Shown here piece by piece: positions 1-39,813 of a stretch of 39,813 nucleotides of DNA. The stretch covers positions 1-39,813 of the forward strand of contig CAJXLC010000019.1 of assembly GCA_913055645.1 (NCBI GenBank), read 5' to 3'. The notes under the pieces are model-generated. The model had not been told where the DNA came from, did not search any database, and saw only the letters and a list, made by a program, of their open reading frames with translations. The position numbers and the translations under genes are program-made. Numbering within the stretch: the stretch's first letter is position 1; the number at the start of each line of letters is the position of its first letter. Source of the DNA: an uncultured Pseudomonadota bacterium (lineage in GTDB: Bacteria > Pseudomonadota > Zetaproteobacteria > Mariprofundales > Mariprofundaceae).

Positions 1-925
<925 letters not shown>

Positions 926-928
926 TGT

Positions 929-1942
929 TTAAGCTTCTTCTACAACATCCTTCACATCACCCATACCCAAATCAGCACGAACTTTACCTTCAATCTCTTC
1001 CAACATAGCAGGATTATCTTTCAAGAACTGGATGGCATTATCACGCCCTTGTCCAATTCGCTCTGTACCTGCTGCATACCAAGCACCGCTCTTCTTAATA
1101 TGACCAAACTCAACACCCATATCGACCACTTCACCGACATGCGATACCCCTTCACCATACATAATGGAGAACAATGCCAATTTAAATGGTGGTGCCATTT
1201 TATTCTTCACAATCTTCACTTTGGTTGAGTTCCCCAACACTTCATCACCCTTTTTAATGGCTCCAGTGCGGCGCACATCAAGGCGAACAGAGGCATAAAA
1301 CTTCAACGCATTACCACCAGTTGTGGTTTCAGGGTTACCAAACATCACACCGATTTTCATACGAATCTGATTGATAAAAATAATGGTTGTTTTCGAACGC
1401 GAAATAGAACCAGTTAGTTTGCGCAAAGCCTGCGACATCAAGCGCGCTTGCAAGCCCATATGTGAATCGCCCATATCACCTTCAAGCTCAGCTTTCGGAG
1501 TTAATGCAGCCACCGAATCCACCACAATAATATCCAAAGCACCCGAGCGAGTCAGCATATCCACGACTTCCAAAGCTTGTTCACCACAATCGGGTTGAGA
1601 GAGAAGTAAATCATCTACGTTTACACCCAGTTTTTCAGCGTAAATCGGATCAAGCGCATGTTCAGCATCTACAAAGGCAGCTTTCCCACCCATTTTTTGT
1701 GCTTCGGCAACTGCATGCAGAGCAAGCGTCGTTTTACCAGAGCTTTCTGGCCCATAAATTTCAACAATACGTCCACGCGGGTAACCAGCGATACCCAATG
1801 CCGCATCCAGTGCCAACGAGCCAGATGGAATCACATCAATCGCAACCTTTGCCTGATCACCCATGCGCATGATGGTGCCTTTACCAAACTGACGCTCAAT
1901 CTGTGCTAATGCAGTATCCAGTGCTTTATCTTTATCCGACAT
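929..1942 (-). CDS. recA: Recombinase RecA
   Basis: DNA-dependent ATPase for homologous recombination and SOS induction. Walker A GPESSGKT is at about residues 64-71, the Walker B region reads [12 protein letters not shown], and [22 protein letters not shown] contains loop L2. The frame is open upstream to an ATG at 1981. I chose the ATG at 1942 because GGAGG lies 4 bp before it and the protein then begins [14 protein letters not shown], as RecA proteins usually do; the 1981 ATG lacks a convincing ribosome site. The product has 337 residues. No confident LexA operator was seen upstream. Confidence 0.97.
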
Positions 1943-2063
1943 ATTCCCTCCGACATCACCAAACTCAATCAGTTTCGTCATTCCATTTATTTTATCAGTG
2001 TTTCAATGCTTGCGAACGGTAACAGTCAATCCAATGCGCAACAATCTACTTATTCACGCCATG

Positions 2064-4379
<2,316 letters not shown>

Positions 4380-4428
4380 TCATCGGGCTTTGGCTATCAT
4401 CGCTGAACTTTCTCGTAAGGATTTTTTC

Positions 4429-7020
4429 ATGGCACATGCATCAACGGTTTACCTAAAGGATTATCAAGCACCTGCTTTTTGGGTGGAAAGTGTCCAACTA
4501 ACCTTTCAGTTACAACCTACTGGCACAGAAGTTATTTCTCTGGTTCATTACAAACACAACCCCGATTCAACACATAACGTTCTTGAACTTGATGGCTTTG
4601 AATTGGAGCTGTTGAATATTCAACTTAATGGACACACATTGCCTGCATCAGCCTATCAACAACATGCCTTAGGCATCTCCATTGATAAACTTCCAGAAAG
4701 TTTCGCGTTACAAATCACCACACGCATCAATCCCGAAGCTAATACTGCATTGGAAGGTTTATACCGCTCATCGGGCAACTATTGCACCCAATGTGAGGCA
4801 CAAGGCTTTAGGCGCATCACGTATTATCAAGATCGCCCTGATGTGATGGCTCCATTCACTGTAAAAATTATTGCCGATAAAGCCACCAATCCTGTCTTGT
4901 TATCCAATGGTAACCCTATCCATAACGGTGATTTGGATGATGGTAAACATTTCGTTGAATGGCATGACCCTTTCCCCAAACCGTGCTATCTCTTTGCTTT
5001 GGTGGCTGGCAATCTGTCCTGTGTTGAAGATTCCTATCAAACTATGTCTGGACGTGATGTAACCCTGCGTATTTTCACCGAAAAGCATCATGTTCATCAA
5101 TGTGATTTTGCCATGCAGTCGTTAAAACGGGCAATGGCTTGGGATGAAAAACGTTTCAATCTCGAATATGACTTGGATTTATTCATGGTTGTTGCGGTCG
5201 ATGATTTTAATATGGGTGCTATGGAAAATAAGGGCTTGAACATTTTTAATTCCCGCCTTGTTTTTGCTAGCCCTGAAACTGCAACCGATGATGATTATAT
5301 TTCTATTGAAGCCGTGATTGGACATGAATACTTCCATAACTGGACGGGCGATCGTGTCACCTGTCGTGATTGGTTTCAACTCAGCCTTAAAGAAGGTTTG
5401 ACAGTGTTCCGTGACCAAGAATTTACCGCAGATTTACACGATAGAGCCGTGAAACGTATTGAAGATGTGCGCTTGTTGCGTACCCACCAATTTGCCGAAG
5501 ATTCAAGTCCCATGGCACACCCCATTCGCCCTGCCTCTTTTGTTGAAATTAATAATTTCTATACCGTAACCGTGTATGAAAAAGGCGCAGAGGTGGTGCG
5601 TTTGTATCACTCGCTGTTGGGCGAGGAAGGTTTCCGCAAAGGTATGGACTTATACTTTGAGCGCCATGATGGGCAAGCGGTAACCACAGAAGATTTTTTA
5701 AGTGCTATGGCAGATGCCAATCATCGTGATTTGAGTCAAATGCAGACTTGGTATAATCAGGCAGGTACACCACATATCAACGTATCTTTAGACTATGATG
5801 CAAATGCGCAAACTTGCACACTGACTTGCAAACAATCTTGCCCTGCTACCCCTGAATCCCAAGACAAAAAGCCATATTTGATTCCACTTAAAATTGCATT
5901 ACTGGATAAACATGGAAACATGTTGATGGATGAAGAAACATTGCTGATCACGCAAGAAAAACAAGCGTTTACCTTTGAACATATCAGTAACCAGCCTATT
6001 CCATCCTTGTTACGTGATTTTTCTGCACCTGTGATTTTAGAATATGATTATTCGGATAGCGATTATGCCTTTTTGATGCAGCATGATAACAATCCCTTTA
6101 ATCAATGGTCGGCAACTCAAGCTTTAGCCAGCAACAGCACCATGAATCTGATGCAGAATAAGCATTGCGATTTAAACACGGTAATCACCGCTATAAAATC
6201 TGTATTAGAAAACAAAGGTTTATCCCCTGCGCTTAAAGCTGAAGCATTAAGTTTACCTTCGGTATCAGATATGCAGGAAGCGTGGTTGATGCAACATGAT
6301 ACCGTGAATCCAAGCCAAGTGTTTGCAACAAGGGAACAACTCAAATCAAGCATTGCCCAAGCCTTAAAAGGTGAGTTGTTGGATACTTATCAGACTATGC
6401 AAGATATGCCTGACTTAAGCGATGCTGCTATGCAGCAGCGTAAGCTTAAACATATCTGTTTGGCTTACTTAACGGCTCTGGGTGACACTGAAATGTTAGC
6501 ACTAGCTGTACAACAGTTTAACACAGCTCAAAACATGACCAGTCAGTATGCAGCCCTGCATTGCCTTGCCCAATATGATAATGCTCAAGCCACAAAAGCC
6601 TTACAAAGTTTTGAAGAGCAATGGAAAGATGAAACCAATGTGATGGATAAATGGTTTGGTGTACAAGCAAGCTCCCCTACTTTGGGTTCGTTAGCACATA
6701 TCCAAAGCCTAATGCAGCACCCGCAATTCAGCATCAAAAATCCGAATAAAGTACGTGCTGTGTTGGGTGGTTTCGCCATGCGCAATCCAAGTCAATTTCA
6801 TGCTGAAGATGGCAGTGGTTATCAGTTTATGGCAGAGCAAATCATCGCTTTGGACAAGCTCAACCCTCAAATTGCAGCCCGCATGGTGCGCACATTGATG
6901 GATTGGAAACGTTTGGAGCCAACCCGCCAAAGCTTCATGAAAGCAGCGTTACAACGAATCACTGATACGCAAGGTTTATCCGGTGATGTGTTTGAAATTG
7001 TTCATAAAAGTTTAACATAA
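4429..7020 (+). CDS. pepN: Aminopeptidase N (M1 family)
   Basis: Zinc metallopeptidase that removes N-terminal residues from peptides in the cytoplasm. The exopeptidase motif GAMEN is at about residue 263, and the zinc site HEYFHNW at about residues 298-304, followed by the glutamate ligand in LKEGLTVFRDQEF. The 863-residue length and overall order match proteobacterial PepN. ATG at 4429 is chosen because AAGGA lies 7 bp upstream and the product begins MAHASTVYLKDYQAP; the longer frame from 4327 overlaps the icd upstream region and adds a non-conserved leader. The gene converges on pgl with a 5-bp gap. Confidence 0.96.
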   Translation: MAHASTVYLKDYQAPAFWVESVQLTFQLQPTGTEVISLVHYKHNPDSTHNVLELDGFELELLNIQLNGHTLPASAYQQHALGISIDKLPESFALQITTRINPEANTALEGLYRSSGNYCTQCEAQGFRRITYYQDRPDVMAPFTVKIIADKATNPVLLSNGNPIHNGDLDDGKHFVEWHDPFPKPCYLFALVAGNLSCVEDSYQTMSGRDVTLRIFTEKHHVHQCDFAMQSLKRAMAWDEKRFNLEYDLDLFMVVAVDDFNMGAMENKGLNIFNSRLVFASPETATDDDYISIEAVIGHEYFHNWTGDRVTCRDWFQLSLKEGLTVFRDQEFTADLHDRAVKRIEDVRLLRTHQFAEDSSPMAHPIRPASFVEINNFYTVTVYEKGAEVVRLYHSLLGEEGFRKGMDLYFERHDGQAVTTEDFLSAMADANHRDLSQMQTWYNQAGTPHINVSLDYDANAQTCTLTCKQSCPATPESQDKKPYLIPLKIALLDKHGNMLMDEETLLITQEKQAFTFEHISNQPIPSLLRDFSAPVILEYDYSDSDYAFLMQHDNNPFNQWSATQALASNSTMNLMQNKHCDLNTVITAIKSVLENKGLSPALKAEALSLPSVSDMQEAWLMQHDTVNPSQVFATREQLKSSIAQALKGELLDTYQTMQDMPDLSDAAMQQRKLKHICLAYLTALGDTEMLALAVQQFNTAQNMTSQYAALHCLAQYDNAQATKALQSFEEQWKDETNVMDKWFGVQASSPTLGSLAHIQSLMQHPQFSIKNPNKVRAVLGGFAMRNPSQFHAEDGSGYQFMAEQIIALDKLNPQIAARMVRTLMDWKRLEPTRQSFMKAALQRITDTQGLSGDVFEIVHKSLT

Positions 7021-7025
7021 GAACG

Positions 7026-7682
7026 TTAAAGCGAAACGTACCATTCACTGTTTTCAATATTCACAGGCAATGATTCACCAGCGCAGACTTTATCAAAAGC
7101 TTCGCGCTTAGCTGCTCCTGTGACCATGATAATGCGACGATGCGCAAACTTAAGCGCAGTATAACCCATTGAGACTCGATTTGAGGGTGGTTTGGGCGAG
7201 TCAAATACCGGCACAGCCAAACGCTTATCTTGCAACCCTGGGTTATTGGGAAACAAACTCGCTGTATGTCCATCTTCACCCATACCCAAAAGCACCAAAT
7301 CCAATGCTTCAATGCCAGCCAGTTCATCCGCATACAAAGCCGCTGCCTTCTCTGCACCAAGCTCTGCATTCATACGGTGGATATGAGAGTCAGGAATTGC
7401 TACATGATTCAGCAGTGCATTATCCGCCATCTCATCATTACGCTCATCATCACCCACAGGTAAACAACGTTCATCACCAAACCACACATGCACTTTAGCC
7501 CAATCAACATCAGCATCACGTAACAACTCGTAACATTGTTTGGGAGTTGTGCCACCTGCCAATACCCAATGAAAAACACCACGCTTGGCAATGCTCTCAA
7601 AGGCTGAAGCAACAACAGTGTCAGCAACAGCCTGCGCAACTTCTATGGGTGTTTCAAAGCGTTTGATTTGCTTATTCACCAT
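7026..7682 (-). CDS. pgl: 6-phosphogluconolactonase
   Basis: Hydrolyses 6-phosphogluconolactone to 6-phosphogluconate, step two of the oxidative pentose-phosphate pathway. The 218-residue protein has the DevB/SOL-type signatures HWVLAGGTTPKQCYELL (about residues 38-54), VHVWFGDERCLPVGD (about 64-78) and LVLLGMGEDGHTASLFP (about 130-146). Its ATG overlaps the zwf 3' end by 11 bp, so it is the distal gene of gnd-zwf-pgl. The short inverted repeat TTTAAC/GTTAAA at the convergent junction with pepN contains both stop codons. Confidence 0.94.
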   Translation of the reverse strand: MVNKQIKRFETPIEVAQAVADTVVASAFESIAKRGVFHWVLAGGTTPKQCYELLRDADVDWAKVHVWFGDERCLPVGDDERNDEMADNALLNHVAIPDSHIHRMNAELGAEKAAALYADELAGIEALDLVLLGMGEDGHTASLFPNNPGLQDKRLAVPVFDSPKPPSNRVSMGYTALKFAHRRIIMVTGAAKREAFDKVCAGESLPVNIENSEWYVSL

Positions 7683-9186
7683 GAACCTTCAGGTCCCGCC
7701 AGCCGCCTTCACATTCATCGAGCAGTGCATCCATACCAGGAATATCCAGTGTGCCTGCCTCATAGGTCGCAATATCACTTTCTTTTGCCCACTCATCCAT
7801 AATCGGAGCCACAATTGCCCAACTCTCTTCCACTTCATCGGCACGCGAAAATAAACCCGCCTCACCCAACATCACATCATGCAATAGAGTTTCATAAGCT
7901 TCGGGCATACCAGAACCCACCATACCATATGATGCATCGAGTTTCACACCACGCAAATCAGTTGATAAGCCTGGTTGTTTGGCTGTCATGGTCAGCTGCA
8001 TACCTTCATCAGGCTGCAATCGGAAAATTAACTCATTATTGAGCACCGTATCTTCATCAAGTTGAAAAAGTTGCTGAGGTGGCGCTTTAAAACGAATACA
8101 TATTTCAGATACCCGATCTGGCAAACGTTTGCCTGTACGTAGTACAAATGGCACATCATGCCAACGCCAGTTATCGACATAAAATTTCACTGCAGCAAAA
8201 GTTTCCGTACATGAATCATCAGCAACATTTTTTTCATCACGATAAGCAAGCACTGTTTCATCGCCAATTGTACCTTCCGCATATTGCGCCCGCACAGCAA
8301 TATCCTTAACATCTTCAGGCTTAATTTCACGCATCGAACGCAATACCTTCATTTTTTCATCGCGCACATCATTGGCATCCAACGAAACAGGAGGTTCCAT
8401 GGCAACTAAAGCCATGACCTGCATCAAATGACTCTGAATCATATCACGAAAGGCACCTGAATTTTCATAATAACCCGCGCGATAACCAATACCCAACGAT
8501 TCCGATACAGAAATTTGCACATGGTCAATATAATTTCGATTCCATAAAGGTTCTAAAACAGCATTGGCAAAACGAAAGACCATCAAGTTTTGCACAGCTT
8601 CCTTACCCAAATAGTGATCAATACGATAAATTTGTGATTCATCAAAATACGATTGCAGTTTACCATTTAAATCTTTGGCACTCGCCAAATCCATACCGAA
8701 TGGTTTTTCAACAACAATGCGTCGAAAGCCACCATCTTCATCTGCCAAGCCCGCATCTTTTAAATTTTTACACACACATTCATACCAAGAAGGTGGTATG
8801 GCAAGATAGTACAAGGCATTGGTCTTGCCATCATAGGCATGCAATGTTTCTGCTAGTTGTTTATACATCTCAGGGTCAGCCAAATCACCCACAACCAAAT
8901 CAAGTTTATCAGCAATACGTCGCCACGATGGCGGATTCATCACCGCTTCAGGAAAATAATGCAATAATTGATCATGCACATAGTTTTCCCAGTGCGATTT
9001 AGTCCACTTTTCGCGTACTGATCCGATAATACGTGAATGTGGCCCCAGCAAATTCCACCTATGCATATGCGCCAGTGCTGGCAATAGTTTGCGTTTGGTT
9101 AAATCACCCGATGCGCCAAATATCACAATATTAGTTGCTTCTGGTCGAGCAGAACCAATTAGCGAGGCAAATTTATCATGAGCCAT
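7672..9186 (-). CDS. zwf: Glucose-6-phosphate 1-dehydrogenase
   Basis: Oxidises glucose-6-phosphate to the lactone with NADP reduction, the entry reaction of the oxidative pentose-phosphate pathway. The Rossmann motif FGASGDLTKRKLLPAL is at about residues 23-38, and the substrate-binding signature RIDHYLGKE at about residue 190. The C-terminal half has RTGKRLPDRVSEICIRFK. Length is 504 residues, normal for the family. The gene lies 2 bp after the gnd stop and overlaps pgl, so the three enzymes should be co-translated. Confidence 0.97.
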   Translation of the reverse strand: MAHDKFASLIGSARPEATNIVIFGASGDLTKRKLLPALAHMHRWNLLGPHSRIIGSVREKWTKSHWENYVHDQLLHYFPEAVMNPPSWRRIADKLDLVVGDLADPEMYKQLAETLHAYDGKTNALYYLAIPPSWYECVCKNLKDAGLADEDGGFRRIVVEKPFGMDLASAKDLNGKLQSYFDESQIYRIDHYLGKEAVQNLMVFRFANAVLEPLWNRNYIDHVQISVSESLGIGYRAGYYENSGAFRDMIQSHLMQVMALVAMEPPVSLDANDVRDEKMKVLRSMREIKPEDVKDIAVRAQYAEGTIGDETVLAYRDEKNVADDSCTETFAAVKFYVDNWRWHDVPFVLRTGKRLPDRVSEICIRFKAPPQQLFQLDEDTVLNNELIFRLQPDEGMQLTMTAKQPGLSTDLRGVKLDASYGMVGSGMPEAYETLLHDVMLGEAGLFSRADEVEESWAIVAPIMDEWAKESDIATYEAGTLDIPGMDALLDECEGGWRDLKVHGE

Positions 9187-9188
9187 GC

Positions 9189-10112
9189 TTATTCAGCCTT
9201 ATCCGCAGCTTTGATGGCATGCCCACCAAAACCTGCCCGTTGTGCATTAACAATTTTACCAGCAAAAGCATCTTTCTGACGACTACGAAAACGCATTTGT
9301 AATGCCAAGGTCATCACTGGAGTCGGAATCCCCAAATCAATCGCTTCATTGGCTGTCCAACGACCTTCACCCGAATCATCCATCCAATCAGATAATGACG
9401 ACAAATCACCATCTTGCTCTAGCGCATCACCGGTTAAATCCAATAACCATGAAGACACCACCGAACCATACTGCCAAACACGTGAAACTTGATGCATATC
9501 CAATTCAAATTCATCTTTGGCTTTCATCAATTCAAAGCCTTCCGCAAAAGCCTGCATCATGCCGTATTCCATGCCGTTATGAACCATCTTCACAAAGTGC
9601 CCTGAACCAATAGGACCCATATGTCCCCAACCTTTACCATCATTCGATGCCAAGGTTGTTAGAGCTGGTGCAATCAAATCAATAGCAGGCTTTTCACCCC
9701 CAATCATGAGTGAGTAACCATTTTGCAAGCCCCAAACGCCACCTGATGTACCACAATCGGCAAAAAGAACGCCTTTCTCTGCTAGTTCAACGCCACGGCG
9801 TTGCCCTTCTTTATAGTTGGAGTTACCACCATCAATAATCAAATCACCCGCTTCAAGACCTGCATCTAATAAATTTTCAATACTTGAATCAACAAATTGA
9901 TGCGGAACCATAATCCAAATCACACGCGGCGCTGGTAACTGTGTAATCACATCCTTGAGACTAGAAGCGGCTGAGACTCTTTCAAATTCCGATGCTAAGG
10001 CTTCGCCTGGTGCATTATCCACATCATAGGCAACCACTTCATGTTCACCTTGCATCAAACGTTTCACCATATTGCCGCCCATGCGACCCAAACCTACCAT
10101 TGCCAACTTCAT
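9189..10112 (-). CDS. gnd: 6-phosphogluconate dehydrogenase, decarboxylating, short type
   Basis: Converts 6-phosphogluconate to ribulose-5-phosphate and CO2. The N-terminal dinucleotide fold has GLGRMGGNM at residues 7-15, followed by LIIDGGNSNYKEGQRRG and DCGTSGGVWGLQNGYSLMIGG. At 307 residues this is the short YqeC/GndA-like class rather than the 470-residue enterobacterial form; known members of the short class often prefer NAD. AGGAG lies 7 bp before the ATG. First gene of gnd-zwf-pgl, so the operon encodes all three steps from glucose-6-phosphate to ribulose-5-phosphate. Confidence 0.94.
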   Translation of the reverse strand: MKLAMVGLGRMGGNMVKRLMQGEHEVVAYDVDNAPGEALASEFERVSAASSLKDVITQLPAPRVIWIMVPHQFVDSSIENLLDAGLEAGDLIIDGGNSNYKEGQRRGVELAEKGVLFADCGTSGGVWGLQNGYSLMIGGEKPAIDLIAPALTTLASNDGKGWGHMGPIGSGHFVKMVHNGMEYGMMQAFAEGFELMKAKDEFELDMHQVSRVWQYGSVVSSWLLDLTGDALEQDGDLSSLSDWMDDSGEGRWTANEAIDLGIPTPVMTLALQMRFRSRQKDAFAGKIVNAQRAGFGGHAIKAADKAE

Positions 10113-10242
10113 GACCCATCTCCTATTGCATAATAATTAATTGAAAAACACCTGCTAAAAACAAGCGCGAAGATGCTACCACGCAATACGTGTCATGAGA
10201 TAGTGAATTCTTATTAAAAAGACTTATGCTTTATTTTAAAAC

Positions 10243-10269
10243 AAAAAAGGGAGGCTAAAATAGCCCCCC
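10243..10269 (-). terminator. Rho-independent terminator of the 10312-11037 gene
   Basis: On the minus strand a 9-bp stem (GGGGGGCTA paired with TAGCCTCCC, one G-U pair, 3-base loop) is followed directly by six T residues. It lies 43 bp beyond the stop codon of the unknown membrane protein and separates it from gnd. The rest of the 199-bp spacer 10113-10311 shows nothing beyond the gnd ribosome site. Confidence 0.8.
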
Positions 10270-10311
10270 CTCTACAAAACTTACTCTAAAAACAGTAAAA
10301 AGATTATTTTA

Positions 10312-11037
10312 CTACTTTTTATTAATCTTTTTAGGATCTATAAATAGCATTTTCGTTGGGTCTTTAAAGCCAACTGCTCCACCCACAAAGAAATAACCAC
10401 AGGCAAAGATAAATGCTGCCAAGAGCATTGCAAAGTAAACAATAATCACAAATATGCCTTGATCCACATCCAAAACAATCGTAAAACCATCATTGGTTTT
10501 CTTCACTTCATGAATGGTCAGTGATCTTGCTTGAACTCTTAACTCAGAACCAGTCAATACAAAAATATCTTTTGTAAATAAAAATCTATTCATTTGTTTG
10601 GTAATCATAGGTACCAGAGACTCAGCATTTTTATTCCATAACTTAAATCCCGCCTCATTCGAGCTTTGATCTGCAAACGTTAATATGACATCTTTAGGAA
10701 TTTTCAAATAAAAGGAGTTATCCTTTGGTTGAAACGTAACCTTGCTTGTAAATGCCATCTTACCCCATTGCTTATCTAAACCAGAAGCCACCATAATGCT
10801 CGATTTAAAAGCAACATCTCCTGAATCTGTGATGCTTACAGAAGGGTCAGCAATCTCATACTTAATATTCAGATCTGTTGATTGTCCATCAATAAGAAAC
10901 ACAGGCTCCATAATTCCTTGGATACTCGTTTTTTCCACATTGACAGACAGCTGATTAACCTTAAAAATCAACAGTCCTATAACTGCGACAAGAAATAATA
11001 AAGTCGCTAACCGAAACAATAACTGTTTACTTAACAT
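10312..11037 (-). CDS. Unknown protein with N- and C-terminal membrane segments
   Basis: I do not recognise this 241-residue protein with confidence. A basic start (MLSKQLLFR) leads into a hydrophobic segment at about residues 8-26, then a soluble beta-rich region of about 165 residues, then a second hydrophobic segment at about 196-222 and a basic tail ending KKINKK. This predicts a large periplasmic domain between two membrane spans. The middle (KMAFTSKVTFQPKDNSFYLKI, then LTGSELRVQARSLTIHEVK) is loosely reminiscent of the DUF1439/YceB lipoprotein fold, but this one lacks a lipobox. AGGAG precedes the ATG by about 6 bp. It has its own terminator and is probably monocistronic. Confidence 0.75.
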   Translation of the reverse strand: MLSKQLLFRLATLLFLVAVIGLLIFKVNQLSVNVEKTSIQGIMEPVFLIDGQSTDLNIKYEIADPSVSITDSGDVAFKSSIMVASGLDKQWGKMAFTSKVTFQPKDNSFYLKIPKDVILTFADQSSNEAGFKLWNKNAESLVPMITKQMNRFLFTKDIFVLTGSELRVQARSLTIHEVKKTNDGFTIVLDVDQGIFVIIVYFAMLLAAFIFACGYFFVGGAVGFKDPTKMLFIDPKKINKK

Positions 11038-11099
11038 GCACTTCTCCTAAATTCATTCACATAAATATACTACTATTCAAACAACCAAACTGGTGATTC

Positions 11100-11141
11100 A
11101 TAAAAGCCACTGCAAAATGAACATATTGCAGTGGCTTTTAT
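11100..11141. terminator. Strong hairpin terminator after the cytochrome operon
   Basis: A perfect 16-bp inverted repeat (AAAAGCCACTGCAA with TTGCAGTGGCTTTT at its core) encloses a 10-base loop. It lies 20 bp past the stop of the triheme cytochrome, and its arms end in T runs on both strands. It isolates the oxidase-cytochrome operon from the gene at 10312-11037. Confidence 0.82.
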
Positions 11142-11160
11142 AGCTCATTGTTTCAAATCA

Positions 11161-12198
11161 TCATTGCTGATTATTTGAACCCTCAAATCCACACTTACAC
11201 AACTTGCGAATATGTTTCACCAAGCCCTTAATTTCTGCATCACTTAATGTTCCTCCCCAAGGAGGCATCAATGCGGACTTACTAATAGACGCTCCACCTT
11301 CTTTGATTGCCTTAAACAACTCCGCATTGGTTCGTGTTTTTAAATATTTTGAATCAGAGTGGTTGCGCGGAGGCACTTCCATATCACGCGAGTTGATACC
11401 TGAGCCTTTACCTGAAATACCATGACATTGCATACAGTAAACACGATAATTTGTGGCAGCTGATTGCTCCACTGCATTTTTCATCATGCTCCTACTCTTA
11501 TCAGAGCCCAACGAGATAATGTAGTTCACCGTTTTTTGCATATCTTCTTCAGATAACTCACGTGTCGGCATCCATGTTTTATGATTCCATGCTTGGGGGT
11601 CACGAATATAACTCAGCATATATTCAGGCTTCAACCGAGCTGCCGCCGTATAAAGTTCAGGAGCTGAAAGACCACCATAATTTGGCTCAATACTATGGCA
11701 AGCCAAGCAACCATTCACTTTATCAAACATCATATCACCCAAAGCCGTCGGCACAGTAATATCAGGGTTATAATGCTCTGCTTCAATCAATTGATCTTTA
11801 CTACGCAATTCACTAAGTGCCTGTGCTACATTTTTAGCATCTAACGCACTCAAACGCACATGCGGCTTTAGTGAATCCTGACGGAGTGTATTCCACTTTA
11901 CACCCGTTTGGGTGTGATCAAGGTAAAATGCTCCCGATGGGCGAATCCTTGTCGGTTTTTGCAACCAAGTCGCAATCCAATTTTGATTATATTTATCTCC
12001 TGCATAGTACAAATCAGGGCCTTTACGCCACAAACCAACTGTTTTGGCATTTACATTGCCTGAAATATTATGACAGGCTGTACACCCCTGTTTTTCCATA
12101 AATTTGAAGCCTTGAGCCGCACCAGCAGAAGCATTAACACTCCACAGCAACCCTACGACTGCAACAGTTCCAGATAATATGCGTAGCATATATTTCAT
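11161..12198 (-). CDS. Triheme cytochrome c, periplasmic
   Basis: Predicted exported electron carrier of 345 residues. A signal peptide occupies about residues 1-25. Three haem-binding motifs are visible: CTACH (39-43), CLACH (164-168) and CMQCH (255-259). Likely axial methionines are M210 (TWMPTRE) and M311 (LMPPWGG). The third unit, YCMQCHGISGKGSG through GLVKHIRKL, is a typical class I cytochrome c domain; the first two resemble a diheme unit. The C-terminus carries an extra CKC pair (334 and 336) of unknown role. Its start overlaps the oxidase stop by 4 bp, so the pair is translationally coupled. It most likely passes electrons to or from that oxidase. Confidence 0.88.
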   Translation of the reverse strand: MKYMLRILSGTVAVVGLLWSVNASAGAAQGFKFMEKQGCTACHNISGNVNAKTVGLWRKGPDLYYAGDKYNQNWIATWLQKPTRIRPSGAFYLDHTQTGVKWNTLRQDSLKPHVRLSALDAKNVAQALSELRSKDQLIEAEHYNPDITVPTALGDMMFDKVNGCLACHSIEPNYGGLSAPELYTAAARLKPEYMLSYIRDPQAWNHKTWMPTRELSEEDMQKTVNYIISLGSDKSRSMMKNAVEQSAATNYRVYCMQCHGISGKGSGINSRDMEVPPRNHSDSKYLKTRTNAELFKAIKEGGASISKSALMPPWGGTLSDAEIKGLVKHIRKLCKCGFEGSNNQQ

Positions 12199-13250
12199 CG
12201 ATGACTCCTACGCAGGCTCTGATTTGAAACACCGCGTAGTTTTGCTTGCTCAAACAAGCCATAGCCTTTCTTCATAGACTCTTGGTAATAGAAATCTGGG
12301 TCATAATCGACATCTTTCCAAACATACCAATCATCCATCGGTGTACCTTCATACTCTTGAACAGTCAACGGACCACCTGGGAATTTACCGCCAGCAGTAA
12401 TATGTTTATCGACATGATCATGGAAAATGAAACGACCTTCTTTATGGTTGGCTATGTAAATCGCATCATAGGTTTCACCTGGACCAATCAGTAAAGTGTT
12501 GGACATATAGGGAGCTGGTAAAGGCAGCCCATCTTTATGGCTAATTGTCCAGTCATGTCCGTGGATATGCATAGAGTGAATCGCACCACCTGCGCCGACA
12601 AAGCGAACACGTACGACATCACCTGTTTTCATACGAATCGGTTGATTATATGGGAATGATCGACCATTCACAGAAAAGTAATCTTCAATATCATATGGTG
12701 TAGCACCTGTACCATACTTCATGGCATTTTTGGATTCCCAAGTAGATAACATCATAATCACATCTTTGGTCACTGTTTTTTCCAATGCTGTTGGTTTTTT
12801 AGGATCAATAATGATTGGACCCCACATACCACGAATGCCAACATGTTCATTCACGTTCACATGGCAGTGATACCACATGGTACCAGCCCGGTCAGCATTA
12901 AACTTGTAAGTAAATGTAGCCCCCGGTTTGATTGGCTCTTGGGTAATGCCTGGAACACCATCTGAGCGCCATGAACCCATTTGATGCATACCATGCCAAT
13001 GAATTGTATGAGACAATGATGTATTGTTGGTTACATGAATAATCAAATCATCACCTTGCTTAGCATGAATGAGCGGACCTGGAACCTGGCGGTTAAATGC
13101 AAATACCTTGTAATTTAAATCTGGAGCGACTGCAATCGTCATCTCATCAATCGTCATATTCATTTCACGTGTTGCGGCTTGCGCTGTCATCGACAAACCC
13201 AGTGCAAACGCAGCCAGTGCCAGTGTTGTTACCCTCTTAAATATATTCAT
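12195..13250 (-). CDS. Two-domain multicopper oxidase, type C-like
   Basis: Periplasmic copper oxidase of 351 residues with a signal peptide (cleavage near AQA, residue 25). Domain 1 has HTIHWHG (81-87) and HCHVNVNEH (128-136) with M142, which supplies type-1 copper ligands C129, H136 and M142. Domain 2 has HSMHIHGH (225-232) and FHDHVDKH (276-283) with Asp where Cys would sit, so it keeps trinuclear ligands but lacks a type-1 site. A type-1 site only in domain 1 is the type-C pattern of trimeric two-domain oxidases such as the Nitrosomonas enzyme. GGGAGG lies 9 bp upstream of the ATG. Substrate is unknown; the coupled cytochrome argues for a redox partner role. Confidence 0.9.
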   Translation of the reverse strand: MNIFKRVTTLALAAFALGLSMTAQAATREMNMTIDEMTIAVAPDLNYKVFAFNRQVPGPLIHAKQGDDLIIHVTNNTSLSHTIHWHGMHQMGSWRSDGVPGITQEPIKPGATFTYKFNADRAGTMWYHCHVNVNEHVGIRGMWGPIIIDPKKPTALEKTVTKDVIMMLSTWESKNAMKYGTGATPYDIEDYFSVNGRSFPYNQPIRMKTGDVVRVRFVGAGGAIHSMHIHGHDWTISHKDGLPLPAPYMSNTLLIGPGETYDAIYIANHKEGRFIFHDHVDKHITAGGKFPGGPLTVQEYEGTPMDDWYVWKDVDYDPDFYYQESMKKGYGLFEQAKLRGVSNQSLRRSHR

Positions 13251-13306
13251 TAAATAATACCTCCCTTACAACATAAAATTATTGAAATTACTTCAACTAT
13301 GAAAAC

Positions 13307-13337
13307 TTATAAGACGCATTAAAAATATATCTTATAA
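13307..13337. promoter_or_regulatory. Probable NsrR-type operator
   Basis: Positions 13311-13333 match the 23-bp NsrR motif as I recall it (AAGATGCATTT, A, AAATACATCTT) at 20 of 23 positions: left half AAGACGCATTA, right half AATATATCTT. The outer 8 bp on each side form a perfect inverted repeat TTATAAGA/TCTTATAA (13307-13314 and 13330-13337). The site covers the -10 hexamer and start region of the predicted promoter, the position expected for a repressor. No nsrR gene is in the window. Confidence 0.6.
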
Positions 13338-13346
13338 AATTGTCAA
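13318..13346 (-). promoter_or_regulatory. Predicted sigma-70 promoter of the oxidase-cytochrome operon
   Basis: On the minus strand a perfect TTGACA (13341-13346) is separated by exactly 17 bp from TTTAAT (13318-13323). The start point would fall near 13311, giving a leader of about 60 nt before the ATG at 13250. The rest of 13251-13533 is AT-rich and holds a weak stem (TTGCCC/GGGCAA, about 13371-13406) with no T run. Confidence 0.65.
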
Positions 13347-13533
13347 GCTTTCAAGCAAAATCAATCAGATTGCCCATTACACAAATCGTAACACGGGCAA
13401 CAACAAATATTAAGTTTTTTTAATTTTATAAATTCTGCTAGAAATAATATTGCCTTTCAATAGCAGCAACCGATGAACATGAATCCTACATCAGCTCAAG
13501 TGTTAGGCTCACACAAGCCCTAAAATTACTTGT

Positions 13534-15222
13534 CTATAAATTTCGTTCAGCGCGAATGTTTTTTACAACCAACAGTCCTTCAATCAATACCCACATTGCC
13601 AATAGAAAAATCACAGAGCCAACACTGGCCACAGCCCACTGCTCATGATGAATCGCTTTACTTACACCCATAATCATGCCTGAAATCGTTGCGCCAAGCA
13701 CCAGTAACATGGGCAATAAAGTATAAAGAATCGGTTTTTTCTTGCGGTACAGATAAATGGTTACAGTCAACAATGTCATGCCAGCCAAGATTTGATTGGT
13801 TGTGCCAAACAGCGTCCAAAGAAATAGACCTGCTGGTTTACCATTCACTTCAAAAAATGCAAAAAAACCAATCGCAGCTACAGCTAAAGATGTCGCGACA
13901 TAACGATTTTCCAACACATTGATATTCAAAGTGTTACCAATCTCTTGTAGGTTAAAACGCAATAACCGTGCGCCTGTATCCACAGAAGTCATAGCAAAAC
14001 CGACCACCACCACACTGATAAAAGCAGCAGCATAATCCACAGGCACACCCAGTTGATGAATAAAATTCGCATTACCTTGAATAAACACGCCTAATTTTTG
14101 ATGCAATCCAACAGCTTTATCCCACGAACCATAAAACTGCTCCCAATCAGCGCGAGTCGCAAACGCTCCTGCTGTGGTTGCCAATACTGCCAGCAATGCC
14201 AATAAAGATTCACCAATCATGCCGCCATAACCAATCAAGGGTGCATCGGTTTCTTTATCCAACTGTTTGGAAGAAGTTCCTGATGCCACCAAACCATGAA
14301 AGCCTGATACCGCACCACAAGCAATCACAATAAATAAGAACGGTAACATCGGTGGCGCACCTTCTGGATGGGCATTAATCGCAGGAGCAACCCATTCAGG
14401 GTCGAGTATAAAAAAGCCAATCAACATCATAATAAGGGCAAGATATAAAAGCAGTGAGTTTAAGAAATCACGCGGTTGCAATAGCAGCCAAACAGGCAGT
14501 ACACTGGCAAGGAAGGCATATACAAGTAATGACCATGTCCAATCATGGGCTGTAAAACCTGTGATGGGATGCTCCAAGCCCCAAGCTGTGGTTAACAACA
14601 TGGCAACAAAGCCCACTGCAATCAACGGCCATACAGGTAGATTCTTTTTATAGACCAAAAAGCCAATCACCATAGCAATCAACATCAAACTATACGTAGG
14701 AAATACTGCTTCAGGGTGTGCCGTGGCAGGGATATTCGCCACATCAGGAGCCGCAAACAGCCCTGAAATAACCAGCACAAACACGCCCATTGCCAAAGCT
14801 ACAAGGAAGAAAATCACCAGCAAAAAAAGCAACCGTGTACGCGGAGAAATCACATCATGAGCAATCATGCCCACACTTTGCCCTTTAAAACGTGAAGACA
14901 ATACAAGCGCTGTAAAATCATGCACAGCACCAATCAATAACGTACCAAACACCACCCAACATAATGCAGGAACCCAGCCCCAAATCACAGCAATTGCAGG
15001 GCCAAGCATGGGCGCGAGACCTGCAATCGAGGCATAATGATGTCCAAATAGGATATATTTGTTTGATGGAACATAATCCACACCGTCACGCATGGCATGT
15101 GCAGGGGTTTGAGCATTGGCATCCAACTCAAAAACTTTGTTTGCCAATATCCCCTTGGCATAGAAACGATAAAATAATACATACAAACACAAAACCAGTA
15201 TGGCCATCACAATAGGTGACAT
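13534..15222 (-). CDS. cstA: CstA family carbon starvation / pyruvate or peptide transporter
   Basis: Inner-membrane transporter of 562 residues with many membrane spans. The N-terminal CstA signature is clear: VPSNKYILFGHHYASIAGLAP (about 52-72), then GPAIAVIWGW, GAVHDFTALVLSSR and, later, SGFHGLVASGTSSKQL. Known relatives import pyruvate or peptides in carbon-limited cells. The length is nearer the short CstA class (about 500-600 residues) than the 700-residue E. coli form. GGAGGGG lies just before the ATG. The small YbdD-like partner often found beside cstA is not present. No clear terminator was found downstream. Confidence 0.9.
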   Translation of the reverse strand: MSPIVMAILVLCLYVLFYRFYAKGILANKVFELDANAQTPAHAMRDGVDYVPSNKYILFGHHYASIAGLAPMLGPAIAVIWGWVPALCWVVFGTLLIGAVHDFTALVLSSRFKGQSVGMIAHDVISPRTRLLFLLVIFFLVALAMGVFVLVISGLFAAPDVANIPATAHPEAVFPTYSLMLIAMVIGFLVYKKNLPVWPLIAVGFVAMLLTTAWGLEHPITGFTAHDWTWSLLVYAFLASVLPVWLLLQPRDFLNSLLLYLALIMMLIGFFILDPEWVAPAINAHPEGAPPMLPFLFIVIACGAVSGFHGLVASGTSSKQLDKETDAPLIGYGGMIGESLLALLAVLATTAGAFATRADWEQFYGSWDKAVGLHQKLGVFIQGNANFIHQLGVPVDYAAAFISVVVVGFAMTSVDTGARLLRFNLQEIGNTLNINVLENRYVATSLAVAAIGFFAFFEVNGKPAGLFLWTLFGTTNQILAGMTLLTVTIYLYRKKKPILYTLLPMLLVLGATISGMIMGVSKAIHHEQWAVASVGSVIFLLAMWVLIEGLLVVKNIRAERNL

Positions 15223-15272
15223 ATCCCCTCCCTCTTATTGTACTAAATACAATGCTCGCTAAGCTAACCGCC

Positions 15273-16151
15273 ATGAAAGCCAAAATCACTTATCTATCTC
15301 TCTGCTCGCTCTTATTCGCATCCTGCCAACAATCGCAAGATGTTCAGGTGGCGAATCATATCCAGCAAACGCCCATTGCCCAAGTAGGCACACAAACCAT
15401 TTACAAAGAAGATGTGGATGCCGAATTGCGTGATTTACCCAACCACTTACAATACCTAAGTCAGAACAATAATGCCCGTCAACAGATATTAAAAACACTC
15501 ATTCGACGCTCTGCTCTTAGCCAACAAGCCTTCGCCTTGGGTTTGGATCAAGATACATTGGTACACAGGCGCATCAATCGCAGCCGTGATTCCATTATGA
15601 TTGAGGCCTTACGTGATTGGAAGCTCTCTCAACTACCCACGCCCACCCCTAAAGAAATTCAAGCTTATTATGAAAAGCATATCAGCCACTTCACCATTCC
15701 TGAACAAATTCATGCTCGCCATATTCTCGTTCGTCAAAAAAGTGAAGCTTTGGCTATTCTTAAAAAACTCAACCGTAAAAAAGATGATTTTGCATCCTTG
15801 GCAGCCCTTCATTCTATTGATGACAGTAATAAATCCCGTGGTGGTGATTTAAACTGGTTTCCACACGGCATGATGGTTCCCAGCTTTGAAAAAGTTGCAT
15901 TTGCCTTGAAAAATATTGGTGATGTTAGTAAACCTGTCAAAACACAATATGGCTGGCATATTATTGAGCTCTTAGGCAAACGCCCTGCCTACACACAAAC
16001 CTTGGATGAAGCAAAAGACGAAATTCTACAAATTTTACGTCAACAAGTACTTGATACTTGGATGGATGGTTTGGTGAAGGATAGTCAAGCAAATATCATT
16101 GATAATGATAGCTTAGAGCCAACCTTGCAACTGCCTATCAATCAACCCTGA
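15273..16151 (+). CDS. PpiC-type peptidyl-prolyl isomerase, predicted lipoprotein
   Basis: Parvulin-family folding catalyst. The start at 15273 gives MKAKITYLSLCSLLFASC, a signal peptide ending in a lipobox-like FASC, so the mature protein would be lipid-anchored on the periplasmic side. A SurA-like N-terminal helical region is followed by a rotamase domain at about residues 145-245: IHARHILVRQKSEAL, RGGDLNWFPHGMMVPSFEK and KTQYGWHIIELLGKR. An alternative ATG at 15252 adds seven residues; neither has a good ribosome site. Its 3' end overlaps hemH by 39 bp in convergent orientation. Partner clients are unknown. Confidence 0.87.
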   Translation: MKAKITYLSLCSLLFASCQQSQDVQVANHIQQTPIAQVGTQTIYKEDVDAELRDLPNHLQYLSQNNNARQQILKTLIRRSALSQQAFALGLDQDTLVHRRINRSRDSIMIEALRDWKLSQLPTPTPKEIQAYYEKHISHFTIPEQIHARHILVRQKSEALAILKKLNRKKDDFASLAALHSIDDSNKSRGGDLNWFPHGMMVPSFEKVAFALKNIGDVSKPVKTQYGWHIIELLGKRPAYTQTLDEAKDEILQILRQQVLDTWMDGLVKDSQANIIDNDSLEPTLQLPINQP

Positions 16152-17138
16152 CAAGTAATCAATATGCCCAGCCTGTGCATTTAATGCAGGAATATAACGC
16201 AATGTCCCACCACCTGATTCTGCGAATATACCAGCATTTTCCATGCTTATTTCTTCCAGTGTTTCTAGGCAATCGGCAGAAAACCCTGGGCAAATGACAT
16301 CGACATCGCCCACGCCTTCTTTACCCCATGCTTTAAGTGTGCCATCGGTATAAGGCTCCACCCACGGTTCACGACCAAAACGAGACTGAAAGGTTACTTT
16401 GCAATGTTCTTCATCCATGCCCAAGGCTTCACGCAACAAACGCCCTGTTTTCCAGCACAAACAAGGATAAGGGTCTCCCGCTTTAAAATAACGCTGCGGA
16501 ATACCATGAAAGGACAATAACAAACGCTCACCCTTACCGTTTTTATCCCAGTGCGCACGCACACTATCGGCTAAAACCTGAATATAACCTTCATCATCAT
16601 GATAACCATCCACCATTCTTAATGCTGGTATACGCCGCCATAATTTCAACACATCTGCCACGGCATCAAAGGTTGAAGCAATTGTTGTCGCGGAATATTG
16701 CGGGTAGAGCGGCAACACCAAAACTTTTCCACAACCTTTATCTTTTAAAGCTTCCAAAGCTGACTTCACCGACGGGTTGCCATAGCGCATCGCTAATTCC
16801 ACCACTACATCTTCACCATATTTTTCAGCCAATTTCGATGCAATGGCTTTTTCTTGTTGGCGGCTAATTGCCATCAAAGGAGAACCATCTTTCGTCCATA
16901 CTTTTTGATAGGCTGCGGCTGATTTCTTCGGGCGAATATTTAAAATCACACCATTTAACACCAACCACCACAACCAACGCGGCTGCTCCACTACACGTGG
17001 ATCCCAAAGAAATTCTTTCAAATAGCGTTTCACCGCCGCAGGTGTTGCCTCATCAGGCGTACCTAAATTGGTAAGTAGCACACCAATTTTACTAGCCTTT
17101 TTAACTGGATGTTTATGTTGAGATGTTTCAGTCATCAT
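16113..17138 (-). CDS. hemH: Ferrochelatase
   Basis: Inserts Fe(II) into protoporphyrin IX, the last step of haem synthesis. Family marks are GVLLTNLGTPDEATPAAVKRYL (residues 19-40), LYPQYSATTIAST (144-156), the metal-site region LLLSFHGIPQRYFKAGDPY (207-225, H211 conserved), FQSRFGREPWVEPYT (250-264) and PGFSADCLETLEEI (284-297). Two adjacent ATGs (17138 and 17135) follow a GGGG motif; the second has the better spacing. 341 residues is a normal length. Fits the demand for haem from the triheme cytochrome upstream. Confidence 0.95.
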   Translation of the reverse strand: MMTETSQHKHPVKKASKIGVLLTNLGTPDEATPAAVKRYLKEFLWDPRVVEQPRWLWWLVLNGVILNIRPKKSAAAYQKVWTKDGSPLMAISRQQEKAIASKLAEKYGEDVVVELAMRYGNPSVKSALEALKDKGCGKVLVLPLYPQYSATTIASTFDAVADVLKLWRRIPALRMVDGYHDDEGYIQVLADSVRAHWDKNGKGERLLLSFHGIPQRYFKAGDPYPCLCWKTGRLLREALGMDEEHCKVTFQSRFGREPWVEPYTDGTLKAWGKEGVGDVDVICPGFSADCLETLEEISMENAGIFAESGGGTLRYIPALNAQAGHIDYLSGLIDRQLQGWL

Positions 17139-17232
17139 TTACCCCTTAGCCTATCCGCGCAGCATAACCGCATCATGGATAAGATATAACCCTCAAAACA
17201 AAATAGTCAAAGTAGTATATTGACGAAGCCAT

Positions 17233-17688
17233 CTACTTTCTGCGCCGTTCTTTAAAAAAAGCTTTTATTTGTACTGCACATACATCCGCAAGCACGCCAC
17301 CTTTCAATGCAACTTGATGATTCAAACGCTCATCCGACAGCAATTGATACAATGATTCAACTGCACCTGTTTTTAGTTCGGATGCGCCATAAACGACCCT
17401 TGCAATACGGGCATGAATCATAGCTCCTGCACACATGGTACATGGCTCCAAAGTGACAAATAATTGCGCCCCAACAAGCCGATAATTGCCAATGGCAGTG
17501 CAAGCTGCGCGAATCACCTGTATTTCCGCATGAGCCGAAGCATCACACGTCGAAATCGGAGCATTATGCGCGATAAACTGCTGCCCATCAGGCAATACCA
17601 ACACCGCCCCTACAGGTACTTCACCACATTCAGCCGCTAATGCAGCCTGCTCAAGAGCTTGTTCCATATATTGTTCATCGGTGAACAT
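17233..17688 (-). CDS. tadA: tRNA-specific adenosine deaminase
   Basis: Converts A34 to inosine in the tRNA-Arg(ACG) anticodon. The zinc-deaminase motifs are intact: HAE at residues 53-55 and PCTMC at 82-86, with GAMIHARIARVVYGA following. 151 residues is typical. The ATG overlaps the stop codon of the upstream ABC permease gene by one base, so it is probably expressed as the last gene of that run. Confidence 0.95.
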   Translation of the reverse strand: MFTDEQYMEQALEQAALAAECGEVPVGAVLVLPDGQQFIAHNAPISTCDASAHAEIQVIRAACTAIGNYRLVGAQLFVTLEPCTMCAGAMIHARIARVVYGASELKTGAVESLYQLLSDERLNHQVALKGGVLADVCAVQIKAFFKERRRK

Positions 17689-18515
17689 TATGATTTTAGT
17701 TTCGGGTCAAACACATCGCGTAGACCTTCGCCCAGTAAATTATATCCCAATACCGTAATCAAAATCGCCAAACCAGGGTATAAAGACAACCACCAAGCCA
17801 GTTGAATATTATCTTTACCCTCGGTAAGAATATTACCCCATGATGGATCTGGTGGTTGCACACCCAAACCCAAAAAGGATAAGCCTGATTCCACCAATAC
17901 TGCGCCTGCAATACCCAGTACGGCAGAAACCATGATGGGTCCCATAGCGTTGGGCAGTAAATACTTCCAAATAAGACGTATCGGGCTCACACCTAAACTT
18001 TCCGCAGCCTGAATAAATTCACGACTGCGCAGCGATAAAAATTCAGCACGTACCAAACGTGTCACACCCATCCATGAGGTCAGCCCAATCACAATCATAA
18101 TATTCCAAATTGACGGCTCTAAAAAGGCAATGACTGCCAAGATTAAAAAGAAGGTTGGAAAACAAAGTACCATATCCGTACTACGCATAATCCATGTATC
18201 CATGCGCCCACCCATGTAGCCCGCCATCGCTCCCAACAACACACCAATCGCAATGGATAAACCAACTGCAACAAAACCGACTGCCAATGAAATACGTGCG
18301 CCATACAACATGCGCGAAAACACATCACGACCCAAAGTATCCGTACCACACCAATGTTGCCAAGATGGTGGCATTAAAATATCACGCACATTGATGTTTG
18401 TTGGGTCATAAGGTGCAAGCCACGGTGCAAACACCGCTAGAAAGGCAATTGTGAGAACAATGCCGCCTCCGACCAACATCAATGGTTGTTGTTTGAGATA
18501 ACCCAACATGCTCAA
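17688..18515 (-). CDS. ABC transporter permease, OppC/DppC type
   Basis: Inner-membrane permease of 275 residues for an oligopeptide/dipeptide/nickel-class importer. Visible features are the N-terminal span, the family stretch LMPPSWQHWCGTDTLGRDVF (about 47-66), further membrane spans, and the ATPase-docking EAA loop AAESLGVSPIRLIWKYLLPN (about 170-189). It ends SLYPGLAILITVLGYNLLGEG and DVFDPKL, as OppC proteins do. It starts 4 bp inside the end of the partner permease gene. The ATPase and binding-protein genes are not nearby. Confidence 0.92.
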   Translation of the reverse strand: MSMLGYLKQQPLMLVGGGIVLTIAFLAVFAPWLAPYDPTNINVRDILMPPSWQHWCGTDTLGRDVFSRMLYGARISLAVGFVAVGLSIAIGVLLGAMAGYMGGRMDTWIMRSTDMVLCFPTFFLILAVIAFLEPSIWNIMIVIGLTSWMGVTRLVRAEFLSLRSREFIQAAESLGVSPIRLIWKYLLPNAMGPIMVSAVLGIAGAVLVESGLSFLGLGVQPPDPSWGNILTEGKDNIQLAWWLSLYPGLAILITVLGYNLLGEGLRDVFDPKLKS

Positions 18516-19492
18516 TCTTTCCCCTGACGAATGCGCGGGTCAGCCCATGCATATGCTAAATCTGCCATAAGATTACCAATTAAGGTCAATACCGCACCAA
18601 TGACCGTAATCCCCATCACCACGGTATAATCACGCGCTAAAATCGCCTCGTAAAACAAACGCCCCATACCAGGCAATGAAAATAAATATTCCACAATCAC
18701 CGAACCACCAATCAGCCCAGGAATGGAAAGACCCAACAGCGTAATAATCGGCAAAATGGCATTTTTAAGTGCCAAACGATAACGAATGGTGTTTTCAGGC
18801 ACGCCCATAGCCCGTGCCGTGGTAATATAATCGGCACGAATCACTTCCAGCATACCAGTACGCATAAATCGGCTCATACCTGCCAAGCCGCCAATTGCCG
18901 AGACAAAAACGGGTAAGATTAAATGTTTAAAAAAGTCGACTTGTTGTTCCCAAAAGCTCATCTGCTGCCAGCTATAATCATGAATGCCAGAAATCGGCAA
19001 GAGATTCATATTCACACCCAAGCCCATCATCAACAACAAACCCAACCAAAAGGATGGAATGGCAAAACCAATAAACACAAATACCGTCATGCCACGGTCA
19101 AACCACGAGTCTTGTTTTACTGCGCTCATCACACCAATCGGTATCGCCACCAAGAAAATAAGCATCATTGCCAGTATATTAATCCATAAAGTGACAGGGA
19201 GACGCTCCATCACCTTATCCAAAACAGGTCTATGATCACTGGAAAAAGACTCGCCAAAATCAAGCACAGCCAAACGTCTCAGCCAGTTCCAATATTGCTC
19301 ATAAAGTGGTTTATCAAGTCCATAATAGGCACGCAGACGCTCAATATCTTGCGAAGAAACTTTGGGATTAAACTCCTGTCCTGTCACTGCAGGCTCACCA
19401 GGCGCCAAATGCATCATAGCAAATGAAATCATCGTAATACCCAGCAGTAGTGGCAACATGCCAGCGAGGCGTTTAAGTGCGTAAGATTTCAT
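18512..19492 (-). CDS. ABC transporter permease, OppB/DppB type
   Basis: First of a permease pair: 326 residues, beginning MKSYALKRLAGMLPLLLGIT with the usual first span and the motif MMHLAPGEPA. The EAA loop is ARAMGVPENTIRYRLALKNA (about 231-250). It ends with the typical LIGNLMADLAYAWADPRI. Overlaps oppC-like by 4 bp. Substrate cannot be told from sequence: peptides, nickel and other solutes share this family. No substrate-binding protein or ATPase gene lies within the visible 10 kb on either side. Confidence 0.92.
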   Translation of the reverse strand: MKSYALKRLAGMLPLLLGITMISFAMMHLAPGEPAVTGQEFNPKVSSQDIERLRAYYGLDKPLYEQYWNWLRRLAVLDFGESFSSDHRPVLDKVMERLPVTLWINILAMMLIFLVAIPIGVMSAVKQDSWFDRGMTVFVFIGFAIPSFWLGLLLMMGLGVNMNLLPISGIHDYSWQQMSFWEQQVDFFKHLILPVFVSAIGGLAGMSRFMRTGMLEVIRADYITTARAMGVPENTIRYRLALKNAILPIITLLGLSIPGLIGGSVIVEYLFSLPGMGRLFYEAILARDYTVVMGITVIGAVLTLIGNLMADLAYAWADPRIRQGKD

Positions 19493-19502
19493 GGACGAAA
19501 GC

Positions 19503-20534
19503 TTACGAGACTTCCTCTTCTCCTGCTACAGCTAATACAATTTTACCTTGCATATGCCCCTCTTCAATCAACTGATGGGCTTGTGCGGCATCTTCTAATG
19601 GCAAGGTTTTACCAATATGGATTTTCAATTGTTCATTATCAATTAACTGTCCGCATTGCTCCAATATCGCTGCATGGTGCGCTGCACCCTCTTTTAAGTC
19701 TGACAACATCGGCGTAAGCATCAGTTCCTGTGAGACCCGTACATTTTTCATACGCAGGGCTTTCCAATCCACATCATCAGGCACCTGTAAAATACTGACC
19801 AAGTCACTGTAATGTGCCATAGCTGGAATCAATTGTGTAAAAGCTTCACCACCGACTGTGTCAAAGGCAATATTCACACCTTTACCATCTGTCCATGCCA
19901 ATAAAGCTTCAGCAACATCTTCTTTTGTATAATCAATGACCTTATCTGCACCCAACTCACGAACAAATGCAGCTTTTTCAGCACTACTCGCCGTGGTTGC
20001 AACGTCGCAACCTGCAATTTTCGCCAATTGAATCGCCACATGCCCTACACCACCTGCCCCTGCATGCACAAACACTTTCTGACCTGATTGTAAGCCTGCC
20101 CTATCAAATAAAGCTTCCCACGCGGTAAGCAGTACCAATGGCGAAGCCGCAGCTTGCAAATAACCCAAAGATTCTGGTTTTGCTGCCAAAAATTCAGCAG
20201 GGACAATGATATATTCTGCATAATTGCCTTGCGATTGCCCTGCATGCTGTTGCCCAAGTCCGCCATAACAATAATATACTGGATCACCCGCAGAGAATTC
20301 AGTGACATCACTACCCACAGCTTCAACCACACCTGCCCCATCACAACCCAAGACAGCAGGATAGGCATCGGGGAAAAACATGCTATTGGCACGTAATTTT
20401 GTATCAATCGGATTTATGCCTGCTGCAAAGATTTGAACCAATACCTGATTTGGCTCACTGATACTTGGTTTATCAAGGTTTTTTAACGCTAAAACCTCAA
20501 CCCCACCTTCTTGATCAATACTCATTGCCCGCAT
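19503..20534 (-). CDS. NADPH:quinone reductase-like MDR oxidoreductase
   Basis: Medium-chain dehydrogenase/reductase of 343 residues in the zinc-independent quinone oxidoreductase/zeta-crystallin branch. The catalytic domain has AAGINPIDTKLRANSMFFP (about 34-52) and LGCDGAGVVEAVGSDV (about 62-77). The NADP fold has VFVHAGAGGVGHVAIQLAK (about 155-173). Catalytic zinc cysteines of alcohol dehydrogenases are absent. The gene lies 10 bp upstream of the oppB-like permease on the same strand. Physiological substrate is unknown. Confidence 0.88.
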   Translation of the reverse strand: MRAMSIDQEGGVEVLALKNLDKPSISEPNQVLVQIFAAGINPIDTKLRANSMFFPDAYPAVLGCDGAGVVEAVGSDVTEFSAGDPVYYCYGGLGQQHAGQSQGNYAEYIIVPAEFLAAKPESLGYLQAAASPLVLLTAWEALFDRAGLQSGQKVFVHAGAGGVGHVAIQLAKIAGCDVATTASSAEKAAFVRELGADKVIDYTKEDVAEALLAWTDGKGVNIAFDTVGGEAFTQLIPAMAHYSDLVSILQVPDDVDWKALRMKNVRVSQELMLTPMLSDLKEGAAHHAAILEQCGQLIDNEQLKIHIGKTLPLEDAAQAHQLIEEGHMQGKIVLAVAGEEEVS

Positions 20535-20604
20535 ACAAACTCCTTTTCAACTGCAAAGCAGCTATACTGCTCATTATACCATGAATATTAGGCGAGGTTA
20601 TATC

Positions 20605-20931
20605 ATGACATCACTACACACAAAAAATTGTATCCCATGCCAAGGTGGGGTGCCTGCTTTGCTTGGTTTGGAAGCTGAAAAATTCTTAGAAAAAGTTGAA
20701 AATTGGCATTTTTGTGATAAAAATAAGAAAATAAAAAGAAAATTCACTTTTCCTAATTTTATAGATGCACAAAACTTTGCACAAAAGGTTGGCAATATTG
20801 CCGAATCAGAAAATCATCACCCTGATATTTGTTATGGCTGGGGTTATTGCACTGTCACAATTTACACCCATAAAATTGGCGGCCTACATGAAAATGATTT
20901 CATCCTAGCCGCCAAAATTAATAAACTATAA
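20605..20931 (+). CDS. phhB: Pterin-4a-carbinolamine dehydratase
   Basis: Recycles 4a-hydroxytetrahydrobiopterin; 108 residues. The active-site signature is intact: E69-N-HHPDI (71-75) with YGWG following, then H89 and GGLHENDF (92-99). ATG at 20605 is preferred over 20581 because GAGG sits 7 bp upstream and the protein then begins MTSLHTKNCIPCQGG, typical of the family. No phenylalanine hydroxylase gene is next to it, so a role outside phenylalanine catabolism, as reported for orphan family members, is possible. Convergent with the phnA-like gene, with a mobile repeat between them. Confidence 0.92.
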   Translation: MTSLHTKNCIPCQGGVPALLGLEAEKFLEKVENWHFCDKNKKIKRKFTFPNFIDAQNFAQKVGNIAESENHHPDICYGWGYCTVTIYTHKIGGLHENDFILAAKINKL

Positions 20932-20941
20932 AAGCCACCAA

Positions 20942-21063
20942 GTAACTGTTCAGGTTGCCGCTGATTTGTTTGCTAGCGAGGCGAAAAAACGCAGCCTACT
21001 TCGTGTAGGTGAGTATTTTTTAACGCTGCTAGCGAGAAAATCAGTGGTAAACTGAATAGTTAC
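20942..21063. mobile_element. MITE-like palindromic repeat, copy 1
   Basis: 122-bp element with ends GTAACTGTTCAG and CTGAATAGTTAC; inverted similarity continues through a CTGATTT block for about 27 bp. The central hairpin is CCTAC-loop-GTAGG, unlike CGTAC/GTACG in the other copies. The mid-arms also differ, using GCTAGC where others have CAAG/CTTG, so this is a divergent subtype. It fills the junction between convergent phhB and the phnA-like gene; its last base is part of the latter's TAG stop. No target duplication was found. Confidence 0.85.
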
Positions 21064-21638
21064 TAAGATTTTTTTACAAATTGTGTAAGAATTACAATTT
21101 GTTGGCTATTCACTCGGCCTTCAATATGTTCAGCATTATCAGCCACCAAACGAATATTACGCACTGGCGTACCACGTTTGGCAGTAAAGCCGCCACCTGA
21201 TACTTTCAAATCTTTAATCAACACCACACTGTCACCATTTTCAAGCACAGCGCCATTGCTATCCCTATGCACAATAGCATCTTCTTCGGCAGTCTCAGCA
21301 CCAGCCTCTGCCCATGCTTTTACGTCATCTTCCAAATACATCATATCAAGCAAATCCTGCGGCCAACCTTCTGCGCGCAAACGGGTCAGCATACGCCAAG
21401 CCATCACCTTCACAGCATCCACTTCGCTCCACATGCTATCATTCAAACAACGCCAATGATTGGCATCGACGTTATCAGGATTTTCAATCTGATCAGAGCA
21501 AGTTGCACAGATATAAACACACTGATCCGCTGTGTTATCTGGGCTTGATGGCACTTCATACACAGCCAAATTATCTGTTGCTGCACATAATTCACATTTG
21601 GATTCACTACGCGTTTGCAATGCTTGCTCTATACTCAT
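21063..21638 (-). CDS. PhnA/YjdM-like zinc-ribbon protein
   Basis: 191-residue protein of the PhnA (alkylphosphonate-utilisation-operon) family, whose biochemical role is not settled and which is not needed for phosphonate breakdown. An N-terminal zinc ribbon is visible (C15, C18, then C44 and C47 in ICATC). A C-terminal beta-barrel domain contains NGDSVVLIKDLKVSGGG and KRGTPVRNIRLV. The start at 21638 gives MSIEQALQTRSESKCELC with a weak AGAGA site; the longer frame from 21686 adds an unlikely leader. The TAG stop uses the terminal G of repeat copy 1. Confidence 0.88.
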   Translation of the reverse strand: MSIEQALQTRSESKCELCAATDNLAVYEVPSSPDNTADQCVYICATCSDQIENPDNVDANHWRCLNDSMWSEVDAVKVMAWRMLTRLRAEGWPQDLLDMMYLEDDVKAWAEAGAETAEEDAIVHRDSNGAVLENGDSVVLIKDLKVSGGGFTAKRGTPVRNIRLVADNAEHIEGRVNSQQIVILTQFVKKS

Positions 21639-21771
21639 AACTATTCTCTCTATATTAAACTTTATGGGAATTAACATACCCATCATTTGCGGGCGGATGA
21701 TTCATCTCGAATGTAATAAAGTCAAATAAAGTATGACTATGTATATGATAGAATAGCCGAGTGGGGAAACA

Positions 21772-22647
21772 TTGATAAAGCAAAGCATCCTTAAAACATC
21801 ATTATTTACTATTGTGGCATTGATTGCATTTGCCGCCAACTCCGTATTATGTAGGCTTGCTTTAGATATTTACAAAATGGATGCAGGTAGTTTCACGACG
21901 CTTCGGCTTCTATCTGGTGCCATCGTACTATGGATTCTAGTTCGCACACAACATCAACAAAACAGTCATCCTCGTTTTAACTTTTCAACAAGCTGGTTTT
22001 CAGCATCCATGTTGTTTATTTACGCCGCAGCTTTTTCCTTTGCTTATATTACGCTCGATACAGCGACAGGTGCCCTCATCCTCTTTGGCAGCGTGCAAAT
22101 CACCATGATTGCTTACTCAATATATGCAGGGAACCGCCCGAGCATGGCTGAGTGGGCAGGCTTATCCATGGCATTTATTGGTTTCATTTATCTTATTTAT
22201 CCTGATTTAAGCAGCCCTTCTGCCATGGGTTTTCTACTCATGAGCATCGCTGGCATCGCATGGGGTTTTTATAGTATTCAAGGCAAGCATAGCAAAAAAG
22301 CATTGTTCGATACTGCCCAGAATTTTATAAAAACGATGCCTTTTATAGCCATATTAGCACTTATCACATTGCCCCAGTCTCACCTAAATCTACAAGGCAT
22401 ACTGCTTGCCCTACTATCTGGCGGCATCGCATCAGGTATGGGTTATGCGATTTGGTATAAGGCATTAACAGGGCTCTCCAATCATCAAGCTGCAGTTGTG
22501 CAACTTGCTGTTCCCGTCATCGCTGCCATCGGTGGTGTGATATTTGTGTCGGAAGAAATGACACTTCGTTTGGTCATTTCTACCATCATGGTCTTGGGCG
22601 GCATTCTTATTGTTATTTCAACGCGATATTTTATTCAACAAAAATAA
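21772..22647 (+). CDS. DMT/EamA family membrane transporter
   Basis: Inner-membrane protein of 291 residues with about ten predicted spans in two EamA repeats. Family features are FAANSVLCRLALDIYKMDAG (about 21-40), FTTLRLLSGAIVLW and the second-half LAVPVIAAIGGVIFVSEEMT (about 242-261). The start appears to be TTG, since no ATG or GTG is in frame before the first membrane span; a GGGG motif lies 5 bp upstream. Relatives export amino acids or other metabolites; substrate is not predictable here. Divergent from the phnA-like gene. Confidence 0.87.
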   Translation: MIKQSILKTSLFTIVALIAFAANSVLCRLALDIYKMDAGSFTTLRLLSGAIVLWILVRTQHQQNSHPRFNFSTSWFSASMLFIYAAAFSFAYITLDTATGALILFGSVQITMIAYSIYAGNRPSMAEWAGLSMAFIGFIYLIYPDLSSPSAMGFLLMSIAGIAWGFYSIQGKHSKKALFDTAQNFIKTMPFIAILALITLPQSHLNLQGILLALLSGGIASGMGYAIWYKALTGLSNHQAAVVQLAVPVIAAIGGVIFVSEEMTLRLVISTIMVLGGILIVISTRYFIQQK

Positions 22648-22692
22648 CAAGTTAGATTCATTTCATAAAAAATTCACACATAATATGGAATT

Positions 22693-22723
22693 TTGGCACG
22701 TTATCTGCTTATATTTTTATAAC
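22693..22723 (+). promoter_or_regulatory. Possible promoter of the 6S RNA gene
   Basis: TTGGCA (22693-22698) is followed by AT-rich candidates for a -10 element around 22716-22723 (TTTATA or TATAAC), with 17-19 bp spacing. Transcription would start near 22730, just ahead of the closing stem. The match is only moderate. The rest of 22648-22736 shows nothing else. Confidence 0.35.
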
Positions 22724-22736
22724 AACAACTTGTTGT

Positions 22737-22890
22737 ACTGGTGTTGTGGTTTGCAAGTTTGAGCCGATATGCACTGAACGGGAGTTTAATGTCTGATTGT
22801 GTGAATCCCTTTATTTGGGATACCTAATGTCAGAATGCGACACCCACCTAAGCTTTTAGGGTTCAGTTCTTTGTAGGCCACAACACCAGT
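22737..22890 (+). ncRNA. ssrS: 6S RNA
   Basis: 6S RNA binds sigma-70 RNA polymerase by mimicking an open promoter. A perfect 13-bp closing stem, ACTGGTGTTGTGG (22737-22749) with CCACAACACCAGT (22878-22890), encloses the conserved GAGCCGATAT element also found in E. coli 6S RNA. Inside, CTGAAC pairs with GTTCAG around the central bubble, GTC pairs with GAC, and the apical hairpin AATCCC-loop-GGGAT caps the structure. The core of about 154 nt may extend at both ends. A strong terminator follows 21 bp later. No ygfA-like gene follows, unlike many gammaproteobacteria. Confidence 0.88.
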
Positions 22891-22911
22891 CCAGTTGGTT
22901 GAAAGCAATAG

Positions 22912-22950
22912 CACCTGCCAATATCCCCCCATTGGCAGGTGTTTTTGTTT
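22912..22950 (+). terminator. Rho-independent terminator of 6S RNA
   Basis: Perfect 11-bp stem CACCTGCCAAT/ATTGGCAGGTG with an 8-base loop, followed by TTTTTGTTT. It ends the 6S RNA transcript and can also serve the convergent methyltransferase gene. Confidence 0.88.
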
Positions 22951-22983
22951 AGGAAAAGAATCTGATTCAAACATCCAACTACG

Positions 22984-23571
22984 TCATAACCCACCCTTCT
23001 GACAACGCAGCGTAAAACCAAGCTCAAAACGCAAACCATTAGGACGTGATATGATAAATGGTGGTTCTTGCTGCCACTGCCAACGTTTTTCTGCAAACAG
23101 TTCATGCATATCCAGCCAATCACAATGAAATGGAGGACCGCCTGCTGCACCGGTTTGCATCATAGAAAAAAGCAGGGTTCCATTGGGTTTCAACCATGTA
23201 TAAAGACACTGTTCATAATGTTCCCGTTGCTCTACTGGCAAAGCGCACAAACATGTCTGCTCATATACAATATCAAAGCTATGTTTCGGTTGATAATCAA
23301 ACAAATCAGAACATACAAGCGTTGCGCTCACATTCGCATCGTGCAAAGCCTGTCGTACGGCAGCAATCGCAGAAGGAGCCAAATCCAAGGCAGTCACATC
23401 AAAACCACGTTTAGCTAATGCAACAACCTCATAACCCCGACCACAACCAGGAATCAAAATACGTTGATTGGGCGTGATATTTCCATCTTCAAACCAATGC
23501 TTCAAAGCAGGGCTTACCGCACCCCTATCCCAACCCGTATCTTTTTGTTGATACAATGCTTCCCAATCCAT
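22984..23571 (-). CDS. TPMT-like class I SAM methyltransferase
   Basis: 195-residue soluble methyltransferase of the thiopurine S-methyltransferase family. It begins MDWEALYQQKDTGWDRGAVS, as bacterial TPMTs do. The SAM-binding motif is ILIPGCGRGYEVVALAKRGF (about 38-57), then VTALDLAPSAI. FDIVYEQTCLCALP (about 99-112) and FSMMQTGAAGGPPF complete the pattern. Bacterial relatives methylate thiols, selenium or tellurium compounds. The ATG at 23571 has GAGGTG just upstream, better than the frame start at 23592. It lies 2 bp after the stop of a membrane methyltransferase gene, implying coupled translation. Confidence 0.86.
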   Translation of the reverse strand: MDWEALYQQKDTGWDRGAVSPALKHWFEDGNITPNQRILIPGCGRGYEVVALAKRGFDVTALDLAPSAIAAVRQALHDANVSATLVCSDLFDYQPKHSFDIVYEQTCLCALPVEQREHYEQCLYTWLKPNGTLLFSMMQTGAAGGPPFHCDWLDMHELFAEKRWQWQQEPPFIISRPNGLRFELGFTLRCQKGGL

Positions 23572-23573
23572 AC

Positions 23574-24158
23574 TCACCTCTTTTTTGACCACGGTATAAA
23601 TGCAGAAACAGATGCCTGATAATTGGCATAATCAGGATGCTCTCTAAGCATACGTGTTTCTTCAAAACGTGAGCCAATGATAAAATATACACATATAACC
23701 AAAGCAAAATGAAAACCATTCTGCGTCTGCTCAGGCATTGCCAATAAAATCAACATTGCACCAACGTACATCGGATGCCTTAACCAACGATAAATACCAC
23801 TGACAACAAACGGGTCTGTACCTTCATTAGCTTTACGTAAACCTAAAAAAACCAAGCCATCAATCGGTTGAAATGCTGCCAATGCCACAATCACGCCCAA
23901 CACTTGCAGACTCACCATAACCATCCAAATCAGCCCATCAGTTTGATAGAATGGCACATCAGGCAACTGATGCACAAAGAAAGTCCACAACCCCGTTGTT
24001 ATCAAAGCAAAAACAGAATACAACAAGCGATAATGCGGTTCATGTAAGCCATGTGCATAAGCCCATTGTTTGCAAGTATGTGAGGCAACAACACTATGAA
24101 TTACTGCAAATAATAAGCCGGACAACCATATCCACAGTCCACTTTCCCAAGCACTCAT
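23574..24158 (-). CDS. Membrane methyltransferase, NnrU/MddA/isoprenylcysteine type
   Basis: 194-residue integral membrane protein with about five spans. The C-terminal half carries the ICMT/PEMT-type SAM signature: SGIYRWLRHPMYVGAMLILLA (about 120-140), then YFIIGSRFEETRMLREHPDYANYQ (about 157-180). The N-terminal stretch FAVIHSVVASHTCKQW resembles NnrU and the methanethiol methyltransferase MddA. Exact substrate is unknown. Coupled to the soluble TPMT-like gene, so both may act on thiol or chalcogen compounds. Confidence 0.82.
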   Translation of the reverse strand: MSAWESGLWIWLSGLLFAVIHSVVASHTCKQWAYAHGLHEPHYRLLYSVFALITTGLWTFFVHQLPDVPFYQTDGLIWMVMVSLQVLGVIVALAAFQPIDGLVFLGLRKANEGTDPFVVSGIYRWLRHPMYVGAMLILLAMPEQTQNGFHFALVICVYFIIGSRFEETRMLREHPDYANYQASVSAFIPWSKKR

Positions 24159-24203
24159 ACCGTCATCTCACCATGACAAAAACCCAGACGTTAACATACT
24201 CAC

Positions 24204-24635
24204 CTATGCCTCAGGTTTATCAACAATCAATGGTTGTTCATACTTAAAGTCAACTTGATGAAACGCTTCCAACGATTTGTTTTTTATTTTACCCCAAAAA
24301 GCATGGTCAATCTTTAACCAACGCAGAATTAGATCCTCAGACAGCCCTTGCTCTTGTAAAGATTCGCGTAACAAACCTTGCCGTATTTCTAGCAATTCTT
24401 TAGTGATATACATGCGCCTATGAGCAAGTGGTAGTTCTCTGCCTGGATAAGGGTTTTTAGAACCCATTTTCTCAGCCATAAATTGAGTCTGGCGTAATTC
24501 AATGGCTTTTTGATCATGCCCAACAAAAAACTGACCCAACCATGGATGCGCATAAACCTTATCATAAAATACGGTATGGACATGCTCCATGGCTGCAATA
24601 CCACCAATAGCATCAAGTAGAGATTGTTTTTTCAT
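24204..24635 (-). CDS. Truncated haemoglobin
   Basis: 143-residue 2-over-2 globin, probably group I. GG motif at 11-12, B10 tyrosine Y24 in TVFYDKVYAHPWLGQFF, KNPYPGRELPLAHRRM with proximal histidine H72, and C-terminal LILRWLKIDHAFWGKI. Such globins handle oxygen or nitric oxide. A short inverted repeat (AAGCCT/AGGCTT, about 24642-24654) lies just upstream of the start, and CTTCCAAA/TTTGGAAG arms lie at 24652-24697. No NsrR-type site was recognised here. Confidence 0.87.
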   Translation of the reverse strand: MKKQSLLDAIGGIAAMEHVHTVFYDKVYAHPWLGQFFVGHDQKAIELRQTQFMAEKMGSKNPYPGRELPLAHRRMYITKELLEIRQGLLRESLQEQGLSEDLILRWLKIDHAFWGKIKNKSLEAFHQVDFKYEQPLIVDKPEA

Positions 24636-24742
24636 TTATCTAAGCCTTAGGCTTCCAAAAATGCCATAATATCATTCATATTTTCAAACTTTGGAAGTAT
24701 TACTTTATTTTACACCCGAGCAATCATAGGTGAAAACGCACA

Positions 24743-25663
24743 CTAAACCACCTGCTTTTTTCGTATCACATGCGTCAATGCTGCCGTGGTAACGATACAC
24801 CACACCGCAAACAATGCTGCTGGCAATGCAGTTTGAGGCTCGAAATGTTTCAATGCCAATGCAACACCCAAACCAGCATTTTGCATCCCAATTTCAATCA
24901 TCAAGGTCACTCTATAGCTCGCCTTAAAAGAAAAAAGCGTTGCAACCAACCAGCCCAAGAGATAACCCAAAGCATTCACGATGACCACCATCAGCACTAT
25001 CCACATGGATAGCTGTGCAATGCGTTCCTGATTCGCAGCAACGGCATAGCTGCAAATAACAATAATCGCGAGCGAAGCCAACGCTGGTGAAATATGTTCA
25101 ATATGCCCATGTATTTTGTGCATTCTTGGTTTGAGTAACATTGCAATAAACAATGGTAACACAACAATCATAAAAATAGTCTGCATCATCGGCCAAAATG
25201 GAATGGGCATCCAAACCCCACCCAATAATTGCATCAATGCTGGCGTTACCAATGGTGAAAGCATGGTCGCTAACATCGTCATAGCAATGGAAAATGCTAC
25301 CGCACCACCAGCCAAATAAGTCATTACATTCGATGCCATTGCCCCAGGCGCACAACCCACAATAATAAATCCCAATGCCAATGCAGGAGGGAAACCCAAC
25401 CATGTAACGATTCCTGCAGCAGCAAAGCCAAGCAGTGGCATAATGCTATATTGACTCATCACACCAATCACGATGCTTTTCGGATCTTTTAAAGCTGCTT
25501 TCGCCTCATCAAGTGGCAACACCAAACCCACTGCAAACATAGTCGCCGCAAACAACCAGAGAAAATAATCTTTTACGGGTAAAAATAATGCTGGATAAAC
25601 ATATGCTACCACTGCCGAAACAAGCGTCAGTATTGCCATATTTTTTGTAATCCATTTAAACAT
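24743..25663 (-). CDS. Bile acid:sodium symporter (BASS) family transporter
   Basis: 306-residue inner-membrane protein with about ten spans. Family signatures: MFAVGLVLPLDEAKAAL (about 41-57), VGCAPGAMASNVMTYLAGG (about 102-120), the sodium-site region, and EIGMQNAGLGVALALKHF (about 255-272). Bacterial members import organic anions such as pantoate or other carboxylates; bile acids are not expected here. Repeat copy 2 lies 64 bp upstream of its start. Confidence 0.9.
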   Translation of the reverse strand: MFKWITKNMAILTLVSAVVAYVYPALFLPVKDYFLWLFAATMFAVGLVLPLDEAKAALKDPKSIVIGVMSQYSIMPLLGFAAAGIVTWLGFPPALALGFIIVGCAPGAMASNVMTYLAGGAVAFSIAMTMLATMLSPLVTPALMQLLGGVWMPIPFWPMMQTIFMIVVLPLFIAMLLKPRMHKIHGHIEHISPALASLAIIVICSYAVAANQERIAQLSMWIVLMVVIVNALGYLLGWLVATLFSFKASYRVTLMIEIGMQNAGLGVALALKHFEPQTALPAALFAVWCIVTTAALTHVIRKKQVV

Positions 25664-25727
25664 AAAACAATCCTTTTTTAACTAATAAAGTGCTGATTAA
25701 AAATATCGGCACTTCCCTAAATTTCAT

Positions 25728-25848
25728 GTAGCTATTCAGATTGCAGCTAATTTACCCAAGATCAAGACGAAAAAGCGCAGCGTACTCCTGTACGTGAGCA
25801 TTTTTCAACGCAGAGCTTGAGTAAATAAGTGGTGAACTGAATCGTTAC
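25728..25848. mobile_element. MITE-like palindromic repeat, copy 2, with target duplication
   Basis: 121-bp element with ends GTAGCTATTCAG and CTGAATCGTTAC and central hairpin CGTAC-TCCT-GTACG. The 8 bp before it (25720-25727) and after it (25849-25856) are both AATTTCAT, a perfect target-site duplication. The right duplicate contains the stop codon of the gene at 25853-26458. Same orientation as copies 1 and 4. Confidence 0.92.
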
Positions 25849-25852
25849 AATT

Positions 25853-26458
25853 TCATTTCCACAAACCATCACGAAACCATGCCTGCGAATTTGCATCAAG
25901 CAAACTGTATGGCGATGCTTGTTGCAACAAAAAATCTACCAATAACACCCTATCCTTGTCTTTCAAAAGCAAATCGCGCCGCCTTATTTCTTCCAATAAC
26001 TGCGTTGAAGTTACCGCTGGCAATATATAATCAACCCCCACTAATGCCGATTCTTGCTGTTTTTTCTCTGATACACATAACAATGATACATACGGATATT
26101 TTTCAATTTCATTCAAATAAGAGATTACACTTAAATCCGTTAAAAATTCCAAATTATGGACAATTACAAGATGATAGATTGAAGTTTTGTTTATTTCAGG
26201 GATAAAATCATGAATATTGGCTATATTTTTATATTTCCCCTGTTCAAGAAGCGCATCTAAAAGTGATATTTGGCGCTTTTCAACATCTCGCATATCTACC
26301 TGAAATACACGCCATACTTCAGGGAGTATGCTACGTAGATCTTGCAATGTTCGACGACGACCTTGCCCGTGCGGACCAATCAAATTGATGCTTTTGCCTT
26401 GCTGCAATGATTTGAGTAATTGATGTGTAAACTCAACGCGTAAACATTGCTCATTCAT
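25853..26458 (-). CDS. Degenerate AAA/P-loop protein of unknown function
   Basis: 201 residues, not recognised as a named family. The N-terminal part looks like a P-loop ATPase: LLKSLQQGKSINLIGPHGQGRRRTL (about 15-39), where the Walker A lysine and serine/threonine are replaced by Arg-Arg (GPHGQGRRR). The Walker B-like strand reads HLVIVHNLEFL (about 96-106), with His-Asn where Asp-Glu is usual. The C-terminus LLEEIRRRDLLLKDKDRVLL is helical. ATP hydrolysis therefore looks lost or altered. No signal peptide is visible. It follows a peptidoglycan-binding gene by 5 bp; AAA plus peptidoglycan-binding domains also occur together in GspA/ExeA. Confidence 0.75.
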   Translation of the reverse strand: MNEQCLRVEFTHQLLKSLQQGKSINLIGPHGQGRRRTLQDLRSILPEVWRVFQVDMRDVEKRQISLLDALLEQGKYKNIANIHDFIPEINKTSIYHLVIVHNLEFLTDLSVISYLNEIEKYPYVSLLCVSEKKQQESALVGVDYILPAVTSTQLLEEIRRRDLLLKDKDRVLLVDFLLQQASPYSLLDANSQAWFRDGLWK

Positions 26459-26463
26459 GGCTA

Positions 26464-26871
26464 TCAGACCAATGGTGGTTGCGTAACGCTTATGGGTAAC
26501 ACCCGTTCCATTTCATCTTTTAACTCTTGCTCATCCAACAAGCCCTTACGCACCAATAAACGGAGCAAAGCATCCAACTGTGCTTGGTTCACTGCTATCG
26601 ATGCAACATCTGAAGCTGAATGATTTTCTACACTAGCCTTACAACGTGCGGGTGAAGCGGTTTGCCCTTGCTGCATCATTTGCAACAAAGCATCATCCAC
26701 CTGCCCTGTAATTTTTAAACCCCGCTGCCTTTGAAAAGCTTTCACTGCATCACGCGTGGATGCACCAAACATGCTTGGCCTATCTTCCACGCTATATCCC
26801 ATACTCCGCAAAAGCCCTTGTAACTCACTCACACTTTTCCCACGCATAAACATTTTTAGCGGTCTTGCCAT
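26464..26871 (-). CDS. Peptidoglycan-binding domain (PG_binding_1) protein
   Basis: 135-residue protein. Residues about 9-66 form a PG_binding_1 fold: GKSVSELQGLLRSMGYSVED, FGASTRDAVKAFQRQRGL and ITGQVDDALLQMM. A linker follows, then a helical C-terminal segment, LDALLRLLVRKGLLDEQELKDEMER, resembling short SHOCT-like ends. No signal peptide or lipobox is evident, which is odd for a wall-binding protein. GGAG lies about 8 bp before the ATG. It is bracketed, with the gene behind it, by repeat copies 2 and 3. Confidence 0.82.
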   Translation of the reverse strand: MARPLKMFMRGKSVSELQGLLRSMGYSVEDRPSMFGASTRDAVKAFQRQRGLKITGQVDDALLQMMQQGQTASPARCKASVENHSASDVASIAVNQAQLDALLRLLVRKGLLDEQELKDEMERVLPISVTQPPLV

Positions 26872-26892
26872 GATGATTCTCCAAATATTTGG

Positions 26893-27014
26893 GTAACTAT
26901 TCAGCTTACCACTGATTAACCTAAGCTCTACATTAAAAAATACTCACGTACAGAAAGTACGCTGCGATTTTCCGTCTTGATTTTAAGCCAATCAACGGCA
27001 ACCTAAACAGTTAC
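26893..27014. mobile_element. MITE-like palindromic repeat, copy 3 (inverted orientation)
   Basis: 122-bp element with ends GTAACTATTCAG and CTAAACAGTTAC. Its centre (CGTAC-AGAAA-GTACG) and flanking blocks are the reverse complement of the other copies, so it is inserted in the opposite direction. No target duplication was found. A perfect 12-bp palindrome CCAAATATTTGG (26881-26892) abuts its left end and leads into the ribosome site of the peptidoglycan-binding gene 21 bp away. Its right end lies 4 bp past the FTR1 stop. Confidence 0.88.
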
Positions 27015-27018
27015 GTAC

Positions 27019-27825
27019 TTAACTTATATGCTCGCTGCGGTGTTTTATCATGAATACAGTCACCAAGAAAACAACAAATACCAATACCTGCATGGCACTG
27101 GGGCTATCATCATAACCCATCAAAACATGCAAAAATTCACCCAAAACACTTTCCATAGAAAGCAGTGCGGAGCTATCCCATAGTCTATCTACCAGTGCGG
27201 GCAACATATCCACCATAATTAAGTTCGCAGCAGCTTGCGATGCCATACCCGCTGCCAAGAGCATCAACAGCCAACCCACCACCAGAAACATCTGTTTTAC
27301 AGGGATACGCACCAAGCCACGGTATAAAATAAATCCAACAATTACGCCAAGAAATAAACCAACAGCCCCACCCCACACGGTAGCCCAACCATCATCTTGC
27401 ACTGACTGTGCTGCGCCAAAGAGAAAAAATACGGCTTCAGAACCTTCACGCATCACAGCTGCCAAGGTAACAAAAAACAAAGCTGTACCTGGTAAATCGC
27501 CATCCACTACGGACTGCCCAACTTGGCGCATACGAAGTGACATCTCACGCCCATGTTTTGCCATCAAAATCACTGTCCAGGAAATCAGAATCGCTGCCAA
27601 ACTCAATAGCACAGCATTAAAAACAAATTCACCATCGCCATCCATGGATGATTCAAGTTCGGTCATAAATATTGCAATAGCAGCCGCCCCCAACAAACCC
27701 AACAGTGTTCCAAAAGCTATCCACCTACGGCTCTCTAATGAGCCTGTTGTAGCAGCCATGAGAACGCCTAATACGATGGACATTTCCAACACTTCACGAA
27801 ATACAATAATCATTGCAGACATCAT
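27019..27825 (-). CDS. FTR1-family iron permease (EfeU-like)
   Basis: 268-residue inner-membrane iron permease with about seven spans. Both iron-binding REXXE motifs are intact: REVLE (residues 10-14) and REGSE (126-130). In EfeUOB-type systems the partners EfeO and EfeB assist; neither is nearby. Its ATG overlaps the fur-like stop by 4 bp, so both genes are in one transcript behind a Fur box. AGGAG lies about 11 bp upstream. Confidence 0.92.
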   Translation of the reverse strand: MMSAMIIVFREVLEMSIVLGVLMAATTGSLESRRWIAFGTLLGLLGAAAIAIFMTELESSMDGDGEFVFNAVLLSLAAILISWTVILMAKHGREMSLRMRQVGQSVVDGDLPGTALFFVTLAAVMREGSEAVFFLFGAAQSVQDDGWATVWGGAVGLFLGVIVGFILYRGLVRIPVKQMFLVVGWLLMLLAAGMASQAAANLIMVDMLPALVDRLWDSSALLSMESVLGEFLHVLMGYDDSPSAMQVLVFVVFLVTVFMIKHRSEHIS

Positions 27826-28223
27826 AGGTTTTTACTCTCCTGAGAATCATTTGAACACGACTGACACACACCAAAAATTAATAATTGATGACCCGTCATT
27901 TGAAATAATCGATCTTGCGCGACTTGCTGTTGGCGACTTTCAATTTTATTGTCACAAAACTCTTCAATATCGCCACATTTGATACAAACAAGATGATCAT
28001 GGTGTCCCTTGTCTGCACGCTCATAACGTTTTTTGTCCGCCAACTGAATGGATTGAATCAAACCCGCATTCTCCAACGCCGCCAAACCACGGTATACGGT
28101 GGCAATTCCAAGTTGTTCACCATTTTCACCCAAACACCGTGCCAGTTCTTCAGCATCCCAGTGTTGATTTGAACGATTGATTAAATCGAGAATTGCTTGC
28201 CTTTGTACTGTTAATCTCACCAT
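27822..28223 (-). CDS. fur: Fur-family metalloregulator
   Basis: 133-residue DNA-binding repressor. The winged helix includes the recognition helix IATVYRGLAALENAGL (40-55). Metal sites are HHDH (74-77), C80/C83 and C120/C123. The N-terminus is about ten residues shorter than E. coli Fur; an in-frame TAA lies within the operator, so no longer start exists. No Shine-Dalgarno is visible before the ATG, so initiation may be leaderless or on a short leader. The operator and iron-permease partner favour iron (Fur) over zinc or peroxide sensing. Confidence 0.9.
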   Translation of the reverse strand: MVRLTVQRQAILDLINRSNQHWDAEELARCLGENGEQLGIATVYRGLAALENAGLIQSIQLADKKRYERADKGHHDHLVCIKCGDIEEFCDNKIESRQQQVAQDRLFQMTGHQLLIFGVCQSCSNDSQESKNL

Positions 28224-28232
28224 AACGGAGAA

Positions 28233-28247
28233 TGATAACCATTATCA
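28233..28247. promoter_or_regulatory. Fur box in front of fur-FTR1
   Basis: TGATAACCATTATCA matches the 15-bp 7-1-7 Fur core TGATAATCATTATCA at 14 of 15 positions, with six perfectly paired bases on each side. It ends 9 bp before the fur ATG, so bound Fur would block its own transcription and that of the iron permease. Confidence 0.85.
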
Positions 28248-28300
28248 ATATCAACACAAGAAAAAAATTAATCTTCACATATATTTGTTACCGTTAAAAT

Positions 28301-28322
28301 AAAAAAGCCTGCAAAAGCAGGC
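28301..28322 (-). terminator. Rho-independent terminator of ssb
   Basis: On the minus strand GCCTGC-TTTT-GCAGGC is followed by six T residues. It lies 41 bp after the ssb stop codon and shields the fur promoter region. Confidence 0.85.
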
Positions 28323-28362
28323 CTTTAAATCTATACTATACATTTACTGTGAAGTGTCCTGT

Positions 28363-28845
28363 TCAAAAAGGTATATCATCATCAACAGGCACATCATTAA
28401 ATGCGGGACTATCGGCAAACGGATCATTTTTAGCTTGCTTCGGCTGATTATTTTGACCGCCGCCATGGGTTGGAAAGCCGCCACCTTGCTGCTGTCCACC
28501 CTGTTGCTGATAACCACCCCCACCCTGTTGCTCATTACGACCACCAATTAAATCCAGCTTATCCACAGATACTTCAACAGAGGTGCGTTTGTTACCATCT
28601 TTATCATCGTATTCACGAATGCGTAACTCGCCACTGATAGCAACTTGTGTACCCTTAACGAGATATTGCGGGAGTTTTCCTTCAGCACGCTTACCAAATA
28701 GTGAACAACGCAACCAGTTTGTGCCTTTATTTTCACCAAAACCATAATCTACTGCCACAGAAAATGAACAAATAGCCATGCCACCCGGTGTAAAACGCGT
28801 TTCACTGTCCCGTGCCAAACGCCCTGTAAAACTGTATATATTCAT
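28363..28845 (-). CDS. ssb: Single-stranded DNA-binding protein
   Basis: 160-residue SSB. An N-terminal OB fold begins MNIYSFTGRLARDSETRFTP and includes TNWLRCSLFGKRAE and QVAISGELRIREYDDKDGN. A Gly/Gln-rich linker (about 105-135) leads to the acidic tip DDDIPF, which binds partner proteins. It begins MNIYSFTGRL where the E. coli protein begins MASRGVNKVI. Repeat copy 4 sits only 43 bp upstream of its start and may touch its promoter. Confidence 0.95.
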   Translation of the reverse strand: MNIYSFTGRLARDSETRFTPGGMAICSFSVAVDYGFGENKGTNWLRCSLFGKRAEGKLPQYLVKGTQVAISGELRIREYDDKDGNKRTSVEVSVDKLDLIGGRNEQQGGGGYQQQGGQQQGGGFPTHGGGQNNQPKQAKNDPFADSPAFNDVPVDDDIPF

Positions 28846-28888
28846 AATACTACCCTTCCCACTTCAAATAAAAATACTTTCGCCAAAC

Positions 28889-29010
28889 GTAACTATTCAG
28901 ATTGCTGCTGATTTGTTCAAGATTAAGGCGAAAAAACGCAGCGTACTTCCTGTACGTGAGTATTTTTCAACGCAGAGCTTGGGTAAATCAGTGATAAGCT
29001 GAATAGTTAC
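28889..29010. mobile_element. MITE-like palindromic repeat, copy 4, with target duplication
   Basis: 122-bp element with perfect 12-bp inverted ends GTAACTATTCAG/CTGAATAGTTAC and central hairpin CGTAC-TTCCT-GTACG. Both flanks (28881-28888 and 29011-29018) read CGCCAAAC, a perfect 8-bp target-site duplication. The intact ends suggest it is the youngest of the four. It lies between ssb and crcB. Confidence 0.93.
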
Positions 29011-29055
29011 CGCCAAACTAGCATCAAAATGCTGTCGCCTACAACCTCATTCAAA

Positions 29056-29430
29056 CTATAGCGCGCGTGCCAATTGCATACCCAACCATGCCACACCAAT
29101 ACCAAGCAAGATTTGCAAACATATATTACCCAATGCCCATGCCATCGCACCTTCTTGCATTAGCCTTACGGTTTCAACAGAAAAGGTCGAAAAGGTCGTG
29201 AATGCACCTAAAAAGCCAACCGTAATAGCCAAACGTGCCAATTCACCGACTGTACTTCGCTCAACAAGCCAGATAAACAAGAACCCAAGCACAAAGCTGC
29301 CCAACACATTAACGAACAATGTTCCCCACGGAAACGCTCCCCCAGTAGTACGTTGCACTGCAGCAGCAAGCCAAAAACGCATTATTGCACCACAAGCACC
29401 ACCCAATGCCACTGCTATCATCTGTTTCAT
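29056..29430 (-). CDS. crcB: Fluoride exporter CrcB/FluC
   Basis: 124-residue four-span membrane protein forming a dual-topology fluoride channel. Signatures: GGACGAIMRFWL (10-21), N41 in NVLGSF (41-46) and the fluoride-path motif GAFTTFSTF (75-83). It overlaps rarA by 4 bp at the end of the pyrE-to-crcB run. No fluoride riboswitch is visible, as it lies inside an operon. Confidence 0.94.
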   Translation of the reverse strand: MKQMIAVALGGACGAIMRFWLAAAVQRTTGGAFPWGTLFVNVLGSFVLGFLFIWLVERSTVGELARLAITVGFLGAFTTFSTFSVETVRLMQEGAMAWALGNICLQILLGIGVAWLGMQLARAL

Positions 29431-30737
29431 ATCTTCGTTTCCTTACGCAATTGATTACGCCGCTCTTCCAACCAATTCTTGCGCTCTCGCAATGTTCGTT
29501 CAAAACCACGTTCTGTCGGCTCAAACAAACTAACAGCTGTCATCTCTTCTGGGAAATGATGCTGATCTACCACGGCATCGGCAGCATGATGTGCATATTG
29601 ATAACCCTCACCATGACCAAGTTCTTTCATAAGTTTGCTTGGTGCATTTTTCAAATGCATAGGCACATCCAAATCTTGCGTTTCTTTTGCCAACTTTCTC
29701 GCTGCCTTTTCAGCCATATAAGCAGCATTGCTTTTCGGGGCTAACGCTAGATAAATCACCGCTTCAAACAAGCCCTGTTCACCCTCTGGCGAACCCAAGG
29801 CTTCATACATGCGCTGTGCATCCAAACATAGACTCAAAGCTTTGGGGTCTGCCAAGCCAATGTCTTCTGTGGCAATGCGAATCAAACGTCGAGCTAAATA
29901 CAATGGCTCTTCACCACCCTCAAGCATACGTGCCAACCAATAACATGCCGCATCCACATCCGAGCTTCGAATGGATTTATGCAACGCAGATATAAAATCA
30001 TAATGCCCATCGCCATTACGGTCATATTTACTCTGTCTACGTAACCATTGCTGTTCCACATCCGATAAATGCCAAGTCCGCGATGTTCCTGCTTCAAACA
30101 AAGCTTGCAAAGCATTCAAGGCATAACGCGCATCACCGTCTGAGGCTTTTCCTAACCATTGCAAGGCATCATGATCAAGAGAAAAATCTTGTTCTTGCTC
30201 TTGTAATACATTGATAGCACGCTGTAAAACTTGCTCCAGCGCAGGTGCATCCAATGCCTTCAACACAATCACACGGCAACGCGATAGCAGCGCGTTATTC
30301 AAAGTAAATGAGGGATTTTCAGTGGTTGCACCCACCAAAACCAATGTACCATCTTCGATATAGGGCAACAACACATCCTGCTGTGCTTTATTAAAACGGT
30401 GAATCTCATCCAAAAACAACACATAAGAGCGATTTTCACCCTTAGCTTTATTCACTATTTCCTGCACTTCTTTTTTCCCTGCTGAAACGGCTGATAGCCG
30501 TGCAAATGGCATATTTGCTGCTTCTGCCATTAGGGTGGCTAGCGTTGTTTTGCCAACTCCTGGTGGTCCCCAAAAAATACACGATACTGCACGCCCTTCT
30601 TTCATCGCAGCTGCAAACCAAGATTTTTTATCTGTTAACTCATCTTGCCCCTGCACATCTTGCAAACAGCTAGGCCGCAAACGGTAAGCAAGCGGCACAT
30701 CAAGCTGTGAAGAGCCAGATTTTGTTTCTGGAAACAA
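29427..30737 (-). CDS. rarA: Replication-associated recombination protein A (MgsA/WHIP family)
   Basis: 436-residue AAA+ ATPase acting at stalled replication forks. Walker A GPPGVGKT (57-64) and Walker B VLFLDEIHRF (106-115, D110/E111) are intact, followed by LVGATTENPSFTLNNALLSR with sensor 1 and the arginine finger. The C-terminal tetramerisation region has LARRLIRIATEDIGLADPKAL and KNAPSKLMKELGHGEGYQYAH. 19-bp gap to the upstream fadL-like gene, 4-bp overlap with crcB. Confidence 0.95.
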   Translation of the reverse strand: MFPETKSGSSQLDVPLAYRLRPSCLQDVQGQDELTDKKSWFAAAMKEGRAVSCIFWGPPGVGKTTLATLMAEAANMPFARLSAVSAGKKEVQEIVNKAKGENRSYVLFLDEIHRFNKAQQDVLLPYIEDGTLVLVGATTENPSFTLNNALLSRCRVIVLKALDAPALEQVLQRAINVLQEQEQDFSLDHDALQWLGKASDGDARYALNALQALFEAGTSRTWHLSDVEQQWLRRQSKYDRNGDGHYDFISALHKSIRSSDVDAACYWLARMLEGGEEPLYLARRLIRIATEDIGLADPKALSLCLDAQRMYEALGSPEGEQGLFEAVIYLALAPKSNAAYMAEKAARKLAKETQDLDVPMHLKNAPSKLMKELGHGEGYQYAHHAADAVVDQHHFPEEMTAVSLFEPTERGFERTLRERKNWLEERRNQLRKETKI

Positions 30738-30756
30738 TGAGACCGTAGAAGTCAGC

Positions 30757-31854
30757 TTAAAATGCCTTCGACAATGAAATCATCAGCGCTTGTTTACGGT
30801 CACGATATTCTCCTGCCACAAGTGCTGTAGCCGATTGCTTGGCATGAAAAGTATAAGCATATGCCACATCCATATGTACACCAAATACATCACCACCAGC
30901 ACCAAGACTTAAACGATGTCCAGATTGATCTGAAATTACCCGCTGAAATGCGGATGCACGATTCGCGCCCTGTTCATAGGCATAACCAAAACGAAGCGTT
31001 GTATTAGGTAACCAATACCATGTGGCACCCATTTTAAGTGCTAATGTATCCTTCAAATCAGTGGCATTCCTAATGGTGCTTCCGCTTACATCAAGATTCT
31101 TCAAACGAGACCAACGTGCATAAGCTAGGTCTGTCTCTAAACGCCATGCATCCGACATATCATAGGATACACCCAATGTGACTTGCTCTGGCAACTTTAA
31201 ATCAACCTGCTGACTACCCGACTTCACCTTTGCTTTGGTGCCTGAGCGTAACATCATACCTACTTGCCACAACGGTGCAGGCTTCCAATTTACTCCGATA
31301 TTCACACCAAAACTAGCTTTATCTTTACCTGAAAAAGAAGCAGCACCCTGTGTCATATTGATTGTAGTTCGATACACATCAACACCATGAGCAACAGCCA
31401 ACGTGCTACTTACAGCATAAATCAAGTCCAAAGATATACGATCTGATTTAATAAATGTTGTATCACCACCCCAAACCGTATTATTTGAATAGGCCTTACT
31501 CGAAGCCAATGAGAACGCAATATCTGAGTCATGAGACACCCATGCTGCATGAAATGAGCTAGCATTTTTTGCGCCGCCATCATTTGATTGAATCGCGCCA
31601 CTGGGTAATTTGACAGATAAATTACGATTCCGGGAGGCAAAACCACCTTCTACATACACACCACCATCCAACCATGCAATCGCTGCAGGATTGTAGGATG
31701 CTGCGGTCACATCAGCAATACCTGCCACGACAGCATTGCCTGCTCCCACGCCCGATGCTGAAAAATCATTATTGGCAAAACCCGCCGCTTGGCTTGAAAT
31801 GCTTCCACTTCCCCACACACACAACAATCCTGCTACTGCAAACAAACGTTTCAT
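30757..31854 (-). CDS. FadL/OmpP1-family outer-membrane transport protein
   Basis: 365-residue beta-barrel protein. Signal peptide about 1-23 (cleavage near SQA), then the plug-like N-terminus AGFANNDFSASGVGAGNA. NPAAIAWLDGGVYVEGG (about 55-71) is the usual family hallmark region. Alternating beta strands run to a C-terminal phenylalanine (LSKAF) as outer-membrane barrels do. Members take up hydrophobic compounds such as fatty acids or aromatics; at 365 residues it is smaller than E. coli FadL. Start overlaps the lolA stop by 1 bp. Confidence 0.87.
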   Translation of the reverse strand: MKRLFAVAGLLCVWGSGSISSQAAGFANNDFSASGVGAGNAVVAGIADVTAASYNPAAIAWLDGGVYVEGGFASRNRNLSVKLPSGAIQSNDGGAKNASSFHAAWVSHDSDIAFSLASSKAYSNNTVWGGDTTFIKSDRISLDLIYAVSSTLAVAHGVDVYRTTINMTQGAASFSGKDKASFGVNIGVNWKPAPLWQVGMMLRSGTKAKVKSGSQQVDLKLPEQVTLGVSYDMSDAWRLETDLAYARWSRLKNLDVSGSTIRNATDLKDTLALKMGATWYWLPNTTLRFGYAYEQGANRASAFQRVISDQSGHRLSLGAGGDVFGVHMDVAYAYTFHAKQSATALVAGEYRDRKQALMISLSKAF

Positions 31855-32501
31855 TAATTTCTCTCCATTATATTTCCATTGACATCAATTACATCAACAC
31901 CATCTGGAATTTCAAATTCAAATAAACTTGCATCAGGCATATGCTCATCAATGGATAATAATCGCATACGATTACGATTACCTAAACTATCCCGCGTTTC
32001 AAACCACACAGGCATACCCTTTTCATGCAATGCCAACCACAATTCCGTAGCCATATCTCCATCACCAATACGCAGATGATATACACCAGCAGTCGCATCC
32101 AATACATGTACTTCCTTAGCGGTTACCCGCCCTTCTAACAGACGCATCGCAACGGGATCAACAGCACTGATTGATTGCAGCCATTGTGCTTGCATTAAAT
32201 CTGGTTCATACAGCCAGATACCATCACCATTACTGACATACAACTGCTCATAAGGCTCGACATATTGCCAACGAAAATGACCTCCCTTAGCAACCGCTAG
32301 CGTGCCATTATAAACCTGCTTACTTCCATCACCATAAAAAATACTCTGCTCAAATTTACATGAAAAACCTGACAACGCCGCCAAACGCTGCAATCCCTGT
32401 TTTAAGGGTACAGGCAATGTCTCTGATGTTGCCATGGATGAAGATTCTGCCCACGCCGAGGTCGATAAAAGTAACATAAACAACAGTGCTATGTGTTTCA
32501 T
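31854..32501 (-). CDS. lolA: Outer-membrane lipoprotein carrier LolA
   Basis: 215-residue periplasmic chaperone that carries lipoproteins from LolCDE to LolB. Signal peptide about 1-18 (SAWA cleavage). The mature part has the LolA pattern: LSGFSCKFEQSIFYGDG, GTLAVAKGGHFRWQYVEPYE (about 66-85), and SNGDGIWLYEPDLMQAQ (about 90-106). Located directly after ftsK with a 4-bp overlap; the ftsK-lolA-rarA order is common in proteobacteria. Confidence 0.92.
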   Translation of the reverse strand: MKHIALLFMLLLSTSAWAESSSMATSETLPVPLKQGLQRLAALSGFSCKFEQSIFYGDGSKQVYNGTLAVAKGGHFRWQYVEPYEQLYVSNGDGIWLYEPDLMQAQWLQSISAVDPVAMRLLEGRVTAKEVHVLDATAGVYHLRIGDGDMATELWLALHEKGMPVWFETRDSLGNRNRMRLLSIDEHMPDASLFEFEIPDGVDVIDVNGNIMERN

Positions 32502-34735
32502 TCAAACACCTCACCTTCACGCCCACCTAGAACTTTACGAGTGCCTCCAGAACCCGGAGGTGTTACCAGACCATCTTCTTCCATTTGTTCCACAATGCGA
32601 CTGGCGCGATTATAACCAATGCGCAAATAACGTTGCACCATAGACACCGAACATTTTCCCTTTTCAATCACCAGCGCAGCCGCTTCGTCATACTTTTCGT
32701 CTTTTTCTCCGCCACCAGAACCATCACCCATGGCATCTTCAGCATTATCCAAACTCATACTAAAGACTTCATCTTTATAATCAGGTACGCCCTGTGTTTT
32801 TAAATACTCCACCAAAGAGATTACTTCATTATCATCCACAAATGCACCATGCACACGCTTCAAGTCTGTGCTTCCAGACATGAGCAATGAATCACCCATG
32901 CCTAATAGTTGCTCAGCACCCATTTGATCAAGAATAGTTCGCGAATCAATTTTTGATGATACTTTAAATGCCAAACGACTTGGTAAATTGGCTTTGATTA
33001 ACCCTGTAATCACATCCACACTAGGACGCTGGGTTGCCAAAATAAGGTGTAAGCCCGCCGCACGCGCTTTTTGTGCCAAACGACAAATGGATTGTTCTAC
33101 TTCTTTGCCTGCGACCATCATTAAGTCTGCCAATTCATCAATAATAATGACAATCAACGGTAATGTTTCACCATCTTCTTGTTTGCTTACCTGCTTATTA
33201 TAACCATCAAGGTTTCGCACTTTGGCTTCCGACATGAGCTTGTAACGACGTTCCATTTCAAAAACTGCCCAAGCCAAAGCTTTATTGGCTTTGTGCGGGC
33301 TGGTCACCACAGGTACCAATAAATGCGGAATATCATCATACATAGACAATTCTAGCATTTTCGGGTCAACCATAATCAAACGCAGCGTGTCAGGTGTATG
33401 TGCCATCAACATCGAACAAATCATGGTATTCACCGACACAGATTTTCCTGAACCAGTCGTACCTGCCACCAATAAATGTGGCATTTTTGCCAAATCAACC
33501 ACCACCGATTGACCTGCAATATCCACACCCAAAGCAAGCGGAAGAATTTTCTTCTTATCCGAAAATGCTGCGCTAGAAACTACATCGTGCAACACCACCA
33601 TTTCCCGTGATTCATTCGGCAACTCAATACCAATCGCATTTTTACCAGGGATATTGCCTGCTACACGCACACTAATCGCTGACATCGAACGCGCCAAATC
33701 ATCTTGCAGTGCAACCACCTTGGATACTTTGGTACCTGCCGCTGGCTCTAACTCAAACTGCACAACTACAGGCCCAGGTTGCACAGCTACAATCGTTCCT
33801 TCTACACGATAATCGAGTAATTTTTTCTCAAGCATACGACTCATCACCTGTAATGTTTCACCACTATAGGTATGAGCAGCATTTTTACGCGGCGTAAATA
33901 ATGATAAAGATGGCAATTTAAAATTCGAATCTGAAGGTGTACTAAGTGATAGTTCAACCTGTTTTTCTTCTTGTGCCCGCTGCGATACTTTCACATTTGC
34001 GACTTGTAAGATTTCAGGTTCCACCCTGTTCTCGGGTTCAGGAGGACGGATTTCTTTTTGTCGCTGTCGTTGCTCTTTGCCTTCCAAACGTTCACGACGT
34101 GATTGCAAATCTCCTTGCAATCGTGCCTTGAGATGTGAGCCTACAGTCATAAACTGACGTAATATCCAAAGCAATAGCAGACCTATACGTTGAATCACTG
34201 CCAACAATGAAATATGTGAAGCAATCACAAAACTACTTAACATCAAGGCAATCAATACCACATCACAACCCAAAGCATGCAAAGGCTCAGTCAAAGCATC
34301 AGCCAGTATCGTGCCCAAAGCACCACCCGTGCCTGCTGGCAATGCCAACCAAGCAATACTGTGCATGCTTTCTAGTGTGAGGTTCGCATGCAATAAACCC
34401 GATACAGCAACCACACAAGGCAGCCAAAAAAGCGATGTCCAACCAGCACTGTAAGGGCGATAACCAGCAACCATACGTACCATCAAAGCAATACCCAACA
34501 ATACAAACAACCAACTCGCCAGTCCAAACAACTGATACATCAAATCAGCAACCCATGCGCCAACTGTGCCAAGCATATTTTCAGCTTGCACAGATGTTGC
34601 ATGATTCAAAGAAGGGTCACTGGCATGAAAGCTATATAATGAAGCAGCCACCATTGCCACTAACGCAAACACCAAAAAAGCCAAGGCTTCACGCATAACC
34701 AATGGTGTCATTTCGACTTTATCCGAATCTGCCAT
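32498..34735 (-). CDS. ftsK: DNA translocase FtsK
   Basis: 745-residue septal DNA pump that segregates chromosome termini and activates XerCD at dif. About four N-terminal membrane spans (residues 15-190), a charged linker (about 200-270), and the motor. Walker A GTTGSGKS is near residue 425 and Walker B LIVIIIDELADLM near 525. The gamma domain at the C-terminus reads SVSMVQRYLRIGYNRASRIV (about 700-720), which reads KOPS sequences. The linker is much shorter than in E. coli. Overlaps lolA by 4 bp and rnj by 1 bp. Confidence 0.95.
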   Translation of the reverse strand: MADSDKVEMTPLVMREALAFLVFALVAMVAASLYSFHASDPSLNHATSVQAENMLGTVGAWVADLMYQLFGLASWLFVLLGIALMVRMVAGYRPYSAGWTSLFWLPCVVAVSGLLHANLTLESMHSIAWLALPAGTGGALGTILADALTEPLHALGCDVVLIALMLSSFVIASHISLLAVIQRIGLLLLWILRQFMTVGSHLKARLQGDLQSRRERLEGKEQRQRQKEIRPPEPENRVEPEILQVANVKVSQRAQEEKQVELSLSTPSDSNFKLPSLSLFTPRKNAAHTYSGETLQVMSRMLEKKLLDYRVEGTIVAVQPGPVVVQFELEPAAGTKVSKVVALQDDLARSMSAISVRVAGNIPGKNAIGIELPNESREMVVLHDVVSSAAFSDKKKILPLALGVDIAGQSVVVDLAKMPHLLVAGTTGSGKSVSVNTMICSMLMAHTPDTLRLIMVDPKMLELSMYDDIPHLLVPVVTSPHKANKALAWAVFEMERRYKLMSEAKVRNLDGYNKQVSKQEDGETLPLIVIIIDELADLMMVAGKEVEQSICRLAQKARAAGLHLILATQRPSVDVITGLIKANLPSRLAFKVSSKIDSRTILDQMGAEQLLGMGDSLLMSGSTDLKRVHGAFVDDNEVISLVEYLKTQGVPDYKDEVFSMSLDNAEDAMGDGSGGGEKDEKYDEAAALVIEKGKCSVSMVQRYLRIGYNRASRIVEQMEEDGLVTPPGSGGTRKVLGGREGEVFE

Positions 34736-36405
34736 TAGATCTCAATCACCACAGGTAAAACCATCGGACGACGACCCAAACGTTTTTTACACCAACGGCG
34801 CAACCACAAACGAATTTCTTCACGTGTTTCATCCAAATCCGCAAGCATTTCTTGATCGATTTGATTCAAATGTCTGTACATATCCGCAGCAGCATCCTCT
34901 AACACTTCTTCACTCACCGACTCATGCAACACACCACGCGCAGTCAATTCAGGCTCCGTTAACAAACTACCTTCATTCTCTGAAATCAATACGGTCACTG
35001 AAATCATCCCGTCATCCGCCAGTATGCGACGATCTCGCAAAACCAAATCATCAACTTCATCACGATGCAGTCCATCCACAAACACGGCACCAGCATGAAA
35101 TCTTGGCCCATGCCCAATACCCTGTTCATCAATCACAACACTTTGTCCATTCTCTGCGACCACCGTGTTTTCAAAAGGAATACCAGTAGCCACGCCCAGT
35201 TCACGATGCTCAATCAAATTACGATATTCACCATGCACAGGATAAAAATATTTCGGGCGAGTTAATTCCAACATCTGCTTGAGTTCATCTTGTTGGGCAT
35301 GACCAGAAACATGCAAATGCGCTTGCCCAGCATGCAAAATACGTGCGCCACGACGGTAAATATGATTAAACAGTCCTGCAATCACACGTTCATTACCAGG
35401 AATATTCGATGATGAGAAAATGACCAAATCACCTTCCCCCAAACGAATCGTCGGAAACTTATCTTGTGCAATGCGAGCCAGTGCAGCACGCCATTCGCCT
35501 TGCGAGCCTGTGGCAATAATCAACAATTCATGATCTGGGATATTTTGTGTTTGCTTAATATCCACCAAAATATTGGCAGGAATATTCAAGCGTTTTAAAT
35601 CACGCGTTAAACCCGTATTTTTCTCCAAACTACGCCCAGCCAATGCCACTTTGCGCCCCGCCGCTTGACCAGCTTCAATAATTTGTTGAATACGAAACAT
35701 ATTCGATGCAAACGTGGTCACCACGACCTTACCCTTACATTCTACAACTGCCTTTCTCAAATCCGCCGCAATCGATACTTCAGAAGGCCCTGTACCTGCA
35801 CGTGTTGCATTGGTGGAGTCCGATGCGACCAACAACACACCATCATCACCAAGTTTGGCGAATTGCTCCAATCCGCTCACCCGTCCATCAATAGGTGAAG
35901 GGTCAAATTTAAAGTCACCTGTATGGATAATTGCGCCATATTCTGTATGAATCACAACCGAAATCGCATCCATAATAGAATGGGTTACAGGCACACCTTC
36001 AACACGGAAAGGACCCACTTTAATCGGCGTATGCTCATCCAATAAACGCAAATCACCTTTATAACCACGCTCAGAAAGTTTTGCTTTCACCAGTGCCAAG
36101 GTGATTTGTGTACCATACACAGGAATACCACCCAATTTCGGCAAAATAAACGGCACTGCTCCAATATGATCTTCATGACCATGCGTCAGCAACAGCGCAT
36201 GAATTTTCAAACCCATCTCATCCAAGGCTGTGATATCAGGAATCACAATATCCACGCCATGCTGACCAGGCTCTGGAAAGCCCATACCACAATCAACAAT
36301 CACCGCATCATCATCAACGGCATAAACCATCATGTTTTTTCCAAATTCCCCAACACCGCCAAATGGAAAACAGCGAACAACGGGTCCGCCCGTAGAATGA
36401 GACAT
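34735..36405 (-). CDS. rnj: Ribonuclease J
   Basis: 556-residue metallo-beta-lactamase/beta-CASP nuclease acting on mRNA and rRNA ends. The zinc motif HGHEDH is at residues 75-80, further ligands in HTGDFKFDPSPIDG (about 156-169) and HVSGHAQQDELKQML (about 362-376), with HGEYRNLIEHRELG as motif C. It lies between pyrE and ftsK with 1-bp overlaps at both ends. Enterobacteria lack this enzyme and rely on RNase E, so it helps place the organism outside that group. Confidence 0.94.
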   Translation of the reverse strand: MSHSTGGPVVRCFPFGGVGEFGKNMMVYAVDDDAVIVDCGMGFPEPGQHGVDIVIPDITALDEMGLKIHALLLTHGHEDHIGAVPFILPKLGGIPVYGTQITLALVKAKLSERGYKGDLRLLDEHTPIKVGPFRVEGVPVTHSIMDAISVVIHTEYGAIIHTGDFKFDPSPIDGRVSGLEQFAKLGDDGVLLVASDSTNATRAGTGPSEVSIAADLRKAVVECKGKVVVTTFASNMFRIQQIIEAGQAAGRKVALAGRSLEKNTGLTRDLKRLNIPANILVDIKQTQNIPDHELLIIATGSQGEWRAALARIAQDKFPTIRLGEGDLVIFSSSNIPGNERVIAGLFNHIYRRGARILHAGQAHLHVSGHAQQDELKQMLELTRPKYFYPVHGEYRNLIEHRELGVATGIPFENTVVAENGQSVVIDEQGIGHGPRFHAGAVFVDGLHRDEVDDLVLRDRRILADDGMISVTVLISENEGSLLTEPELTARGVLHESVSEEVLEDAAADMYRHLNQIDQEMLADLDETREEIRLWLRRWCKKRLGRRPMVLPVVIEI

Positions 36406-36983
36406 TACAAACTACCTCGACTACCAGGCTTCACAGCGGGTGTACCTTCGGCGCACATCGGGCATTCATCTTTTGCAAAAGTCTCAACATCCAAGGATAT
36501 TGCTGTCGCATGCGGCACATCAAAGCGTCCTTCGGCTTGTGGCGCTCGATCAACTACTGCCAATACTTTCACAGGTACGCCGCCATGCTCACGTACCACA
36601 GCCATGCATTCGCACACTGAACCGCCTGTAGTAATCACATCTTCCACCACCAACAACTTAGCGCCTTTAGGAATCGTGAAACCACGGCGCATCTGCATTT
36701 CACCTTCTTTACGCTCGGTGAAAATAAACGGTTTCTTGAGTTGACGCGCAACTTCTTGCCCAATCACAAGTCCGCCAATGGCTGGTGAAACAACCATATC
36801 AAAATCATCAGCATTGACCTTTTCAATCAATACTGATGCCAAGTCTGTCGCGTTATCCATAGACATAAGTACCAATGCCGATTGCAAATAGCGCGCCGAA
36901 TGGCGACCACTGGAAAGCACAAAGTGTCCATTTAGTAATGCACCTGCATCTTCATACATGCTTAAAATTTCTTGTTCTGTCAT
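36405..36983 (-). CDS. pyrE: Orotate phosphoribosyltransferase
   Basis: Makes OMP from orotate and PRPP in pyrimidine synthesis. 192 residues. Visible: GHFVLSSGRHSARYLQSA (19-36), VVSPAIGGLVIGQEVAR (63-79) and the PRPP motif LLVVEDVITTGGSV (109-122). It is the first gene of the overlapping run pyrE-rnj-ftsK-lolA-fadL-rarA-crcB; its promoter must lie in the 133-bp region shared with the divergent HAD gene. The C-terminal ECPMCAEG suggests a possible metal-binding pair. Confidence 0.95.
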   Translation of the reverse strand: MTEQEILSMYEDAGALLNGHFVLSSGRHSARYLQSALVLMSMDNATDLASVLIEKVNADDFDMVVSPAIGGLVIGQEVARQLKKPFIFTERKEGEMQMRRGFTIPKGAKLLVVEDVITTGGSVCECMAVVREHGGVPVKVLAVVDRAPQAEGRFDVPHATAISLDVETFAKDECPMCAEGTPAVKPGSRGSL

Positions 36984-37116
36984 GGTTTAAATCCTTATGT
37001 CTCTCAAGTATGAAATATATTTCAAAATTATATCAAATAGGTTGTTTTGCGGGAGTGTAACAGTTTCCCCTCTAACTCCAAATAATCGCACTTTATATTT
37101 AGGCTATACTACCACC

Positions 37117-37902
37117 ATGAAGCAGTTCATTACACATGATATAGATACCATACTCATTGATTTGGATGGCGTATTATATGTTGGAAATGATATGATTGAT
37201 GGTGCTGACTGCACGCTAAAGGCTTTGCCCGAACAAGGCTTAAAAATCGCAGGACTGACCAATACAACCACTCAATCACGCCATGACGTCGCCAATAAAT
37301 TGGCAACCATGGGCATTCCACTTACAGAGGCGGATATTTATACACCCGCCACATTAGCCAAACAAAAAATTGCCCATCATTCGGCACGATTATTTATCCG
37401 CGATGCATTACGAGAGGATTTTACAGGCATACGCGAAGATTTAGAACACCCCGATTATATTGTAATGGGAGATATGGGTGGTGAGGGTTACGCACCAGAA
37501 GACTTACGCGATATTTTTCGCTTGGTGATGCAGGATGCAACGCTTCTTGCGCTGCATAAAAATAGATTTTGGCAAAAGCCCGATGGTTTACACCTTGATC
37601 TTGGAGTGTTTGTCACAGCTATTGAATATGCCAGCAATCAACATGCGATTGTATTAGGCAAACCCTCCATCGACTTTTTCCAACATGTTTGTCACGCGCT
37701 AAATACAACACCTGAACACACAGGAATGGTCGGCGATGACATCGAATCCGATATAGGTGGCGCACAGCGTGCAGGATTAACAGGCATTTTGGTACAAACA
37801 GGCAAATACCGAGCCGACTTTGTACAAAAAAGCGGCATTAAACCCGACCACACAATCGCATCTATTAACGATTTATGCCAACTCCTCTCAACTGGAGCAT
37901 GA
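37117..37902 (+). CDS. HAD-IIA (NagD/HDHD2-like) phosphatase
   Basis: 262-residue haloacid-dehalogenase hydrolase. Motif I DLDGVLYVG (residues 15-23), motif II LTNTTTQSR, motif III around LGKPSIDFFQ, and motif IV MVGDDIESDIGGAQRAGLTG are present, with a C2-type cap between motifs II and III. ATG at 37117 is chosen because the protein then starts just before motif I; the frame from 36997 adds a non-conserved leader. The ribosome site is weak. Substrate unknown. Confidence 0.88.
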   Translation: MKQFITHDIDTILIDLDGVLYVGNDMIDGADCTLKALPEQGLKIAGLTNTTTQSRHDVANKLATMGIPLTEADIYTPATLAKQKIAHHSARLFIRDALREDFTGIREDLEHPDYIVMGDMGGEGYAPEDLRDIFRLVMQDATLLALHKNRFWQKPDGLHLDLGVFVTAIEYASNQHAIVLGKPSIDFFQHVCHALNTTPEHTGMVGDDIESDIGGAQRAGLTGILVQTGKYRADFVQKSGIKPDHTIASINDLCQLLSTGA

Positions 37903-37976
37903 AATGGACAGCCTGCCTAAAGATTGAAGCAATCAACGGTATGAAGAAATTATCAATCTAGAGGAATGATAACGCG

Positions 37977-38222
37977 CTATTGATAGCGCGCCCGCAGCAT
38001 TTCTTCCACCAACTGCCGCATGGATACACCCTTCATCACCGCTTCCAATTTTAGCTCTTTATGCACATCTTCGGGCAATTCAATATTCAAGCGTTTTAAA
38101 GACTCTCCACTGGATTCACGTATACGGCGCGTGGTCTGCTCTTCGCCTATATCTTGATGGTGAACACGCTTTGAAACTTTATTCGCCGCATCACCCAAAC
38201 CACCCGTATTAACCTTCTTCAT
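37977..38222 (-). CDS. ParG-like ribbon-helix-helix partition protein
   Basis: 81-residue small DNA-binding protein. The C-terminal half (about 41-81) forms a ribbon-helix-helix: KRLNIELPEDVHKELKLEA then VSMRQLVEEMLRARY. The N-terminal tail is basic and flexible-looking, with TTRRIRESS, similar to the ParG tail whose arginine stimulates the ATPase ParF. Overlaps the ParA gene by 14 bp. A small stem, GCGCTAT/ATAGCGC, spans its stop codon. Confidence 0.82.
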   Translation of the reverse strand: MKKVNTGGLGDAANKVSKRVHHQDIGEEQTTRRIRESSGESLKRLNIELPEDVHKELKLEAVMKGVSMRQLVEEMLRARYQ

Positions 38223-38847
38223 GACAAGCCTCCAACCATGTATCTACCGCCTGACCCACAGCTTCAATATTTCGGCTCGCCGCACTACCAGAGAACATCG
38301 TACTGGGAGTTTCCCCAACACCAATAGATCGCGGAAATGCCTGATATTGTCCCATTGCCTTAGGCAATACTCGCGCAGGTGTATGTTGCAAGGAGCGCAT
38401 CACATCTTTACCCAACTGTGTTTGTGAAACAAAGCGATTCACCAAATAGGCTGTCGGTTTTTCACTTGCTAGGGCTGTTTGCACAGAGGGTGCCGAAGCC
38501 TGTATATCCAACGAAGAGGGCTGCACAGGAATCAACAGCGCATCTGAAACATTCAATGCCGAACGCACAATCATTTTATCTGTGCCTGGTGTATCAATAA
38601 TTACATAGTCGCTCTTTAGATTTCGGCTACCGCGAATTTCCGCAGGTAATTTCACTGAATACACATCAATTTCTGCCAGTTTACTATCCACCGCCTGTTG
38701 CTTCTTCCAAAACACGGCTGACTGCTGCGGATCAGCATCAACAATGGACACAGAATGCCCCATCAAATGCCAACGTGCCGCCAATGACAACACCAACGTT
38801 GTCTTACCCACACCGCCCTTCTGATTCATCAAGGTTATGATTTTCAT
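38209..38847 (-). CDS. parA: ParA-family partition ATPase (ParF-like)
   Basis: 212-residue deviant-Walker ATPase. KGGVGKTT (residues 10-17) is the deviant Walker A with both lysines; SIVDADPQQSAVFW is motif A' (about 34-47), and SDYVIIDTPGTD the Walker B region. Short ParA proteins without an N-terminal HTH (type Ib) partition plasmids together with ParG-type proteins. Its partner lies directly downstream, but no replication gene is visible, so this may be a chromosomal relic of a plasmid or an integrated element. Confidence 0.9.
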   Translation of the reverse strand: MKIITLMNQKGGVGKTTLVLSLAARWHLMGHSVSIVDADPQQSAVFWKKQQAVDSKLAEIDVYSVKLPAEIRGSRNLKSDYVIIDTPGTDKMIVRSALNVSDALLIPVQPSSLDIQASAPSVQTALASEKPTAYLVNRFVSQTQLGKDVMRSLQHTPARVLPKAMGQYQAFPRSIGVGETPSTMFSGSAASRNIEAVGQAVDTWLEACHEEG

Positions 38848-38898
38848 GCACCCTCCACACCCATCCGTATTAGAGCATATACAAAAACAATGTTCAAC

Positions 38899-38932
38899 AA
38901 CTCATTTGTACATAAACTCATTTGCGCAAATG
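38899..38932. promoter_or_regulatory. Candidate ParG operator/centromere repeats
   Basis: Two 10-bp direct repeats AACTCATTTG start 16 bp apart (38899 and 38915), and the second runs into a perfect 14-bp palindrome CATTTGCGCAAATG (38919-38932). They lie about 50-85 bp upstream of parA. ParG of plasmid TP228 is known to read ACTC boxes with AT-rich spacers, which these repeats contain. Confidence 0.5.
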
Positions 38933-39006
38933 TCAAATACAATGTCTTGTAAGCATTACTGACAAATCAAGACTGATGCCACAATATTCATATTGGAGAT
39001 AAATAT

Positions 39007-39651
39007 ATGTTCAAAGTTCTGGCTACATTTTTACTATTACTTACACCCCAATTTGCCCATGCAAGCAATATACCTATCGGTCAATTCTCAAAAAACGACC
39101 TTAGCCACTGGAAAGAAAAAGTGTTTGATGGAAAAACGCGGTATGCATTCGTTAAAAACAAGCAAACAAAGCAACGTGTACTGCAAGCAACAAGCAACAA
39201 CACTGCATCAGGGCTATTTTACAAAACACGTATTGATTTGGAAAAAACGCCTTATCTAAACTGGTCATGGAACACATCTTCCATATTGGATGGTATCAAT
39301 GAAAATACAAAAACAGGTGATGATTTTGTCGCCCGCATTTATGTAGTTGTAGATGGCGGGGTATTTTTCTGGAAAACCATTGCCCTAAATTATGTATGGT
39401 CTTCTTCGCATCAACGTGGTGAGAAATGGAGCAGCCCTTATACCTCCAATGCCACCCTATACGCTATTGAATCGGGCAAAGAAAAGCTTGGAACATGGCA
39501 ACATTATAAACGCAATGTGCGCGAGGATTTAAAGCAGTTGGCAGGCAAAGACACACGCTATATTGATGCCGTTGCGATTATGGCAGACACTGATAATAGC
39601 GGTAAATCAGCCACCACTTTATTTGGTGATATATTCTTCACATCTGAATAA
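39007..39651 (+). CDS. DUF3047 family exported protein
   Basis: 214-residue protein with a signal peptide (about 1-19, ending AHA). DUF3047 pattern is clear: LEKTPYLNWSWNTS (about 78-91), KTGDDFVARIYVVVDGG (about 102-118), NYVWSSSHQRGEKW (about 127-140) and VAIMADTDNSGKSATTLFGDI (about 189-209). Function of the family is unknown. GGAG lies 8 bp before the ATG. An IS1595-type element begins 9 bp beyond the stop. Confidence 0.85.
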   Translation: MFKVLATFLLLLTPQFAHASNIPIGQFSKNDLSHWKEKVFDGKTRYAFVKNKQTKQRVLQATSNNTASGLFYKTRIDLEKTPYLNWSWNTSSILDGINENTKTGDDFVARIYVVVDGGVFFWKTIALNYVWSSSHQRGEKWSSPYTSNATLYAIESGKEKLGTWQHYKRNVREDLKQLAGKDTRYIDAVAIMADTDNSGKSATTLFGDIFFTSE

Positions 39652-39659
39652 TACTTCTA

Positions 39660-39813
39660 GGGGCTGTCCCAGATAACTAGGTATTATTTTTTGTAACCCA
39701 TTGTTTTAAAATATATAATTGTTTCTTTGGATTGGAGTAATTAAAACTCCACTCACATTCCTTTAAAAAGTAGTAGAAATGTTGCTGTGGAATGCCATTA
39801 AATTTGCGCATAT
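39660..39813. mobile_element. IS1595-family insertion sequence, one end (cut by window edge)
   Basis: The terminal repeat GGGGCTGTCCCAGATAA begins at about 39660, followed immediately by the 3' end of an inward-reading transposase. IS1595-family elements have such GGGGCTGTC-type ends. The rest of the element lies beyond the window. Confidence 0.8.
39677..39813 (-). CDS. IS1595-family transposase, C-terminus only
   Basis: Translating the minus strand from the window edge gives about 44 residues ending in a TAG at 39677-39679: RKFNGIPQQHFYYFLKECEW then SFNYSNPKKQLYIL. The FNGI...F..FLKECEW.FNY signature is typical of the end of ISXO2-like DDE transposases of IS1595 elements. The frame is open to the edge and the stop lies only 17 bp inside the terminal repeat. 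The N-terminal part is not visible, so intactness is unknown. Confidence 0.82.
   Translation of the reverse strand, partial: MRKFNGIPQQHFYYFLKECEWSFNYSNPKKQLYILKQWVTKNNT

Follow-up and report, generated by a model that had tools for sequence, protein, structure and literature searches.

A predicted NsrR operator at the promoter of a nirK-free ncgA-ncgBC operon in an uncultured member of the Mariprofundaceae

The ncgA-ncgBC locus

The window (the whole stretch of 39,813 nucleotides analysed here) encodes on its minus strand homologues of ncgA, ncgB and ncgC in this order (55%, 41% and 41% identity, respectively), ncgB and ncgC being fused in a single cytochrome gene (Table 1). The ncgBC gene overlaps ncgA by 4 nucleotides, and the hairpin that follows it suggests that the two genes form an operon. 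The closest solved chains to NcgA are 2zwn and 3g5w, and, among named organisms, the oxidase has its nearest relatives in the Mariprofundaceae (Zetaproteobacteria). Immediately after the operon (positions 10312-11037, minus strand) lies a gene for a 241-residue protein that has no match to any Pfam family.

Table 1. Features of the ncgA-ncgBC locus (positions in the window)
Feature	Position	Strand	Basis
-35 box TTGACA	13345-13340	-	identical in 8/8 close relatives; fixed spacing to the operator
Promoter spacer, 17 nt	13339-13323	-	read from the sequence
Predicted NsrR operator AAGATATATTTTTAATGCGTCTT	13311-13333	-	motif match, matrix score, conservation
-10 box TTTAAT, within the operator	13317-13322	-	sequence direct; function inferred
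Likely ribosome-binding site AAGGGAGG	13260-13267	-	sequence direct
ncgA, two-domain multicopper oxidase, 351 aa	12195-13250	-	55% identity to N. eutropha NcgA over residues 30-348
ncgBC, c-type cytochrome, 345 aa, three CXXCH motifs, NcgB-NcgC fusion	11161-12198	-	sequence comparison
Hairpin AAAAGCCACTGCAA...TTGCAGTGGCTTTT 3' of ncgBC, likely terminator	11101-11138	-	read from the sequence; absent from the automated scan listing

Upstream of ncgA, the minus strand reads TTGACA ATTTTATAAGATATATT TTTAAT. A sequence-only reading of this DNA had described here a TTGACA-17-TTTAAT promoter whose -10 box is overlapped by a 23-bp site matching the NsrR motif at 20 positions. The promoter is as it described it. 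The count is also correct: AAGATATATTTTTAATGCGTCTT agrees with the consensus AAGATGCATTTNNAATGCATCTT at 18 of the 21 specified positions (3 mismatches), and the 2 free positions bring the total to 20 of 23. The palindrome type against which the site was judged is AAGATGCATTTNNAATGCATCTT, or gATGyAT-N5-ATrCATc, and AAGATATATTTTTAATGCGTCTT is of this type. It overlies 11 nucleotides of the spacer and the entire -10 box of the predicted promoter, a placement by which binding of NsrR could block the promoter. A promoter scan did not list the ncgA promoter, since it required an A as the second base of the second hexamer, which here is TTTAAT.

The operon consists of ncgA-ncgBC without nirK and is not an ncgABC-nirK cluster. 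No nirK was found in the operon or in the genome, the sole match of a NirK search being NcgA itself (71.7 bits versus 296.3). By comparison, Nitrosomonas-type NirK proteins in relatives score about 125-170 bits and classical NirK proteins about 450-490 bits. Likewise, nirS and hcp were looked for in the genome and not found. A search for nnrS gave no match either, but it did not detect its control anywhere and so carries no weight as evidence of absence. Among the sampled genus members that carry ncgA, several of whose genomes are incomplete, NirK was detected in only one (G002). The link that had been drawn to the Nitrosomonas ncgABC genes holds, NcgA and an NcgB-NcgC fusion being encoded here; the absence of nirK and the fusion itself go beyond what the sequence-only reading stated. 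A COX1 search of the genome yielded a single long match, besides two short COX1-like proteins of about 172-181 residues (L152:1297-1842, plus strand, contig C6; L151:1423-1941, minus strand, contig C4). Both resemble haem-copper oxidase subunit I in its C-terminal part only, and one of them is encoded about 2.5 kb downstream of nsrR (see below).

Statistical support and conservation of the operator

The ncgA site is the only match to AAGATGCATTTNNAATGCATCTT with three or fewer mismatches in the 1.88-Mb genome and in the window; no such match occurred in any of 100 dinucleotide-shuffled windows. An independent, symmetric matrix was derived from 31 non-zetaproteobacterial sites located 5' of ncgA in Alpha-, Beta- and Gammaproteobacteria. 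With this matrix, whose training sites were chosen for resembling the NsrR consensus and which therefore tests similarity to NsrR sites rather than a motif found de novo, AAGATATATTTTTAATGCGTCTT scores 22.4 bits and the second-best site of the window 12.8 bits. Not one of 2.0e7 positions generated by a first-order Markov model reached the score of the ncgA site. AAGATATATTTTTAATGCGTCTT is very probably an operator of NsrR.

The operator is preserved throughout the genus. Across eight close relatives, it is 78-91% identical to that of the window, whereas the flanks are only 24-74% identical. The spacing between CTTGACA and the operator is constant in these relatives, although the start codon lies at varying distances from them. 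On a broader scale, NsrR-like sites that are better than shuffled sequences occur 5' of ncgA in more than half of 80 ncgA loci, including those of Nitrosomonas eutropha, Thiobacillus, Nitrobacter and Duganella, and such sites are found in many Gamma-, Beta- and Alphaproteobacteria. At some ncgA loci, several of Mariprofundus among them, a strong site directly upstream of the gene was not found. In two relatives (L009 and L011), the NsrR-like palindrome 5' of ncgA is followed just downstream by another, which lies near the ribosome-binding site. This tandem arrangement suggests tighter control in both.

NsrR and the extent of its regulon

Three Rrf2 proteins are encoded in the genome, one of which is of the NsrR type (L001:1489-1956, contig C6). 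It scores above the Pfam Rrf2 cut-off and is 50% identical to the NsrR that adjoins ncgABC-nirK in N. eutropha. Among the NCBIfam equivalog models, NsrR fits it best, at 128 bits against a curated cut-off of 182 that it does not reach, and RirA comes fairly close behind at 107 bits. The N. eutropha NsrR, at 135 bits, also falls below this cut-off, indicating that 182 bits does not separate the NsrR proteins of the ncgABC group. In an alignment with E. coli NsrR, the two proteins have in common three cysteines and, in the recognition helix, the residues SRNH. The genes of the other two Rrf2 proteins adjoin an iscS-like and a sufB-like gene, and the best-scoring models for these proteins are IscR and SUF regulator. 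The presence of an nsrR gene, which the sequence-only reading had proposed as a check of its claim, is thus borne out by a protein that has an NsrR recognition helix and the three cysteines and that adjoins globins of the NO-detoxification type.

The nsrR gene is divergent from genes for two truncated haemoglobins (trHb) and a 2Fe-2S/FAD/NAD reductase. The intergenic region contains AAGATATATTTGATATGCGC, the only exact match, besides the ncgA site, to the genus motif AAGATRTATTTNNNATGCRY, a pattern that was composed with both sites in view. It also contains a second palindrome, which overlaps a TTGACA and recurs in relatives. Measured against the general consensus, the two nsrR/trHb sites are weak (13/21) and no better than shuffles.

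In Mariprofundus, at loci L012, L015, L016, L017 and L022, nsrR is divergent from a trHb-trHb-reductase-ncgA-ncgBC array (with one trHb match in L016). The lack of a strong site of its own at the Mariprofundus ncgA is as expected if the gene is read from the trHb promoter. The sites at these trHb promoters are weak too, except in L012. At five loci (L019, L020, L021, L023 and L052), nsrR comes after ncgA-ncgBC, in convergent orientation.

The genome was scanned for further regulon members by pattern searches only. The genus motif has its next match at C13:33309, within a gene of the asparagine-synthase-like kind, which is not taken as a regulon member. Matches with two mismatches upstream of other genes (L159 and L164) were rejected as they lack a good second half. 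From these scans, the regulon looks small, comprising ncgA-ncgBC and the nsrR/trHb/reductase genes.

Proposed mechanism and alternative readings

Our main reading, to which we assign a probability of roughly 0.88 from the sequence evidence, is that an NsrR operator represses ncgA-ncgBC, that this repression is relieved by NO and that the regulon is shared with the nsrR/trHb/reductase locus. Without NO, the Fe-S form of NsrR would cover the spacer and the -10 box of the ncgA promoter, excluding RNA polymerase. NO would attack the cluster, NsrR would leave the DNA, and NcgA, the two-domain multicopper oxidase, and NcgBC, the fused tri-haem cytochrome c, would be produced. Together with nsrR and the divergent trHb-trHb-ferredoxin-type reductase set, which is of the NO-dioxygenase type, ncgA-ncgBC would then make up one small regulon. 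The sequences themselves show the site, the promoter, their conservation, an NsrR-type regulator, the NsrR-like sites at nsrR/trHb, the identities of the genes and the lack of nirK and nirS. From there we infer that NsrR binds the site and occludes the -10 box, that NO releases it and that NcgA-NcgBC would help to handle NO or nitrite in the periplasm.

That the palindrome is a mere product of an AT-rich promoter has a negligible chance of being true. The region is indeed AT-rich, and the -10 box contributes part of the motif. However, the shuffled windows and the Markov positions yielded nothing comparable, and preservation of the operator in relatives whose flanks have diverged already contradicts chance. 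A different member of the Rrf2 family, IscR-like or SUF-type, could bind the site and would then sense not NO but the status of Fe-S clusters or iron. The genome does contain three proteins of this family, which shares a fold and cluster chemistry, and RirA is the runner-up model for the NsrR candidate itself. The company that the other two proteins keep (iscS and sufB) and their best scores nevertheless assign them elsewhere. Their recognition helices, LSYLEQ and APTVSK, differ from the SRNHLVK of NsrR. Moreover, the site resembles those of NsrR, and a related one is present in the promoter of nsrR, which makes binding by another Rrf2 protein very improbable.

It may also be asked whether NsrR, responding in a general way to redox state or iron, controls an enzyme that oxidises Fe(II) or copper. 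Iron oxidation is a known trait of the Mariprofundaceae, NcgA belongs to the multicopper oxidases, the window encodes an FTR1-family iron permease (27019-27825, minus strand), and superoxide-generating agents or iron chelators can damage NsrR clusters (PMC3820574). Against this stand the position of the Mariprofundus ncgA-ncgBC genes, which follow the truncated globins and reductase beside nsrR, and the nitrite tolerance that nirK and ncgABC confer on N. europaea (PMC5080386). We regard Fe(II) or copper oxidation as unlikely, and an NO-responsive operator of NsrR as the preferred reading.

On the preferred reading, induction of ncgA-ncgBC by NO is well predicted. Induction by nitrite is the less secure prediction and would probably require its prior conversion to NO, since it is NO that the cluster of NsrR detects (PMC3820574) and the genome is without nirK or nirS. 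A further, more tentative idea, which we consider somewhat less probable than its opposite, is that ncgA-ncgBC constitutes a stand-alone NO-response module without a nitrite reductase, the partnership with NirK being secondary. For instance, ncgA-ncgBC would scavenge or oxidise NO in the periplasm and the truncated globins would do so in the cytoplasm. NO could arise where Fe(II) reduces nitrite chemically, and iron oxidisers may meet NO of this origin. On such general grounds, exposure to it would give the regulon a reason to exist.

Comparison with known systems

NsrR is known to control ncgABC-nirK (PMC1274295; PMC2844404). The system described here resembles that of Nitrosomonas europaea and N. 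eutropha in the type of regulator, in the gene order ncgA, ncgB, ncgC and in the presence of the same motif 5' of ncgA (the N. eutropha site is AAGATACATTTTAAATATATCTT). It differs from it in lacking nirK, in having ncgB and ncgC as one gene, and in the location of nsrR, which lies on a different contig from ncgA, adjoining the truncated globins. In this last respect, it is like Legionella pneumophila, where NsrR controls a truncated globin and a ferredoxin reductase, the glbN-ferredoxin reductase operon (PMC1274295, PMC3820574). Unlike in Legionella, there are two globins here and the regulon would also include ncgA-ncgBC.

Within the same class, an ncgABC-nirK cluster with homologues of NcgA, NcgB and NcgC has been described in Loihi Zetaproteobacteria and proposed to serve in nitrite detoxification, in a text that does not mention NsrR (PMC3603346). 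That contig carries nirK, in contrast to the genome considered here. A text search of the accessible literature found no paper on NsrR control in Zetaproteobacteria. Since the regulon appears small and most sampled genus members that bear ncgA are without nirK, the function of NcgABC should be testable apart from that of NirK. In this uncultured marine relative of iron oxidisers, a copper-oxidase/cytochrome operon should be switched on under NO stress, despite the absence of the nitrite reductase that is its usual companion. The ncgA-ncgBC system is, as a nirK-free form, a new addition to the known NsrR-ncgABC system.
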